Source: Candidatus Hydrogenedentota bacterium
GTDB taxonomy: Bacteria > Hydrogenedentota > Hydrogenedentia > Hydrogenedentales > JAEUWI01
Length of the DNA: 64,000 nt
Assembly (NCBI GenBank): GCA_016182605.1
Contig: JACPGE010000080.1
Span: 1 to 64,000 of the forward strand
Reading direction: 5' to 3'
Shown piece by piece: positions 1-64,000 of this stretch. Both the position numbers and the translations under genes were made by a program. Under the pieces are notes generated by a model. It saw only the letters and a program-made list of their open reading frames with translations. It ran no database searches and had not been told where the DNA came from. Each line of letters opens with the position of its first letter. The stretch's first letter is position 1.

Positions 1-331
1 CGGGGACAGCCCCTCGCCGGTGCACGACGGTGCTGCGTAATCAAGGAGGTGAACACCCGGCGGGGACAGCCCCCTCGAATGCGCCGTTATCTCGAACGCA
101 TCGTCATCTCAGAGCCTCTGTAGACTCGAACGCAGTGAGAACCCCAAGGGGGCTGTCCCCGCCGGCGTCACAAACTTCAACCCCGTAGCGCCTGCCCGCA
201 CCGGCGAGGGGCTGTCCCCGGGCTTGGCGACTTTGCGGCTTTGCGTGAATCCCCCTCCTGGGATCGCCGAGTTGCACTGGGCTTTGATCCCTCACAACTT
301 TGCTCGCGGTCATCGCGCGCACCGGCGAGGC
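1..331. repeat. Degenerate intergenic repeat block, copy 1
   Basis: Positions 1-108 recur almost base for base at 676-783. Positions about 195-331 recur with scattered mismatches at about 815-951. The block is dotted with the near-palindrome GGGGACAGCCCC in both orientations (2-13, 62-73, about 151, about 209). Short frames here have no ribosome-binding site, no recognisable domain, and resemble each other only because the DNA is duplicated. I read this as non-coding repeat DNA. Confidence 0.8.
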
Positions 332-364
332 GCCCTCCCGGGATACCCCGCCGCGCATGCCGTT

Positions 365-415
365 CCAAGTAGCCCTTCGCTCGCCGAGCGTAGGGATTGC
401 TGGGTGAACCGCGCG
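365..415. repeat. Short repeat containing TCGCTCGCCGAGCG, copy 1
   Basis: The stretch beginning CCAAGTAGCCCTTCGCTCGC is repeated at 577-627 with few mismatches. Its core is also found inverted at about 62028-62058 at the other end of the window. Inside it CGCTCG and CGAGCG form a small hairpin. Looser variants sit near 516-535 and 978-1002. No gene was seen in it. Confidence 0.75.
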
Positions 416-576
416 GACTGGACATGAAGAGCACCGCGCCAGTGCGTTACTGCAAGACTACATCTCCGGGGCCATTACCGCATGCGGCAGGCGATGCGTG
501 TTGACGCGCCAATCACGACGCTCATCGAGCGACGTGCTACTCCGGAGGCGCTGAAGTTCGATCTACGAAGTCCGCT

Positions 577-627
577 CCAAGTAGCCCTTCGCTCGCCGAG
601 CGTAGGGATTGCTGGGTAAAGCGCGCG
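577..627. repeat. Short repeat containing TCGCTCGCCGAGCG, copy 2
   Basis: Second copy of the 365-415 unit. The first ~40 bases are identical and the copies diverge towards the end. Confidence 0.75.
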
Positions 628-675
628 TACTGCACACGAACCGCCGCGCCGGGGACCGCTCTCTGGAATGACTTA

Positions 676-951
676 CGGGGACAGCCCCTCGCCGGTGCAC
701 GACGGTGCTGCGTAATCAAGGAGGTGAACACCCGGCGGGGACAGCCCCCTCGAATGCGCCGTTATCTCGAACGCATCGTCATCCGCCGCCGCCAACCCCC
801 ACCCCGCAGCACCATCCCGCACCGGCGAGGGGCTGTCCCCGGGCTTGGCGACTTTGCGGCTTTGCGTGAATCCCCCTCCTGGGATCGCTGAGTTGCACTC
901 GGCTTTGATACCTCACAACTTTGGTCGCAACACCAACCCGCACCAGCGAGC
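676..951. repeat. Degenerate intergenic repeat block, copy 2
   Basis: Second copy of the 1-331 block, offset 675 bp. It is shorter because the middle differs (about 784-814 replaces about 109-194). It again carries GGGGACAGCCCC and GGGGCTGTCCCC. The rest of 1-1016 (about 416-576, 628-675, 952-1016) holds no gene that I can support. Confidence 0.8.
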
Positions 952-1016
952 CACCCACACACGCCGCGCCAACGTAGTCCTTCGTTCATCGAGCGATGTG
1001 CTACGCCGGTGGACGC

Positions 1017-2327
1017 TCAGTATGCGTTGCCGAAGAGGAGCCGGCAGGTCCATTCGTGTTGTTCGCCCCAGGGCTGGCGGTAGCATTCCCAGGCGGAGTA
1101 GAGGGAGACCGCCATCAAGAGGGCATACAAGGCCAGGTGCCAGCCTTTTTTCATGCGCTCGAAGACGGGCAGGGCCATGAGCAGCAGCAGGGGCATGGAA
1201 CCGATGTGCCAACGGAATCCGTAGGAGGCGCCGCCGTAGTTGGTGGTGCTTTGGATGTAGTAGAGGGTGAGCACGGTGAAGGCGGCGAAAGCGCCGAGAA
1301 TCCACCCGCGAAGGGGCACGTCGCGCCGGATGGCGGCCAGTGCCGTGCCGGCGAGTCCCAGGGTGAGCACGGGGAAAAGGAGGAAGGTGCCGAAGCGTCC
1401 GAAGAGCAGGTGGAAGGCGTAGAGGCCTTTGGGCTCGTTCAGGCCATCGAGCCCGCCGGGATTGCGCCAGGGCGCCGATTCGTAGAGGTAGACCTCTTTG
1501 CGGGTCTGCACCGGGAGGGGGCTGCCCGTGAGGCTCGCCATCAGGGCGAAATGCAGCACGAGCGGTACCGCCATGCCCAGTCCGCCCCAGAGCATGGCCT
1601 GACGCGGGAAACGGTAGATCAGGTAGAGCCCCGAGAGGGCGATGTAGATGGTCAGGGGCATGTCGAGCGTGAAGACGAGGCCGCCTGCGAGTCCAAAGGC
1701 GGCGAAGCGCAGGGGGTGTGGTGCGAGCTTGCCGCTGCCCACGCCGAGCGCATAGTAGACGGCCACGAGGAGCAGGGCCGCCGCCGGGGTGTGGTTGTTG
1801 ATTTGTGCGGCGAATCCGGTCAGTTGGGTGCCCCAAAGGAGGGCGCCCAGCGGCAGCAGGCGCTGCCACGGCTCGACGATGAAGAGGTTGAGCAGCAAGA
1901 GAAAGTAGATCGCCAAAATCACGTGGGGAAGCACCATGAAGGTGAAGGTCAGCGCCTGAACCACGCGCTTGAGGCTGTCCCGGCCGTCCAGGGTCCAGCC
2001 TAGCGCCTTGTTCAGCACGTAATACTCTGCGGCCATGGCGAGCGGCAGAAGGGGGGGCTTGCTGGAGAGGAGGCGGCCGTTCACAAAGACCTTGTCGACC
2101 GATCCCGCCTCAAAGACGCTACGGGGCTGTCCTTCGGGGCGGTCGATGCGCCAAGTGCCGTGGTGCACCAGGCTTTCCACGGTGGCGAGGCGGCTGTTGG
2201 CAGAGTCGCCCAGGATGATGGTGCGCAATCCCAGCAGGACGGCCACCACACTGAGCAGCACCATCGCCCACGCCGCCACCTGAATGGGTCCGCCTTTTCC
2301 GGGGACCGTGGGATGCCGATGCAGCAT
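1017..2327 (-). CDS. Multi-pass inner-membrane protein, possibly GT-C-like glycosyltransferase
   Basis: A 436-residue protein with about ten hydrophobic segments. A short N-terminal tail (MLHRHPTVPGKGG) precedes the first membrane helix. A loop near residue 90 reads SSKPPLLPLAMAAEYY, reminiscent of the 'KPPL...' loop of family-39/GT-C membrane glycosyltransferases, which use lipid-linked sugars. No full family signature was recognised, so the enzymatic role is a guess. The start at 2327 was chosen because it lies 8 bases after the stop of the upstream lipoprotein gene (2336); a longer frame would overlap that gene. The pair is probably one transcription unit. Confidence 0.6.
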   Translation of the reverse strand: MLHRHPTVPGKGGPIQVAAWAMVLLSVVAVLLGLRTIILGDSANSRLATVESLVHHGTWRIDRPEGQPRSVFEAGSVDKVFVNGRLLSSKPPLLPLAMAAEYYVLNKALGWTLDGRDSLKRVVQALTFTFMVLPHVILAIYFLLLLNLFIVEPWQRLLPLGALLWGTQLTGFAAQINNHTPAAALLLVAVYYALGVGSGKLAPHPLRFAAFGLAGGLVFTLDMPLTIYIALSGLYLIYRFPRQAMLWGGLGMAVPLVLHFALMASLTGSPLPVQTRKEVYLYESAPWRNPGGLDGLNEPKGLYAFHLLFGRFGTFLLFPVLTLGLAGTALAAIRRDVPLRGWILGAFAAFTVLTLYYIQSTTNYGGASYGFRWHIGSMPLLLLMALPVFERMKKGWHLALYALLMAVSLYSAWECYRQPWGEQHEWTCRLLFGNAY

Positions 2328-2335
2328 GCTCACCC

Positions 2336-2968
2336 TCAATTCCCGGTGATACCGCCCCAGACCCGCCCGAAGAAGCCGCGCTCGTCTTTTTCTGTGTTCA
2401 TTTCTTCCACCGGCGCCATCTGCACCGCCACCCATTCACCGTTCCGGTTTTCTTCCGACTTTTCCGCGAGGAAGAGGCTGCCTACCCGCACCCAACTGCC
2501 ATTGCGCAGTTCATAGGTCAGGGTTTCCTTGCCCGTGTCGCGCTGGAAGCGGGTGTCTCCCAGGGCTTCCTGGCGGTCCCGCGTCATTTTCGTGGCGAAG
2601 CGCTGCTTGGGCAGGACCACATCGGCCACATAGGGTGCGGTGCGGGATTCGGTCTTGCGGATCTCCGGTTCGAGCGCGCTCCAGTCCACGTCGTAGACGG
2701 AGTATTCCTTGTAGTAATAAGGCGAGCGATGGATTACCTTGTCCTGATCGGCTTCCTTCCGGCGCGCCACGATGTCCACGTGCTTCTTCACGAGACTTTC
2801 CAGTTGCGCCACCCGATCATCGGCTGCGCCGACGGCAATCGAATCCGGCAGGCCGCTTTCCGTCTGCGGACCGCCTCCGCCGAACCAGCCGCCCATGGTC
2901 GCACAGGATGAAAACAGCGCACAGCAGATGCCGCAGAGCACAAGTCTCTGGAGAATTCGCACGGTCAT
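2336..2968 (-). CDS. Putative lipoprotein, unknown function
   Basis: A 210-residue exported protein. It opens with a basic/hydrophobic signal (MTVRILQRLVLCGICCALF) ending in SSC, followed by ATMGGWFGGGG. This fits a lipoprotein signal with the Cys at about residue 22 as lipidation site, although the -3 residue is Phe rather than the usual Leu. The mature part is soluble and charged, with many Arg/Glu; no domain was recognised. A GAGGG Shine-Dalgarno lies 5 bases before the ATG. The downstream membrane-protein gene follows after 8 bases, so the two products may act together at the envelope. Confidence 0.65.
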   Translation of the reverse strand: MTVRILQRLVLCGICCALFSSCATMGGWFGGGGPQTESGLPDSIAVGAADDRVAQLESLVKKHVDIVARRKEADQDKVIHRSPYYYKEYSVYDVDWSALEPEIRKTESRTAPYVADVVLPKQRFATKMTRDRQEALGDTRFQRDTGKETLTYELRNGSWVRVGSLFLAEKSEENRNGEWVAVQMAPVEEMNTEKDERGFFGRVWGGITGN

Positions 2969-3012
2969 GAGTCCCTCACTAAGTCGTTACAGGTGGTGTC
3001 GTTGGCCAAGCA

Positions 3013-3043
3013 ACGCCCGGTATCCTAGCATAGCGCCGGGCGT
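3013..3043. promoter_or_regulatory. Dyad ACGCCCGG-N15-CCGGGCGT upstream of the lipoprotein gene
   Basis: A perfect 8-bp inverted repeat (3013-3020 and 3036-3043) with a 15-base spacer. Read on the minus strand, a TTGACG hexamer overlaps its outer edge, but no convincing -10 box sits 16-18 bases downstream. It lies between the stop of the zinc-ribbon gene (3088) and the start of the lipoprotein gene (2968). It could be an operator or a weak terminator stem; there is no T-run after it. Confidence 0.3.
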
Positions 3044-3087
3044 CAACCCAAAAGCTATGGCTCCGTGGGCTGCACCAGTGCGCCGCC

Positions 3088-4167
3088 TCAACTGCCCTCA
3101 GGATAGCCCAAGACCTTGATTTCTATTTGACGGCGCTCCGTCCCGGGGTACTTCGTGTCTTCGAGGCGCACGTAGTTCGGCGTGACCCGATCCACCCGGA
3201 ACCGGTCTTGAATCATATCTCCCGCCTTCACCTGCAAATCCTTGTTCTGAAATTCCGGGTTCTTGATGTCAAAGGTGGCGCTATCCCCGCTGATTGCCTT
3301 GAGGGTGAAGGCATAGTACGCCATTTCCGAGCGCACCAGCTTGTCCAGTTCCAGCAACTCGGGACCCGCCTGGTTCCCCACCGCACGGCTCATCAGGCGG
3401 CTCGCCGCATCGTGATCCATTTTCTGGTAGGGATTCTTGGCAAGCAAGCCCTTAATTTCAGCAATGAAGCCTTTCTGGGCCTCTTCCAACAGGGCGGCAT
3501 TCTCTTCGGTCTGATTGTAACCGTAGGCGGTTTGCGTCTCGGTCAAGATGTCGATGAGCGGCGCGCCCTGCTCCATCATGGTCCGTGCCCGGTTCTCATA
3601 GACAAACTCCTCCACTTTGTTCCGGGACTCCAAATACGCGCTCAGCTTGTCCCAACCGTAATCGCCCCCAAGGCCCAGCAAGACCAGCGCGGCAACGATC
3701 CCCCCCAAGCTAAAGAGTCTGCGCAGTATGTCTGGCTGCTCCCCCTGGGGCCTGCGCCTGCCGGAAACGGCACGATCAAACGTCGAAGATGTCAGGCTGC
3801 GGTGGTACTCGTCCAACTCCGGCAGGCCGGGTTCCTCCCGCTGCGCTCCAGAAGAGGTTTTGGCGTCCTTATCCAGCATCTTGCGCAAGAAGCTCTTCCG
3901 CCGCTCCGCCTGAACGCTTTTCTCGTCTTGCGAAACCGAGGCTTCCTCCACCCGGAAACTCTCCAGCGCGTCCGTCACGTTCCCCGAGAGCGTGTAGACC
4001 TTCTGCGGCTGGCCGCCCAAGTCCTTTATGGTGAAATGCGATTCTTCTTTCTTCGGCCGCCCGACGGATTCCCCGCAATACCGGCATTTGGTCGCCCAAA
4101 CGCTGATGGACATGCGGCACGTCGGACAAAGCCGGAATTCTTCACTGTCATCGGGGGTGTTGCTCAA
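3088..4167 (-). CDS. Zinc-ribbon single-pass membrane protein
   Basis: A 359-residue protein. An N-terminal double CxxC zinc ribbon (Cys14, 17, 28, 31; CPTC and CRYC) is followed by a charged linker and one transmembrane helix (about residues 160-185, LGGIVAALVLLGLGG). A long C-terminal domain would lie across the membrane. The last third (about 290-359) is beta-rich and may be a small binding domain. I chose a TTG start at 4167 because GAGAGGG lies ~7 bases upstream and the product begins directly before the zinc ribbon; an ATG at 4257 would add 30 low-complexity residues with no ribosome site. Such zinc-ribbon/TM proteins are common and mostly uncharacterised. Confidence 0.7.
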   Translation of the reverse strand: MSNTPDDSEEFRLCPTCRMSISVWATKCRYCGESVGRPKKEESHFTIKDLGGQPQKVYTLSGNVTDALESFRVEEASVSQDEKSVQAERRKSFLRKMLDKDAKTSSGAQREEPGLPELDEYHRSLTSSTFDRAVSGRRRPQGEQPDILRRLFSLGGIVAALVLLGLGGDYGWDKLSAYLESRNKVEEFVYENRARTMMEQGAPLIDILTETQTAYGYNQTEENAALLEEAQKGFIAEIKGLLAKNPYQKMDHDAASRLMSRAVGNQAGPELLELDKLVRSEMAYYAFTLKAISGDSATFDIKNPEFQNKDLQVKAGDMIQDRFRVDRVTPNYVRLEDTKYPGTERRQIEIKVLGYPEGS

Positions 4168-4428
4168 GAAAAAACCCTCTCGCTTGCACTGGCCTGGCCC
4201 GCGGCGCTCTCCCGCCGGCGATTCCGGCGCCGCCACGTGTTCTACTCCAAGTCCCATCTACTAGGAGAATACACCGAAATGCTTGCACTAAATCAAGAAT
4301 CTTCCCGTCGCCTCGGATTGTGTCATACTTCCTCATAGATGACAAGATCTACGGCAGGGTTCCATTCCGGTCGATTTCGGCCAATTTCTTCGGTATACTT
4401 CCCTCATTCCCGCAAAAAGAGTACACCC

Positions 4429-4509
4429 ATGCCGCCCCAATATTCGCCACTTGCCTCGAGTCTGTCCCCATACGCCGCACTGCGGATACGGGCGATCCTC
4501 GCGTGCTGA
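4429..4509 (+). other. Possible 26-codon leader ORF overlapping the CHAT-like gene start
   Basis: ATG at 4429 opens a 26-codon frame (begins MPPQYSPLASSLSPYAALRI) that ends in TGC TGA at 4504-4509, overlapping the GTG at 4503 proposed for the next gene. Its codon choice resembles coding sequence. Either it is a coupled leader peptide, or the downstream gene really starts here and a one-base indel or frameshift separates the frames. The remaining divergent region (4168-4428) shows no other feature. Confidence 0.3.
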
Positions 4510-5450
4510 ATCCCCGTACCGGTTTGGCGGATCGCCTTCTGGCCCTGGCCGGCTATGCCGGATGCGCCCCCGCCCAGTGGCTTTTCGCCGGGGAAGCCCC
4601 CACCTTCTTCGCCGCCCATCACCGCCGCCTGGCCCTGGCCCTGTGGTTCGTTTTTGCCCTGATCACCCTGATATTTGTGCTGACCGTGCTGGGCCTTTCC
4701 TATACTCTGGTAAATGCCCGCGCCCTCTACGAAGGGCGTCACCTCGAATTCTACCTCTTGGGCTTCACCCGGAAACTCTATATCTGCTGGGCCGTCTGCT
4801 GGGCCTATTGCGTCCTCCTTGCCCTGGCCGGCGCCACCTGGCACCTGCCGCTCTTCTCGTGGCTTGCCGGCCTGCGCATTGTCTGCACCAGCACCGCCGT
4901 TTCCATGTGTTGCGCCGCAATTATGCTTCTCGCCCTCCTCCCTTTCGCTGCGCACTCCGCTCTTATTGCCCGGCAGGACCCCGCTCCGGGAAAGGTCTAT
5001 ATGCTCTACGAGGATCTGGACTTCTTTCCCCGTCCCATATTCACTTTTGGCTTCTACCGCATCGCTCTGGAAGCCACCGCACGATGCGGTCCAGACGCCG
5101 TGGTCGCCCTCAAGCTGACGCCCGAATCCATTCACCGCGCCGTGCGCGAAGCCGAGTTTATCTTTATCGGTTCTCATGGCGCGCGGAGAGGGCTGATGCT
5201 CAAGGACACTTGGTTCCGGCCCGAAGACATCGATCCGGCAACGGTCAATCCCGGATTGCGCTACGTGTATCTCACCGGCTGCGACAGCGGTGTGCAGCGG
5301 GCGGCCTGGGAAAAGGCCCTGGCGCCGGCCCAGGTGGTAACTTTTGAGCGCCTGACCGCCGTGCTCGAGCATGCCTGGTGGCTTTGGTTGCGCGGCCCAG
5401 ACGTCATCCGAACCCTGTATCCGCTCTCAATAGAAGGAGCTTCCCCGTGA
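4503..5450 (+). CDS. Membrane-anchored CHAT/caspase-like domain protein
   Basis: About 315 residues from a GTG start. The N-terminal half has four hydrophobic segments (roughly residues 42-68, 90-112, 114-130, 132-152). The C-terminal half carries FIGSHGARRG (His225) and, 35 residues later, YLTGCDSG (Cys260). This is the spacing and hydrophobic-strand context of the His/Cys dyad in CHAT and caspase-like (clan CD) peptidases. In known CHAT proteins the dyad cleaves a partner protein; activity here is inference. The stop overlaps the GTG of the aldolase gene (GTGA), so translation is coupled. The start is uncertain: a longer frame opens with GTG at 4320 and a different-frame ATG lies at 4429. 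No typical CHAT companions (TPR, WD40) are fused. Confidence 0.6.
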   Translation: MLNPRTGLADRLLALAGYAGCAPAQWLFAGEAPTFFAAHHRRLALALWFVFALITLIFVLTVLGLSYTLVNARALYEGRHLEFYLLGFTRKLYICWAVCWAYCVLLALAGATWHLPLFSWLAGLRIVCTSTAVSMCCAAIMLLALLPFAAHSALIARQDPAPGKVYMLYEDLDFFPRPIFTFGFYRIALEATARCGPDAVVALKLTPESIHRAVREAEFIFIGSHGARRGLMLKDTWFRPEDIDPATVNPGLRYVYLTGCDSGVQRAAWEKALAPAQVVTFERLTAVLEHAWWLWLRGPDVIRTLYPLSIEGASP

Positions 5451-6115
5451 ACGACGAAACGGCCCAACGGGACGCAATTTGCGGCATTGCCGCACGCATG
5501 TATGAGCGCGGCTTGGTCTCCGCGACGGACGGCAACATCTCTGTGCGGCTGGATGCGGAACGCTTTCTTTGCACCCCGAGCGGATCCTGCCTGGGCGCAC
5601 TCCTGCCTGGCGCGCTGGTGGTGGTGGACCCGGAAGGGAGGCTGCTCGAAGGCACCGGCCGCGTAACCTCCGAGTTTCCGTTGCACGCCGCGTGCTACCG
5701 GGAACGGGAGGATATTGCCGCCGTAATCCATGCCCATCCGCCCCGGGCCATCGGTTTTACGCTCGCGGGGATTGGCCTCGATGCCCTGGTGCTTCCCGAG
5801 CTTGTCTTCAGTGGCGGGGGTGTTCCAACGGCGCCCTATGCCACCCCGGGAACGCCAGAGGGTGGCGCCGTTATCGGACCCTGCATTCGCCATTGCGACA
5901 GCCTCATGCTGGATCGGCACGGCTCCGTGACTGTGGGGGGGACACTGATGGAGGCCTTCTACCGGCTGGAGAAGCTCGAGCATGCTGCGGAAAGCCTGTT
6001 CACCGCACATATGCTGGGCACGCCCCGCACGCTGACGGCAGAGGAGGTGGAGCGGATTCTCGCCGCCCGCGCGGCCTACGGGGTCACGGGAAAGCTGTAC
6101 CGGCCGGGATGTTGA
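5447..6115 (+). CDS. Class II aldolase/adducin family protein
   Basis: A 222-residue class II aldolase (FucA/AraD/adducin fold). This zinc-dependent family cleaves sugar phosphates such as fuculose-1-phosphate or epimerises ribulose-5-phosphate. Visible motifs are the phosphate-binding TDGNISVR and TPSG segments (about 27-46), the catalytic Glu in TSEFPLH (Glu76), the zinc pair HAH (His95, His97) and a third zinc His in DRHGSV (about residue 155). The GTG start at 5447 overlaps the preceding stop, with AGAAGGAG just upstream. Substrate cannot be told from sequence. Genes on the other strand end 7 bases away, so this is the last gene of its operon. Confidence 0.88.
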   Translation: MNDETAQRDAICGIAARMYERGLVSATDGNISVRLDAERFLCTPSGSCLGALLPGALVVVDPEGRLLEGTGRVTSEFPLHAACYREREDIAAVIHAHPPRAIGFTLAGIGLDALVLPELVFSGGGVPTAPYATPGTPEGGAVIGPCIRHCDSLMLDRHGSVTVGGTLMEAFYRLEKLEHAAESLFTAHMLGTPRTLTAEEVERILAARAAYGVTGKLYRPGC

Positions 6116-6122
6116 TCGCCGT

Positions 6123-6395
6123 TCATCCCCTGGGGGCCTGAATGGGGGCCGCGCCGTTGCGGAAGAGCCGCCAGACGGCGTAGGAGCCGCCCACGACGAC
6201 GGCGAGGTGAACCAGGACGGCGCTGACGATCCAGAGATCCGGGCTGGTGAAGAGGTAGCGGTAGCACAGGTACATCGGCACCTTGCGGGTGAGCACTTCG
6301 CCGTCCACCGTGCCGGCCACATTGAGAATGGGAATCCACACCGTACCCAGAAAGGCCACCAGCAGGTTCAGGTAAAACTTCGGCTCTTTGGGCAT
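6123..6395 (-). CDS. Small two-helix membrane protein
   Basis: A 90-residue protein with two transmembrane helices (about 7-28, LNLLVAFLGTVWIPILNVAG; and 53-76, LWIVSAVLVHLAVVVGGSYA). A short basic C-terminal tail follows. AGGAAGG sits at the right distance before the ATG at 6395, and the gene starts 22 bases after the ilvE stop, so it is likely co-transcribed with ilvE. No family recognised. Confidence 0.7.
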   Translation of the reverse strand: MPKEPKFYLNLLVAFLGTVWIPILNVAGTVDGEVLTRKVPMYLCYRYLFTSPDLWIVSAVLVHLAVVVGGSYAVWRLFRNGAAPIQAPRG

Positions 6396-6417
6396 GGATT
6401 CCTTCCTGTGGCCGCAT

Positions 6418-7350
6418 TTACCCCAGGGTGGGCGTGCACCAATGGCGGTAGGCGGGCACTTTGCCCTGAACGACCTCAAAGTAGATGTCTTGCAGCTTCC
6501 GCGTGATCTCGCCCGGCTTGCCCGTGCCAATGAGGCGCCGGTCCACCGAGCGCACCGGAGCGACTTGGGCGCCCGTGCCGGAAAAAAAGATCTCGTCGCA
6601 GACATAGAGTTCGGTGCGGGCGATGGGACGCTCGATCACCTCCATGTTCAGGACCTCCCGCGCAAGCTGCATCACGGTATTGCGCGTGATTCCCACCAGA
6701 ATATCCGCATTGGGCGGTGGCGTAATGAGCTTGCCATCCAGGATCATGAAAATATTCATGGCGCTGCCTTCGGCCACCGTGCCGTCTTCCCGCAGGAAAA
6801 TGGCCTCGTGAAAGCCGGATTGCTTGGCTTCGGACGAGGCGAGGGCCGAATTGATGTAGCTGCCCGTTGTCTTTGCGCGCGTCGGTATCGCGTTGTCGCA
6901 CAGGCGCCGCCAAGAGGAAACAGCCACATCCAGGCCGGATTCAATGTCGACATAGTCGCCCAGCTTGATCAGGTAGCAGCACAGCTTGCTCTCGATACCA
7001 CGAACCGCCGGCCCAAGCGAAAGTTCACTCTTGTAACAGAGCGGACGGATATAGACGTCTTCCTTGAAGCCCGATCGCTTCACCAGTTCGATGCAAATCT
7101 GCGCGATCGCCGCGCGATCCTCCGGGATCTCCATGCACAGAATGTTGAAATTGCGCACCAGCCGATCCACGTGCTCCGGGAGCCGGAAGATGTGCACATT
7201 GTCTTCTTCCTTGTTGTAGTACCCGCGGATACCCTCGAAAAGGCCCGTGCCATAGTTGAAGCCATGCGTCATCACGCTGACTTTCGCTTGATCGGCGGGC
7301 ACATAGCCGCCTTCAAAATAGGCTATTGCACCCGGAACCATCTTCGCCAT
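6418..7350 (-). CDS. ilvE: Branched-chain amino-acid aminotransferase
   Basis: A 310-residue class IV, PLP-dependent transaminase that transfers amino groups between Leu/Ile/Val and 2-oxoglutarate. The internal aldimine Lys is Lys160 in IPTRAKTTG, at the same place as in Escherichia coli IlvE. Other family blocks are THGFNYGTGLFEGIR (about 28-42), VAEGSAMNIF, GITRNTVMQLA and DEIFFSGTGAQVAPV. The length matches the family. The ATG at 7350 follows a GGGAG ribosome site; a second Met three codons later is possible. The frame extends much further upstream but would run over the divergent DUF4838 promoter. It heads a two-gene unit with the small membrane protein. Confidence 0.93.
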   Translation of the reverse strand: MAKMVPGAIAYFEGGYVPADQAKVSVMTHGFNYGTGLFEGIRGYYNKEEDNVHIFRLPEHVDRLVRNFNILCMEIPEDRAAIAQICIELVKRSGFKEDVYIRPLCYKSELSLGPAVRGIESKLCCYLIKLGDYVDIESGLDVAVSSWRRLCDNAIPTRAKTTGSYINSALASSEAKQSGFHEAIFLREDGTVAEGSAMNIFMILDGKLITPPPNADILVGITRNTVMQLAREVLNMEVIERPIARTELYVCDEIFFSGTGAQVAPVRSVDRRLIGTGKPGEITRKLQDIYFEVVQGKVPAYRHWCTPTLG

Positions 7351-7545
7351 GTACCGCAATCTCCCAACGCGGGCCGGAGTAGCGCCGCAGGTCTTGAAAC
7401 ACCCTGAGTTTACTGAACACCGTGCCATGCGCACCGGCACACAAACAGCCGCAGCCCTGAGGGGGCGGGTTTTCCCCATAGTATCGCGGTTTCCGGGGGA
7501 TCGTTGCAAATCCACCGCGGGCTTCGGGCCCGCCCCGCGCCTGAA

Positions 7546-7575
7546 TTGACACACGCCCGCCTGCCTCCCTACCAT
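7546..7575 (+). promoter_or_regulatory. Sigma70-type promoter for the DUF4838 gene
   Basis: TTGACA at 7546-7551, an 18-base spacer, and TACCAT at 7570-7575 (4 of 6 matches to TATAAT). It lies 64 bases before the ATG at 7639, which has GGAG nine bases upstream. The rest of the divergent gap 7351-7638 shows nothing further. Confidence 0.5.
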
Positions 7576-7638
7576 GAGGGCGTCCCTATTAAAAACGCTT
7601 CTGCCTATCCCGCAATACCCTTTGGAGTCCGTATAAAC

Positions 7639-10143
7639 ATGTTGCCCCCAATCCTCCTCCTCAGCGCCCTCTTGAGTTCCATGCATGCCCCCCACGCCGC
7701 CACGCCCTGGCTCGAAGCCAACCACTTCGCCGATCTCCAGGTGGTCCTTGCCGCGGGCGCCCCCGAAAACGACCCGCTTGCAGCCACGGAATTTATCGCG
7801 TATTGGAAGCAATGCACGGGCAAGGACCTCGTCTCAGGCGCAATGCCTGGCGCCGGATTCAACGTCTGGATTGGCCGGCAGGGCGTGCCGCAGGACCTGA
7901 TCTCTCAGGTCAAGCTGGAGGGGATCGGCGCGGATGGCCTCTGCATCAAGACCGTGAGCCCCCGCGATCTTTTAATTGTCGGGGGCGCGCGCGGCACGCT
8001 CTTTGGCGTCTATGAATTCCTGGAGCAGTGCCTTGGCGTGCGCTGGCTTGCGCCCGGGGTCACCCACATCCCGGAGACCCCGCCCGCCGCACTCCCAGAA
8101 ATGGATTACCGCTTCGTGCCGCCCTTTGAGTACCGCTATTCGACCTGCCTGAATGCGGAGCCCGGCATCAAGGAGTTCCGGCGCGCGCAGCGCTGGGTGG
8201 AGGGGCCCGGCTTTTCCGCTCACACAGCCTACAGCTTGGTGTCGCCCAATGAATATTTTGCGGCACATCCGGAGTATTTTTCCGAGGTGAATGGCAGGCG
8301 TATCGCGCCGCAGGGTATCGATTGGAACGACGCCGCCACCCTGCATGAGCATGGCGAGCAGCGCGGACAGCTCTGCATGACAAACCCCGGCCTTATTCAG
8401 TTGCTTACGGACAAGATCGCGGAGCGTATCGCGTCGAACGCGGCGGAGAAGATGCACCACATCAGCCAGATGGACTGGCAGAACTACTGCCAATGCGCGG
8501 CATGCAGCGCCATCGACGCGGAAGAGGAATCCCACATGGGCTCCACCTTGTGGGGCCTGAACCGGGTCGCGGAGAACATCGGGAAACGCTACCCCGGTTA
8601 TGGCATCGAGACGCTCGCCTACCAATACACCCGCAAGCCGCCGAAGCATCTCAAGCCGCGCCCGAACCTGGCGATCAAGCTGTGCAGCATCGAGTGCGAT
8701 TTCGGCCGTGCACTCGACGCGCCGGACTCCGTCTTGAACCGCGCTTTCGCACGTGATATTGAAACGTGGGAGCGCGCCTCCACCCGCCTTCACATCTGGG
8801 ATTACACCACCAACTTCCGCAACTTCCAGGCACCCCATCCCAACCTGCATGTCCTCCAGCCCAACCTGCAGTTCTTCGCCCGGCATGGCGTGCGCGGCAT
8901 CTACGAGCAGGGCGCCTACGACCACGGCGCGGAACTCGTGCATCTGCGCACCTACCTGCTCTCCAAACTCATGTGGAATCCGGATGCCGATGCAGACGTC
9001 ATCACGAAGGAGTTTCTGACGCTGTACTACAGGGAAGGCGCGCCCTTCATCGAAGAATACATACACCTCACTCACGAGACCGCCGCCCGGAAAAACGCCG
9101 CGATCGGCTGCTTTCAAGAGGGCTTCTGGATGGACGCGCCCATGGCCGCTGCGGGCGAGGACATCTTTCAGCGCGCCTTCGCCGCCGTGAACAGCGAAGA
9201 GACGCGCGCACGGCTCGACTTGGCCTATCTGCCCGTGCAGTATGCGGCGCTGGCGTGCCCGCCCAAGATAGAGGCCAGGGACGGCAAGTTGATCCTGAGC
9301 CGCCCGCCCTCGCTGAGCCTGGACGCCTACGTGGCGCGGCTTAGAGAGGCCGGGGTTCGGTACATCGTCGACTTTTTCCCCTTCGATCATATCTACCGGC
9401 AGATGGACGGCGAGACCCCGGCGCGGCACGCGGAGTCCACGCTGGCCGTGCTGGAGAACGATCGCGCGCTGCTCTGGATAGCTCCCGAGTTCAATGGCGC
9501 GGTGTTGCGGTGGCGGGACAAAGCAACGGGCGCGGAGATGCTTCGCGGCTATGAGTTCTATGGCATGCTCCCCACCGTGTGGCGCGAATATCACCACGGG
9601 GAGAAGGGCGGGGCGATCGCTCCGCGCATGGAAGTCCTCGCGCGTTCCGGAACCAGCGTCACCTTGCAGACCGTGCTGGAAAATGGCTTGATCGTGCAAA
9701 AGGGGTTGGCGCTTGGCGGGGAGCCGGGGGAGATCGAACTCACCCTGTCCTGCACCAATCCCACCGCCGCGCCGCTGGTCCCCGGCTTCAAGAGTGTGCC
9801 CGAATTCCACACGCAGACCGAAGCCACACCCGAAATCTGGACGCAGGCCGGAGGGGAATGGACCCAGCGGAATGTCACCGGCGAACTGGCCCACCTGGCC
9901 ATGCTTTCGCCGGATCGCTACACGCAACTCGCCGCGCGTTTTCCCGACGCCGGCATCACGCTGGTATCGGTCTTTGATCCTGTCCAGGCTCAGCCGCTGC
10001 TCTACGCCTACCGCGCGGAAGCGCCCCACAAGCAACTGAATCTGGATGTCGTGCCCAACCAGGCGCCCCTGGCGCCGGGTGAGCGGCGCACGGCCACCGT
10101 GCGCTACCGCATTACCCGGGACCTGCCGGCACAAATCGACTGA
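7639..10143 (+). CDS. Secreted DUF4838-domain protein (glycosidase-like)
   Basis: An 834-residue exported protein. A signal peptide (MLPPILLLSALLSSMHAPHA) is followed by an alpha-glucuronidase/GH20-type N-terminal alpha/beta domain (about 25-140, including GGARGTLFGVYEFLE). Next comes a DUF4838 region (about 170-500) with conserved-looking GFSAHTAYSLVSPNEYF, a CQCAAC Cys cluster and YEQGAYDHGAELVHLRTY, then a beta-rich C-terminal region (from about 600). DUF4838 proteins are found in polysaccharide-degrading bacteria and resemble glycoside hydrolases; the exact substrate is unknown. The gene is alone between a divergent ilvE and a convergent CBS gene. Confidence 0.85.
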   Translation: MLPPILLLSALLSSMHAPHAATPWLEANHFADLQVVLAAGAPENDPLAATEFIAYWKQCTGKDLVSGAMPGAGFNVWIGRQGVPQDLISQVKLEGIGADGLCIKTVSPRDLLIVGGARGTLFGVYEFLEQCLGVRWLAPGVTHIPETPPAALPEMDYRFVPPFEYRYSTCLNAEPGIKEFRRAQRWVEGPGFSAHTAYSLVSPNEYFAAHPEYFSEVNGRRIAPQGIDWNDAATLHEHGEQRGQLCMTNPGLIQLLTDKIAERIASNAAEKMHHISQMDWQNYCQCAACSAIDAEEESHMGSTLWGLNRVAENIGKRYPGYGIETLAYQYTRKPPKHLKPRPNLAIKLCSIECDFGRALDAPDSVLNRAFARDIETWERASTRLHIWDYTTNFRNFQAPHPNLHVLQPNLQFFARHGVRGIYEQGAYDHGAELVHLRTYLLSKLMWNPDADADVITKEFLTLYYREGAPFIEEYIHLTHETAARKNAAIGCFQEGFWMDAPMAAAGEDIFQRAFAAVNSEETRARLDLAYLPVQYAALACPPKIEARDGKLILSRPPSLSLDAYVARLREAGVRYIVDFFPFDHIYRQMDGETPARHAESTLAVLENDRALLWIAPEFNGAVLRWRDKATGAEMLRGYEFYGMLPTVWREYHHGEKGGAIAPRMEVLARSGTSVTLQTVLENGLIVQKGLALGGEPGEIELTLSCTNPTAAPLVPGFKSVPEFHTQTEATPEIWTQAGGEWTQRNVTGELAHLAMLSPDRYTQLAARFPDAGITLVSVFDPVQAQPLLYAYRAEAPHKQLNLDVVPNQAPLAPGERRTATVRYRITRDLPAQID

Positions 10144-10179
10144 TGCGGTCCGCGCCGCCATGAAGGGGCGTTGAGAGCG

Positions 10180-10671
10180 CTACTGGGAAATGTAGGGCTC
10201 CACAATTACCCGGTTCGAGGAGACCCGCCACTTGCTGCGGTAGGCCTTCTCATAGTATTCGTCGTTCAACTTCTGGATCAGCTCGGCCGAATCCGCCATG
10301 TCCGCGTCCATGATATCGCGCATCGATATCAGGCCCTTCAACTGATCGCCCCGGCCCACCACCAGCAAGTGGCGCACCTTGTTCTTGAACATGATCGCCT
10401 TCGCCATCCGTATGTCCTCGTCGGCATGGATGCTCAAAACATCCGGGGTCATCACCTCGGAAACCTTGGTCGTATCGGGGTTCAGACCGGCGTTTACAAC
10501 ACGATGCATGAGATCGCGCTCGCTGAAGATCCCCACGACCTCGTCGCCGCTGCGCACCGCAACCGCGCCGGTCTTGCGTTCACACAGATAGTGCACCGCC
10601 TGCCGCACGGTGTCGTCCGCATTGACGCCATAAATATCGCGCGGCTTAATGATGTCGCCTACAAGTTGCAT
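10180..10671 (-). CDS. CBS-domain pair protein
   Basis: A 163-residue cytoplasmic protein made of two CBS motifs. CBS1 is about residues 8-60 (VGIFSERDLMHRVV) and CBS2 about 70-125 (VMTPDVLSIHADEDI ... LKGLISMRDIM). Such tandem CBS modules bind adenine nucleotides and regulate partner proteins. No catalytic domain is fused. A strong AGGAGG precedes the ATG. The C-terminal ~35 residues (EYYEKAYRSKWRVSS) are basic and extra to the CBS fold. It is a lone gene, convergent with the DUF4838 gene. Confidence 0.85.
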   Translation of the reverse strand: MQLVGDIIKPRDIYGVNADDTVRQAVHYLCERKTGAVAVRSGDEVVGIFSERDLMHRVVNAGLNPDTTKVSEVMTPDVLSIHADEDIRMAKAIMFKNKVRHLLVVGRGDQLKGLISMRDIMDADMADSAELIQKLNDEYYEKAYRSKWRVSSNRVIVEPYISQ

Positions 10672-10956
10672 ACACGACCTCCTTCTTGGTGGGCGCCGGG
10701 AAGGCGCGCAACACTACCCAAACAGCTCCGAGAGAACTGTGCAGCACAAAAAATGGGCCGAAGCATTCGTGCTGTGCCGAGGAAGCAGACTAAGCCAGCC
10801 CAAAGGCCCGAAGATCGCGCTCACAGTCTCCAGTACTCTAGTGTAACACAGGGGGCCAAATCTGGAAAGAAGAAATGCGCCGTAGTGCGGTGTCTGGAAT
10901 CAAGAATCACGATTAATCAAAGAAAAACACGCGCCATGGGCGATCTCTCGCCCCCC

Positions 10957-11112
10957 CTAGCAGCCCGTTGCAAAACTCGAACGCGGGCTGCGAACGGCCC
11001 TCTTGTCCGAACTCTGCGTTGCGAGACCTTGAAAATAGCCGTATTTCCTGCGGTCTCACGCCTTGATTTCGGCCAAGATTGCTCGTTCTCGCCGTCGGCA
11101 ACGGGCTGCTAG
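10957..11112. mobile_element. MITE-like element with 15-bp perfect terminal inverted repeats
   Basis: CTAGCAGCCCGTTGC at 10957-10971 is exactly complementary to GCAACGGGCTGCTAG at 11098-11112. The 156-bp interval contains no ORF and has further internal complementarity (GAGACC / GGTCTC around 11026-11057). No clear target-site duplication was found. It occupies much of the 480-bp gap 10672-11151; the rest of the gap shows nothing recognisable. Confidence 0.65.
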
Positions 11113-11151
11113 AAGAAAATGCCACGGGCCCAAGCAAAAGGTGGAACCGCG

Positions 11152-11532
11152 CTATTCCACTATCCGGCGCGCTGACAGCAGTAACATGACCCAGCCCGCA
11201 ATGAAGGCGACCCCGCCGATCGGGGTGATCATGCCGAATTTGGTGATGCCGGTGATGGCGAGCACGTAGAGGCTGCCACTGAAGATGAGTATGCCAACGC
11301 CCCAGGCCCAGGCAGTGTAGGGGACGAGGGGGGCGTCCCACGCGGCGGCGGGGGCGAGGGCAAGCCCCAGAAGCGCCAGCACGTGATAGAAATGGTAGCG
11401 GACGCCCACCTCGAACACGGTCAGCATTTCGGGCGAGATCCGTTCCTTGAGTCCATGAGCGCCGAAAGCGCCGAGGGCCACAGCCAAAGCGCCCAAGAGA
11501 GCCGCAATTCGGAGGCAGAGTAAGGGGGTCAT
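11152..11532 (-). CDS. DUF423 family membrane protein
   Basis: A 126-residue integral membrane protein with four helices, matching the small DUF423 (YgdD-like) family in length and in the N-terminal LGAFGAHGLKE block. Other blocks are the FEVGVRYHFYHVLALL segment and the C-terminal ITPIGGVAFIAGW. Function is unknown in any organism. The ATG at 11532 is preferred over an in-frame TTG 15 bases upstream because TTGAGG provides a ribosome site at suitable distance. It lies 63 bases downstream of the bacilliredoxin gene on the same strand. Confidence 0.88.
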   Translation of the reverse strand: MTPLLCLRIAALLGALAVALGAFGAHGLKERISPEMLTVFEVGVRYHFYHVLALLGLALAPAAAWDAPLVPYTAWAWGVGILIFSGSLYVLAITGITKFGMITPIGGVAFIAGWVMLLLSARRIVE

Positions 11533-11595
11533 AATGGTGGTCCTCAAAGAAACGGCGGCCCGTGGCCGCCGAGTGAGTATGGTGTTGGGGGAAGG

Positions 11596-12111
11596 TCAGT
11601 TGCCAGCGTAGGGGCTGATGCTCGAACCGCAGGTCTTGACGTGTTCGTTGCCTTCGAAGACCTCGGGCGGCACAGAGGGACCCTGGCGATCGCAAGTCTC
11701 ATTGAAGACGGCGGAGAGGTTGTTGGCGATATCCAAGGCGGTCATGCGCTCGATGTGGCGGCGTTCCAGCACGTGGATGGGACGGCCGTCCTTGAAGAGC
11801 GCAATGCACGGGGAGGACGGGGCAATCTCGCTCATGTAGCTGCGCGCCTGGGCCACGGCTTCCTGATCCATGCCGGCGAAGACAGTGATCAGTTCGTCCG
11901 GGATTTTCTCATTTTGCAGTGCCAGGCCCACGCCCGGCCGGGCATTGCCCGCAGCGCACCCGCACACCGAATTCACGACGCACAGCACCGTGCCCGATTC
12001 CTTGGAGAGCACGGCATCGACATCGGCTTGGGTCTTGAGGGGCTTGACGCCAATATTCGCCAGCTCTTCCCACATGGGACGCACCTGATCCGGATCATAA
12101 AGCGGGGGCAT
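11596..12111 (-). CDS. BrxA/BrxB family bacilliredoxin
   Basis: A 171-residue thioredoxin-fold protein of the bacilliredoxin (YphP/YqiW, DUF1094) family, which removes bacillithiol or similar low-molecular-weight thiols from oxidised proteins. The signature CGC motif is present (Cys50-Gly-Cys52 in VNSVCGCAAG), followed by the family segment FAGMDQEAVAQARSYM and HVLERRHIE. The start at 12111 has AGGAG nine bases upstream; an earlier ATG at 12129 lacks one. Its presence suggests bacillithiol or an analogous thiol in this organism, which is inference. Confidence 0.9.
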   Translation of the reverse strand: MPPLYDPDQVRPMWEELANIGVKPLKTQADVDAVLSKESGTVLCVVNSVCGCAAGNARPGVGLALQNEKIPDELITVFAGMDQEAVAQARSYMSEIAPSSPCIALFKDGRPIHVLERRHIERMTALDIANNLSAVFNETCDRQGPSVPPEVFEGNEHVKTCGSSISPYAGN

Positions 12112-12308
12112 GTATTCGTTCTCCTGCATGAGCGGCGCACGTCACGTGCACGCATGTGGAATCAGTGGGGGGCATTGTCCCTACCCTTACAGACAACAGC
12201 ACAGGACGGAGGAATTATTCCATCCGGATAACCCGTAAACGCCGGAAGGATAGCAGATCGGCGCAATTTGTGCAAAACAGGAACGGACACTTGGAAGGGG
12301 GAGGGACA

Positions 12309-12400
12309 TTGCCTGCCCAGTGAACGCCAGCACTGGCCTCGCGCTGAGCAGACTTCACCGTGCTTCCAAATCTTCGCTCAAGGGGTGAAATTGTGCGGGT
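12309..12400 (-). repeat. Dispersed ~214-bp repeat, partial inverted copy
   Basis: The reverse complement of this stretch matches, with many mismatches, the first ~95 bases of the dispersed repeat: GCTAACCCGCA, TTTCACC, TGCTCAGCGCG, GCTGGCGTTCACTGGGCAGG. It abuts the near-complete forward copy at 12401-12610 head to head. It is the most degenerate copy in the window. Confidence 0.6.
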
Positions 12401-12610
12401 TAGCCCGCACATTTCACCACTTTGCGATCTCCGGATCGCATTCGGATTGGCAACGTGGTGAAATATGCTCAGCGCAACGTCGATGCTGGCGTTCACTGGG
12501 CAGGCTAAATCACGGGCTGTCTGTTATTTCCGGATCCAAGGTTTGGGCAACAACAAGTGTGAGTGAGAGTTATGGCTCCGTCGGCTGGAGCCCGTGATTT
12601 ATCCGGGTTA
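12401..12610 (+). repeat. Dispersed ~214-bp repeat, copy D
   Basis: It shares with the other copies the outer TAGCCCGC...CCGGGTTA ends, the inverted pair CATTTCACCAC / GTGGTGAAATATG, and the second pair CTAAATCACGGGCTG / AGCCCGTGATTTATCC. Its middle (about 12519-12585) is shared with the copy at 62070-62285 rather than with the other two. Its last bases supply the stop codon of the neighbouring TetR gene. It fills most of the gap 12112-12607 together with the partial copy; about 12112-12308 shows nothing else. Confidence 0.85.
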
Positions 12611-13252
12611 GCTGCTGTAAGGGCTTACGAGTGCGGTCTTGGGGCTTTCGCGGTAGCCTGCGCCGGCAAGGAAGAAGTCGACGAGGCTGACGCCGAGTTC
12701 CTGGGTGAGGCGGGTTTCGGGGCGGTTGGATTTGGCCATGGCGTGCATGTCCATGATGCCGAGGAAAACCAGGGCGAGGCTCTGGGCGTCGCCGCCGGAA
12801 AGTTCTTCGTTTTCGAGGCCGTCGCGCATGATGTGTTCTATGAGGCGGAAGCGCTGGCGCATCATCTGGTTTTTGTCGAGGGAGGGGCCCTGTTGTGGCG
12901 GAGAGAAGAAGACCTGGAGGATGAGGCGGAGGGCTTCGGGGTGTTCTTCGGAGAGGAGGAAGGACTGGCAGATGGCGCCGATAAGGCGTTCGCGGCAGGA
13001 TTGGGTCTGCCGGATAACTTCTTCAATCTGTGCTACTACGCTGGAAAAGCGGGATTGTACAAGCCGTTTGAAGAGGTCTTCCTTGTTCTCGAAGTAGTAG
13101 TAGAGGACGGGCCGGGTGACGCCGGCGCCCTCAATGATTTCGCGGATGCTGGTGCCTTCGTAGCCCTTTTCCGAGAAGAGCTGCAGGGCACTTTCGAGCA
13201 GTTTGGTTTCGGCTTCATTGACGACATGGGACTCAGTAGCAGCTTTGGTCAT
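12608..13252 (-). CDS. TetR/AcrR family transcriptional regulator
   Basis: A 214-residue one-component repressor. The N-terminal TetR helix-turn-helix (about residues 16-62) contains ALQLFSEKGYEGTSIREI and GVTRPVLYYYFENKEDLF, near-consensus for the family. The C-terminal ligand-binding half is divergent. The ligand and target genes are unknown; the next gene on this strand downstream is the bacilliredoxin, beyond the repeat. The TAA stop at 12608-12610 lies inside the end of repeat copy D, so the last residues may have been altered by the repeat's insertion. Confidence 0.9.
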   Translation of the reverse strand: MTKAATESHVVNEAETKLLESALQLFSEKGYEGTSIREIIEGAGVTRPVLYYYFENKEDLFKRLVQSRFSSVVAQIEEVIRQTQSCRERLIGAICQSFLLSEEHPEALRLILQVFFSPPQQGPSLDKNQMMRQRFRLIEHIMRDGLENEELSGGDAQSLALVFLGIMDMHAMAKSNRPETRLTQELGVSLVDFFLAGAGYRESPKTALVSPYSS

Positions 13253-13420
13253 CGGTGTTTCTACCTACCGTTCGTTAGACGCGCAGACCGGGGAATGCCG
13301 CACAACACAGCGGAACCGCTCGATCCATTTTCATAAGCGCTACTATTCTACCTGCTTCCATCGCAGAAGACAATCTTTGCGATCGGGGCGGATTCCGAAG
13401 GCCTGGCAGCCCATTGGGTC

Positions 13421-14014
13421 TCAGGGGAAGAGACGGGCTGACTGCCATTGGCCGCCGACGCGGGTGTAGCGCACACGATCATGGAGGCGGTAGGGCTGCT
13501 TCAGCCAGAATTCGATGGTGGAAGGTTCCAGATGGAAGCCGGACCAGAATTCGGGGCGGGGCACCGCGCTGAGGGCATATTTGGCGGCAAAGAGGGCGAC
13601 GCGTTTCTCCAGCTCCAGGCGTTCGTGGTAAGGCTGGGACTGCTTTGAAGCCCAGGCGCCGATTTGGCTCTGTTTCGGGCGGGAGGCAAAGTAGGCGTCG
13701 GCCTCTTCGTCCGATACCTGCGTGCAGACGCCCTGGACCCGCACCTGCTTCTCGAGGGGCATCCAGTGGAAGCAGAGGGCGGCCCTGGGATTCTCGCGCA
13801 GGTGCTGTGCCTTGACGCTGCCGAGATTGGTGTAGAAGGTGAAGCCACCACGCTCGATGGCCTTGAGAAGCACAATGCGTGCCGCAGGCATGCCCTCGGG
13901 GTCCACAGTGGCAAGGGTCATGGCGGTGGGCTCTTCGATGGCAGGGGTCTTCTGGGCTTCCTGAAACCACTCGTTGAAGAGATCGAAGGGGTCTGGCTTG
14001 ATGGTAATGCTCAT
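13421..14014 (-). CDS. pdxH: Pyridoxamine 5'-phosphate oxidase
   Basis: A 197-residue FMN enzyme that oxidises pyridoxine/pyridoxamine 5'-phosphate to pyridoxal 5'-phosphate, the final step of vitamin B6 synthesis and salvage. Family blocks visible are AMTLATVDPEGMPAARIVLLK (about 32-52), FYTNLGSVKAQHL, ALCFHWMPLEKQVRVQG, SRPKQSQIGAWASKQS and the C-terminal EFWSGFHLEPSTIEFW followed by LHDRVRY. Slightly shorter than the E. coli protein (218 aa) at the N-terminus, as in many bacteria. It stands alone between TetR and the isomerase gene. Confidence 0.95.
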   Translation of the reverse strand: MSITIKPDPFDLFNEWFQEAQKTPAIEEPTAMTLATVDPEGMPAARIVLLKAIERGGFTFYTNLGSVKAQHLRENPRAALCFHWMPLEKQVRVQGVCTQVSDEEADAYFASRPKQSQIGAWASKQSQPYHERLELEKRVALFAAKYALSAVPRPEFWSGFHLEPSTIEFWLKQPYRLHDRVRYTRVGGQWQSARLFP

Positions 14015-14077
14015 GGGAATCCAGCAGGTTTAGGCGTCTACTCGTACAGGCGCTAAATGACAAAAATAAATTAAAAC

Positions 14078-14890
14078 CTATATAAACCGCTTCATATGGG
14101 CGAGACTTTTCGTGGCAATGGCTTCGGGGCCCGGTTCGAAGTTGAAGACTTCAACCGATACATACCCGCCAAAATCAACTTCCTTCAAGGCGGCGAAGAT
14201 CGGCGCGAAGTCCACATCGCCAAAGCCCGGACCATGCAGGTTTTCGTCATTCGCGTGGTAATGCTTCATGTAGGATGCATACTTGCGAATCAGCGCGGGG
14301 CGGCCCTCTTCCTCAAAGGCCATCGCTTTCGTGTCGAGGATAAGCTGGAAGTTGGGGTGCTTGACGGCCTCGATGAGGCGCACGGTTTCCGCAACGGACT
14401 TGCAGAAGTTGGTTTCGAGGTGGGTAAGGGGTTCCATGCAGATGGTGACCCCGCGCGCCTCGCATGCGGGGAGGGCGTGTTCGAAAGCGGCGCGTGCGTA
14501 ACCGAAGGCCTGGTCGTAAGAGACGCCTTCTTCCACGTTGCGCTGTTTGGGCGAACCGAAGACGATGATCTTGCCGCCGAGGTCACCGCAGAAGTTTACG
14601 AGGTCGACGAGGTATGCGGCGGTGTGTTTGCGCACGGCTTCATCGGGGTGGGTGAGGTGTACGCCATCGGGGCCGACGAAGACCCAGTGAATGCCGAGGA
14701 TATCCAGGTCTGCTGCTGCGGCCTTCTGCACGATATCCTGGCGGGTGTGTGCGGGGATTTGGGTGACGCGCGGGGCGAGGGTGAAGGGGGCGACTTCGAG
14801 GCCGTCGTAGCCGGCGGCTTTCACGTAGTCGATGGTGCGGCCGATATCGTTCCAGTCTTTAAAGATCTCGCTGCAGATGCCAAATTTCAC
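14078..14890 (-). CDS. Sugar phosphate isomerase/epimerase (AP-endonuclease-2 TIM barrel)
   Basis: A 270-residue protein of the xylose-isomerase-like TIM-barrel superfamily. Typical elements are the opening KFGICSEIF, YDGLEVAPF, GIHWVF, ICMEPL (metal-ligand Glu), LILDTKAM (Asp ligand), HYHANDENLHGPG (His ligands) and the closing SVEVF. Members isomerise or epimerise sugars or inositols with a divalent metal; the substrate cannot be assigned. The start is GTG at 14890 with only a weak ribosome site. It lies 22 bases downstream of the GGDEF gene on the same strand. Confidence 0.85.
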   Translation of the reverse strand: MKFGICSEIFKDWNDIGRTIDYVKAAGYDGLEVAPFTLAPRVTQIPAHTRQDIVQKAAAADLDILGIHWVFVGPDGVHLTHPDEAVRKHTAAYLVDLVNFCGDLGGKIIVFGSPKQRNVEEGVSYDQAFGYARAAFEHALPACEARGVTICMEPLTHLETNFCKSVAETVRLIEAVKHPNFQLILDTKAMAFEEEGRPALIRKYASYMKHYHANDENLHGPGFGDVDFAPIFAALKEVDFGGYVSVEVFNFEPGPEAIATKSLAHMKRFI

Positions 14891-14911
14891 GACGCGGCTG
14901 CCTTTCCCGGC

Positions 14912-16264
14912 TTAGGCCTGGCTTTGTACTTCCGGTTCCGGGGAGTCGGCGCGGTATACGAAGACCTGATTGCCGCCGGAACGTTTTGCGTCGTACATTT
15001 TAGCATCTGCGAAGCGGACAAAGGAACGCAGGGAACTTCCGGGCCGGTATTCCATGAGCCCGACGGAGAGGGTGAGGCTGTCGAAGCGCTTGAGTTCGAA
15101 GGTGAGGCGGATACGCTCGGCGATGACGAGCGCCTGTTGTTCATCGGCTTCGGGGAGGATCACGGTGAATTCGTCGCCGCCGTAGCGAAAGCCGATATCG
15201 ACGTGCTCTCGGGTGCAATCGATCACGACCTGACCGCATGAGGCGAGGACCTTGTCGCCTTCGAGGTGGCCGTGGCAGTCGTTGTAGGTCTTGAACTGAT
15301 CCACGTCGAAGAGCAGGAGCGAGAGGGGGTGCCCCTGGCGGCGTGCGCGCTCGATTTCCGATTCCAGCCGGTCATAGAACGAACGCTGGTTGTAAAGTCC
15401 GGTGAGGCTGTCCTTGACGGACATTTCCTTCAGTTCATCCTCCAACTTCTTTTGCTGGGTGATGTCCTTGCAGATGGCGAAGGTGGAGGTGGTGTTGTTA
15501 ATGGGATCGGCCACCTGGGAGAGCGAAACATTGAGCGGGATGGTCATACCGCTCTTGTGCAGAACTTCGGTTTCGTAGTTTTGCAACGCCTGCTGGCTGC
15601 GCAGCATATGGCGGATATGAAAGAATTCCTCCGCGCCACTTACAAGCAGATTCTTTACATTCATGCCGAGCATCTCGTTTTCCGGATAGCCGAACATTTG
15701 GAGGGCGCCGCGGTTCGCGTAGGAGATCTGGTCCTGATCGTTGATGGTAACGACGCCATCGACGGAGCTGTTGAGGAGGTTTTCCAGGTATTCCTTGGTG
15801 GAGAGCAGTTGCCGGTTTGAAGCGGCGAGCCCTTCGGTGGCCTGTTTGACCCGTTCTTCAAGCTGCTCCTGGTAGGCGCGATTCTCGAGGATGAGGCGGC
15901 GGCGCTCCAGGGAACGCTCTACGGCCACCGTAATTTCGCCCAGATTGAAGGGCTTGAGCACGTAGTCGTCCGCGCCGCTGCGCAAGGCCTCGACGGCCAG
16001 GGTGACATCGACCAGCGCGGTCACGACCACAATGGCGATGTCGGGCTGATATAGCTTGGCCTCTCTCACGACTTCGATGCCGTGCATTTCGGGCATCTTG
16101 AGGTCGGTGATGAGCAGACTGAAGGGCTCCTTCTTCAGTTTTTCCACTGCGGCGAGCGGCGAACTGCACGAGTCATAGGTGTAGCCGGTTTCTTCCAGGT
16201 GCTGGCCCAGAAGATCGAGAATGCTCGTTTCGTCGTCCAATACGAGAATGTGATTGGAAGTCAG
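14912..16264 (-). CDS. Response regulator with PAS and GGDEF domains (diguanylate cyclase)
   Basis: A ~450-residue signalling protein. A receiver domain (about 1-125) has the acidic DDE, phospho-acceptor Asp54 in LLITDLKMP and Lys in YVLKPF. A short coiled coil follows, then a PAS domain (about 160-270) and a GGDEF domain (about 285-435) with an intact GGDEF active site (FRYGGDEF) for cyclic di-GMP synthesis. The inhibitory RxxD site is not at its usual place. The first common start (TTG, 16240) would cut off the first receiver strand; a CTG at 16264 preceded by GGAG at 8 bases restores the strand (TSNHILVLDDE). No sensor kinase is adjacent. Confidence 0.88.
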   Translation of the reverse strand: MTSNHILVLDDETSILDLLGQHLEETGYTYDSCSSPLAAVEKLKKEPFSLLITDLKMPEMHGIEVVREAKLYQPDIAIVVVTALVDVTLAVEALRSGADDYVLKPFNLGEITVAVERSLERRRLILENRAYQEQLEERVKQATEGLAASNRQLLSTKEYLENLLNSSVDGVVTINDQDQISYANRGALQMFGYPENEMLGMNVKNLLVSGAEEFFHIRHMLRSQQALQNYETEVLHKSGMTIPLNVSLSQVADPINNTTSTFAICKDITQQKKLEDELKEMSVKDSLTGLYNQRSFYDRLESEIERARRQGHPLSLLLFDVDQFKTYNDCHGHLEGDKVLASCGQVVIDCTREHVDIGFRYGGDEFTVILPEADEQQALVIAERIRLTFELKRFDSLTLSVGLMEYRPGSSLRSFVRFADAKMYDAKRSGGNQVFVYRADSPEPEVQSQA

Positions 16265-16317
16265 GGCAGGAACTCCAAGTTATTGAAATCGCCGGTGAGC
16301 ACGGTGTTTCAGACGGC

Positions 16318-16611
16318 TCACCAGTATTTCATCACGGCAATCATGGCAATGGTGCTGCCAATCGCGAGGCCAATTTCCTTCTTGCCGGGAAGCAGTTCCT
16401 CATCGATCTCTTTGGAACCCAGCGTACCGGTTTCCTTCGCCGCCTGTTTCTTGTCCGCGCTCTTTGCTTTCTCCACTTTCCCGGCACTGGCTTTGTCGAC
16501 GGCCTTCGCCTTGTTCGTGTCCTGCGCGGCCGCATCGCCCGCAATCAGGTCCATGCCCGCAAAAAATGCGAATGTCAGGACCAAGGTGGCCAGAATCGAA
16601 GTGCGTTTCAT
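16318..16611 (-). CDS. Small exported Lys/Ala-rich protein
   Basis: A 97-residue protein with an N-terminal signal (MKRTSILATLVLTFAFFAGMD), a middle rich in Lys, Ala and Asp, and a C-terminal hydrophobic segment (EIGLAIGSTIAMIAVMKYW). It could be periplasmic or anchored at both ends. A strong AGGAGG precedes the ATG. It lies 53 bases upstream of the response regulator gene on the same strand. No family recognised. Confidence 0.65.
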   Translation of the reverse strand: MKRTSILATLVLTFAFFAGMDLIAGDAAAQDTNKAKAVDKASAGKVEKAKSADKKQAAKETGTLGSKEIDEELLPGKKEIGLAIGSTIAMIAVMKYW

Positions 16612-16769
16612 CGGGGGGATCCTCCTTGGGTAGGCTCTGGAATCATTCTACCCCTTGCTATCTGAAAGTGCAACACGGGGTTACAAAGCGAGAAAGCTGC
16701 TGGAGTTCAGAGCGTCGTCAAGGTTATGGTAAATGTGCTGGACCGAATCCGGGCGTTCTTGCCCCCAAA

Positions 16770-16983
16770 GCTAACCCGCATATTTCACCACTTCAAAGCT
16801 TTCTGGCAACGAGTTCCTCTTGGAACGTGGTGAAATATGCTCAGCGCGACGATGGTGCTGGCGTTCACCGGGCAGGCTAAATCACGGGCTGTCTGGCGGT
16901 GGCGCCCTGCATGATGTGGCAATTGTAGGTCTAAGAAGGAATTAGGGAACAGACGCGTGGAGCCCGTGATTTATCCGGGCTAA
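16770..16983 (+). repeat. Dispersed ~214-bp repeat, copy A (upstream of GH51 gene)
   Basis: Runs from CTAACCCGCATATTTCACC to GATTTATCCGGGCTAA. It contains two long inverted pairs: GCATATTTCACCAC / GTGGTGAAATATGC (14 bp, perfect) and TAAATCACGGGCT / AGCCCGTGATTTA (13 bp). The outer ends are themselves imperfectly complementary. It ends 10 bases before the GH51 ATG, so it forms that gene's 5' flank. By eye it differs from copy B at about a dozen positions. It takes up most of the gap 16612-16993. Confidence 0.9.
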
Positions 16984-16993
16984 GGGTGACTCC

Positions 16994-18985
16994 ATGAGCA
17001 TTTCATCGCATCTAACATGGTGTGGCATACCAGTATTTCTGTTTGTGGCGCTTGCCGGCGCGCTTGTGGCAGCCCCTCCCGCGCCGGCGAAGACCCAACG
17101 TGTGGAAATCACGCTTTCGGAGGAGGCGGGGCACCCGGTATCCAAATATATCTACGGCCAGTTTATTGAACACCTGGGGCGCTGCATCTATGGCGGTATC
17201 TGGGCCGAAATGCTGGAGGACCGCAAGTTCTTCTTCCCCGTTACCGGAGACGGCGAAGGTTGGACCGCCTTCACCCCGGGAAAGACCTCGTGGGAAGGAG
17301 AGGGTATCCCCTACCCGGTCTTGGAAGCCTCTCCCTGGGAAATCGTGGGTGCTGCGGGGGCGCTAGTCATGACGATGGAGACACCGCTCGCGGGGGAACA
17401 AAATCTTCGGATTCTCTTGGATGCCAACGAGGAACGGGGCATTCGCCAGGGCCATCTGGGCCTCAAGAAGGGCGGCGGCTACGAATTGCGTATGGTGGCG
17501 CGGGCGAGTGGGGAGGTGAAGGCGATCGCGGTGGAACTGAGCTGGGGGAAGGGCGAGCGGCGGCGTCAGCGAATTACAATGGAACCCATTGCGGAGGGCT
17601 TCACGGAATACCTAAGCGGTACGCTGGCCGTGGATCGGGCAACGGAGGAGGGCAGCCTGTCGATTACGGCCACGGGCGCAGGCACGCTGGATATCGGCGC
17701 GGTCTCGCTGATGCCGGCGGACCATGTGGACGGTTTCCGTGCGGACACGCTGGCCTTGCTCCGGCAATTGAATGCGCCGGTTTACCGGTGGCCGGGCGGC
17801 AATTTTGTCAGCGGTTACGACTGGCGCGATGGGATTGGTCCGCGCGATCGGCGTCCGCCGCGCAAGAATCCGGCGTGGAAGGGCATTGAAAGCAACGATG
17901 TGGGCATTCACGAGTTCATGCGGCTCTGTGAACTGATTGGGGCCGAGGCCTACATTGCGGTGAACACAGGCTTGGGGGACGCAGCGTCGGCCGCGGCGGA
18001 AGTGCAGTATCTGAATGGCGCGGCGTCGACACCGATGGGAGCGTTGCGCGCGCAGCATGGGCATCCGGAGCCCTTTGGCGTGCACTGGTGGGCCGTGGGC
18101 AACGAGATGTACGGCGACTGGCAGTTGGGGCACATGCCCCTGGAGGCCTACACGGAAAAGCACCGCGCGATGGTGGAGGCCATGCGCGCCGGGGACCCCG
18201 AGGGGCGCTTTGTGGGCGTGGGGCATGCGGGACCGTGGAGCGAGGCGATGCTCCGCGATTGCGGCGATCACATGTCTGGCCTGAGCGAACATATCTACTG
18301 GCAGGACAAGCCGGACTTGAAGGAGCATGTCTATCAGGTGCGCGATTTGATCCGGAAGCTGGCGGACACGCACCGCAGCTACCGGGCGGCGATTCCGGGT
18401 CTCGCCGGCAAGCAAATTCCGATCATCTTTGACGAATGGAATTACTGGTACGGCGGGTATCTCTATGGGGAACTCGGGGTCCAGTACTACATGCAGGACG
18501 CCCTGGGCATTGCGGTGGGGATTCATGAGATGGTGCGCAACAGCGATCTCTTCGAGATGGCCAATTATGCCCAGACCGTGAACGTCATCGGTTGCATCAA
18601 GACGACAAAGACGGATGCCGCCTTCGAAACGACGGCCTACCCCCTGATGCTGTACCGGAGAGAGTTTGGCACCGTGCCCCTGGCCCTTACCGGCGATATG
18701 AGAGCGCTGGACATCGTGGCATCCCGGCGGGACGACGGAAAGCTGGCTATCGGCGTGGTGAACCCGACGGGAGATAAGCATACGGTGTTGCTTCGGGTCT
18801 CCCCGCACCACGCCGCAGGGCGCGTAACCTGTTACCGGCTTTCGGGCAGGCGGGAGGCGTATTTTTTGCCTGGAGCCCGATCGGGCGAGGAACCGAAACT
18901 CAGGGAATCGGTACTAAACCTTGGAGGGGGCCCCCTGGAACTGCGCGTAGCGGCGTGCAGTATGGAATTGTATGTGGTCGATTAA
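16994..18985 (+). CDS. Secreted GH51 alpha-L-arabinofuranosidase
   Basis: A 663-residue exported glycoside hydrolase that releases arabinofuranosyl side chains from arabinan or arabinoxylan. A signal peptide (about 1-27) is followed by the GH51 opening block YGQFIEHLGRCIYGGIW (54-70), a carbohydrate-binding-like beta domain (about 75-240) and the TIM barrel. The barrel holds YRWPGGNFVSGYDW (264-277), acid/base Glu371 in WAVGNEMYGDW and nucleophile Glu481 in IIFDEWNYW. A C-terminal beta domain ends the protein. The gene is bracketed by two direct copies of the dispersed repeat, one ending 10 bases before the start codon, one beginning 50 bases after the stop. Confidence 0.94.
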   Translation: MSISSHLTWCGIPVFLFVALAGALVAAPPAPAKTQRVEITLSEEAGHPVSKYIYGQFIEHLGRCIYGGIWAEMLEDRKFFFPVTGDGEGWTAFTPGKTSWEGEGIPYPVLEASPWEIVGAAGALVMTMETPLAGEQNLRILLDANEERGIRQGHLGLKKGGGYELRMVARASGEVKAIAVELSWGKGERRRQRITMEPIAEGFTEYLSGTLAVDRATEEGSLSITATGAGTLDIGAVSLMPADHVDGFRADTLALLRQLNAPVYRWPGGNFVSGYDWRDGIGPRDRRPPRKNPAWKGIESNDVGIHEFMRLCELIGAEAYIAVNTGLGDAASAAAEVQYLNGAASTPMGALRAQHGHPEPFGVHWWAVGNEMYGDWQLGHMPLEAYTEKHRAMVEAMRAGDPEGRFVGVGHAGPWSEAMLRDCGDHMSGLSEHIYWQDKPDLKEHVYQVRDLIRKLADTHRSYRAAIPGLAGKQIPIIFDEWNYWYGGYLYGELGVQYYMQDALGIAVGIHEMVRNSDLFEMANYAQTVNVIGCIKTTKTDAAFETTAYPLMLYRREFGTVPLALTGDMRALDIVASRRDDGKLAIGVVNPTGDKHTVLLRVSPHHAAGRVTCYRLSGRREAYFLPGARSGEEPKLRESVLNLGGGPLELRVAACSMELYVVD

Positions 18986-19035
18986 CGTTATTTTGTGGAG
19001 GATTGCATGCCTGAATGGAGAAATACCTCTCTCGG

Positions 19036-19249
19036 GCTAACCCGCATATTTCACCACCTCAAAGCTTTCTGGCAACGAGTTCATCTTGGAACGTGGTGAA
19101 ATATGCTCAGCGCGGCGATGGTGCTGGCGTTCGCCGGGCAGGCTAAATCACGGGCTGCCTGGCGGTAGCGCCCTGCATGATGTGGCCATTGTGGGTCGAA
19201 GAAGGAGTTAGGGAACAGACGCGTGGAGCCCGTGATTTATCCGGGCTAA
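19036..19249 (+). repeat. Dispersed ~214-bp repeat, copy B (downstream of GH51 gene)
   Basis: Same orientation and length as copy A, with about a dozen mismatches. Both hairpin pairs are kept. It lies in the gap 18986-19339, which otherwise holds only the promoter of the next gene. Confidence 0.9.
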
Positions 19250-19267
19250 ACGGCGGGAAAGTTTTTC

Positions 19268-19296
19268 TTGTCTGTATGTGCCTGTTTTTGTACAAT
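19268..19296 (+). promoter_or_regulatory. Sigma70-type promoter for the HTH gene
   Basis: TTGTCT (19268-19273), a 17-base spacer and TACAAT (19291-19296; 5 of 6 matches). It begins 19 bases after the end of repeat copy B. The leader to the ATG at 19340 is about 37 bases and carries AGGA at the expected distance. Confidence 0.6.
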
Positions 19297-19339
19297 ACCC
19301 GGGTGTCTCGACCGCCAACCTCCCAGATAGGATCTCCGC

Positions 19340-19711
19340 ATGGATAAAATTTTGACCGTGAACGATGTGGCCGACGTTCTCAAAGTGAAACCCATCACGG
19401 TGCGGGAAATGTTTCGTGAGAACCGGCTGCGCGCCTTCAAGGTGGGCAAGGCGTGGCGCACGACGGAACAGATGCTTCAGGAAGATATTGAGTATCTGGC
19501 GCGCGGAGAGAATCCGCCGCCGCTCATTCCGGAAGCTTCCAGGACCCCGAAGGCTGCGGCGCAGGAAACTGCCGCGGCGGCACCGGAAGCGGTGGTGACG
19601 CCCGCCGCCGCGCCGGCTGGAGAGGCGCCGAAAGTTGCGAAGCCGGTGCCTGCCCCGAAGCCGAAAGTGGCCTCGGAAACGGAAGAGACTCCTCAGGGAC
19701 TGTTGTTTTGA
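19340..19711 (+). CDS. Excisionase/MerR-type helix-turn-helix protein
   Basis: A 123-residue protein. Residues 1-55 form an excisionase-family HTH (LTVNDVADVLKVKPITVREMF ... LRAFKVGKAWRTTEQ), as in Xis, BldC and many small DNA-binding proteins. The rest is an Ala/Pro/Lys-rich, probably disordered tail ending in TPQGLLF. The target is unknown. No integrase, phage or transposase gene is adjacent, so the excisionase-like fold is more likely used as a transcription factor. Confidence 0.82.
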   Translation: MDKILTVNDVADVLKVKPITVREMFRENRLRAFKVGKAWRTTEQMLQEDIEYLARGENPPPLIPEASRTPKAAAQETAAAAPEAVVTPAAAPAGEAPKVAKPVPAPKPKVASETEETPQGLLF

Positions 19712-20149
19712 GTTTCAAGGTGCAAGTGCCCAGCGCTTGGGGCTGCCGGGGATTGACCGCGCTTGCCGGTGTTTGGCGAAGCGCGTGGAAGGGCAGGGCA
19801 TGGAGGGGATGGGGCATTGAGGGTATTGCATGTGGGGAGGCGGGGGAGAGTCCCTGGCCCTCGTGTTACTCGGACCGGGGACAGTCCCCGGGGGGAGATT
19901 TTTCACTTCGTTCGAGAGGGCCCTGTAAAAAGACGGAGCCGGTACAGCCGATATCCCTCCCAAGGATACTCCATCAGGAAGCACCGGCTTTGCGGCAAGT
20001 CAAACATGCCAGAATGACCGGGACCCCGGTCCGCGGGCACAAGCGCCGTTGCGACCCCAACAAGCACAACGGCGAGCGCGGCCATCGAACAATCCTTATG
20101 CATGAAAGCCCCGATATCCGTGGAGGAGCAAGGCGCAAGTCCGGAATGG
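19712..20149. other. Intergenic region without a supported gene
   Basis: Convergent gap between the HTH gene and the Tat-exported oxidoreductase. It contains one short repeat (next entry). A minus-strand frame starting at about 20103 with a hydrophobic N-terminus was considered but lacks a ribosome site. Confidence 0.5.
19877..19917. repeat. Short repeat GGGGACAGTCCCC plus CACTTCGTTCGAGA, copy 1
   Basis: GGGGACAGTCCCCGGGGGG, AGAT, then TCACTTCGTTCGAGA. The same string with minor changes is at 21571-21606, so two copies flank the oxidoreductase gene. The palindromic core is the same type as GGGGACAGCCCC at 1-1016 and 61700-61920. Confidence 0.7.
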
Positions 20150-21475
20150 TCAAAACTTCTCCAACGACCAGGGGGCCCGGTATTCCCGCGAGCGATAAGC
20201 ATCCGCGCCGGGGTCATCCATGAAACGCTCTGCGGCGCCGTCCCAATGCAGCTTGCGGCCCGTGCGGAAAGCGATGTTGGCCAGCAGGACGGGAATCGTC
20301 GAGGCATGTCCGGTCGCCGCGTCGGCCATCGGCGGCTTGCGCTCCTTGCAACACCGGATGAAATCTGCGCGGTAAGGGCCGTCCATCTCGGAACCTTGCC
20401 GAACGGCCTCGGGTGAACCGGGATCTTCACGCCAAACCTTGTAGCCTTCCCGCTTCAACAGCATGGTGCCCTCGGTGCCGTAGAACGCGACGCCGTAGTC
20501 CGATCCCTCGATGGGGCGTGCGTTGCCGTGGTACATCGAGGCCTGGAGCGTGAACCCGTCGTACTCAAGCAAGGTGTCGAGCGTGTCGGGCGTTTCCCGA
20601 GCATCCTCCAGCACATACTTCCCACCGGACGACACCACGGTCTTCGGCGAGTCTTTGCCCAGAGCCCAATGCACGATGTCCACGTGATGGACACCCCAGC
20701 CCGTCATCATGCCACCGGCGTAGTCCCAAAAGTAGACATAGTTCCAATGGAAACGGTTCGGATTAAACGTCCGCTTCGGTGCAGGGCCCAGCCAAAGGTC
20801 GTAGTCCACCCCTGCGGGAGCCTCACCGTCGGGTGGATTGCCAATCGTTCCCCAACGCCCGCCGCTAACCTGCTTGCGCGTACCATTCCAGACGTTCCAA
20901 ACCCGCGCCCGCGAGACCTTGCCCAATTCGCCGCTCTGGATGAGCGCCACGGCTTCCTTGTAGTGCTCACCCCCACGTTGTTGCGTGCCAATCTGCACGA
21001 TACGCCCCGTCTTCGCGGCGGCGTTGACGATGGCACGCCCCTCGGCCACCGAGTACGCCAGCGGCTTCTCAACGTATACATCCTTCCCGGCGGCACACGC
21101 CATGACGGTGGGTAGCGCGTGCCAATGATCCGGCGTGGCCACGATGACGGCATCCAGATCGTTGCGCTCAAGAACCCTGCGGAAGTCGCGCTGCATGTCG
21201 GCTTTGCCGCCGGTCTTCTCCCGTGCCTCGCGCATGCGCCCCTCGTCAGGGTCGCAGACTGCCACAATCTGCGCGCCCTGCTCCTGAAAACTATGCAGAT
21301 TGCCCTGCCCTTGTCCGCCGCAGCCAATGAGGGCCATCCGAAACCGCTCGTTCGCGCCGGGGACCTGCGCGCGCGATGCGGCTTGCCAGAGCGTGGAAGC
21401 CGCCGCGCCCGCGATGAGAGATACGGAAGTGCCGGATAGGAAACGGCGGCGCGAAATGGATGGAATGACTTTCAT
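20150..21475 (-). CDS. Tat-exported Gfo/Idh/MocA family oxidoreductase
   Basis: A 441-residue NAD(P)-dependent oxidoreductase. A twin-arginine signal (SRRRFLSGTS, about 8-17) and hydrophobic stretch precede a Rossmann domain with MALIGCGGQGQG, VAVCDPD and the family motif VYVEKPLAYS. The C-terminal alpha/beta domain contains FWDYAGGMMTGWGVHHVDI, with probable catalytic His residues. Such Tat-secreted members are abundant in polysaccharide-degrading Planctomycetes, Bacteroidetes and relatives and act on sugars or glycosides; the substrate is unknown. The ATG at 21475 has GAGGT upstream and places the Arg pair near the N-terminus; an upstream start would add seven residues. Confidence 0.92.
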   Translation of the reverse strand: MKVIPSISRRRFLSGTSVSLIAGAAASTLWQAASRAQVPGANERFRMALIGCGGQGQGNLHSFQEQGAQIVAVCDPDEGRMREAREKTGGKADMQRDFRRVLERNDLDAVIVATPDHWHALPTVMACAAGKDVYVEKPLAYSVAEGRAIVNAAAKTGRIVQIGTQQRGGEHYKEAVALIQSGELGKVSRARVWNVWNGTRKQVSGGRWGTIGNPPDGEAPAGVDYDLWLGPAPKRTFNPNRFHWNYVYFWDYAGGMMTGWGVHHVDIVHWALGKDSPKTVVSSGGKYVLEDARETPDTLDTLLEYDGFTLQASMYHGNARPIEGSDYGVAFYGTEGTMLLKREGYKVWREDPGSPEAVRQGSEMDGPYRADFIRCCKERKPPMADAATGHASTIPVLLANIAFRTGRKLHWDGAAERFMDDPGADAYRSREYRAPWSLEKF

Positions 21476-21570
21476 GGGATGACCTCTGAGTTTCATTGCC
21501 AGTGGCAGCGGCCCTGCGCTTGGTTTTTTCCCAAACAGTTCTGTCGCGTCGCGCGTCGAACATACCCAAC

Positions 21571-21606
21571 TGTCCCCGGGGGGAGATCTCTCACTTCGTT
21601 CGAGAT
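21571..21606. repeat. Short repeat GTCCCC plus CACTTCGTTCGAGA, copy 2
   Basis: Matches 19877-19917. Lies between the stop of the giant CAP/Ig protein (21626) and the start of the oxidoreductase gene. Confidence 0.7.
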
Positions 21607-21625
21607 GACAATGAGGGGCGATGGG

Positions 21626-24600
21626 CTATTTCCGGTAGTTGATGCGGCTTGAGGCGAGGAGCGCGATGGCGAGCATTCCGAGAAGGAAGAGATCGCCGAA
21701 GTGTTTCTTATACTGATCCTGCACGAAGGCTTTGGCTTGGCCACATCCGGAGGGCGGGGTGGTATTGTCGTCCAGCCACGCCTCGATCTCTGCCACGGAG
21801 AGCTGGGTGTCGCCGTTGATGTCGATGCTTTCGAAGTCTTCGAGGGAAACATTTTCTTGCAGCGCGAGGCGCACTTCGTCGAGACTCAATAGGCCGTCGC
21901 CATTGGTATCGCTGGCGTTGAAGCCGTTGCGCAGTTCTTCCACTTCCTGGGGCGTGAGTTCGCTCTCACCCTCACCCTCACCCTCACCCTCCCCTTCGCC
22001 CTCACCTTCTCCCTCGCCTTCCCCTTCACCCTCGCCTTCCCCTTCGCCCTCACCTTCCCCTTCGCCCTCACCTTCCCCTTCCCCTTCACCCTCGCCTTCG
22101 CCTTCACCCTCGCCTTCGCCTTCACCCTCGCCTTCGCCTTCGCCTACCGCGCAATTGTCCAAAATGGTTACGAGCACCGTCGCTGTATCCATATTGCCAG
22201 CGGTGTCCGTCACGGTGTAGATCACGTTGTATTGACCCGGTATTCCGGTTGTTACTACGTCTCCGAGGCGCACGATGCTCGTGGTGAGGCCGCCGTCCAC
22301 GTCGTCGGATGCGCTCACGATCGGTTCAACAAAGAGGTCTCCGCAGTCGATGGTGACCTCGTCCCCCACATCGACCTCAATGACGGGAGCGGTGGTGTCG
22401 ACGGCGAAGGTTTCGGAGGGCCCGATCTCCGGAGCGAAATCGCCCATGGCATTGGAGGCGGTGTTGGGGGCAATGGAAATGCCGAGGGCGCCGTTCCCGG
22501 AGATGGCCGAGATGGTGACGGTACGAGAGTCCGGAGTGTCGCCGCTGACCACGGCGGTGCCCGTTGCGGTGCCGGTCTTGTTCACGGTGACGTCCGAATT
22601 GGAAAGTGTAATGGCATTCGCACCGGCATAAGCCACCTCGTAGCTCACCGGATTCGTTTTGGTGATGGAGGTGGAGGGCGCGCCGAGGGCGATGGTCAGC
22701 GCGGTGTCATCCACGGTAACGCTATTGGAGGGTCCGGCTGCCGGAGCGCTATTGCCGGCGCTGTCCATGGCGGTTGCGGCGGCGATCGAGATGCCCATGG
22801 CGCCGTTGCCGGTAATACCGGCAATGGTCACCACGCGGCTTTGCGATCCCGCGCCACTGACGGAAATCGTCCCTTGCGCCGTACCGGTGGTGTTCAGGAA
22901 GACCTTGTTTTCCGTCAGCGAAATGACGTTTGCGCCCGCATAACTAATGGGGAAGCTCACGGGGCCGGTACTTGCGAGGCTGGAAGATGGTGCGCCGATA
23001 ATCAGGGACGGGGCGATGTTGTCCACGGCGAAGGTGGTGGACGGTCCGGCGGCTGGGGCAGTGCTGCCGCCGGTGCTGGAGGCGGTACCGGCCGCGATGG
23101 AGATGCCGAGCGTGCCGTCTCCGGCGATGGCAGAAAGGGTGACGGTGCGCGATGCCGTGCCTGAACCGGTGACGGCGATGGAAGCATTGGCGGTACCGGT
23201 CTTGTTCAGGGTGACGTTGGCGGCCGAGAGGTTAATGGCGTTCGCGCCGCCGTAGGTGAGGGCGTAGGAGACGGGGCCATTCCGGGTCAGGATGGCGGAA
23301 GGCGGGTCCAAGGTCAGCGTAACGGCGGTGTCATCCACCGTGACAGGGGTGCTTGGTCCAGTTGCGGGCGCGGGATTGCCCGCACTGTCGATTGCCGTGC
23401 CGGCCGCGATGGCAATGGCGAGGGCGCCATTGCCGGAGATCTCCGACACGGTAACCGTACGGCTGCTGAGCCCGGCGCCGCTGACGCTTACGGCGCCGTC
23501 GGCGGTGCCTGTCTTGATGAGGGTGACGCTGGCGCTGGATAGGGACACGGAATTTGCGCCGGTATAGTTGACGCTAAAGTCAACGGGTTCCGAGTTGGTC
23601 AGGACTTTGGAGGGGGAGCCCACGGAGATTTCCGGGGGGGTATTGTCCACTGTGAAGGTGGGGGAGGGTCCGGCCGGGGGCGCGGGGTTCCCGAAGATGT
23701 CGGTGGCGGAGCCTGCGGCGACCGAGATCCCCAGGGTACCGTTGCCGGCAATATTGGCGATGGTGACGGTCCGGACGGCGGTACCGGCGCCGCTTACTGC
23801 GAGCGAGCCAGTCGCGGTGCCGGTGGCGTTGAGGGTCAGTTTGGCGTTCGTCAGGGCGATGGATTCCGCGCCGCCGTAGGCGACCGTGTAGGTGACGGGT
23901 CCGGAGCGCGTGCTTTCCACGGAGGGTGTGCCCAAATCCAGGGTCAGGGCTGTATCGTCCACCGTGACCGGAGTGCCGGAAACTGCGGCGGGGGCGTTGT
24001 TGCCGGCGGCGTCTGTTGCTGAAGCGTTGGCAATGGAAATTCCCAAGGCGCCGTTTCCGGTGATCGCTGAGATGGTGACGGTCCGTGAAGTTGTACCCGT
24101 GCCAGAAACGGCAATCGTGCCGGTTGCGGTGCCGGCCGATGTGAGGGAAACCTGGGCGTTGCTGAGCGACACGGTACTCGCCCCGATGTACGTCACAGGG
24201 TAGGAAACGGGTCCGTTCCTCGTCAACAAGACGCTGGGTGCGCCGATCTCGATGGCAGGTGGTGTGGTGTCCACCGATGCCGTGGCGGAGGGTCCCGCAG
24301 CGGGGGCGGTATTTCCCGCACTGTCGCCGGCGGTGCCTGGGGCAAGTGAGATACCGATCGTGCCATTGCCGGTAAGATTGGAGATGCTTACCGTGCGGGC
24401 GGTATTGTCCGAACCGGTCACATTGATGCTGCCGTTCGCGGTTCCCGTAGTATTCATCAAGACACTGGCATTCGAAAGCGTTACGGCGGACGCGCCGGTG
24501 TAGGTCACGGTGTAGAGCACGGGACCGGCATTGCTAAGCACTGTGGACGGGGCGCCAATCGACACATCAGGTGGTGCAGAGTCCACGGTGAAGGTAGCGG

Positions 24601-27600
24601 AAGGTCCGGTGGCCGGTGCGCTGTTGCCTGCGGAGTCCGTGGCGGATCCGGCTGCGATGGAGATGCCCAGCGTGCCATTCCCGCTGATATTGGAAATGGA
24701 GACCGTGCGGGAGGCTGTGCCGTTGCCGCTGACACTCATGGTGCCCGTCGCGGAACCCGTGGCGTTCAGAGAAACCTGTGCGGGCGACAACAAGATGTCC
24801 GTTGCGCCCGAGTAGTTGATGGTGTAGTTGACGGGGCCTGAGTTCGTAATGCTTGCCGAGGGGGCTTCAATCGAAAGTGTGGGCGCCGTCTTGTCGAGCG
24901 TGTAGGTCTGGCCCGCGTTGAAATTGCCGTTGTTCGCACCTGGACCGCCCAATGGCAAGTTGGAGAGATTTCTAATGGAGTCGTCATCCACGAGATCGAG
25001 GCGCAGGGTGCCGTCGCCATTGCCAGTGTTGACCGTGACCACGCGCGCGGCACCGTTGTCCGCAGAGACCCCTGTAACGGAAGCGCCGGTGATCCCGGAG
25101 CTTGTCAGTGTAAAATCCCCCACGCCGGCGCCGGTCACCGAATTGGAGAAGACGACAGAATAGCCCACCACGCCAAGATTGCCTGGGGAGGGGTCATTTC
25201 TCAGGATGGACACCACGGTGGGTGGAGCCATTTCCCCTTCTCCTTCGCCTTCGCCCGAGGTGCAGTTGTCGAGGACTTCGACGGTCAGCGTTTGAAGCGC
25301 CGGGTTTCCCGCGGCATCCGAAACTGAATAGTCGATCTCGTATTGCCCCGGCGTATCGGTGTTCACGGTGTCGCCGGACACGGCAATGTCTTCCGTCAGT
25401 TCCCCGTCCACATCGTCCAATGCGGTCGCCGTGGGCACGGAGAAGGGGGCGTCACAATCCAGCACCCGTGCGTCACCGCCCGCGATGGTGATCTCGGGAG
25501 CAGTATTGTCCACCACCACGGTTTCGGAGGGGCCGATTGCCGGCGCGAGCTGGCCCACGCTGCCCGTCGCCGTCGCTGCGGCAATGGTAAAGCCAAGTGT
25601 GCCGTCGCCGGTGATGCCACTGAGGGTCACAGTGGGCGAGAGGGTGCCCGCGCCCGAAACGTTGAGCGCCGCGTTGGCGGTGCCGGTGGTGTTGAGCGTC
25701 AGGTCCGCATTGGAGAGGGTGATAGTGCTGGCTCCAGCGTAGCTTACCTCGAAGCTCACCGGACCAGTACGCGTCAACAGGATGGAGGGGGCGCCGATTG
25801 TGGCGGTCACGCTCGTGTCGTCGACCACGATGGTGCTGGAAGGGCCGGCCGCCGGGGAGAGGTTACCCGCCGTATCGCTTGCAGTGGCCGCGTCCAGCGC
25901 AATGCCGAGCGTGCCGGTGCCGGAAAGGTTGGAGAGGGTGACCGTGCGTGCACTGTTGCCGTCTCCCGAGACGTCCACGGTACCGGTGGCCGATCCAGTA
26001 CGGTTGAGGGAGACGTCGCCCTCTGCCAGGGTGATGTTGCTGGCGCCGTCGTACTCGACCGTGAAGGAAACCGGGCCCGATTGGGTGGCGGATACGGAAG
26101 GGGGGCCGATCGTGACGGCAGGCGGGGTGTTGTCCACGACGAATGGCGCGGAGGGGCCCGTAGCGGGGGCGGGCATTGCGAGCGCGTTGACGGCAGTGCC
26201 ATCGGCCAGCGATATCGCCAGGGCGCCATCGCCGGTGATATTCGAGAGGGTAACTGTGCGGGAGAGGAGGCCACTGCCCGAGACCGCCACGGTGGCATTG
26301 GCCGAGCCCGTGGCGTTGAGGCTCACATCGGCATTCGAGAGGGTCACGTTCGTTGCGCCGCCGTAGGTGATGCTGTAGCTCACGGGGCCGCCCGTGGTGT
26401 GTGTAAGGGAGGGTGCGCTGATGGAGGCGGTCAATGCGGTATCGTCCACCGCGAAGGTGGTGGAAGGGCCGGCAGCCGGCGCGGTGTTGCCGGCGGCATC
26501 GCTCGCGGTGCCTGCCGGAAGGGCGATCTGTATGGTGCCATTGCCCGAAATTCCAGAAATGGACACGATCCGGCTTGACGTGTCCGCTCCGGTGACCGAT
26601 ACCGTACCCGTGGCCGTGCCCGTGGTCATCAGAGAAACATCGCCCGCACTGAGGTTGATTGCGTTGGCGCCTGAATAGGCGACGGTGTAGCTGACCGGGC
26701 CGTTGCTGGTCAACAGGGAAGAGGGGACGCCTATGGAAACGGCGGGGGGGGTGTTGTCCACCGTGAATGTGGTGGAGGGGCCCGCGGCTGACGCAGTGTT
26801 GCCGAGCGTGTCGCTTGCAGTGCCGGGGGCAATAGCAAAACCGAGGGCGCCGTCGCCTGTGATGTTGGACACGGTGACGGTACGGGCAAACTCACTCAAG
26901 GGAGACACGGCGACGGTGCCTGTGGCGGTGCCCGTGACAATTGGGGAGATGGCGCCGCTCTCCAGAGAGATGGCGTTTGCGCCGGTGTAGGTGACGGTGT
27001 AAGCGACCGGTCCATTCTTAGTCACGGCTGCCGATGGGGCGCTAATGCCGATCGAGGGCGGCGTGTTGTCCACGGTGATTGCGTCCGAGGGACCGGTGAG
27101 CACGGACTTGTTATTTGCCGCGTCACGGGCGGAGGAAGCCGCGATGGAAATACTGAGGGCGCCGTTGCCGCTGATGTTCGAGAGGGTGACGGTGCGGTTG
27201 GTAAGTCCCGACCCGGAACCGGTGATCGTTGCGGTGGCGGTTCCGGTGGTGTTCAGAATCATCGAGTTGGAGATGGAAACGTTGGTGGCCCCACTATAGC
27301 TTACAAGAAAGCTGACCGGTCCCGTGCGGGTGGCGGCAACGGAGGGCGCGCCGATTGAAACAACAGGCGCAGTGTTGTCCACATTGAAAGTGCCGGACGG
27401 ACCGGCGGCCAGCGTGGTGTTGCCTGCGAGATCGGTTGCGGTGCCTGCAGCGAGCGAGATGCCCAGGGCGCCATCGCCGGTGATGCCGGAGAGGGTGACC
27501 GTTCTTGCCGTGCTGCCCGAACCGGAGACGGCCACGGAGCCCGTTGCGGTACCGGTGGTGTTGAGGGTGACGTTCGCGTTGCTGAGCGACACCGCCGAAG

Positions 27601-29041
27601 CGCCCGCATAGGTGATGGTGTAGGTGATGGGGCCCGCCCGGGTTTCCGCGGCCGAAGGCGCGCCAATGGAAAGCGTGGGCCGCGTCTTGTCGATGGTATA
27701 GTCCTGACCAGAAGTGAAGCCGCCATTGCCGGCGCCTGCGCCCCCCAAGACCAGCGCGGAGAGGTTCAGGATGGAGTCGTCGTCGATCAGGTTGAGGCGT
27801 AGCGTGCCGTCGCCACTGCCCGTATTGACCGTTACGGTGCGCGTTGCGCCGGAATCGGCGGAGACCGTGGTTACTGCGGCGCCGCTCAGACCGGAGGTGC
27901 TCAGGGAGAAGTCGGACGTATCGACGCCGGTCACCGATTGCGAGAAGGCGACGGTATAGGAAACGGTATCCAGATTCGTCGTGCCGCCCGTATTGCGGAG
28001 AATCGACAGTACCTGCGGCGCCTGCCCTTCTCCCTCGCCTTCCCCTTCGCCCTCGCCTTCTCCTTCACCGCCGCCAGGGGGAGTGACATAGGGATTGATC
28101 ACGTGGACGTCGTATTGCACGTGCTGCAACTGCGGAGACTCCGGAATCGAGAAATTGTCGATCTCCACGGTGTATGTGGCGAGATCGGGTGGCGGGAAGA
28201 CAGTTGCAGGCGACCACACTATCGTGTTGTCGCCGTATCCCGATTCCAGTGCGAGCTTGGCATATTCAACGCGGTTGCCATCCACCGTCACGTGAATCTG
28301 GGCATTGGTGAAATCGGCATCCTCATGGGAGTAGGACCAGCGCTGAAAGACGACCTGAAACGGAACGTATCCGGCAGGGGGCCAGGCGACGGTATTCTTT
28401 GCGCCGGTGAAGGTCCCCAAAACGTAGATGGCGGCCGCGTCCGGCTGACTGGTGCTCTTTTCAGGAACCGAACCAATGCCCATGACCTGCTGCCCTGGAA
28501 ACATGAGCCATCGGCGGTGGGGCACGGCCGTATTGACAAAGCCGAGGTCTTCGAACAGCACATTGACGGCTTTGGGGCCGATGGCGTTCAGGGTAATATC
28601 GGAACGTGCCGCGCCGTTGCGTCCGGCTTCGGTGTAGCACAGCAAATTGGAGGGTGGGTTGTGGCTCAGGTGCTTGTTCACGGAGAAGATCAGGGAGGCC
28701 GCCTGGCACTCGGCGTTGAAGGTGGCATCGGTTGTGATGTCGGCATTCAGGCCGGCCATGGCCCGGAAGTAATTGATCCGCAGAAGGGTGGCATCCATGA
28801 AAGCCTGGCTCAGGGTTCCCGGGGTGCAGGAACTGTGGTTCCCGGTCCAGCCGTGGGCGACCCCCTCCGAGGCCAGATAGACGTCATGAAAGAAGTCGTA
28901 GACCGCCTGGTGGCTGGAGGTGTCGACGGAGAGGCCGGGATTTTGCGCCGCGAGCGGCGGAGCCATGAGGAGTAATGCGGCAGCCAGGAAGGGCAAGGAG
29001 ACGAATCTACGAATCGTCACGGCACCGCGATTAATAGTCAT
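21626..29041 (-). CDS. Giant secreted protein: CAP domain, 15 Ig-like repeats, EF-hands, C-terminal membrane tail
   Basis: A 2471-residue exported protein. Order: signal peptide (about 1-32); SCP/CAP domain (about 40-310); short (GE)n linker (about 323-339). Module 1 has a beta domain opening VLSILRN, seven ~95-residue Ig-like repeats (each opening near I-x-x-P-S and GPV-[ST]-[FY]), and a DUF5011-like domain ending VLDNC. Another (GE)n linker (about 1262-1270) leads to module 2: the same plan with eight Ig repeats. A (GE)n stretch of ~60 residues (about 2298-2360) precedes an EF-hand pair ([24 protein letters not shown]) and the tail [28 protein letters not shown]. Probably a calcium-binding, membrane-tethered surface adhesin or matrix protein; function is inference. 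Transcribed from its own promoter. Confidence 0.9.
21961..22148. repeat. Hexanucleotide repeat encoding (Gly-Glu)n
   Basis: On the plus strand about 31 imperfect units of YTCRCC/YTCGCC. Coding on the minus strand for Gly-Glu dipeptides. The third-position variation (GAG/GAA, GGC/GGT) shows the tract is not perfectly uniform. Its length is likely to vary between strains. Confidence 0.9.
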
Positions 29042-29097
29042 TGTACTTTAGCCACATCCGTTCACGCTGTCACGCAAGACATACTGAATGAGCCCGA

Positions 29098-29126
29098 ATC
29101 ATAACACAAGTTCGAAAATTAGGCAA
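29098..29126 (-). promoter_or_regulatory. Sigma70-type promoter for the giant CAP/Ig gene
   Basis: On the minus strand TTGCCT (29126-29121), a 17-base spacer, TATGAT (29103-29098; 5 of 6). The leader to the ATG at 29041 is about 50 bases. Just upstream is a hairpin-forming GGCAAAAA / TTTTTGCC pair whose last arm overlaps the -35, perhaps the terminator of the preceding gene. The rest of 29127-29339 shows no gene. Confidence 0.55.
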
Positions 29127-29339
29127 AAAAAGCGCATTTTTGCCGCTCGTGTAAAGTCCAACCCCTGAGATGCTTACGTGAAGGGGCGGCCGAGCAGTTT
29201 TCGCGCCAGCGCCACGCAGCCGCAACGGGAACAGGGCACGATAGATGTCCGGAATGCAACGCGGCCTTGCAGACCGCATCCGGTCGACAAGAACTCGCCG
29301 AACCTCGTGCCCACCGGAAGGTGGACAGCCACTTCCAGG

Positions 29340-32894
<3,555 letters not shown>

Positions 32895-33081
32895 GAATGG
32901 AGCCCCATCCTTTGTGACCGCACTTCCATTGCGGATGGCGCACAGCGGTCAAACTGCCCAGGGGAGTATGCGTCCCGAATGGCGGCCCTTGGCACGCCAG
33001 AATCACCACTCCCTGCACCCGTCTATATAGAAGACTACAAGCTGTTGCGCTGAAAGTCAATCTCAGCCGGGCGCATACAGC

Positions 33082-33112
33082 AAGAAAAACGGCCACCCGT
33101 GGGGAGTGGCCG
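33082..33112 (-). terminator. Rho-independent terminator of the 62-residue protein gene
   Basis: On the minus strand the stem CGGCCACTC / GGGTGGCCG (9 bp, one G-U) has a loop of five bases and is followed by TTTTTCTT. It lies ~33 bases after the stop at 33145. Confidence 0.85.
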
Positions 33113-33144
33113 CTTTCAGGAAGGGGAAGCAGAAAGGCTGAAAT

Positions 33145-33333
33145 CTATTGAATATCGGGGGTCCAGCGGGAGATAAACGCCTGCCAGCCTGAGAGCCGGC
33201 GGAGCGCAATGTTGGTGTAGTTTTGGCGTTTCATCTTGTCGAATGCATCCAGTTTGTCCCGGGCGATGACGGTACCCTCTTCGACAATGCTCTCCGAATC
33301 ATGAACGGTTGCGCTGTACTCATAAACTTCCAT
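33145..33333 (-). CDS. Small protein resembling a type II secretion F N-terminal segment
   Basis: A 62-residue soluble protein. The order VYEYSATVHD, EEGTVIARDKLDAFDKMKRQ and NIALRRLS resembles the start of GspF/PilC proteins (Y-x-Y-x-A ... EG-x-[IV]-x-A ... A-x-x-x-L), but nothing of the membrane part follows. AAGGAG lies ahead of the ATG and a strong terminator follows, so it is a real monocistronic gene. Function unknown. Confidence 0.7.
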   Translation of the reverse strand: MEVYEYSATVHDSESIVEEGTVIARDKLDAFDKMKRQNYTNIALRRLSGWQAFISRWTPDIQ

Positions 33334-33610
33334 GAGTCTGGCTCCTTATCGCCCACTCCGGGCCCGAGCATCTACCCAGCCCGCCCGACGAAACCCTATA
33401 GCAATATTGAAGGCGAGCAATCCCTCGCGTGCCGCGACCAAGGCGGCTCCCATCGCCGTCACACTCTATAAGTACCCCAATCAATTGACAACGGCACAGG
33501 GTGTTCCAGAACGGAATAAACCAAATGTTATCAAGGGCTTAGGGGCTCTAAAAACCGATCGCCTAATCGCCTTATTCGCAGTTTGAGAAATCTTGGCGCC
33601 TCCCTGCGCC

Positions 33611-35077
33611 TCAATGGGCGGTCGGGACCGGCGTTGCCTCTGCCGCTATCTCGGTGGATGACCAGGGAGCGCCCAAGAGGTACTCCAGATCCGTGGCGGC
33701 TTGATGCTTGTCGTGCAGGGCGTCCAGAAACTCCAGTTGGAACTGCATAAGATTGCGCATGCTTTCAAGCAGGGTCATGAGGGTGATCTCTTCGTCGCCG
33801 GCCGCGTAGCCGGCGCGCAGCCCTTCGAGGGCCACATCCTCCTTGACAAGGAGTTCGTCGGCGTAGAGGGCCATGCGCCGTGTCGCGTCGTCCCACATGA
33901 AGCGGGCCTCCCGCGCCATGCTTTCCATCTTTCGGAGTTCGTCCTGTTTGTGGCGCTGCGTGGCGGCCACCATGTGCTGTTTTTCGAGAACGCCCGCCTT
34001 GATGCGCTTTCTCCAGATCGGCAGGTTCACACCGATGCTGACGGAGATTTCGTCTTGCGGGTCACGCCGTGGATCTTCGTAGAGAAAGGTGTCGTAGATA
34101 TCGAGCGCAGCGGCCGCGTCAAGCATTTCGGCGCCGCCTGCAATGCCGCCGAGCATGCGGTAGGTCTGGAGTTTTCCTGGCGCGTAGGGGTTGTTGGGCT
34201 CGGGCCGTTCGTCGCGGTTGCGGAGGTAGTCGATCCCCACGGTGATGTCGGGGCGTCCCATGCGGCGGGCAAGCTCCACTTCTTTTTCTTCCGCCTCCAC
34301 GGTGTGGTCGAACATGCGCAGCGAGGGGTTGCTCGCGAGGAGGATGGGCCCCAGGGTGTCTGCGGCGGGCGGCTCATCAGGAAAAGCGGTGGAGGCCGGG
34401 AAGGGCAGGGCGCCGTCTTGCGGGCGGCCGAGCGCGGCATTGAGCGCGGCGCGGCGTACGGGTTCCATCTGTTCGAGTTCCCGGAGCATGTCGTTCATTC
34501 TTGCGAGTTCAATCTCGGTGCGCAGGACTTCATTCTGCGGGGACCACCCGGAGGCGTAGCGGGAGGCGGCGATCTCGGCCGACTCCTTCATCAACGAGAT
34601 CTGCCCCCCCATGATGGCGAGCCGATCCCCGAGGTTGGCGTATTTGAAATAGGCGCTCTTTACTTCTCTGAACACGGCGTTGCGCTGTTCGTGCAGGTGG
34701 GCCAGCCAGTACTCCGCGTCGGCCATGGCCTTTTCCTTGCGCACCCTGCGCGTGCCGAACCAGGGGAACTTCTGCATGAGCGCGACCATAAAATAGCTTT
34801 CGCTCGATCGCAGGAATTGCGTGTAGGTGAACTCCGTGTCTTCCAGGGCGCCCGCCTGCGGAATGCGCTCCATGGCGGCGAGCCAGTCTTCGTAATGGGC
34901 TTTCAGCAGCGGGTGATTTTCCACGGCTTCGAGCAGGTAGCCGCGCAACTCCTCATTGCCCGCAAAGAAGGCCGGTTCCGTATCGGGGGAGGCTTCCTCC
35001 GCCGGGGCCGTGCCGGCGCACAGGGCCAAGAGGAGCAGCGCGCAGATGCCTGCCCGCCGCGGGTGGGTCTGTATCAT
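33611..35077 (-). CDS. TolC-family outer-membrane efflux channel (CusC-like)
   Basis: A 488-residue exported protein with signal peptide (about 1-26) and the long helical-hairpin pattern of TolC/OEP proteins (NHPLLKAHYEDW, SRYASGWSPQNEVLRTEIELARM, ARRMGRPDITVGIDY, EISVSIGVNLPIWR, LEFLDALHDKHQAATDLEYLLG). It forms the outer-membrane duct of the efflux system. Its ATG overlaps the stop of the RND pump gene (ATGA), with AAGGA upstream, so it is the last gene of the operon. The following 33334-33610 gap shows no feature. Confidence 0.9.
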   Translation of the reverse strand: MIQTHPRRAGICALLLLALCAGTAPAEEASPDTEPAFFAGNEELRGYLLEAVENHPLLKAHYEDWLAAMERIPQAGALEDTEFTYTQFLRSSESYFMVALMQKFPWFGTRRVRKEKAMADAEYWLAHLHEQRNAVFREVKSAYFKYANLGDRLAIMGGQISLMKESAEIAASRYASGWSPQNEVLRTEIELARMNDMLRELEQMEPVRRAALNAALGRPQDGALPFPASTAFPDEPPAADTLGPILLASNPSLRMFDHTVEAEEKEVELARRMGRPDITVGIDYLRNRDERPEPNNPYAPGKLQTYRMLGGIAGGAEMLDAAAALDIYDTFLYEDPRRDPQDEISVSIGVNLPIWRKRIKAGVLEKQHMVAATQRHKQDELRKMESMAREARFMWDDATRRMALYADELLVKEDVALEGLRAGYAAGDEEITLMTLLESMRNLMQFQLEFLDALHDKHQAATDLEYLLGAPWSSTEIAAEATPVPTAH

Positions 35078-38000
35078 GACAAAGTCCTTTCCTTGGCAAA
35101 GAGTTGCCGTTGGCTAAGGGAGATGTAGATGTAGAAGATGATGGGGTAGAGAATCAACTCGATGAGGAAACTGAAGAGCAGCCCGCCGATCATGGGCGCG
35201 GCGAGCCGGCGCATAACGTCGGCGCCGGTGCCCTCGGCCCACAAAAGGGGCACGAGCCCGATGAAGGTGGAGGCGATGGTCATTGCCTTCGGGCGGATGC
35301 GCATGACGGCGCCGTCGTGCACGGCGCGCCAGAGATCGTCCCGGGTGCTCATGCGGCCTTCGGCGCGGAAGCGCTGGAAACTGTTGTCGAGATATAGAAG
35401 CATGACCATGCCGGTTTCCGCGTCGAGTCCTGCGAGGGCGATGATGCCGATCACGACGGCGAGCGAAAGGTTGTAGTCGAGGAAGTGCATGAACCAGAAG
35501 GCGCCGACGAGACTGAAGGGCACCGCGAGCATGACCACGAAGACCCGGAACCAGCTTCTGGAACTGATGTAGAGCAGAAGGACGATCGAGATCAGGGTGA
35601 CGGCGGTTGCCGCGGTGAGGCGGGGGATGGTCTTTTCCCAAAACTCGAATTGCCCGGCGAAGACGAGCGAGTAGCCGGCCGGCAGGTCGAGGTTTTCGGC
35701 AACGGCCTGCCGCGCTTCGGCGATGTAGCCCCCGAGATCGCGGCCCGCAATGTCGACATAGATCCAGGCCGTGCGTTGCGCGTTTTCGCTGCGGATCATG
35801 GGCGGCCCCGGATTGATTCGCAGCTTGGCCAGTTGCCCGAGCGGCACAGGGTTGCCCGAGGCCGTGGTGATCAGCAGGCGTTCCAGTGCGGGGATATCGT
35901 CCCGCAGTTCCCGCGCATAACGCAGGTTCAACGGATAGCGCTCCAGGCCCTCCACGGTGGTGGTGATGTTCATGCCGCCCGCGGCCGCCTGGATGACGTC
36001 TTGCACATCGCCCGTGGTGAGGCCGTAGCGCGCGGCGGCCTTCCGGTCGATGTCGAAATCGAGATAATAGCCTCCCATGGTGCGCTCCGCATAGGCGCTC
36101 ACCGTGCCGGGTATCGTGCGCACGGCGCTGGCGGCCTGTTCCGCGAGTTCGCTGAGCACGCTCAGATCCGGGCCCAGGATCTTGATGCCCACAGGCGTCT
36201 TGATACCGGTCGCCAGCATGTTGATGCGGTTCTCGATGGGGTAGGGCCAGGCGTTGGCCACGCCCGGGAGGGAACAGATCGCGTTGAGCCCCTGATGCTG
36301 GGAGCCATCGGCGTCGCTCCAGCCATACTTCAACTCGTCCATCGTGATCGGGCGCCGTTCCGGCCAGAAGCGGGTGAGCGGACTCTTGATCCAATCGGGC
36401 CACTCGCTGAAGAAACGCGTGAGGGTGCGGTGGCGCCACGCCGCCCGATCCGGATTCAATTGCACCACGGTTTCGATCATGGAAAGCGGCGCGGGGTCGG
36501 TGGCGGAATCGGCGCGGCCGATCTTGCCGTGAACGGAGAGGACCTCGGGCAGCGTTGCGATGAGTTTGTCGGTTTGTTGCAGGAGTTCGCGGCTCTTCAT
36601 CACGCTGATGCTGGGGTCGGTGGTCGGCATGTAGAGCAGGTCGCCCTCATCCAAGGGGGGCATGAACTCCGTCCCCATGCGTGACATGGGATACCACATG
36701 GAAGCCAAGGCGCCAATCGAGAGCGCGATGATCAACCAGCGGTAGCGCATCGCGAGATGGAAGAAGGGGTTGTAGATCCATTGGAGCAGGCTGCTGATGG
36801 GGCTGTGCTGCTCGTGGATGATTTTCTGGGGAACCAGGAGCATGCCCACGAACACGGCCCAGCCGGTGGCCAGGGCGTGCCGCCACGGCAGTAAGGCATC
36901 GTTTTGCCCGGCGAGCCACCACAGCAGCGCGGCGGGGACAAACATGGCGAGCAGCGTGATTAACAGATTCCGGCGCCAGCCCCATTCTCTGGGCAGCACG
37001 CGCGGCGAGATGAAGTAATACATCAGCACCGGAATGATCGTGATGCTGAGAATGGCGGCGGCGGCCATGGCGGCCGTTTTTGTGAAGGCGAGCGGCCTGA
37101 AAAGCCGGCCCGCTTCTCCGCCGAGCACGAAGACCGGCATGAAGCTCACGGTAATGATGAGAAGCGAGAAGAAGAGTTGCGGCCCCACTTCCTGCGCGGC
37201 TTCGAGGATGATCTTGTAGCGCGGCTCGGGAGGCTCGCCGCGTTTTACCCGCTCCTCCTCGCGATCGAGGTGTTTGTGGCCATTCTCCACCATCACGATG
37301 GAGGAGTCGACCACCACACCGATGGCGATGGCAATGCCGCCGAGAGACATGATGTTGGCGTTGATGCCGCACAGGTGCATGATCAGCAGGGCGACGAGGA
37401 CGCTAGAGGGCACGACGAAGACGGCGACCAGTTCGCTGCGCGCGTGCAGGAGGAAGAGGATACAGACGAGGCCGACGACGATGATTTCTTCGATCAGAGT
37501 GCGTTGCAGGGTGTGAATGGAACGGGCGATCAATGCGGAGCGATCGTAGGTGGGTATGATTTTGACCCCGGGCGGCAGGCCGTTCTCCAGATCGAAGAGC
37601 TTGTTCTTGACGTCCTGGATGACTTTGTAGGCGTTTTCGCCGAAGCGCGCGACGACCACGGCGCCCGCGGCTTCGCCGATGCCGTTGAATTCGCCGACGC
37701 CGCGGCGGGCTTCGCCGCCAATCTGCACGGTGGCGACATCGCGCAACAAGATGGGCACGCCATCCAAGCCCATACCCACGGGCGTCTGTTCGAGGTCGGG
37801 AAGACCCTTGAGATAGCCCCGGCTGCGGATCATGTATTCGTTTTCGCCCAGTTCGATGACGGAGCCCCCGACGTCGTTGTTGGAACGCTGGATCGCCATT
37901 TCGATTTCGGCCAGGGGCAGGTTGTAGGCCTGCAACTTCTGCGGGTCGAGCAGGACCTGGTACTGCTGCACGTAGCCGCCAATGGGCGCCACTTCCGAGA

Positions 38001-38682
38001 CGCCATCCACGGCAGTGAGGGGATAGCGCAGGTACCAGTCTTGCAGGCTGCGCAAGCGGGCGAGGTCCTGGTTGGCCGGCAGCAATTCCTTGCCGGTAAG
38101 GGGGCACTCGCCGGGACTTTCGAAGGCCCGCACGCGCTCGAGGCGTTTTTGTGCTTCGTGCGGCGCTTCCTCCGCAGTGGCATACCAGCGCTCCTCCGCC
38201 TTGTCGTGCCAGAGCCCCTTGGGATAGTCGGGGGAGTAATAGCCGGGGTACAGGACATACTGATAGACCCAGCCGACGCCCGTGGCATCGGGCCCGAGCT
38301 TGGGCTCAATGCCCTGGGGCAGGCGGTCCCGCGCAAAGTTGAGGTATTCCAACACACGGCTGCGCGCCCAGTAGATGTCCGTGCCGTCTTCGAAGAGGAC
38401 ATAGACGAAGGACTGCTCGAACATGCTGAAGCCGCGCACGGCGGTGGAGCCTGGCACGGAGAGCATGGCGCTAGCGAGGGGATAGGTCACCTGGTCGTCC
38501 ACCACTTGCGGGTTCTGTCCCGGGAACTCGGTGGTGACGATGACCTGCACGTCGGAAAGATCCGGTATGGCGTCCAGGCGCAGATGGAACACGCTCCAGA
38601 TGCTCAGCCCCACCAGCATGACGGTCATGATAAACACGAGCAGCCGGTTGTTCATGGAGGCTTCGATAATGCGCGCTATCAT
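35074..38682 (-). CDS. CusA/CzcA-type heavy-metal RND efflux pump
   Basis: A 1202-residue inner-membrane RND transporter with about 12 transmembrane helices. It contains family blocks DAIPDLSDVQVIV, GFSMFEQSFVYVLFEDGTDIYWARSRVLEYL and GIAIAIGVVVDSSIVM. The three methionines that bind Cu(I)/Ag(I) in E. coli CusA have counterparts (LLYMPTT, RINMLATGIK, GGMNITT), so copper/silver is the likely substrate. It is ~150 residues longer than CusA; insertions are in the first periplasmic domain (about 165-235, including ECPLTGKEL), around 590-640, and near 760-800. Overlaps both neighbours by ATGA. Confidence 0.93.
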   Translation of the reverse strand: MIARIIEASMNNRLLVFIMTVMLVGLSIWSVFHLRLDAIPDLSDVQVIVTTEFPGQNPQVVDDQVTYPLASAMLSVPGSTAVRGFSMFEQSFVYVLFEDGTDIYWARSRVLEYLNFARDRLPQGIEPKLGPDATGVGWVYQYVLYPGYYSPDYPKGLWHDKAEERWYATAEEAPHEAQKRLERVRAFESPGECPLTGKELLPANQDLARLRSLQDWYLRYPLTAVDGVSEVAPIGGYVQQYQVLLDPQKLQAYNLPLAEIEMAIQRSNNDVGGSVIELGENEYMIRSRGYLKGLPDLEQTPVGMGLDGVPILLRDVATVQIGGEARRGVGEFNGIGEAAGAVVVARFGENAYKVIQDVKNKLFDLENGLPPGVKIIPTYDRSALIARSIHTLQRTLIEEIIVVGLVCILFLLHARSELVAVFVVPSSVLVALLIMHLCGINANIMSLGGIAIAIGVVVDSSIVMVENGHKHLDREEERVKRGEPPEPRYKIILEAAQEVGPQLFFSLLIITVSFMPVFVLGGEAGRLFRPLAFTKTAAMAAAAILSITIIPVLMYYFISPRVLPREWGWRRNLLITLLAMFVPAALLWWLAGQNDALLPWRHALATGWAVFVGMLLVPQKIIHEQHSPISSLLQWIYNPFFHLAMRYRWLIIALSIGALASMWYPMSRMGTEFMPPLDEGDLLYMPTTDPSISVMKSRELLQQTDKLIATLPEVLSVHGKIGRADSATDPAPLSMIETVVQLNPDRAAWRHRTLTRFFSEWPDWIKSPLTRFWPERRPITMDELKYGWSDADGSQHQGLNAICSLPGVANAWPYPIENRINMLATGIKTPVGIKILGPDLSVLSELAEQAASAVRTIPGTVSAYAERTMGGYYLDFDIDRKAAARYGLTTGDVQDVIQAAAGGMNITTTVEGLERYPLNLRYARELRDDIPALERLLITTASGNPVPLGQLAKLRINPGPPMIRSENAQRTAWIYVDIAGRDLGGYIAEARQAVAENLDLPAGYSLVFAGQFEFWEKTIPRLTAATAVTLISIVLLLYISSRSWFRVFVVMLAVPFSLVGAFWFMHFLDYNLSLAVVIGIIALAGLDAETGMVMLLYLDNSFQRFRAEGRMSTRDDLWRAVHDGAVMRIRPKAMTIASTFIGLVPLLWAEGTGADVMRRLAAPMIGGLLFSFLIELILYPIIFYIYISLSQRQLFAKERTLS

Positions 38683-40502
38683 AAGGCCGCCTCCGGAGTG
38701 AGGGCGATATCCCGCACCACTTCGCCGCAGGCCTTCATTTCATCGCGGTAGTAGGGATTGGCGATCTCCGGCACGTTTTGAAGCCAAAAACCGGGGGCCA
38801 TGGTGCACTCCATCACGTAGAGGTGGGGCGCCACATCCACGGAGGGGACGACGCTTCCGGAGAGCTTCACCATCGCCGCGCTCAGAGCTTTGAAAGCTTC
38901 GCGCTGGTGTTCCAGGGGATGGCCCTCAAGCGCCTTTGCCGCCTCCAGTATGGCCGTGGCCCTTTCCCTCAAGCCGGGATCGACGGCCTTCTGGAGTGCC
39001 GCCGTGGCGGCAATCAAGGGAGAAAGTTCCAGGGGCGTGTCACTGGCGGGAACCGCGCCCAGTGAAGAACTCAATAGAAAGTATTCCCGGTAGAGAGGGT
39101 CCGCTGCGGGCAGGGGTTTGGCTTCACCGGCCGGCAGACTTTCCAGCAGGGAATCGGGCGCATCACTTCCGGCCCCGCCTGCTCCGGTCTTCGTACTTAA
39201 GAATTTTTGCACGGCCTCGCGCAACCTGCTTTCGGAATCGAGGAGAAACTGCCCACTGGTAACGACGAGTTCATTTTCCTGCAGGCCGGCAAGCACGGCG
39301 ACCTGACCGTCGCTGCCCTGGGAACCCAGTTCGAGGTCTCTGGGTTCGAAGTGCCCCGCTCCCTTGTCTACAAAGGCCACCTGGCGCGCGCCGGTATCGA
39401 TGATCGCCTCCCGGGGAATCAGGAGGGTCTCGCCGGGAAGGCTCGATCGCATAATGGCAGTGGCATACATGCCGGGGAGGAAGGCCATGCCGGGATTGTT
39501 GAGGGTCAGGCGCACCGTGGCGGCGCGCGTCATGGGTTCCACATGCGGGAAGATGAAAGAGACTTCGCCTTGAAGGGGCTCTGAAGACTTCGATTCCACG
39601 ACTGCGCTGATGGGCTGTCCCACTTGGACAAAGGGCAAATCCCGTTCAAAGATGGAGATGTCGAGCCAGAGCCGCGAATGGTCGACAATCTTCATCACCA
39701 TATCGCCGGCCATGATGCCCGCGCCTTGTATCACTTTCTTATCCAATACGTGGCCATCGGAGGGGCTGTAAAAGGTGATGGTTCTCGGCGGGGCGGACAA
39801 TGTGGCGAGGCTCTCGATTTGGGCACGCCCCAGACCCCACAGTTCGAGCTTGCGCGCGTTGCCTTCCGCAAGACCGCCGCCATGCTCACCGCGCTTCTTG
39901 AGGGCAATAAGCTCACTTACGGCCTGATAGACCTCCGGGCTGTACAGTTCGAAGAGGGGATCCCCCGCGGCAACGAACATCCCTTCCGTATCCGCGTGCA
40001 ATTTTTCGATCCAGCCATTCACGCGCAGATTGATCTCGTGCGCATTGGGCTCCGCCTCGCGCAAAGAGCCCACCGCGCGGATCTCCCGCGTGATGGAGCC
40101 CCGGCCCACGCTGGCCGTGCGCACGCCCATATTCTGCACCATCGCCGGGTCAATAGTGACGGCGCCCGCCACGTGTTCACCTGCCTGGGTCTGTTGCGCT
40201 AGCGGCACAAGCTGCATGTGGCAAATGGGGCAGAGGCCAGGCTTTTCCTGAATGACCTGGGGGTGCATGCTGCACGTCCACAGTTCAGCGGCTGTGGAAT
40301 CGGCAGGCATGCCGCTCTCCACAGCGCTGGAAGCCTCTGCGTGCGGGGCCTGGCGCCCGACGGCCTGAAGGATGCGTTCGTGCCAATGTGCGCCGGCGGC
40401 GAGACCCAGGCCCAGGGCCAGCGTTAATGCCAAGAAGGCCATCAGGCTGGCGCCCCGCGCCTGTTGTGGCCCCTTTGTGTGTTTTGAGGATGGATCACTC
40501 AT
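38679..40502 (-). CDS. CusB-type periplasmic adaptor with metal-binding and DUF3347-like domains
   Basis: A 607-residue membrane-fusion protein. An N-terminal membrane anchor (about 21-38) precedes a heavy-metal-binding domain (75-100: CSMHPQVIQ ... CPICHMQLVP), the barrel-sandwich/helical hairpin/beta-barrel core typical of CusB (about 110-450), and a C-terminal DUF3347-like helical domain (about 465-600: YREYFLLSSSL ... HLYVMECTMAPGFW ... NPYYRDEMKACGEV) containing Cys, Met and His. In CusB-type systems the adaptor hands Cu(I) to the pump; here both ends carry candidate metal sites. Stop overlaps the pump start. Confidence 0.92.
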   Translation of the reverse strand: MSDPSSKHTKGPQQARGASLMAFLALTLALGLGLAAGAHWHERILQAVGRQAPHAEASSAVESGMPADSTAAELWTCSMHPQVIQEKPGLCPICHMQLVPLAQQTQAGEHVAGAVTIDPAMVQNMGVRTASVGRGSITREIRAVGSLREAEPNAHEINLRVNGWIEKLHADTEGMFVAAGDPLFELYSPEVYQAVSELIALKKRGEHGGGLAEGNARKLELWGLGRAQIESLATLSAPPRTITFYSPSDGHVLDKKVIQGAGIMAGDMVMKIVDHSRLWLDISIFERDLPFVQVGQPISAVVESKSSEPLQGEVSFIFPHVEPMTRAATVRLTLNNPGMAFLPGMYATAIMRSSLPGETLLIPREAIIDTGARQVAFVDKGAGHFEPRDLELGSQGSDGQVAVLAGLQENELVVTSGQFLLDSESRLREAVQKFLSTKTGAGGAGSDAPDSLLESLPAGEAKPLPAADPLYREYFLLSSSLGAVPASDTPLELSPLIAATAALQKAVDPGLRERATAILEAAKALEGHPLEHQREAFKALSAAMVKLSGSVVPSVDVAPHLYVMECTMAPGFWLQNVPEIANPYYRDEMKACGEVVRDIALTPEAAL

Positions 40503-40636
40503 GATTAGACTCCGCGTGCGGGCTGTAGACCGGCACAGAAAAAGACCGCATACAACATGGAGAGGAGAAGAACGGTCATACGCGCAATCCGGACGTGATC
40601 ACTCACACGCCAGGCATCGGCGTTCGCGGAGGGCGA

Positions 40637-41053
40637 TCAGCAGCGAAAAACGTTGCTGTGCAGATAGGTCAGGGAGAAGTTTGGGAGGGGGCACACGGGG
40701 TCAACGGAAAGCCTGCCCAAGGGGAGGCTTTCGTCGATGGTCCAAGCGGCTACGGCAAGAGTTATGGCAGCGTGATCTTGGCCCCTGCGAGTGGACTGTT
40801 CCGGCAGTGCGGAGACTTCATGCCGGGGGAGCATAACGCCGCAAGCGCACCCCATCCTGGAGGTAGCCGAGGCGCTTTCCGAATCTGCGGAAGCATGGGT
40901 GGCAGGCGCATTGCAGCAGGATCCTGCGATCAAAACGGCGGCTGCTTTTGCAGGGGCGCAGCAGCAGCATTCCGCCTTCACCGGCAGCAGCCAAGCCGCA
41001 GTCAGCAAGACGCTCAAGAGCAGCGCCGTTATTCGTGTAGATTGCAGTTGCAT
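40637..41053 (-). CDS. Cys-rich exported protein at the head of the copper efflux operon
   Basis: A 138-residue protein with signal peptide (about 1-27, ending VKA) followed directly by ECCCCAPAK, then SCCNAP, a Ser/Ala/Asp spacer and MGCACGVMLPRHE. The mature protein would begin with a Cys cluster and also carries His and Met, as expected of a metal-binding periplasmic protein; the role is inferred from its place ahead of the adaptor gene. The ATG at 41053 has AGGGG five bases upstream and lies 20 bases from the -10 box. No family recognised. Confidence 0.7.
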   Translation of the reverse strand: MQLQSTRITALLLSVLLTAAWLLPVKAECCCCAPAKAAAVLIAGSCCNAPATHASADSESASATSRMGCACGVMLPRHEVSALPEQSTRRGQDHAAITLAVAAWTIDESLPLGRLSVDPVCPLPNFSLTYLHSNVFRC

Positions 41054-41072
41054 AGAACCCCTGTTGGACTCA

Positions 41073-41101
41073 ATTCTACCCCAAACCCGGGCGAGCGTCA
41101 A
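41073..41101 (-). promoter_or_regulatory. Near-consensus sigma70 promoter of the copper efflux operon
   Basis: Minus strand: TTGACG (41101-41096), exactly 17 bases, TAGAAT (41078-41073). Both boxes match the consensus at 5 of 6. The predicted transcript start is only about 12 bases before the ATG at 41053. The spacer contains CCCGGG (CGCCCGGGTTTGG), without the long dyad of a MerR-type operator. Confidence 0.75.
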
Positions 41102-41133
41102 TAGCGGGGCGCCGGGCGTGGCACGATTCCACC

Positions 41134-41682
41134 TCAAGAAGGGTCTTTTTCCCCGTCCTCGTCGAATAATTCGGGGATATTTGCGTGGGTGACTTCCTGC
41201 TTCTCGGGGCGGTCCATTTCATAGGGCTGGGCCGCATACGGGACCGGCTCTTCCCGGCTGGGCGGTTCCTCGGCGGGGGGGGCGGGCAGGGCCACTTCAT
41301 CCTGACCGGCGGTCTTGAAAGAGGATTCGTCGGGCTCGGGGTTGTAACTGAAGTCGTCGTCCGCGCCGGTGCCGTAGGGTTTGGTGCCCGCGTCGATGAT
41401 CTTCTGATCCTCGATATTGACCGCTGGTTTGGGTGTGGCGGGTTTCGCGGGTGCGTTGAGATCGAGATAGTCTTCCGTCCTGTAGCGGGAGAGGGTCTTG
41501 ACTTCATCCTTCATCGGCTGGAGTTCTTTGGCGATCTCCCGCTTTGCATCGTCCATGTAGCCTTTGAAATCGCGATAGGCGCGCAACGCAACTTTGGCGA
41601 ATTCGGGGAATTTTTCCGGCCCAATAACGACGAGCGCAATGCCCGCAATCAGTATCATCTCCGACCAGCCTATACCCAACAT
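41134..41682 (-). CDS. tatB: Sec-independent translocase protein TatB
   Basis: A 182-residue protein. It has the Tat A/B signature: a short N-terminal membrane helix (MLGIGWSEMILIAGIALVVIG), the conserved PEKFPEFAK hinge and an amphipathic helix (ALRAYRDFKGYMDDAKREI). A long acidic, Pro-rich tail ends EDGEKDPS. The Glu in the membrane segment (SEMIL) and the length point to TatB rather than TatA. It follows tatC by 12 bases. No tatA is in the window. The Tat-signal oxidoreductase at 20150-21475 is a likely client. Confidence 0.9.
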   Translation of the reverse strand: MLGIGWSEMILIAGIALVVIGPEKFPEFAKVALRAYRDFKGYMDDAKREIAKELQPMKDEVKTLSRYRTEDYLDLNAPAKPATPKPAVNIEDQKIIDAGTKPYGTGADDDFSYNPEPDESSFKTAGQDEVALPAPPAEEPPSREEPVPYAAQPYEMDRPEKQEVTHANIPELFDEDGEKDPS

Positions 41683-41694
41683 GGCAGGATTCCT

Positions 41695-42636
41695 TTACGC
41701 CTTTGCTGCGGCCTTGTTCTTGCGGCGAACGACGAGATAGGAGGCCCAAACGCTCATTTCGTAGAGCAGCAACATGGGAAGCATCATGACGGTCATCGAG
41801 ACGGGGTCCGGAGGCGTCAAAATGGCGGAGATTACAGCGATAGCAACGACCACCAGACGCCGGTTGGACTTGAGGGTTTCCGGCGAGAGCAGGCCCATGA
41901 AGACGAGTACGAGGACGACCATGGGAAACTGGAACGCGAGTGCAAACGCCAGGAGACCCTTGATGATGAAATCGACGGTTTCGCTCATGCGCAACTGAAT
42001 TTCCACCCCCTCGGGGACGTAGTCCAGCAGGTAGGGAACAATGAGCGGAAATACGAGGAGATAAGCGATGGCCACCCCGATGATGGCCAGCATGCTGCAG
42101 GCCCCAATAACCAATTGCGCCACCTTGCGCTCGCGGGGAAGGAGTCCGGGGAAGATGAAGGCGCAGGCCTGATACATGAGGTAGGGGAACGAAAAGAGCA
42201 CGCCGAAATAGGTTGCGATTCGGATCATGACCCCGAGCGACTCCAGCGGAGAGAGCGTGGTCCAGGTAACCGATCGCAGCGCATTCGGGGCAGCCGATGG
42301 CGTGGTTTCGATTGCGGGGGCATCCGGATTGGGAACGGCGGGCGTGCCTTGGGGTGGCATGCCCTCCGCCGGGGCGCCTTCGATTGGCGGCGCCTCGGGC
42401 GCGTCCCACCATTTGGTGAAGTCGAGTTCTTCCATCAACTGGAGCATGCCATTGTTTTCCAGGCCTTCGAGGGGCTGGCGCAACGCGTTGAAGAGCTGCT
42501 CGGAGAAGATGAAGCAGGCGGCAATGGAGACGATCAGTACAATGCCGGAGCGGATGATGCGGGTGCGCAATTCACCGAGATGTTCGGTGAAGCTCATCCG
42601 GGCTTCGTAATCAGATTCTTCTTCGGGAGAAGACAC
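41695..42636 (-). CDS. tatC: Sec-independent translocase protein TatC
   Basis: A 313-residue six-helix protein that recognises twin-arginine signals. It shows MSFTEHLGELRTRIIRS (about 14-30), FSFPYLMYQACAFIFPGL and the LLPRERKV segment. The GTG at 42636 has AAGGA upstream and is preferred to an ATG 15 codons earlier. The first periplasmic loop is enlarged by a ~40-residue Pro/Ala-rich stretch (APPIEGAPAEGMPPQGTPAV), longer than in E. coli TatC. It heads the pair with tatB. Confidence 0.93.
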   Translation of the reverse strand: MSSPEEESDYEARMSFTEHLGELRTRIIRSGIVLIVSIAACFIFSEQLFNALRQPLEGLENNGMLQLMEELDFTKWWDAPEAPPIEGAPAEGMPPQGTPAVPNPDAPAIETTPSAAPNALRSVTWTTLSPLESLGVMIRIATYFGVLFSFPYLMYQACAFIFPGLLPRERKVAQLVIGACSMLAIIGVAIAYLLVFPLIVPYLLDYVPEGVEIQLRMSETVDFIIKGLLAFALAFQFPMVVLVLVFMGLLSPETLKSNRRLVVVAIAVISAILTPPDPVSMTVMMLPMLLLYEMSVWASYLVVRRKNKAAAKA

Positions 42637-42760
42637 GCTAGAATCCTTAAGCCGTTTGAAGTTGCGAAACGCGGGGCGCACACGATCCGTTCAGACCAGA
42701 GATCGTATCGCATGGTTGTGGCGTCGCGCCAGTGTGCGGGGTGGTGATGGTGGCGGGCAC

Positions 42761-43144
42761 TTAAAACGTGGGTTGCGCGGTGGCTTCCACAGGCCCGGGG
42801 TTGCCCGGTTCCTGCCTCGAATCCTTTCCGGAGGCCGAATCCGGGTTCTCGCGGGCCGCCGTGAAGTCGCCCTTTTCCACCAGTTCTTTCAGGGCCTTGC
42901 CCGGTTTGAAAACGGCGACCCGTTTTTCGGAGATGGGCACGGAATCGCCGGTGCGCGGGTTGCGGCCGATCCGGGCATCGCGCACCTTGATTTCGAAGAC
43001 GCCAAAATTCCGGATTTCGAGACGATTGCCCTCCGCAAGCGCTTCCGTGATCGTGTCAAGGGCGGCCTGGACAACTTCGGAAACTTCATTCTGTGTATAA
43101 CCGAGGCGTTCCGCGACGTCTATCACCAGTTCCCGCTTTGTCAC
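42761..43144 (-). CDS. HU/IHF-family DNA-binding protein
   Basis: A 127-residue nucleoid protein. Residues 1-92 have the full HU/IHF fold (VTKRELVIDVAERLGYTQNE; EGNRLEIRNFGVFEIK; GRNPRTGDSVPISEKRVAVFKPGKALKE), including the RNP of the DNA-bending arm. A ~35-residue acidic/Pro tail is added. The GTG at 43144 follows GGAAGGG and begins exactly at the first family residue, so the upstream in-frame extension is unlikely. Whether it is closer to HU or IHF is not clear. Confidence 0.92.
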   Translation of the reverse strand: MTKRELVIDVAERLGYTQNEVSEVVQAALDTITEALAEGNRLEIRNFGVFEIKVRDARIGRNPRTGDSVPISEKRVAVFKPGKALKELVEKGDFTAARENPDSASGKDSRQEPGNPGPVEATAQPTF

Positions 43145-43202
43145 TGTACCCTTCCCTTTCGACCCGTTCCACCACATCACATCTTCCCGGAACATCGCGA
43201 AA

Positions 43203-43787
43203 TTACAGCCCGATGGCGTCGCGCCACATGTTGGCCATGCCGCCCGGGTTGATCACGATAAACGCCACGATACCGCCCAGCACCGCGAACAGTATAAGCA
43301 CGGTCTTCGTGCCGCTGCTCACCTTGCCGCCGCCGCCGCCCTTGCCGCCCTTGGCCATTTCACCCATGCCTGGCGCGATGAAAATCTTTTCGCCCGCTTC
43401 CGCCCGGCTGCGCTTGTCCTCGATCGTGCCCAAGGTCTCGTTGATCGAGATGAAGGCCCGGTGCCATTCGGTCTGCAATTTCTTCACGGCCACTTCGGAC
43501 TGCGAATAGATGGCTTCCAGATTGGTGGCGCCAGAGACAATGTTCATGGTGTTGCCATCGATCTTGTAATCGGACTGGAGGGAATCTTTGAGCACTTGGT
43601 GGCTGCGCGCGAGCTTGCTCTTGATCTTGAGGAACTGATTTTCCAGTTGCGCCTTGTTTACGCCGGGGCTGGGGTAAGCGCTGAGGATCTGGTTGAAGAG
43701 CAGCCAGTCATTCATGAACTCTCGGGTGAGATCGACGCGGCGGGTGAGTATATCCACCACTTTTTGCTGCTTTTTGTTTAAAGACAT
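43203..43787 (-). CDS. Coiled-coil protein with C-terminal membrane anchor
   Basis: A 194-residue protein: mostly helical, charged N-terminal 130 residues, then a Gly/Lys-rich hinge (GEMAKGGKGGGGGKVS) and a single membrane helix (TKTVLILFAVLGGIVAFIVI) near the C-terminus. The layout is that of a tail-anchored cytoplasmic protein. No family recognised. It lies between trpG and the HU-like gene on the same strand. Confidence 0.65.
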   Translation of the reverse strand: MSLNKKQQKVVDILTRRVDLTREFMNDWLLFNQILSAYPSPGVNKAQLENQFLKIKSKLARSHQVLKDSLQSDYKIDGNTMNIVSGATNLEAIYSQSEVAVKKLQTEWHRAFISINETLGTIEDKRSRAEAGEKIFIAPGMGEMAKGGKGGGGGKVSSGTKTVLILFAVLGGIVAFIVINPGGMANMWRDAIGL

Positions 43788-43968
43788 CTGTGTCTAGGAC
43801 TCCTTTAGAGGCGGCATTCCCACATAACCGAGCGTACTTTAACACACGCCGGGGGGAAAGTCAAACCACCCTTGTAGGTCTAAGTCCTGTAGTCATGCCT
43901 TCTTAGAGCAAATCTTGCGGGCCCGGAAAGATGCCGGTTTTCCCCCGTCCCGTGCAGGCCCCTCCCCT

Positions 43969-44553
43969 TCAATTGGGCCAGGCCGTCCCCCGGCAACGCA
44001 GGAAGTTGCGAATGATCGTCTTGCCGCTCTCGGTGAGGATGCTCTCCGGGTGAAACTGCACGCCGAAGATCGGTAACTCCTTGTGGGCCACCGCCATAAT
44101 CTCCCCCTCGGCCGTTTCCGCGGTAATTTCGAGCACGGAGGGGCAGGAGTGGCGCTCGATGACGAGCGAGTGATAGCGCGTGGCGGTGAAAGGGGAGGGC
44201 ACATTGGCGAAGAGCGCGCCGCCTTGGTGTATTATTTGGCTAACTTTCCCATGCATGATACGTTCCGCGCGGATGATGTTGCCGCCGAAGGCCGCGCCGA
44301 TGCTCTGGTGGCCAAGGCAGACGCCGAGGATGGGGGCCTTGCCCGCCATGGCCTGTATCAGGGCGACGGAGATGCCCGCTTCGTTCGGGGTGCAAGGCCC
44401 TGGGGAGATGACGACGTGATCGGGCCGGAGCGCGGCCACATCGTCCACGGAGATCTTGTCGTTCCGGAAGACCCGGATGTCCGATTCCAGTTCCCCGAAG
44501 TACTGTACCAGGTTGTAGGTGAAGGAGTCGTAATTGTCGATGAGCACAATCAT
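43969..44553 (-). CDS. trpG: Anthranilate synthase component II (glutamine amidotransferase)
   Basis: A 194-residue class I glutamine amidotransferase. It supplies ammonia to TrpE for anthranilate synthesis. It opens [21 protein letters not shown], has the nucleophile Cys in [10 protein letters not shown] and the catalytic HPES near the end ([10 protein letters not shown]). The ATG overlaps the trpE stop (ATGA), which indicates coupled synthesis of the two subunits. It may also serve 4-amino-4-deoxychorismate synthase, as in other bacteria with one such subunit. Confidence 0.95.
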
Positions 44554-46040
44554 GATTCGAGGCCTTTCTCGGCGAAGTCCACCGCGCGGAACAGGACCTT
44601 GGCCTTGTTCAGCGTCTCCTCATATTCGCGCTGCGGATCGCTGTCGTACACGATGCCCGCGCCGGCCTGGAGATAGGCGACGCCGTCTTTGAGGACCATG
44701 GTGCGGATGAGGATGCAGGTGTCCATGTCGCCGGCGTAGCTGATATAGCCGCAACCTCCGGAGTAGGGGCCGCGCCGCTCCGGTTCCAATTCGTCGATGA
44801 TTTCCATCGCCCGGATTTTGGGGGCGCCGCTGACGGTGCCCATGGGGAAGGTGGCCGCGAGGGCGTCGAAGGCATCGCAATCTTCGCGCATGACGCCGAT
44901 CACTTCGCTCACGATGTGCATCACGTGGGAGTAGCGCTCGACCACCATCTTTTTGCGGGCCACGGGCGCCACGGTGCCGGGTTTGCTCACGCGCCCGAGA
45001 TCGTTGCGCCCGAGATCCACGAGCATAATGTGTTCGGCGAGTTCTTTTTCATCGCTCATCAGGTCTGCTTCCAGCGCGGCGTCTTCCTCCGCGGTGTGTC
45101 CGCGGGGCCGTGTGCCCGCGATGGGGCGCACCATCACGCTCCCCCCCTTTACCTGGGTCATGACCTCGGGGCTGGAACCGACGAGGGCAAAGTCGGGAAA
45201 CTGCATCAAGAGCATGTAGGGCGAGGGGTTGATGGAGCGGAGCGCGCGGTAGAGGGTAAGCGGCGAGGCCTCGGTCTTTCTCTTGAAGCGCTGGGATAGC
45301 ACCACCTGGAAGATGTCGCCCGCGCAGATGTATTCCTTCGCGCTGCGCACCGCGGCGCAGAATTGCTCCTGGCTGAAATTCGATTCGATCGCGCCGTTGG
45401 CATTGGCGCAGGGGCTGACTTTGGCGGCAGCCTCCGGCACAGCGCCGCGCAACAGGGCTTCGAGTTGTCGAATCTTGGAGACGCCCTCGTTGTACGCGCC
45501 CTCCGGATCGTCTTTCACGTGCACGTTCGACACGATCTTGATGCGGTTGTTCGCATGATCGAAGATGAGGATCGTGTCGGTGAGCATAAAATAGAGATCG
45601 GGCAGGTGCATCGCGTCGGGGTTCTTGTCGGGCAGCGTTTCGAAGAAGCGCACCTGATCGTAGGAGAGGTAGCCCACCGCGCCGCCGTGAAAGGGAGGCA
45701 CGCCCTTGATGGAGATGGGATCGTAGTCCTTCATCAATTCGCGCAGCGTATCGAGGGGATTCGGTGCGCTGAAGGTTTCCCGGTGGCCGTCGCGTTGAAT
45801 CCAGCCGTCGTTCCCCTTGGCGCAAAAGACGATGGAAGGGTTTGCGCCAATAAAGGAATACTGGCTCAGCGTGCCCGCCTGCTCCACACTTTCCAGCAGG
45901 AACGCGTAGGGCTGATGCAGGGCGGCCTTCATATAAGCGCCGACGGGCGTCTCCAGGTCGGCGAGGATCTCCCGGTATACGGGGACCAGCGCGCCCGGGC
46001 GCGCCAGGGCCTTGAATTCTTCGAGGGATGGATGAAACAT
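44550..46040 (-). CDS. trpE: Anthranilate synthase component I
   Basis: A 496-residue chorismate-binding enzyme that makes anthranilate, the first step of tryptophan synthesis. The N-terminal AFLLESVEQ motif is the tryptophan-inhibition site that separates TrpE from PabB. The catalytic half shows [58 protein letters not shown] and GPYSGG. The ATG at 46040 is preferred to a GTG 24 bases earlier. It follows hisI by 30 bases and overlaps trpG. Confidence 0.96.
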
Positions 46041-46070
46041 GGTTTCCGCCTTATGCTTGCACACGCGGGC

Positions 46071-46439
46071 TCATGCCGTGGCGACGCCGTCGCCCGCCAA
46101 GCGCAGTTCCGCGTTGTCTTCGATGATCCTGTAAAAGCAACTGGTTTCGTTGGTGTGGCAGGTGGGGCCCACCGGATCGCACTGAAGCAGCAGCGCGTCT
46201 CCATCGCAGTCGATGCGGATTTCCTTCACGTGCAGCACGTTGCCAGAGGATTCCCCCTTGAGCCAAAGCTTCTGCCGGGAACGCGACCAGAAGCAGGCCT
46301 TCTTCTCGCGCAGCGTGATATCGAGCGATTCCCGGTTCATGTAGCCGACCATGAGTATCTGGCCGCTTTCGAAGTGCTGAATAACGGCGCACAAGAGTCC
46401 CTTGTCGTCGAATTTCAGGAGTGCGTCGAGTGAGGACAT
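46071..46439 (-). CDS. hisI: Phosphoribosyl-AMP cyclohydrolase
   Basis: A 122-residue zinc enzyme opening the adenine ring of PR-AMP in histidine synthesis. It shows MVGYMNRESL, ACFWSRSRQKLWLKGESSGN, the metal/Cys motif IDCDGDALLLQCDPVGPTCHT and CFYR. It is a stand-alone HisI; no HisE phosphohydrolase domain is fused. AGGAG is ten bases before the ATG. It sits 30 bases upstream of trpE. The 211-base gap to hisF (46440-46650) shows nothing. Confidence 0.95.
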   Translation of the reverse strand: MSSLDALLKFDDKGLLCAVIQHFESGQILMVGYMNRESLDITLREKKACFWSRSRQKLWLKGESSGNVLHVKEIRIDCDGDALLLQCDPVGPTCHTNETSCFYRIIEDNAELRLAGDGVATA

Positions 46440-46650
46440 GGCACGGGTCTCCTTTCAGGGGGCCGAATGGGATAGTATAGCCGGTTTGAAGAGAGAGATA
46501 AACGCGGCGTGGAAAAAAGAGGGATCAGGCGGAATGGCGCCATCGGGCGGGGTGGGGGAGGGGATGCTGCTGTGCGCTTTCGGCCGTCATGATGTTGATC
46601 CAGTCTCTTGATTAGATGCGGAGTATGCGCATCCTGCCGGGCCGCGCAGG

Positions 46651-47415
46651 TTAGAGCCGCACGGGAATCCGGTGCTGCGCCAGGTATTCCTTGGCCTCGC
46701 GGATGGTGTGTTCCTGAAAGTGAAAGATGGAGGCCGCGAGCGCCGCGCTGGCATGCCCCTCGTCCAGGGCCTGGCGCAGGTGCTCCAGATTGCCCGCGCC
46801 GCCGCTCGCGATCACGGGAATGCCCACGGCGTCCGCCACCCGGCGCGTCATGTCAATGTCGTAGCCGTCGCGCGTGCCGTCCGCGTCCATGCAGGTCAAG
46901 AGGATCTCGCCCGCTCCGCGCGCTTCGGCTTCCCGCGCCCAGGCCACCGGCTCCAGCGCCGTGGCACGGCCGCCATCGCGCCCGCCGTGACTCTTTACAA
47001 TATAGCTGCCATCCACCTTCTTGGCGTCGATGGCCACGACGATGCACTGGGAACCGAAGCGGTTCGCGGCCTCGGTGATGAAGGCGGGGTTTTGAATGGC
47101 CGGTGTGTTGATGGAAACCTTGTCCGCGCCGGCATTCAGCATGCGGCGGATGTCTTCGATGGTGCGGATGCCGCCGCCGACACAAAGCGGCATGAAGACC
47201 TGTTCCGCGGTGCGCTGCACGATGTCGAGCATCGTGTCCCGGTTGTCGGTCGAGGCCTGGATGTCCAGGAAGACCAGTTCATCCGCTTGCTCTTCGTCGT
47301 AGCGGCGCGCAATTTCCACGGGATCGCCCGCATCGCGGAGCCCGAGAAACTGCACGCCCTTCACCACGCGGCCATTGGCCACGTCCAGACAGGGGATGAT
47401 ACGCTTGGTCAGCAT
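46651..47415 (-). CDS. hisF: Imidazole glycerol phosphate synthase subunit HisF
   Basis: A 254-residue TIM-barrel cyclase that, with HisH, makes imidazole glycerol phosphate and AICAR. It shows [19 protein letters not shown] (catalytic Asp11), [33 protein letters not shown] (second catalytic Asp), [12 protein letters not shown] and [10 protein letters not shown]. The length is that of the family. No hisH is in the window. It follows the AmaP-like gene by 24 bases. Confidence 0.96.
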
Positions 47416-47439
47416 GAGCGTTGAGCTTTCAGAATGGGC

Positions 47440-48618
47440 CTACCAGCCCCAGCGGCGTTTGGGCGCCGGATCGGCCGGGGGAGTGTCGTCCTTGCTCTGC
47501 TCATCGGTTTCCTCGTCAAGCGCTGCCTGCTCCGGTTGGGCGCCGAATGCGGTGCGCTCGTCCTCCTCCTGTTCCTGTTCCGCGCTGATATCGCGATCCG
47601 TGCCGAAGCCCAGCAGGGAGTCCTGAGTCTCTTCGGTATCCAGAGCGTCTTCCTCCACCTCCACGTCCACGTAGGCTTCTTCCTCGGCCTCCTCCGCCTC
47701 CTCGATTGGCTGAAAAAGCGCCACGGAGTCTTCTTCTGTTTCCTCCGCCACAAAAGGGGAGGCGGCAGGCGCCGCTTCTACTACAGGTTCGTATGCATGC
47801 ACCGGAGCGGCTTCATGCGGATCCTGGAGGGGTTCCGAAACCTTCGGAGCCAGCGCCGCCGATGCCAGAGGCTCCAGGTGCGAGCTGTAGTGCGGCGTAT
47901 TGTCCGTGGTGTCTTCCAGTTCTTCAGGGGCTTCCACCGAGCGGCCCCGAGTGTCAATGGCATCGGGGGGGGCGGGAAGGGCGGTGCTTGCCGCGAGGCG
48001 GGCGGAGTGTTCGTCGCGGATGGCGGCACTCGACTTCTTGGGGTTGACGTGAATCCCCTGGATATTCAGCTTGATATCGGCGAGTTCTTCGAGGCCCAGC
48101 ACGGTGGTCGCGGTTTCCGCAATGTAATCGGTAACCAGGGAGGCGGTTTCCCGTGCCGACTTGTCGGATTGATGTTCAAGCACGACATCGGCATGGATGA
48201 CGGCCCGGCGCTTGTCTTTCGTCGGCGTGACCTTCACTTGAATTTTTCGCACCTCGGGCATGCGCGCGAGGACGGTGTTCAGCGTCGCCTGGACGGATTC
48301 CAACTGGATTTCGACCTCGCCGTGGCTGCCATTGAACTGCACCTTGCGATTCTTCGTCCCTTTGGGCAGGCGTGGCAGGAAGCCGTAAAGCCCCGCGACG
48401 AGGAAGAATACCGCCCCGGCAAGCTTGAGAAAGCCGGGATCGAGCAAGCGTTCCGCAAAGCTCAGTCCGGGGGGCAACTGGCTCTTGATGACTTCGATCT
48501 GCGCGGGAAGCTGCTCCACATAGGCTGTCAGGGGAGCGAATTCGAGCAAGTATCCCAGCCAGACCACGCCAGCGGTGAGCAAAATGAGGCTGGCCAGTTT
48601 CAAGACGAGTAGTTTCAT
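47440..48618 (-). CDS. AmaP/Asp23-like membrane protein with long acidic tail
   Basis: A 392-residue protein. Two N-terminal membrane helices (about 5-26 and 63-84) frame a short loop. Next comes a domain (about 90-195; NGSHGEVEIQLESVQATL ... VRKIQVKVTPT ... VTDYIAETATTVLGLEELADIKLNI) that fits the AmaP/Asp23 (DUF322) fold of alkaline-shock proteins. A ~190-residue acidic, Ala/Glu-rich tail ends KRRWGW. Asp23-family genes follow accC in many Gram-positive bacteria (yqhY in Bacillus subtilis), and this gene is in that position. The function is unclear even there; a link to envelope stress or acetyl-CoA carboxylase has been suggested. Confidence 0.72.
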   Translation of the reverse strand: MKLLVLKLASLILLTAGVVWLGYLLEFAPLTAYVEQLPAQIEVIKSQLPPGLSFAERLLDPGFLKLAGAVFFLVAGLYGFLPRLPKGTKNRKVQFNGSHGEVEIQLESVQATLNTVLARMPEVRKIQVKVTPTKDKRRAVIHADVVLEHQSDKSARETASLVTDYIAETATTVLGLEELADIKLNIQGIHVNPKKSSAAIRDEHSARLAASTALPAPPDAIDTRGRSVEAPEELEDTTDNTPHYSSHLEPLASAALAPKVSEPLQDPHEAAPVHAYEPVVEAAPAASPFVAEETEEDSVALFQPIEEAEEAEEEAYVDVEVEEDALDTEETQDSLLGFGTDRDISAEQEQEEDERTAFGAQPEQAALDEETDEQSKDDTPPADPAPKRRWGW

Positions 48619-48734
48619 GGAGCCAACTCCTTTAACGGGTGTTCAGTTATTTTGGGCCGCGCGGCGAACGGATCTCCGCAGGGCGGGCCCACGTGGGGCG
48701 CGGGAACGGGCGAGGCGGTCCTTGCCGGATTCGA

Positions 48735-50087
48735 TCAGGCCGTTTTGGTGTTCATGGGGAGGTATTCCTCCAAGAGGTCGGGTCCCAGATCGCCTCGCCG
48801 GAATCGATCCCCCCGGACAATTCTGGCACACAAGCGGGCGGTGTTTTCCACTCCTTCGGTAATAAATTCGTCGAGCGCACCGGAGAGCCGTTGAATGGCC
48901 TCCTCACGATCCTTGCCGCGCGCGATGACCTTCGCCATGAGCGAATCATAATAGCGCGGCACCTCATATCCAGAGAACAAGTGGGTATCCACCCGAATGC
49001 CTGGACCGCCGGGAATGTGGCACCGCCGTATTATACCCGGGCTGGGCATAAAGTTCATTTCCGGGTTTTCCGCATAGACACGCGCTTCAATACTGTGGCC
49101 CTGGTTCTTGACGGCGCTGTAGCCCAGCGGCTCGCCCGAGGCCACGCGGATCTGCTCCCGAACGAGATCGATCCCCGTAACTTCTTCCGTAACAGGGTGT
49201 TCCACCTGAATGCGCGCGTTGAACTCGATGAAATAGAACTGCCCATCGGGGCCCAGCAAGAACTCCGCCGTCCCGGCGTTGGTGTACTTGATGGCCTTCG
49301 CGGCGCGCACGGCGGCACGGAGCATCTTGGAACGCTGCGAGTTCGTCAGCGCGGGGCTTGGGGTCTCTTCGATGAGTTTTTGATGGCGGCGCTGAATGGA
49401 GCACTCGCGCTCGCCGAGCGTCACAATGCGGCCGTGTTCGTCGGCGAGGATCTGCACTTCGACGTGCCGGGCCTTTTCGAGGAATTTTTCGAGGTAGACG
49501 CCCGGATCGCCAAAGGCGGATTCGGCTTCGTTGGAGGCCATGGTCACGGCGTGCTTGAGGGCGGCTTCATTGTGGGCGATGCGCATGCCCTTCCCACCGC
49601 CGCCCGCGGAGGCTTTTACCAGCAGGGGGTAGCCAATCTTGCGGGCGATCTCGGCGGCTTCCGCGGAACTGCGGATGAGCCCTTCGGAGCCGGGCACAGT
49701 GGGGACGCCGGCGCGCTTTACGGCTTCGCGGCAGGCCGATTTGTCGCCGCTGTTGGAGATGGCCGAAGCGCTGGGCCCGATAAAGGTAATGTTACATTCG
49801 CGGCAAATGGTGGCGAACTTCGCATTCTCCGAGAGGAATCCGTAACCGGGGTGAATGGCTTGCGCATCGGTGATTTCGGCGGCCGCAATAATACTGGGGA
49901 TGTTAAGGTAGCTCTTGCTCGGCTCGGGCGGGCCAATGCAGATGCACTCGTCCGCGAGCATGGCGTGGAGCGAATTTTTGTCGGCTTCGGAATAGACCGC
50001 GATGGAGGTGATGCCCATCTCGCGGCAGGCGCGTATGATGCGCACCGCGATTTCGCCGCGGTTGGCGATGAGAATTCTACGTATCAT
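48735..50087 (-). CDS. accC: Biotin carboxylase subunit of acetyl-CoA carboxylase
   Basis: A 450-residue ATP-grasp enzyme that carboxylates biotin on AccB, the first step of fatty acid synthesis. Motifs: RRILIANRGEIAVRIIRACRE, IHPGYGFLSENA, KASAGGGGKGMR (ATP loop), EKFLEKARHVEVQILAD, RECSIQRRHQK and FNARIQVEHPVTEEVTG. The last has Ala where most have Met (FNMRIQVEHP). Length is standard. It follows accB by nine bases. Confidence 0.96.
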   Translation of the reverse strand: MIRRILIANRGEIAVRIIRACREMGITSIAVYSEADKNSLHAMLADECICIGPPEPSKSYLNIPSIIAAAEITDAQAIHPGYGFLSENAKFATICRECNITFIGPSASAISNSGDKSACREAVKRAGVPTVPGSEGLIRSSAEAAEIARKIGYPLLVKASAGGGGKGMRIAHNEAALKHAVTMASNEAESAFGDPGVYLEKFLEKARHVEVQILADEHGRIVTLGERECSIQRRHQKLIEETPSPALTNSQRSKMLRAAVRAAKAIKYTNAGTAEFLLGPDGQFYFIEFNARIQVEHPVTEEVTGIDLVREQIRVASGEPLGYSAVKNQGHSIEARVYAENPEMNFMPSPGIIRRCHIPGGPGIRVDTHLFSGYEVPRYYDSLMAKVIARGKDREEAIQRLSGALDEFITEGVENTARLCARIVRGDRFRRGDLGPDLLEEYLPMNTKTA

Positions 50088-50096
50088 CCGGCGCGC

Positions 50097-50558
50097 CTAT
50101 GCCGAAATCGGGCGTAGCGCAAAGAGCGGCTGGCCATATTCCACCGGATCGCCATTTTCCACGAGGATACGCACGATCACGCCGGCGGTCTTGGAGGCCA
50201 CTTCGTTCATGATCTTCATGGCCTCCACGATGCACACGGTCTGTTCCTTGGCAACCTGATCGCCCGGCAAGATGAAAGGGGGCTCGCCAGGGGCCGGGCT
50301 CTGGTAGAAAGTGCCGACCATGGGCGAATCGATGGTGAAGAGACCCTGATCCGCAAAGCTGGGCTCTTGAACCGTCTCGGGTTCCGGCTTGGCGGCTGCG
50401 GGGGCCGCGGCGTAGTGTTGCATCTGGGGGGCCATCTGGATGATTCCGGGCGCGGGTTTGCTCAGGCGGATCCTGCGGCCCTCTTCTTCCACTTCAATCT
50501 CGGAAAGCCCCGAATCCTCCAGGATTTTGATCATTTCGCGCAGTTCGTTTAAGTCCAA
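50097..50558 (-). CDS. accB: Biotin carboxyl carrier protein of acetyl-CoA carboxylase
   Basis: A 153-residue carrier. The N-terminal helical segment (DLNELREMIKILEDSGLSEIEVEEEG) is typical of AccB. A Pro/Ala linker follows, then the biotinyl domain with the lysine to be biotinylated in EAMKIMNEV. TTG at 50558, eight bases after GGAGG, gives the usual family start MDLNEL; an in-frame GTG at 50573 would place the ribosome site inside the gene. Precedes accC. Confidence 0.95.
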   Translation of the reverse strand: MDLNELREMIKILEDSGLSEIEVEEEGRRIRLSKPAPGIIQMAPQMQHYAAAPAAAKPEPETVQEPSFADQGLFTIDSPMVGTFYQSPAPGEPPFILPGDQVAKEQTVCIVEAMKIMNEVASKTAGVIVRILVENGDPVEYGQPLFALRPISA

Positions 50559-50621
50559 TGTTCTCGCCTCCACGATAGCCAGCTTGGTGCACCCAGGAAA
50601 CCCATGTGCCGGTGCACACGC

Positions 50622-51185
50622 CTACTTGACGCGTTCCAAATACTGGCCCGTGCGGGTATCGACTCTCACCATTTGCCCCTCTTCGACGAAGAGGGGGACT
50701 TGGATCACGGCGCCGGTTTCGAGCGTCGCGGGTTTGGTGCCGCCCGAGGAGCGGTCGCCCTGCACGCCCGGGTCCGACTGGGTGATCAGCAATTCCACCG
50801 TAACGGGAAGCTTCAACGCGATGACCTTGCCGTTGTGGAAGAGGAGACTCACATTGAGATTCTCTTTCATCCACTTCTCCGCGTCGCCGACAACCACTTC
50901 ACCCACTTCGATCTGTTCATAACTTTGATTGTTCATGAAATGATAGAAATCGCCATCGTGATAGAGGTACTGCCAAGGCTGCTCTTCAACCCGCGCCTCC
51001 TCGAATTTTTCTCCCGAGCGGTAGGTCTGTTCGAGCGTCCGGCCGGTCAGGATGTTCCGGAATTTGGTGCGCACAAAGGCGCCGCCCTTTCCAGGCTTCA
51101 CATGTTGGAATTCGACAATTTCCATGAGGCCCTTGTCGCTTTCGACAACCAGTCCATTGCGGAAATCAGCGGTTGATATCGTCAT
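50622..51185 (-). CDS. efp: Translation elongation factor P
   Basis: A 187-residue three-domain factor that rescues ribosomes stalled at polyproline. The KOW-like domain carries the loop [10 protein letters not shown], with the tip Lys33 equivalent to the residue modified by EpmA in enterics; no epmA/epmB is in the window. Domain 2/3 blocks include [28 protein letters not shown] and GQYLERVK at the end. Starts 2 bases after the M24 peptidase stop. Confidence 0.96.
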
Positions 51186-51187
51186 CG

Positions 51188-52255
51188 TTACAACACTCTC
51201 AGGGATTTGGGGATATGGGTGAGCACCTCATATCCAGTTTCGGTTACAGCCACAAGATCTTCGATCCGTACCCCACCCTTGCCGGGCAGATAGATCCCCG
51301 GCTCGATGGTGACGATCATCCCCGGTTCGAGCACCGCGCTCGATTGCATGTTGAGCCGCGGGGCTTCGTGCACTTCCAGCCCCACGCCATGGCCCAATCC
51401 ATGGCCAAAATAATCGCCATATCCGGCATCGGCAATGATATTCCGGGCAATGGCATCGACATCACGGCAAGCCTTGCCCGGCGCCACGGCATCCAAGGCT
51501 GCCATCTGCGCCCGCAGGGCCGTTTCGTAGATGCTCTCGAACCAAGTTCCGGGGATCGTACCGAATACAAAAGTGCGAGTCAAGTCGGAGCAGTAACTGT
51601 CCAGAATGCAGCCCAGGTCAAGGAGTACGATGTCTCCGTATTCCAAGGGTTTAGCGGTGGGCACCCCATGCGGCAGGGAGGAGCGGGCGCCGAAGAGCAC
51701 GATGGGGGAGAACGAGGGGCCCTGGGCACCGCGCACTTTGAAGGCATATTCCAGTTTGGCGGCAAATTCCCGCTCGCTCAGCCCCGCTTTCAACGTGCTC
51801 ATGACCTCCGCGAGCGCGTCTTCCGCAAGCAGGCTGGCGGCGCGCAATTTGGCGATTTCCTCATCCGATTTGATGAGGCGCAGACCAGCCACAAGATCGG
51901 TGTCCGGGGTGAGGGCGCCGCTATAGGTGTCGCGTACCATTTGGTGCTGGTGGTAAGTGATCGCCGTGGGATCGAAGGCCGCTTGGCGCACCCCGAGCGA
52001 GTTCAGCACTTCGGCAATCCGGATTTCCAGGGTGCCCGCTGCCTCCCGGACCTCAAAGCCCTTCACCTGACCCTGGGCCTGCTCTGTGTAGCGGAAATCG
52101 CACAGGAAGATGGCGTCGCTGGGCGTTACGGCGAGGGCCGAGGTGCTGCCGCGGAAGCCACTGAGATACTCGTTTGCCGGCGCGGAAAAGCTGATAAAGA
52201 CATCCAGCCCCGCATCGCGCAGGCGCCCCTGTAGACGGGCCAGGCGGTCGTTCAT
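51188..52255 (-). CDS. M24 family Xaa-Pro aminopeptidase
   Basis: A 355-residue creatinase-fold metallopeptidase that removes N-terminal residues ahead of proline. The five metal ligands are visible: Asp in VLLDLGC, Asp in CSDLTRTF, His in [12 protein letters not shown], Glu in TIEPGIY and Glu in VRIEDL. The N-terminal creatinase-like domain occupies about 1-125. First gene of an M24-efp-accB-accC run known from Gram-positive genomes. Confidence 0.93.
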
Positions 52256-52298
52256 CGTGTGGTTCCTTTCCCTGGGGCGTTCTTGCCGCTGGCCACTA

Positions 52299-55238
52299 TT
52301 ATAGCCCTCGCTTGTTCAGTTCAAGTTGAAACAGCCGTGCTTCTTCCCGCAAGGCATTGCCGCGCTCCACGAGCTGCCGGCCCTCCTCGTCCTGCTCTTG
52401 GGCAATCATGGCTTCGCCGAGCCCAATGGTCACTTTGCCGAGAAGGTCTTTGTAGTGGGCAATGATTGGAGCCAGGCCGGCGGCGGTCTGGTAGGCCTGC
52501 ACGGCCTCCCGGAATCCTGCAATCCAATCCGCGGGTTCTGGCTGGAGCCACGAACGCAACCAGATCGCGCCGCCCAACAGAACATACAGGTCCTTGTTGC
52601 TGGGGCTGCGCTCCACGGCGCGGCGCGCCCATTCCACCCCGCGATCCGCGTAGACGCGCCGATCCTCGTCGAAGGCGTTGCCGGCGAGCCGCTCGGCCCA
52701 CAGGGTATGCCACTCGCTCAGGTGCGCCGCCAGTTCGGGGGAGTAGGGATAGCGCGCGTCGATCCGGGAGAGGTTCTCCACCCAGGCGGTCATTGGGGGC
52801 ACCATGGCATTGCGGGCGAACGTAACAGTCTTTGCGTCGATCACGAGCACGGCCTCGTCGGGCACGCGCTCGTTTACCTCAAGCGGCCGGTAGCCTTTCA
52901 AATTCACGCCTGCGGGAACATACAAAGTGCCCATTCTCCAGATGGTGTTCGTGTCGCGCAGCAGCATGCGCACATCGCCCACCCGGATCTGGGGTTTGGG
53001 GCGTTGCGGGTCCCACTTGTAGCGCCACACATCTTCAAGGAAGAAACGGCCCACTTCAAAACGGGGCGCCAGTTCCTTTTTCATCCACTCCGCCATGTTC
53101 ATGAAACGCCCGCGGTTCAGCCCGATATCGAAGAGGTAGAGGCGCGCTGAGGAGCCCACACTCAGACCGATACAGACGAGCAGGGCGATGGCAAGCCACC
53201 GGGCCGCGGGCGGGGGCGTGACAGCTTCCTCGTTTTCCGCGCCACGGGCATAGAGCAGGGCCACTGCGGTCATGGCAAACATGATGAGGGTGGGGTGGGA
53301 GAAGTTGATGTCCATTCCCGAGTGCAACAAGAAAGCGAGAAGGCCTGCGAAAAGTGCGGCGCTGTAGGGCCTGTCTTCGATGGCGGGTGAGGTCACGGTG
53401 CGCCGCGCGCCATACAGCACGATCGCAAACCACAGGGCCCCGAAAAGCGCCCCGCCGAAGAGCCCGGTCTCCGAAAACATCTGCAGGTAGCCGTTGTGGC
53501 TCTCTTGCACCGGATAGGATCCGGCGTATTGGTATTTTGGATAGAGCAGCCCGAAATTGCCCAGACCCACGCCGCTCAACATGTTGTCCAAGAACATGGA
53601 GAGCCCCACGCGCCAGTAGGTGAGCCGGACCCGGAAGGAGGCCGGGCTGCGCAGGTGTTCCAGGCCGAGGTTTTCCCCTTCGACGGTGACCTCCGCGGAA
53701 GGCTTGCGCGGTATCGCGCCCGGGCCAAGCGCGGCGGGTGCGTTGTCCGATTGTTGGGCGGACAGCGTGCCCGCGCTACCCTCCAGTTGACCGGCCAGCG
53801 GCCAGGCCGCAAGTGCCGCCACGAGCAGCAAGCCTGCCAGGATCAGGCGCATTCCGGGAAGCCGGTCGAGCCGGGGCAGGATCCGATCCCGGATGAAACC
53901 GGCGAAGTAGAGCATCGCGATGGTGAGGGCGGCCGCCAGAGTCAGCGCGAGCATCGCCCCCCGGCTAAAGGTGAACCACAGGCAGATCCCCTGGAGGCCC
54001 AGGGCGGCGCCCAGCACGAGGCAGCGCAGCCAGGCAAGTGGCGGTGTGAAACCCCGGCGCGAGGCCCAGACCGCGCATACGATCCCGGGGATCGAGCCGG
54101 CGCCGAGAATCAGCAGCGCGGCCCAGAGATTGCTGAAGCCTGCCGGCAGCGGCGCAATTCGTGTGGACACATATAACATGCCTTCCGCGAACACGAGCGC
54201 CGAGATGGCCAGCCAGACCAGCCCGCCGAACAAGAGCGCGGCGCTGTCGTGAAAACGGCCGGGCAACACGCCCAGTTTGGCGCGCGCGCGCAGGGCCTGG
54301 TGCATTGCGCGCAGCCGTTGCAGGCTGCGCCAGGCAGCCACACCGGTGAGGGGAATGCCGAGAATGAGAAAGGCGCCGTAGGCATTGGGAAAGAGCAGGG
54401 TTCCGAACGCCCGGTTGAGATTGAGCCGGCGCGCGAGTTCCGGCGTGAATTCGGCCGTGTTGAAGAACTCCATCAGCATCTGAGGGTTGTTCTTCAGGCC
54501 GAAGCGCATGTAGGGCAGCACAAAACGGTAGTGGGGCCAGGCGTAGAGGCTTTCCAGAACCAGCGACAGGACAATCGCGCCGGCAACGATCCTCCAGCCG
54601 AGCGGCGTGCGCGCGACGTTGACCGTCACCAGGAAGAGGACCGTGTAGCTGAACCAGAGCAGCAGCGCCTTGTGAGAACGGCTCCACTCTGCCGAATCGA
54701 GGGCGGTGAGGTAGGCCACCAGGAGGAAGGCCATCAGCAATAGCGCGGGCAGGGGGAAATGCAAGGGCCGGTTCCGCAGGATCTGGCGCAACGACCACAC
54801 GGCAAATATGAACCAGATGGCCCACATGAAATAGAGATTGTCGGAGGGATAGGTGTAGCCGTCGAGCCAGGGGCGTACCAGCAGCATCGTGGCGATGCCC
54901 AGAGCGGGGTGAACGAACGTGCTTGCGGCAATGGCGCCGAGAAAACCGATCATCAGGCCGATGTCCAGACTGGTCACACCGCGGAAAAGAAAGGCGGGAT
55001 CGGCCGCGCCCGAGGCGAACAACACGAGACGTTTCAGCCACAACAGGCTGTTGGCCTGGACGGCCACGGCGAGAAACACCGCAAGGCAGCACCATATCGC
55101 CCCGATAAACAGAGCGCGGCGGAGATCTATGAACTCCCCGGGCCAGGGGGGGATCCGATCGTTGAATTGATACCCCGGCGTGAGCGGGGCCGCCGGTCTG
55201 TTCTTGGGGGGCGCCCCTTTGTCTCTCTTTTTCGTCAC
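52299..55238 (-). CDS. O-antigen ligase/polymerase-like membrane protein with TPR-like C-terminus
   Basis: A 979-residue protein with about 12-14 membrane helices. It carries the Wzy_C/O-antigen-ligase pattern: WFTFSRGAMLAL, then a large periplasmic loop, then QESHNGYLQMFSETGLFGG. The C-terminal ~240 residues are soluble, with helical pairs like TPRs (RRAVERSPSNKDLYVLLGGA; EAVQAYQTAAGLAPIIAHYKDLL). Such proteins join or polymerise lipid-linked polysaccharide. The GTG at 55238 overlaps the previous stop (GTGA). It is the third gene of a surface-polysaccharide operon. Confidence 0.85.
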   Translation of the reverse strand: MTKKRDKGAPPKNRPAAPLTPGYQFNDRIPPWPGEFIDLRRALFIGAIWCCLAVFLAVAVQANSLLWLKRLVLFASGAADPAFLFRGVTSLDIGLMIGFLGAIAASTFVHPALGIATMLLVRPWLDGYTYPSDNLYFMWAIWFIFAVWSLRQILRNRPLHFPLPALLLMAFLLVAYLTALDSAEWSRSHKALLLWFSYTVLFLVTVNVARTPLGWRIVAGAIVLSLVLESLYAWPHYRFVLPYMRFGLKNNPQMLMEFFNTAEFTPELARRLNLNRAFGTLLFPNAYGAFLILGIPLTGVAAWRSLQRLRAMHQALRARAKLGVLPGRFHDSAALLFGGLVWLAISALVFAEGMLYVSTRIAPLPAGFSNLWAALLILGAGSIPGIVCAVWASRRGFTPPLAWLRCLVLGAALGLQGICLWFTFSRGAMLALTLAAALTIAMLYFAGFIRDRILPRLDRLPGMRLILAGLLLVAALAAWPLAGQLEGSAGTLSAQQSDNAPAALGPGAIPRKPSAEVTVEGENLGLEHLRSPASFRVRLTYWRVGLSMFLDNMLSGVGLGNFGLLYPKYQYAGSYPVQESHNGYLQMFSETGLFGGALFGALWFAIVLYGARRTVTSPAIEDRPYSAALFAGLLAFLLHSGMDINFSHPTLIMFAMTAVALLYARGAENEEAVTPPPAARWLAIALLVCIGLSVGSSARLYLFDIGLNRGRFMNMAEWMKKELAPRFEVGRFFLEDVWRYKWDPQRPKPQIRVGDVRMLLRDTNTIWRMGTLYVPAGVNLKGYRPLEVNERVPDEAVLVIDAKTVTFARNAMVPPMTAWVENLSRIDARYPYSPELAAHLSEWHTLWAERLAGNAFDEDRRVYADRGVEWARRAVERSPSNKDLYVLLGGAIWLRSWLQPEPADWIAGFREAVQAYQTAAGLAPIIAHYKDLLGKVTIGLGEAMIAQEQDEEGRQLVERGNALREEARLFQLELNKRGL

Positions 55239-56347
55239 GAACTCTTGTCTCCACGCTTTCTGCTCGCGGTCATCAGCAGCACGATGAGCAAAAAGATCCC
55301 CGCGGTCTGCGCAATAATGATGAAGGTGCCCCGCACATCGAGGATGGGGAGCAGGGCCGCGCCCAGGCCGATCACTCCGGCGACGAGAAAAATGAATTCC
55401 ACGGCCTGCCGCGGCGTCATGCCCAAGGCCACGAGCCGGTGCGAGAAATGGCGTTTGTCGCCCATCATGATCGATTCCCCGCGGCGCCACCGGATCCACA
55501 CGACGCTTGCGGTGTCGAAGAGCGGCACGGCCAGTGCCAGCAAGGGGGCGGCCACGGCAATCCGGGAGGGTGTAGACTCCACATGGAAGGTCCCGATTAC
55601 CGCCATGGACGCGAGAAAATACCCATTGAACATGGCCCCGGCGTCGCCCATATAGATCCGGGCCGGGCTCAGGTTGTGGTAGAGGAATCCCGCAACGGCG
55701 CCCGCGAACACCATGAGCAGAAGACGCACGAGCTGGTTTTCCTGGCCTGCGGAAGTATGGAGACACAGAAAGAACGAGAAGGCGGCAATGACCGAAACTC
55801 CGCCAGAGAGGCCGTCCATATTGTCGAGAAAGTTCAACGAATTTGTGAGCATCACGATCCAGAATATGGTCACCAGACCGGAGAGCCACAATTCCTTCAG
55901 GATGAACAGTTCGATCCGGATGCCCGACAGCACCAGCACCAGGGCCGCGGCGATCTGTCCTGTCAGTTTTACCCACGGCGTAAGCGCCTTGAGATCGTCC
56001 ACGATACCCAGCAGGAAAATGAGGAATCCCCCCGCGAGTATCCCGGTCACCTTGATGTTGTGGTCTTCACCGAGCACATAGAGGAAGCGCGCTTCGATAT
56101 AGTCGAAGCCAAACTGGTTCATGAAGGCGATTACGGCCATGTGAATGAGGATGACGCTGTAGAAGGTCACCACGATCGCCACGCCGCCCATGAGCGGCAT
56201 GGGTTCCTTCTGCATCTTGCGCTCGCCAGGATGATCGAGGAAGGAGTAGCGGATGGCCAGCCGGCGCACCACATAAGTCAGGCAGACGGAGATGCCAAAG
56301 GAAATGCCCAGGAAGTAGGCGTACATCAGATACTGTTGCTGGAGCAT
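55235..56347 (-). CDS. WecA/MraY-type undecaprenyl-phosphate sugar-1-phosphate transferase
   Basis: A 370-residue polytopic enzyme of the MraY/WecA/TagO family that puts the first sugar-phosphate on undecaprenyl phosphate. Motifs: FLDHPGERKMQKEPMPLMGG (about 36-55), GIVDDLKAL, SLNFLDNMDGLSGG (DxxD), IYMGDAGAMFNGY and the cytoplasmic MMGDKRHFSHRL. The HFSHRL motif fits the WecA/TagO branch rather than MraY. AGGAGG precedes the ATG. It overlaps the end of the GT4 gene by 22 bases. Confidence 0.93.
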   Translation of the reverse strand: MLQQQYLMYAYFLGISFGISVCLTYVVRRLAIRYSFLDHPGERKMQKEPMPLMGGVAIVVTFYSVILIHMAVIAFMNQFGFDYIEARFLYVLGEDHNIKVTGILAGGFLIFLLGIVDDLKALTPWVKLTGQIAAALVLVLSGIRIELFILKELWLSGLVTIFWIVMLTNSLNFLDNMDGLSGGVSVIAAFSFFLCLHTSAGQENQLVRLLLMVFAGAVAGFLYHNLSPARIYMGDAGAMFNGYFLASMAVIGTFHVESTPSRIAVAAPLLALAVPLFDTASVVWIRWRRGESIMMGDKRHFSHRLVALGMTPRQAVEFIFLVAGVIGLGAALLPILDVRGTFIIIAQTAGIFLLIVLLMTASRKRGDKSS

Positions 56348-57441
56348 GCCTGCGCCTCCTGGTACAACTCGAACTCCTGGCGGGCCACTTTTTCCGCGTG
56401 AAACTCGTTGTAGATGCGGGCGCGCGCATAGTGCCCCATCGATTCGCGCATCGGCGCATCCGCCAGCAGCCGGTTCAGCGCCTCCGCCAGGGCGCCGGCA
56501 TCGCGCGGCGCCACATTCAGCCCGGTCTTGCCGTCTTGATTGATGAATTCCACACCGGTGCCCAAACGTGTCGCCACCACCGGCTTGCCGCAGGCGTGGG
56601 CCTCCATGATGGAAATGCCAAAGGCTTCGCTGCGCTCGACAGAGGGAAAGGCCACCACGGTGCACGCGTTCAGATGGGCGGACAAATCCGCATCGGAGAG
56701 GGCGCCCGGAAAGGCCACGGAGACACCCAGCTCCCGCGCAAGCGCCTCGCACGCGCCACGCTCGGGGCCATCCCCGGCGATAACCACGGGCGCGTTGACC
56801 ATTTTCGCGGCGCGGATGAGGTAAGGCAGCCCCTTGTAGTACCGGTGCATGCCGGAAAAGAGCACAAACGTGCCGCCATAGCGCTGCCGGCATGCGGACA
56901 CAAGATTTTCATCGGGATGTTCAAACATTTCGGGCAAGATACCTAAAGGCAGGACGCGGCAGCGGTCTTTCAGGGGGGCCAGGGTCTCCGACGTGTCCAG
57001 ATAGGGCGCCGAAGTGGGCACAATCATAGCAGCTTGCCGGAGGAAATGCATTTGAAAGGGACGGTAAAGCCGCATGGCTGCGGCCTGGCGGACGATATCG
57101 CTGTGGTAACGCACGACGAGGACGCCGTTGGGCCGGGCGAGCAGCCAGCCCAACTCCGCGGTGGGATTCGGCACATGCACCACCAGCACGTCGGCCTGGG
57201 CCCGGCGCAGGTGCCACGGGAAGCTGGGAGAGAAGGGGGCGCTCTGAAAGCGGCCCCATTCGGCCACCTCGGTGACGCGTGTGCCATCGCGTTCGACGGC
57301 CTGCGTGCGGTGGCTGCGGCTGCACACGAGGGCCTCCACATCCGCCCATTGCCGTTGAAAGCGGCACATCAGCGCGATGTGCCGCTCCATCCCGCCGCGG
57401 ATCGGCGGATCGAAGTCCTTGTATACATGTACAATCTTCAC
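56326..57441 (-). CDS. GT4 family glycosyltransferase
   Basis: A 371-residue GT-B glycosyltransferase. N-terminal VKIVHVYKDFDPPIRGGMERHI has the acceptor loop; the C-terminal half has LFSGMHRYYKGLPYLIRA, VIAGDGPERG, the VAFPSVERSEAFGISIMEAHACGKPVVAT donor-binding block (EAFG...E) and the GLNVAPRD segment. The GTG start at 57441 begins directly at the first beta strand; an upstream ribosome site is weak. First gene of the polysaccharide operon. Donor and acceptor sugars cannot be told. Confidence 0.9.
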   Translation of the reverse strand: MKIVHVYKDFDPPIRGGMERHIALMCRFQRQWADVEALVCSRSHRTQAVERDGTRVTEVAEWGRFQSAPFSPSFPWHLRRAQADVLVVHVPNPTAELGWLLARPNGVLVVRYHSDIVRQAAAMRLYRPFQMHFLRQAAMIVPTSAPYLDTSETLAPLKDRCRVLPLGILPEMFEHPDENLVSACRQRYGGTFVLFSGMHRYYKGLPYLIRAAKMVNAPVVIAGDGPERGACEALARELGVSVAFPGALSDADLSAHLNACTVVAFPSVERSEAFGISIMEAHACGKPVVATRLGTGVEFINQDGKTGLNVAPRDAGALAEALNRLLADAPMRESMGHYARARIYNEFHAEKVARQEFELYQEAQACSSNSI

Positions 57442-57641
57442 CCTGACGGGAATCTTTCCATGGTACGTGCCGGCACCGCAGTGCGCACGGCTGGCCCGGG
57501 GCAGTGGGCGCGTATTATAGAGACTGGGCCCGGCTGGATCGAGGTGCGCGGGCCACGCCCGTGGGCCGCGCTTCCGGCAAAGTTGCAATCGGCCTGCCGC
57601 GCCGTCGTAGCATGTGCCAAGGCAACCCGAGGGGAATCTCG

Positions 57642-58730
57642 ATGGAACTCATGAACCTGTTACGTGTGCCGCAGCGCCGGGTGGCTCCGGGCAGCATCCC
57701 CGGAACCGTACTGGCCGATCCCTGTGCGGCCCGCCCGGAGATCCAGGTCATGGCCTACGATCTGGAGGCTCTGGACGAATTCGATTTGCTCGAAGCGAAG
57801 CAGGCAAGCGCCCACGTTGGCCAAAAGCGCACCGTCTGGATCAATGTTACGGGTCTGGGGGATGCCAACACGATCCGCGAGCTGGGCGAGGCCTTTGGCA
57901 TCCACGGACTCGCCTTGGAGGACGTCGTCAACACCTACCAGCGGCCCAAGATCGAAGAATACCGCAACCATCTCTTTGTGGTTTTGCGCATGCTCGACAC
58001 CACCGACGGATCCCAATCCGAGCAAATCAGCTTCTTCCTCGGCGACGGGCACCTCCTGACCTTTCAGGAAAATCCGGACGATTGCTTCGAATCCATCCGC
58101 AAGCGTATCCGCGACAAACACGGACGCATCCGTCACAATGGCCCCGACTATCTCGCCTATTGCCTTATGGATGCCATCATCGACGACTTCTTTCCGCAAG
58201 TGGACGTGCTCGGGGAGCGCCTGGAAGAGCTGGAAGAAGAAGTCTTGCGTTCCCCATCGGTGGAAACGCTCAACGAGATTCACCGCACCCGGCACGCGCT
58301 GCTGGCCATGCGCCGCAATATTTCCTCTACCCGCGAGGTCATGAACGCGCTCCTTCGCGACACGGGCGGCAAGATCGAGGAGAACACGCGCGTTTATTTG
58401 CGCGACTGCTACGACCACGCCATCCAGTTGCTCGACATTATCGAATCCCAGCGCGAAATTGCCGCGGGGCTGCTGGATGTCTATCTTTCCAGCGTGAACA
58501 ACCGCATGAACGAGGTCATGAAGGTGCTCACGGTCATTGCCACGCTGTTCATCCCGCTCACCTTTCTTGTGGGTGTCTACGGCATGAACTTCGATACGCA
58601 GGTGTCCCCCTACAACATGCCGGAACTCGAAAACCCCTACGGCTATCCTGTGCTTCTCGCCATTATGGCCGTGGTCATTGTTGCCGAACTGGGCTATTTT
58701 TATTATAGGGGCTGGATAGGCCGGCGGTGA
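57642..58730 (+). CDS. corA: CorA family magnesium/cobalt transporter
   Basis: A 362-residue divalent-cation channel. The cytoplasmic funnel (about 1-300) has ALEDVVNTYQRPKIEEY and LMDAIIDDFFP. Two C-terminal membrane helices follow; the first ends in the selectivity motif YGMNFD, followed by the short loop and VLLAIMAVVIVAELGYFY. Closes with basic RGWIGRR. The start at 57642 has GAGGGG upstream; an ATG three codons later is possible. Single gene, divergent from the polysaccharide operon. Confidence 0.95.
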   Translation: MELMNLLRVPQRRVAPGSIPGTVLADPCAARPEIQVMAYDLEALDEFDLLEAKQASAHVGQKRTVWINVTGLGDANTIRELGEAFGIHGLALEDVVNTYQRPKIEEYRNHLFVVLRMLDTTDGSQSEQISFFLGDGHLLTFQENPDDCFESIRKRIRDKHGRIRHNGPDYLAYCLMDAIIDDFFPQVDVLGERLEELEEEVLRSPSVETLNEIHRTRHALLAMRRNISSTREVMNALLRDTGGKIEENTRVYLRDCYDHAIQLLDIIESQREIAAGLLDVYLSSVNNRMNEVMKVLTVIATLFIPLTFLVGVYGMNFDTQVSPYNMPELENPYGYPVLLAIMAVVIVAELGYFYYRGWIGRR

Positions 58731-58892
58731 GTGGAGGCGTACAGGGGACAGCACCGCTTGATCTTGCGTGAGGCGGGGTGTTGGAGGGTGTGCGGGTCTT
58801 GGATGTGCGCGTGAGATGGTGCGCCGGGGGGCCGCAGTACAGCCCCCATGGTGGCGGAATCTTGCCGCCGGGGTGGAGAGCCGTATCGTTCG

Positions 58893-60200
58893 TTATCGTG
58901 CGGGCGCGGTTTCTTCCTGGCCAGCGTTGGGGTAGGCCGAGGCATCGCGTCCCTTAAACCCATCGCGCTCGATGTACAGTCCCCCGAGGCTGAGCACACC
59001 AATCGCGGCAATCAGCGTGACCGTGGGGGCGTTGCCTGCCCAGGGCGCCGCGAACCAGGGGCCGCCCTGCGTGAGGAGCGCCAGGGCGATAAGGCCGATC
59101 CTCAGCGGCTCCGCGATGCGAGCCCAGGGGCGCCCTTCGAGTATGCCGCCGAGGCAGAGCAACGTGAAGAGCACCAGTCCGGCGGGCAGGGCCTTCTCCG
59201 CAAGGGGGAGCTGTTCCTCCGCCGCGCCGAAGCCCACGAAGAGCACCTGCAACAGGACAAAGTGCGCGAGGGCATAGACTGTCAGGCCTTTGGGGATCCA
59301 GGGATTCCATTTCGTGTAACCGGGGCTGCGCACGTTGGGGCCCATGGCGGGCAGTTCCACGCCTTTGGGCATGAACGCGGGCTCGCGGAACCACACGCGG
59401 ATCTTGTCCTTCCAGTCGGGCGCGAGGCGGGTTAGTTTGACGAGGCGCACCCAGTAGTGCGTGTGGGCCCAGAGGGGATTCCAGGTTTTCACGGGGGAGA
59501 CCACGCCAAAGATGGGCTCTTCCTCTTCTACCTTGAAGGTGCCGAAGAGGCGATCCCAGATGATGAAGGTGCCGGCGTGGTTCTTGTCGATGTACTTCAC
59601 ATCCGCGCCGTGGTGCACGCGGTGGTGGGAGGGGGTGTTCATCACCCACTCCACCGGACCCATCTTCGGCACGAGCCGGGTGTGCACCCAGAACTGGTAG
59701 AGCAGGTTGATCTGGTAACAGATGAACCACATCTCCCAGGGGAATCCGGCGATCGCGAGCGGCAGGTAGAAGACCCAGACGAAGAGGGTTTCCGTGGCGC
59801 TCTGGCGCAGCGCGACCGTGAGGTTCATCTCTTCCGAGCTGTGGTGCACGATGTGGCAGGCCCAGAGAAAATTCAGCGTGTGGCACATGCGGTGCGCCCA
59901 GTAGAAGAGAAAATCGACCAGCACGAAACACACGATCCAGGCCGTTACCGAGGAAGGATCGGTCGTCATCACGTGGGCTGTGTTATAGACCAGCATGTAG
60001 GCGCCGACGATCGCGGTCTTGACGAAGGCGTCCAGCACGCGGTCCAGGATGCCGCTGTTGATGTCCGTGATGGAATCGTTGATGCGGAAGAGCTTCTTCC
60101 CCTGCAGCCCGGCGGCCACGGCTTCGAGAAAGATGAGCGCGAAGAAATAGGGTATCGCGAAAAGCAGCAGATAGTGGGCCACCTGTTCGAGCGGGGTCAT
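58893..60200 (-). CDS. Fatty acid hydroxylase/sterol desaturase superfamily protein, paralogue 1
   Basis: A 435-residue membrane di-iron enzyme. Clusters typical of the superfamily are present: HRMCH (103-107), HIVHH (116-120) and SHHRVHH further on, followed by YIDKNHAGTFIIWDRLFGTF, close to alkylglycerol-monooxygenase-like members. Several helices flank the His clusters; a hydrophobic C-terminal third is extra. It likely hydroxylates or desaturates a lipid; substrate unknown. Starts 4 bases after the next gene's stop, so the two are co-transcribed. Confidence 0.9.
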   Translation of the reverse strand: MTPLEQVAHYLLLFAIPYFFALIFLEAVAAGLQGKKLFRINDSITDINSGILDRVLDAFVKTAIVGAYMLVYNTAHVMTTDPSSVTAWIVCFVLVDFLFYWAHRMCHTLNFLWACHIVHHSSEEMNLTVALRQSATETLFVWVFYLPLAIAGFPWEMWFICYQINLLYQFWVHTRLVPKMGPVEWVMNTPSHHRVHHGADVKYIDKNHAGTFIIWDRLFGTFKVEEEEPIFGVVSPVKTWNPLWAHTHYWVRLVKLTRLAPDWKDKIRVWFREPAFMPKGVELPAMGPNVRSPGYTKWNPWIPKGLTVYALAHFVLLQVLFVGFGAAEEQLPLAEKALPAGLVLFTLLCLGGILEGRPWARIAEPLRIGLIALALLTQGGPWFAAPWAGNAPTVTLIAAIGVLSLGGLYIERDGFKGRDASAYPNAGQEETAPAR

Positions 60201-60204
60201 GGCA

Positions 60205-61500
60205 TCAGGCCTCCGCGTGTGCCGCGCCGGCGCCTTCGTCCAGGCCTTCGCGCGCGGGACTCAGCTTGGCGTGGTAGCGGCCAAACCAGATCAGGGAAGC
60301 CAGAACCGCCGCGCACAGAACCATGTTGAACGCGCCGCCGTTCAGGTCCGGAAAGCCGAAGAAGCCGCCGCCATAGGTGAGCATCGCGCCGGACATCAAA
60401 ACGAGGCGCAGGGGCTCCACCCAGCGCGCCCAGGGCTTCAGGTCGAAGATGGCGCCAATGCTCATGAGGCAGAAGATGATCAGCGCGGCGCTGGTGCACC
60501 ATTGTGCCCAACCCATAGCGCGTTCGCCGTCGAGCCAGCCGGTGACGAGCAGGAGCACGAAGATGAAATGGAGCAGTGCGTAGATCTTCAGTCCCAGGGG
60601 CGGGGCGGCATTGTATTTCCGGTAGTTTTCGCGGCGCGTTTCGGGGACGGCGTTCGTCTCCAGTCCCCGGGGCTGGAATGCGGGAGCGCGAAACCACAGC
60701 GTGAGTTTGTCCTGCCAGCGCGGCGCGGCCCAGGCCTGCCGGAAAAGCTTTACGAAATAGTGCACCTGTGCCCAGGCGGGGTTCCAGCTCTTGAGCGGGG
60801 TGACGATGCCGTAGTTGGGTTCTTCCTCTTCCTGCTGAAAGGTGCCGAAGAGCCGATCCCACACGATGAGCGTGCCGCCGTGGTTCCGATCGATGTACTT
60901 CACATCGCTGCCGTGGTGCACGCGGTGGTGGGAGGGGGTGTTGAACACCCATTCCAGCGGGCCCAGCCTGCCGATGATCCGCGTGTGAATCCAGAATTGA
61001 TACAGCGTGTTGAACTGGGAGCACACGAAGTAGACCCCGGGCGGAAAGCCAATAAAAGCCAGCGGGATGTAGAAAGGCCAGAAGAAGAGCCCCTGAAACA
61101 CCCCCTGCCGCAGCGCAACCGAGAGGTTGTATTCCTCGCTCTGGTGATGCGCGATGTGCGTCGCCCAACCCAGATTCATCTCGTGGCTCATCCGGTGCGC
61201 CCAGTAATACATGAAGTCTTTCGCAAGAAAGCAGCCCACCCACACCCCGGCCGTGAGGCCCACGGGATTGAAGGGGTCGGAGGTGCCCAGTTCGAAGAGG
61301 CGCCACGTCTCCCAGACGTACCAGTAGCCCATGAACTCAATTGTGCGGAAAAAGGCCCCGCCGACCATGGAGATCATGCCCATACTCAGATCGTTGATGG
61401 AATCGTTCAGGCGGTAGACCATGCGGCGTTGAAAGAGGCTCACGCCGAGCTCGATGCCGATGAGGATGAAGAAGACCGGAATGGCGAGAATGATGTACAT
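60205..61500 (-). CDS. Fatty acid hydroxylase/sterol desaturase superfamily protein, paralogue 2
   Basis: A 431-residue protein colinear with the previous one: HRMSH, HIAHH, SHHRVHHGSDVKYIDRNHGG and LIVWDRLFGTF are shared almost word for word, as is the EEEEP segment. It is evidently a tandem duplicate that has since diverged, most in the C-terminal third. All di-iron His clusters are kept. The ATG at 61500 is preferred to a TTG 12 bases earlier. First gene of the pair. Confidence 0.9.
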   Translation of the reverse strand: MYIILAIPVFFILIGIELGVSLFQRRMVYRLNDSINDLSMGMISMVGGAFFRTIEFMGYWYVWETWRLFELGTSDPFNPVGLTAGVWVGCFLAKDFMYYWAHRMSHEMNLGWATHIAHHQSEEYNLSVALRQGVFQGLFFWPFYIPLAFIGFPPGVYFVCSQFNTLYQFWIHTRIIGRLGPLEWVFNTPSHHRVHHGSDVKYIDRNHGGTLIVWDRLFGTFQQEEEEPNYGIVTPLKSWNPAWAQVHYFVKLFRQAWAAPRWQDKLTLWFRAPAFQPRGLETNAVPETRRENYRKYNAAPPLGLKIYALLHFIFVLLLVTGWLDGERAMGWAQWCTSAALIIFCLMSIGAIFDLKPWARWVEPLRLVLMSGAMLTYGGGFFGFPDLNGGAFNMVLCAAVLASLIWFGRYHAKLSPAREGLDEGAGAAHAEA

Positions 61501-62069
61501 CGTGAGGGGCAACTCCCAGTATCAGGCACAGCCGCCGGGGGAATACACTAATCGGCTTAGGGTAAGTCGAACAGAGTATACCCGATTCGATCTGGAATTG
61601 CGAGCGTCCGTTTTTGGCAAGATGCAGATTGATCAATACATTGGAACCTACATGGGCTGCGGCGAGTGGTGCTTTGCCCGGTGCCATTCCCAACCGTTAC
61701 GGAGCTTTCAGGAAATGCCTGGACGCGGGACAGCCCCGGGTTGCGGATGGACACTCGATTATCCGCGAGGGTCACGCAGCCACAGATGGGTTGGGAGTTT
61801 GGTGTTCATTCCCGCGGGACAGCCCCCCATCGGCTAAGCGCCCCGCTCTGGCTGAAGTATCGGAAGTGCAAAGGGGGCTGTCATCTTCGCGAGTTCCGCG
61901 AGCAAAGTGGCTGTCCCCGAACGCCGCCAACTTTTCGTGCGGTATGGACTTCGGATACGACTTTCAATAATTTCTGTCTGATTTCTACCTGTTTGATGGG
62001 AATCAGGCGGGCACTTCGACGCGGAATGCCTACGCTCGGCGAGCGAAGGCCTACTTGGGAGGCCTATCT
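61501..62069. other. Repeat-rich intergenic region
   Basis: No supported gene. Contains several short motifs around GGGACAGCCCC and its complement (about 61728, 61809, 61872, 61909), the type found at 1-1016. From about 62028 the 51-base repeat core of 365-415 recurs inverted. Together with the next repeat it makes an ~800-bp gap between the desaturase genes and the Rnk-like gene. Confidence 0.6.
62028..62058. repeat. Inverted copy of the TCGCTCGCCGAGCG repeat
   Basis: The reverse complement of CTACGCTCGGCGAGCGAAGG...CTACTTGG matches 366-395 and 578-607 with one or two changes. It ends about 12 bases before the large dispersed repeat copy C. Confidence 0.7.
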
Positions 62070-62285
62070 GCTAGCCCGGATAAATCACGGGCTCCAGCCG
62101 ACGGAGCCATAACTCTCACTCACACTTGTTGTTGCCCAAACCTTGGATCCGGAAATAACAGACAGCCCGTGATTTAGCCTGCCCGGTGAACGCCAGCACC
62201 ATCGTCATGCCGAGCATATTTCACCACGTTCCAAGTGATGCTCGTTGCCAGAAAGCTTTGAAGTGGTGAAATATGCGGGCTAGCA
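62070..62285 (-). repeat. Dispersed ~214-bp repeat, copy C
   Basis: Reverse orientation relative to copies A, B and D. It has the best terminal inverted repeat of the set (TGCTAGCCCG at the left, CGGGCTAGCA at the right) and both internal hairpin pairs. Its middle (about 62093-62163) matches copy D closely. It ends 19 bases before the GTG of the short Rnk-like protein. Confidence 0.88.
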
Positions 62286-62303
62286 CGCTGCTCGCCGAGC
62301 GGC

Positions 62304-62651
62304 GTGTTTGGGCGGAAGGAGTGGCAGGAAAGTGCGGACGCGCTCGAACAGGAGCTGGCGGAGGCGCGCGTCACCGCGCCGCGGGAGATCCCCGCGGATG
62401 TGGTCACGATGAATTCCCGGGTGCGCATTCGATCGGTTGATGGTGGAGGAGAGCAGGTGGTGAATCTGGTGTTTCCGCGCGAGTTGCACGCGCATGTGTC
62501 CAATGTGTGTATTCTCGACCCAATGGGCCTGGCGCTTTTTGGCCGGCGCGCAGGCGATGTGTATTTGGTTCAGGACAAGAGTGGCGAATCGGCCTGGCAG
62601 GTTGATCAAATCCTGTACCAGCCCGAGGCCGCGGGGGAATTTCAATTGTAG
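62304..62651 (+). CDS. Rnk/GreA-C-terminal-like protein, N-terminally short
   Basis: A 115-residue protein of the Rnk (regulator of nucleoside diphosphate kinase; GreA/GreB C-terminal domain) family, which binds RNA polymerase. Residues 12-43 (ADALEQELAEARV ... IPADVVTMNSRVRIR) and the C-terminal blocks LVFPREL, LDPMGLALFGRRAGD and ILYQPEAAGEFQL match Rnk well. Compared with E. coli Rnk (136 aa) about 25 N-terminal residues are missing, and repeat copy C ends 19 bases before the GTG. No ribosome site precedes the GTG. The gene may have been truncated by the repeat but still keeps its frame. Confidence 0.75.
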   Translation: MFGRKEWQESADALEQELAEARVTAPREIPADVVTMNSRVRIRSVDGGGEQVVNLVFPRELHAHVSNVCILDPMGLALFGRRAGDVYLVQDKSGESAWQVDQILYQPEAAGEFQL

Positions 62652-62665
62652 GTTTCAGGTAGAAT

Positions 62666-62716
62666 AGGGCCCAGACCCACAGGTCCGGCGGCGCTGCACA
62701 GGCGCGGTCTGGGCCT
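62666..62716 (+). terminator. Stem-loop after the Rnk-like gene
   Basis: AGGGCCCAGACC (62666-62677) pairs with GGTCTGGGCCT (62706-62716), an 11-bp stem with a GC-rich loop that can fold further. CGTTTCTTG follows after five bases. Likely a terminator between the Rnk-like gene and the mannosidase gene; the T-run is short. Confidence 0.45.
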
Positions 62717-62804
62717 GCGCTCGTTTCTTGCCCCCTCAACTTGATGTTCCCGTGCGCGTGGCGGCCACGATCCTGCCGTGCGCACTTTTTCAGGAGTTCT
62801 TTAC

Positions 62805-64000
62805 ATGTCGGCTTCGCAGCAGGATATCCACTTCCACCTCATCGGCCATGGCCACATCGACCCCACTTGGTTGTGGCGGTGGACGGAGGGCGTTGAAGAA
62901 GTGCGCGCGACCTTTCGCAGCGCGCTTCAGCGGATGAGGGAGTTCCCCGATTTCCATTTCACCGCGAGCAGCGCCTGCTTCTATGCCTGGATCGAGGAAA
63001 CAGAGCCGGCGATGTTCAAGGAGATTCAGCAGCGGGTGGCCGAGGGCCGGTGGGAGATCGCGGGCGGCATGTGGATCGAGCCGGACTGCAATGTGCCGTG
63101 CGGCGAGTCCTTTGTGCGGCAGGGTCTCTACGCGCAGCAGTATTTTCAGCGCGCCTTCGGGAAGGCCGCCGTGATCGGATTCAACCCGGACAGTTTCGGG
63201 CACGCGGGGCAACTGCCTCAGATCCTCCGGAAGCTGGGAATGAATCATTACGTATTCATGCGCCCCATGGCGCTCGTCGAGCGGGACTACCCGGACGGCA
63301 CGACCTTCTGGTGGCAGGCGCCCGACGGCAGCCGCGTGCTGACCTGCAATATCCTGGAGAGTTACAACGCGCGACTTGACGACGACCTGCATGATCGCCT
63401 CGTGCGCTTCTCCACGAGCCCGCATCTGAACCGAAACCAGCGCGCCGTGCTGGCGTTTTTCGGGGTAGGCAATCACGGCGGCGGCCCGACCATAGCCCAG
63501 ATTCACACGATTCACGATTTTGACGCGGCGAAGGATCTGCCCGCGGCGCGCTGCTCGACGCTAGAGGGGTATTTCGCCGATTTCGAAGCGCGCATGAAGC
63601 CGGAAGACATCGGTGTCATCCATACGGACCTGCAACACCACGCGCGCGGCTGTTACAGTGTGCACGCGACGGCGAAAGCGCTCAATCGCACCGTGGAGCA
63701 CGCGCTGATGGCGGCGGAGCGGATGGCGAGTGTGGTCTGGGGCCTGGGCCATCAAGACTATCCCGCGGAAGCGCTCACCGAGGCGTGGAAGGGGCTGCTC
63801 TACAACCAGTTTCACGATATCCTCGCGGGCACGAGCCTGGAGTCCTCCTACGAGGACAGCGCGGATCTTTTCGGCGCGGCACGGCACACGGCAAAGCGCA
63901 TACTCAACCGCGCCATCCAGACACTCGGCCGGGAAATTGACACAACGGCGATTGGCAACACGGTGATCGTCTTCAATTCGCTGCCGTGGCCCGTGAAGCA
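62805..64000 (+). CDS. GH38 alpha-mannosidase (partial, runs off the window)
   Basis: The first 398 residues of a retaining, zinc-dependent alpha-mannosidase. Zinc ligands and active site are present: FHLIGHGHIDPTWLWRW (His17, Asp19), the catalytic nucleophile Asp129 in IGFNPDSFGHAGQ, TDLQHHARGCYSVH (further His ligand) and the helix-bundle segment KGLLYNQFHDILAGTSLE. There is no signal peptide, so the enzyme is cytoplasmic. AGGAG lies eight bases before the ATG. The C-terminal beta domains are beyond the window. Likely acts on mannose-containing oligosaccharides after uptake. Confidence 0.93.
   Translation, partial: MSASQQDIHFHLIGHGHIDPTWLWRWTEGVEEVRATFRSALQRMREFPDFHFTASSACFYAWIEETEPAMFKEIQQRVAEGRWEIAGGMWIEPDCNVPCGESFVRQGLYAQQYFQRAFGKAAVIGFNPDSFGHAGQLPQILRKLGMNHYVFMRPMALVERDYPDGTTFWWQAPDGSRVLTCNILESYNARLDDDLHDRLVRFSTSPHLNRNQRAVLAFFGVGNHGGGPTIAQIHTIHDFDAAKDLPAARCSTLEGYFADFEARMKPEDIGVIHTDLQHHARGCYSVHATAKALNRTVEHALMAAERMASVVWGLGHQDYPAEALTEAWKGLLYNQFHDILAGTSLESSYEDSADLFGAARHTAKRILNRAIQTLGREIDTTAIGNTVIVFNSLPWPVK

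What the first reader, a model, noticed from the sequence alone, without database searches (positions are those of the whole stretch)
4429..5450. Four-helix membrane protein with a CHAT/caspase-like His-Cys pair, coupled to an aldolase
GSHG (His225) and TGCDSG (Cys260) sit in the order and context of clan CD peptidases, but the domain is short and fused to a four-helix membrane part, not to TPR/WD40 partners. The aldolase gene is translationally coupled (GTGA). A membrane CHAT-like protein paired with a sugar enzyme is not a combination I know.
Basis: partly seen in the sequence, partly recalled or inferred. Interest (0 to 1): 0.6.

Follow-up and report, generated by a model that had tools for sequence, protein, structure and literature searches.

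The report
Membrane-anchored caspase-like (CHAT-like) protein family
This gene encodes a small, previously unnamed membrane protein, found only in one bacterial phylum so far, that joins a Tic20-like membrane piece to a miniature caspase-like domain with an invariant His-Cys pair; the sugar enzyme next door is a local accident of gene order.

Summary
The ORF is real and the His225/Cys260 pair is real, but the gene starts at GTG 4503; ATG 4429 lies in another frame. Thirty-five of 35 complete relatives keep both residues, across 11 families of one order (Hydrogenedentota). No intact two-domain relative turned up in about 590 genomes outside it. Gene tree and family labels agree, so the gene is mostly inherited vertically. 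Profile-profile comparison places residues 158-315 with CHAT (94%) and less with gingipain-type C25 (73%), against 2% for flavodoxin and at most 4% for other controls; the His and Cys align with the CHAT catalytic pair. The membrane part matches DUF4870/HOTT, the Tic20-like family (96%; controls below 0.4%). All single-sequence Pfam scores stay below the curated cut-offs. The domain model (pLDDT 78) has the caspase strand/His/hairpin/strand/Cys order, but Foldseek ranks flavodoxin-like folds first, so fold proof is incomplete. The aldolase is same-strand and coupled in only 5 of 36 loci, convergent in 9 and absent in most others: not a functional pair. Best reading: a membrane-anchored minimal caspase-like peptidase, probably acting on membrane or envelope proteins. 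Substrate, activity and membrane side are untested. New domain architecture of known parts.

The parts
4503..5450 (+). CDS of the membrane CHAT-like protein, 315 aa, GTG start (window ORF also open from GTG 4320)
   Evidence: N-terminus fits homologues from 4503; ATG 4429 is out of frame
4524..4586 (+). weak, broken first membrane helix (residues 8-28), re-entrant-like as in HOTT/Tic20
   Evidence: model helices 8-19 and 23-28, hydropathy peak 1.2 only, HOTT architecture in PMC11628618
4587..4634 (+). charged loop FxxHHxRQA (residues 29-44), with invariant His40
   Evidence: alignment A1; aligns with the SPFxDxHGKEA loop of DUF4870
4629..4715 (+). membrane helix 2 (residues 43-71)
   Evidence: hydropathy and model
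4776..4832 (+). membrane helix 3 (residues 92-110)
   Evidence: hydropathy and model
4881..4958 (+). membrane helix 4 (residues 127-152), beyond the DUF4870 unit
   Evidence: hydropathy and model
4980..5423 (+). minimal CHAT-like / caspase-like domain (residues 160-307)
   Evidence: hhalign CHAT 94.3%, C25 72.8%, flavodoxin 2.1%; domain model pLDDT 78.5
5175..5177 (+). His225, presumed catalytic histidine, followed by invariant Gly226
5280..5282 (+). Cys260, presumed catalytic cysteine (YLTGCDSG)
5370..5372 (+). invariant His290 in the LEHxWWLW C-terminal helix, role unknown
5447..6115 (+). class II aldolase gene, start overlaps the stop codon (GTGA); positional neighbour, not conserved
   Evidence: PF00596 2.1e-45; orientation survey
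3088..4173 (-). divergent neighbour: zinc-ribbon membrane protein, present phylum-wide with or without this gene

Best explanation
A single-copy, vertically inherited membrane protein of Hydrogenedentota. A Tic20-like DUF4870/HOTT unit plus one extra helix anchors a minimal caspase-like (CHAT-like) cysteine peptidase domain. Shown here: the two-domain architecture by profile comparison, the invariant His225-Gly226 and Cys260, the order-limited distribution, and the absence of a conserved operon partner. Inferred: Cys260 is the nucleophile and His225 the base; the domain makes limited cuts in membrane or envelope proteins that the HOTT-like part brings near it; loop charges lean towards the peptidase domain lying outside the cytoplasm (about 60%).
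For: 36 of 68 genomes of the order carry it, with H225/C260 in 35 of 35 complete copies. hhalign of residues 158-315: CHAT 94.3% (E 1e-7), C25 72.8%, C14 17%, flavodoxin 2.1%; 15 unrelated families at most 1.4%, 8 column shuffles at most 4.2%. With the His/Cys motifs masked CHAT keeps 27.8% and C25 20.3%. Membrane part against DUF4870: 96.0%, controls below 0.4%. Independent Pfam hits land on the same regions: CHAT 8.7e-4, C25 1.6e-3, DUF4870 6.8e-4 as best values among members. The C-terminal model gives the caspase order of elements, with HG just after the third core strand, then a hairpin, and Cys just after the fourth. The gene tree follows family labels, 8 changes against 7 possible and 16.8 shuffled. 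Mean K+R 3.9 and 3.2 in loops 1 and 3, net charge +0.9 in loop 2 and -1.8 after helix 4.
Against: No Pfam match reaches its curated cut-off (CHAT best 19.3 of 24 bits). Most of the CHAT signal sits in the two motifs, and a comparison with only four out-of-phylum CHAT domains falls to 8%. Foldseek with the domain model ranks flavodoxin-like domains first (E 7e-4, TM 0.46-0.50) and shows no caspase in its top 50; the model rests on three sequences. No activity, substrate or topology is demonstrated. In MmsF, earlier work placed the charged loop on the luminal side (PMC11628618), which would reverse the topology lean.
Confidence: 0.6

Rival explanations
1. A caspase-fold pseudo-enzyme: the domain kept the fold and the His/Cys pair for binding or redox sensing, not for proteolysis.
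For: The residues after the Cys vary in a few members (CDQ in G003, CNA in G027, CHA in G034, CRG in G012); the bare domain lacks the rest of CHAT.
Against: Both His225 and Cys260 are invariant in 35 of 35, together with the Gly after His that PMC4357240 calls structurally conserved in all clan CD families.
Confidence: 0.17
2. The C-terminal domain is a flavodoxin-like or other alpha/beta domain unrelated to peptidases; the His-Cys pair is a coincidence of motif.
For: Foldseek top hits are flavodiiron flavodoxin domains, E 7e-4, TM 0.46-0.50.
Against: Sequence profile against flavodoxin is 2.1% while CHAT is 94.3%; the caspase fold contains the same parallel 2-1-3-4-5 core as flavodoxin (caspase order in PMC4357240, flavodoxin order from general knowledge), so the structural hit does not discriminate; a hairpin follows the His strand in the model.
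Confidence: 0.1
3. A defence or cell-death effector of the CHAT type, triggered by infection.
For: CHAT domains occur in such systems (PMC10028731, PMC10907252).
Against: No PADLOC match in 29 members; mostly vertical inheritance; one copy per genome; housekeeping neighbours such as surE, dapB and rpsT (my recognition from sequence) and no sensor partner next to it.
Confidence: 0.08
4. A functional pair with the class II aldolase in sugar metabolism.
For: Start-stop overlap in all five loci of G000, G001, G004, G005 and G006.
Against: Aldolase is on the opposite strand in 9 loci, including G003 of the same family, and absent in 18 with enough sequence.
Confidence: 0.04

Closest known systems
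CHAT domain (PF12770), e.g. TPR-CHAT/Csx29
   Same: His-Gly and Cys motifs in the same order with a similar segment between them (H..GLLL..G..PeD...L..VYLxxC); hhalign 94.3%.
   Different: About 150 residues only, without the upstream part of CHAT; fused to a membrane unit, not to TPR repeats; below Pfam's cut-off.
Peptidase C25 (gingipain type, PF01364)
   Same: His and Cys region aligns over 69 columns, 72.8%; weak single-sequence hits in 7 of 29 members; one member found by the family search itself at 3.8e-4.
   Different: C25 frames here are long, mostly 600-1800 aa; this is a short polytopic membrane protein; below cut-off.
DUF4870/HOTT and Tic20 superfamily (MamF-like proteins, PMC11628618)
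   Same: Broken first helix, charged HxRQA-type loop, two further helices, G...P motif; hhalign 96%.
   Different: An extra fourth helix and a C-terminal caspase-like domain; acidic loop residues of HOTT replaced by basic ones; below Pfam's cut-off.
Orthocaspases / Peptidase C14 (PF00656)
   Same: Same dyad order and general fold class.
   Different: Only 17% profile probability; C14 is not among the Pfam families matched by the 29 members.

Membership tests
Clan CD cysteine peptidases | His/Cys dyad, His before Cys in sequence | tested here: met
   H225 and C260 in 35 of 35; definition from PMC4357240
Clan CD cysteine peptidases | Glycine adjacent to the catalytic His | tested here: met
   G226 invariant
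[quoted passage not shown]
   Predicted strands end at residues 222 and 258, just before H225 and C260 (numbering shifted by 155); three-sequence model, no coordinates to measure
Clan CD cysteine peptidases | Six-stranded sheet (five parallel, one antiparallel) | tested here: inconclusive
   Five core strands plus a hairpin predicted; a sixth strand is not seen; Foldseek prefers flavodoxin-like folds
Clan CD cysteine peptidases | Peptide bond cleavage by the Cys | not testable with these tools
   needs an assay
CHAT (PF12770) | Score over the curated cut-off | tested here: not met
   best 19.3 of 24 bits in a relative, none for the window protein
CHAT (PF12770) | Profile-level homology over the His-Cys region | tested here: met
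   94.3% against controls at most 4.2%
Peptidase C25 (PF01364) | Score over the curated cut-off | tested here: not met
   best 18.2 of 23 bits, 21 of 23
Peptidase C14 (PF00656) | Any family match | tested here: not met
   not among the families matched by the 29 members
DUF4870/HOTT (PF09685) | Score over the curated cut-off | tested here: not met
   best 20.1 of 25 bits, 22.7
DUF4870/HOTT (PF09685) | Re-entrant-like helix, charged loop, two further helices | tested here: met
   model (low confidence) and hydropathy; profile match 96.0%; definition from PMC11628618
Known defence systems (PADLOC) | Match to any defence protein model | tested here: not met
   0 of 29 members

The most novel reading that the evidence does not exclude
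A Tic20/HOTT-type module, a family linked to inserting or targeting proteins into membranes, is physically joined to a caspase-like peptidase facing the periplasm, so that newly inserted membrane proteins are captured and cut by the same molecule: an insertion-coupled, caspase-type processing or quality-control protease.
Probability: 0.12. Interest if true: 0.75.

Novelty: new variant of a known kind. Interest (0 to 1): 0.42.

Why it matters
Both halves belong to superfamilies with an open question: bacterial HOTT proteins are almost uncharacterised Tic20 relatives, and bacterial caspase-like proteases usually sit in large multi-domain or secreted proteins. A 315-residue protein that fuses the two, keeps its catalytic pair across 11 families and is inherited like a housekeeping gene is a compact system for asking what HOTT modules handle and what ordinary, non-defence work caspase-like domains do. 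It also suggests a natural lower size limit for a CHAT-type domain.

Tried and rejected
Direct Pfam, NCBIfam and PADLOC matches for the window protein: nothing useful. PDB by sequence: the profile gives only claudin-like membrane noise. Foldseek with the full-length model: low confidence, a mix of receptors, dehydrogenases and caspase-1 at E 0.08, not used as proof. Foldseek against viral proteins: nothing informative. Functional coupling to the aldolase: rejected. Functional link to the divergent zinc-ribbon gene: that gene is phylum-wide, 63 of 68 genomes including family f5 which lacks this one, so it is only a positional neighbour. Fusions outside the phylum: the hits in about 590 other genomes cover only the membrane part or a short stretch of the His-Cys region; those inspected are stand-alone HOTT-type frames without an HG...C pair.

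Full report
Observation. The window holds an open frame 4320-5450 on the + strand. The class II aldolase gene begins at GTG 5447 and overlaps the stop codon (PF00596 at 2.1e-45).

A real family. Searching 100 relatives found it in 36 genomes. A profile of 29 members, searched in 386 genomes, found the same 36, all in the window's own order, and outside the order only short fragments; two named hits are Candidatus Hydrogenedentota. It is absent from every sampled genome of family f5. Two other phyla, 195 and 80 genomes, gave only N-terminal membrane-part matches, and the frames I read there are stand-alone HOTT-type proteins without an HG...C pair. The gene tree follows the family labels closely, 8 label changes where 7 is the least possible and 16.8 the shuffled mean. 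G014 has the two halves in different frames, joined at a run of C, and G043 is cut at a contig end.

The C-terminal domain. H225, G226 and C260 are invariant; DSG after the Cys nearly so. All 35 copies that reach this part have both residues. The window protein has no useful Pfam match, but relatives give sub-threshold hits to CHAT (best 8.7e-4), Peptidase_C25 (1.6e-3) and, for the membrane part, DUF4870 (6.8e-4), each in the expected place. I built alignments of CHAT, C14, C25, DUF4870 and flavodoxin from the same genomes and compared them by hhalign. The C-terminal domain gave CHAT 94.3% (E 1e-7), C25 72.8%, C14 17.2%, flavodoxin 2.1%; 15 unrelated neighbour families gave at most 1.4% and eight column shuffles at most 4.2%. 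The His and Cys columns align with those of CHAT. Masking both motifs leaves 27.8% for CHAT and 20.3% for C25, so the motifs carry most but not all of the signal. An alignment of only four out-of-phylum CHAT domains gave 8.1%, which is a weakness.

Structure. The element order, with HG just after the third strand, a hairpin next, and Cys just after the fourth, is that of the clan CD core described in PMC4357240. Foldseek ranks flavodiiron flavodoxin domains first (E 7e-4, TM 0.46-0.50) and no caspase in its first 50. Flavodoxin and caspase share the parallel 2-1-3-4-5 core (the flavodoxin order is from general knowledge), so this supports the core but does not decide between them. The His-Cys distance could not be measured.

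The membrane part. Residues 1-157 match DUF4870 at 96.0%, all controls below 0.4%, with the FxxHHxRQA loop on the SPFxDxHGKEA loop and the GSxxPxP motif on its C-terminal G...YP motif. PMC11628618 names this family HOTT, shows it to be homologous to Tic20, describes a re-entrant-like helix, a charged loop and two more helices, and finds that the HOTT members MamF/MmsF/MmxF are needed to target proteins to the magnetosome membrane. Our protein adds a fourth helix. Loops 1 and 3 are the positive ones and the stretch after helix 4 is acidic, which leans towards the CHAT-like domain outside the cytoplasm; this is not settled, and earlier work placed the charged loop of MmsF on the luminal side.

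Neighbourhood. The aldolase is downstream on the same strand in five loci of family f1 (G000, G001, G004, G005, G006), with overlapping stop and start. It is on the opposite strand in nine loci, including G003 of the same family, usually next to ilvE. Of the other 22 loci, 18 have enough downstream sequence and no aldolase. In f11 most copies sit instead near genes I recognise as surE and dapB, in f7 next to rpsT. The divergent zinc-ribbon gene is conserved next to it in 12 loci of five families but is present in 63 of 68 genomes whether or not this gene is. No operon partner is conserved.

How it most likely works. Shown by computation: two-domain architecture, invariant dyad, mostly vertical inheritance, no conserved partner. 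Inferred: Cys260 attacks, His225 acts as base, the HOTT-like part holds the domain at the membrane and perhaps presents membrane proteins to it, and the product is a limited cut with a processing or regulatory purpose. I put the peptidase reading at about 0.6.

Known or new. Each half belongs to a known superfamily; neither reaches its curated Pfam cut-off, so formal membership in CHAT, C25 or DUF4870 is not claimed. I found no description of the combination in the held literature. It is a new domain architecture of known parts.

Noticed in passing
L091 (G014:C344), about 6750-7600: The relative in G014 has its membrane half and its CHAT-like half in different frames, joined at a long run of C; either an assembly error or a phase-variable tract exactly between the two domains.
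   Followed up: partly
68 genomes of the order: Stand-alone DUF4870/HOTT genes and the HOTT-CHAT fusion tend to exclude each other: 7 genomes have both, 29 fusion only, 18 stand-alone only, 14 neither (Fisher p 0.0024), but this is confounded by family (f5 against f11).
   Followed up: partly
window 3088-4173 (-): Unnamed zinc-ribbon membrane protein (CPTCRMSISVWATKCRYCGE), found in 63 of 68 genomes of the order, with no Pfam family over its cut-off: a nearly phylum-wide protein without a name.
   Followed up: partly
window 5447-7340: Aldolase, small membrane protein and ilvE appear as one opposite-strand group in f7, f10 and some f11; in part of f1 the aldolase alone is inverted, which created the GTGA overlap.
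   Followed up: yes
G000:C101, C108, C120, C123: The same genome has other clan CD-type proteins: one full CHAT (500-aa frame), two Peptidase_C14 and one clear Peptidase_C25.
   Followed up: no
window 11596-12129 (-): Looks like a bacilliredoxin (VCGCAAGNARP motif), next to a DUF423-like membrane protein at 11152-11547; recognised by eye only.
   Followed up: no
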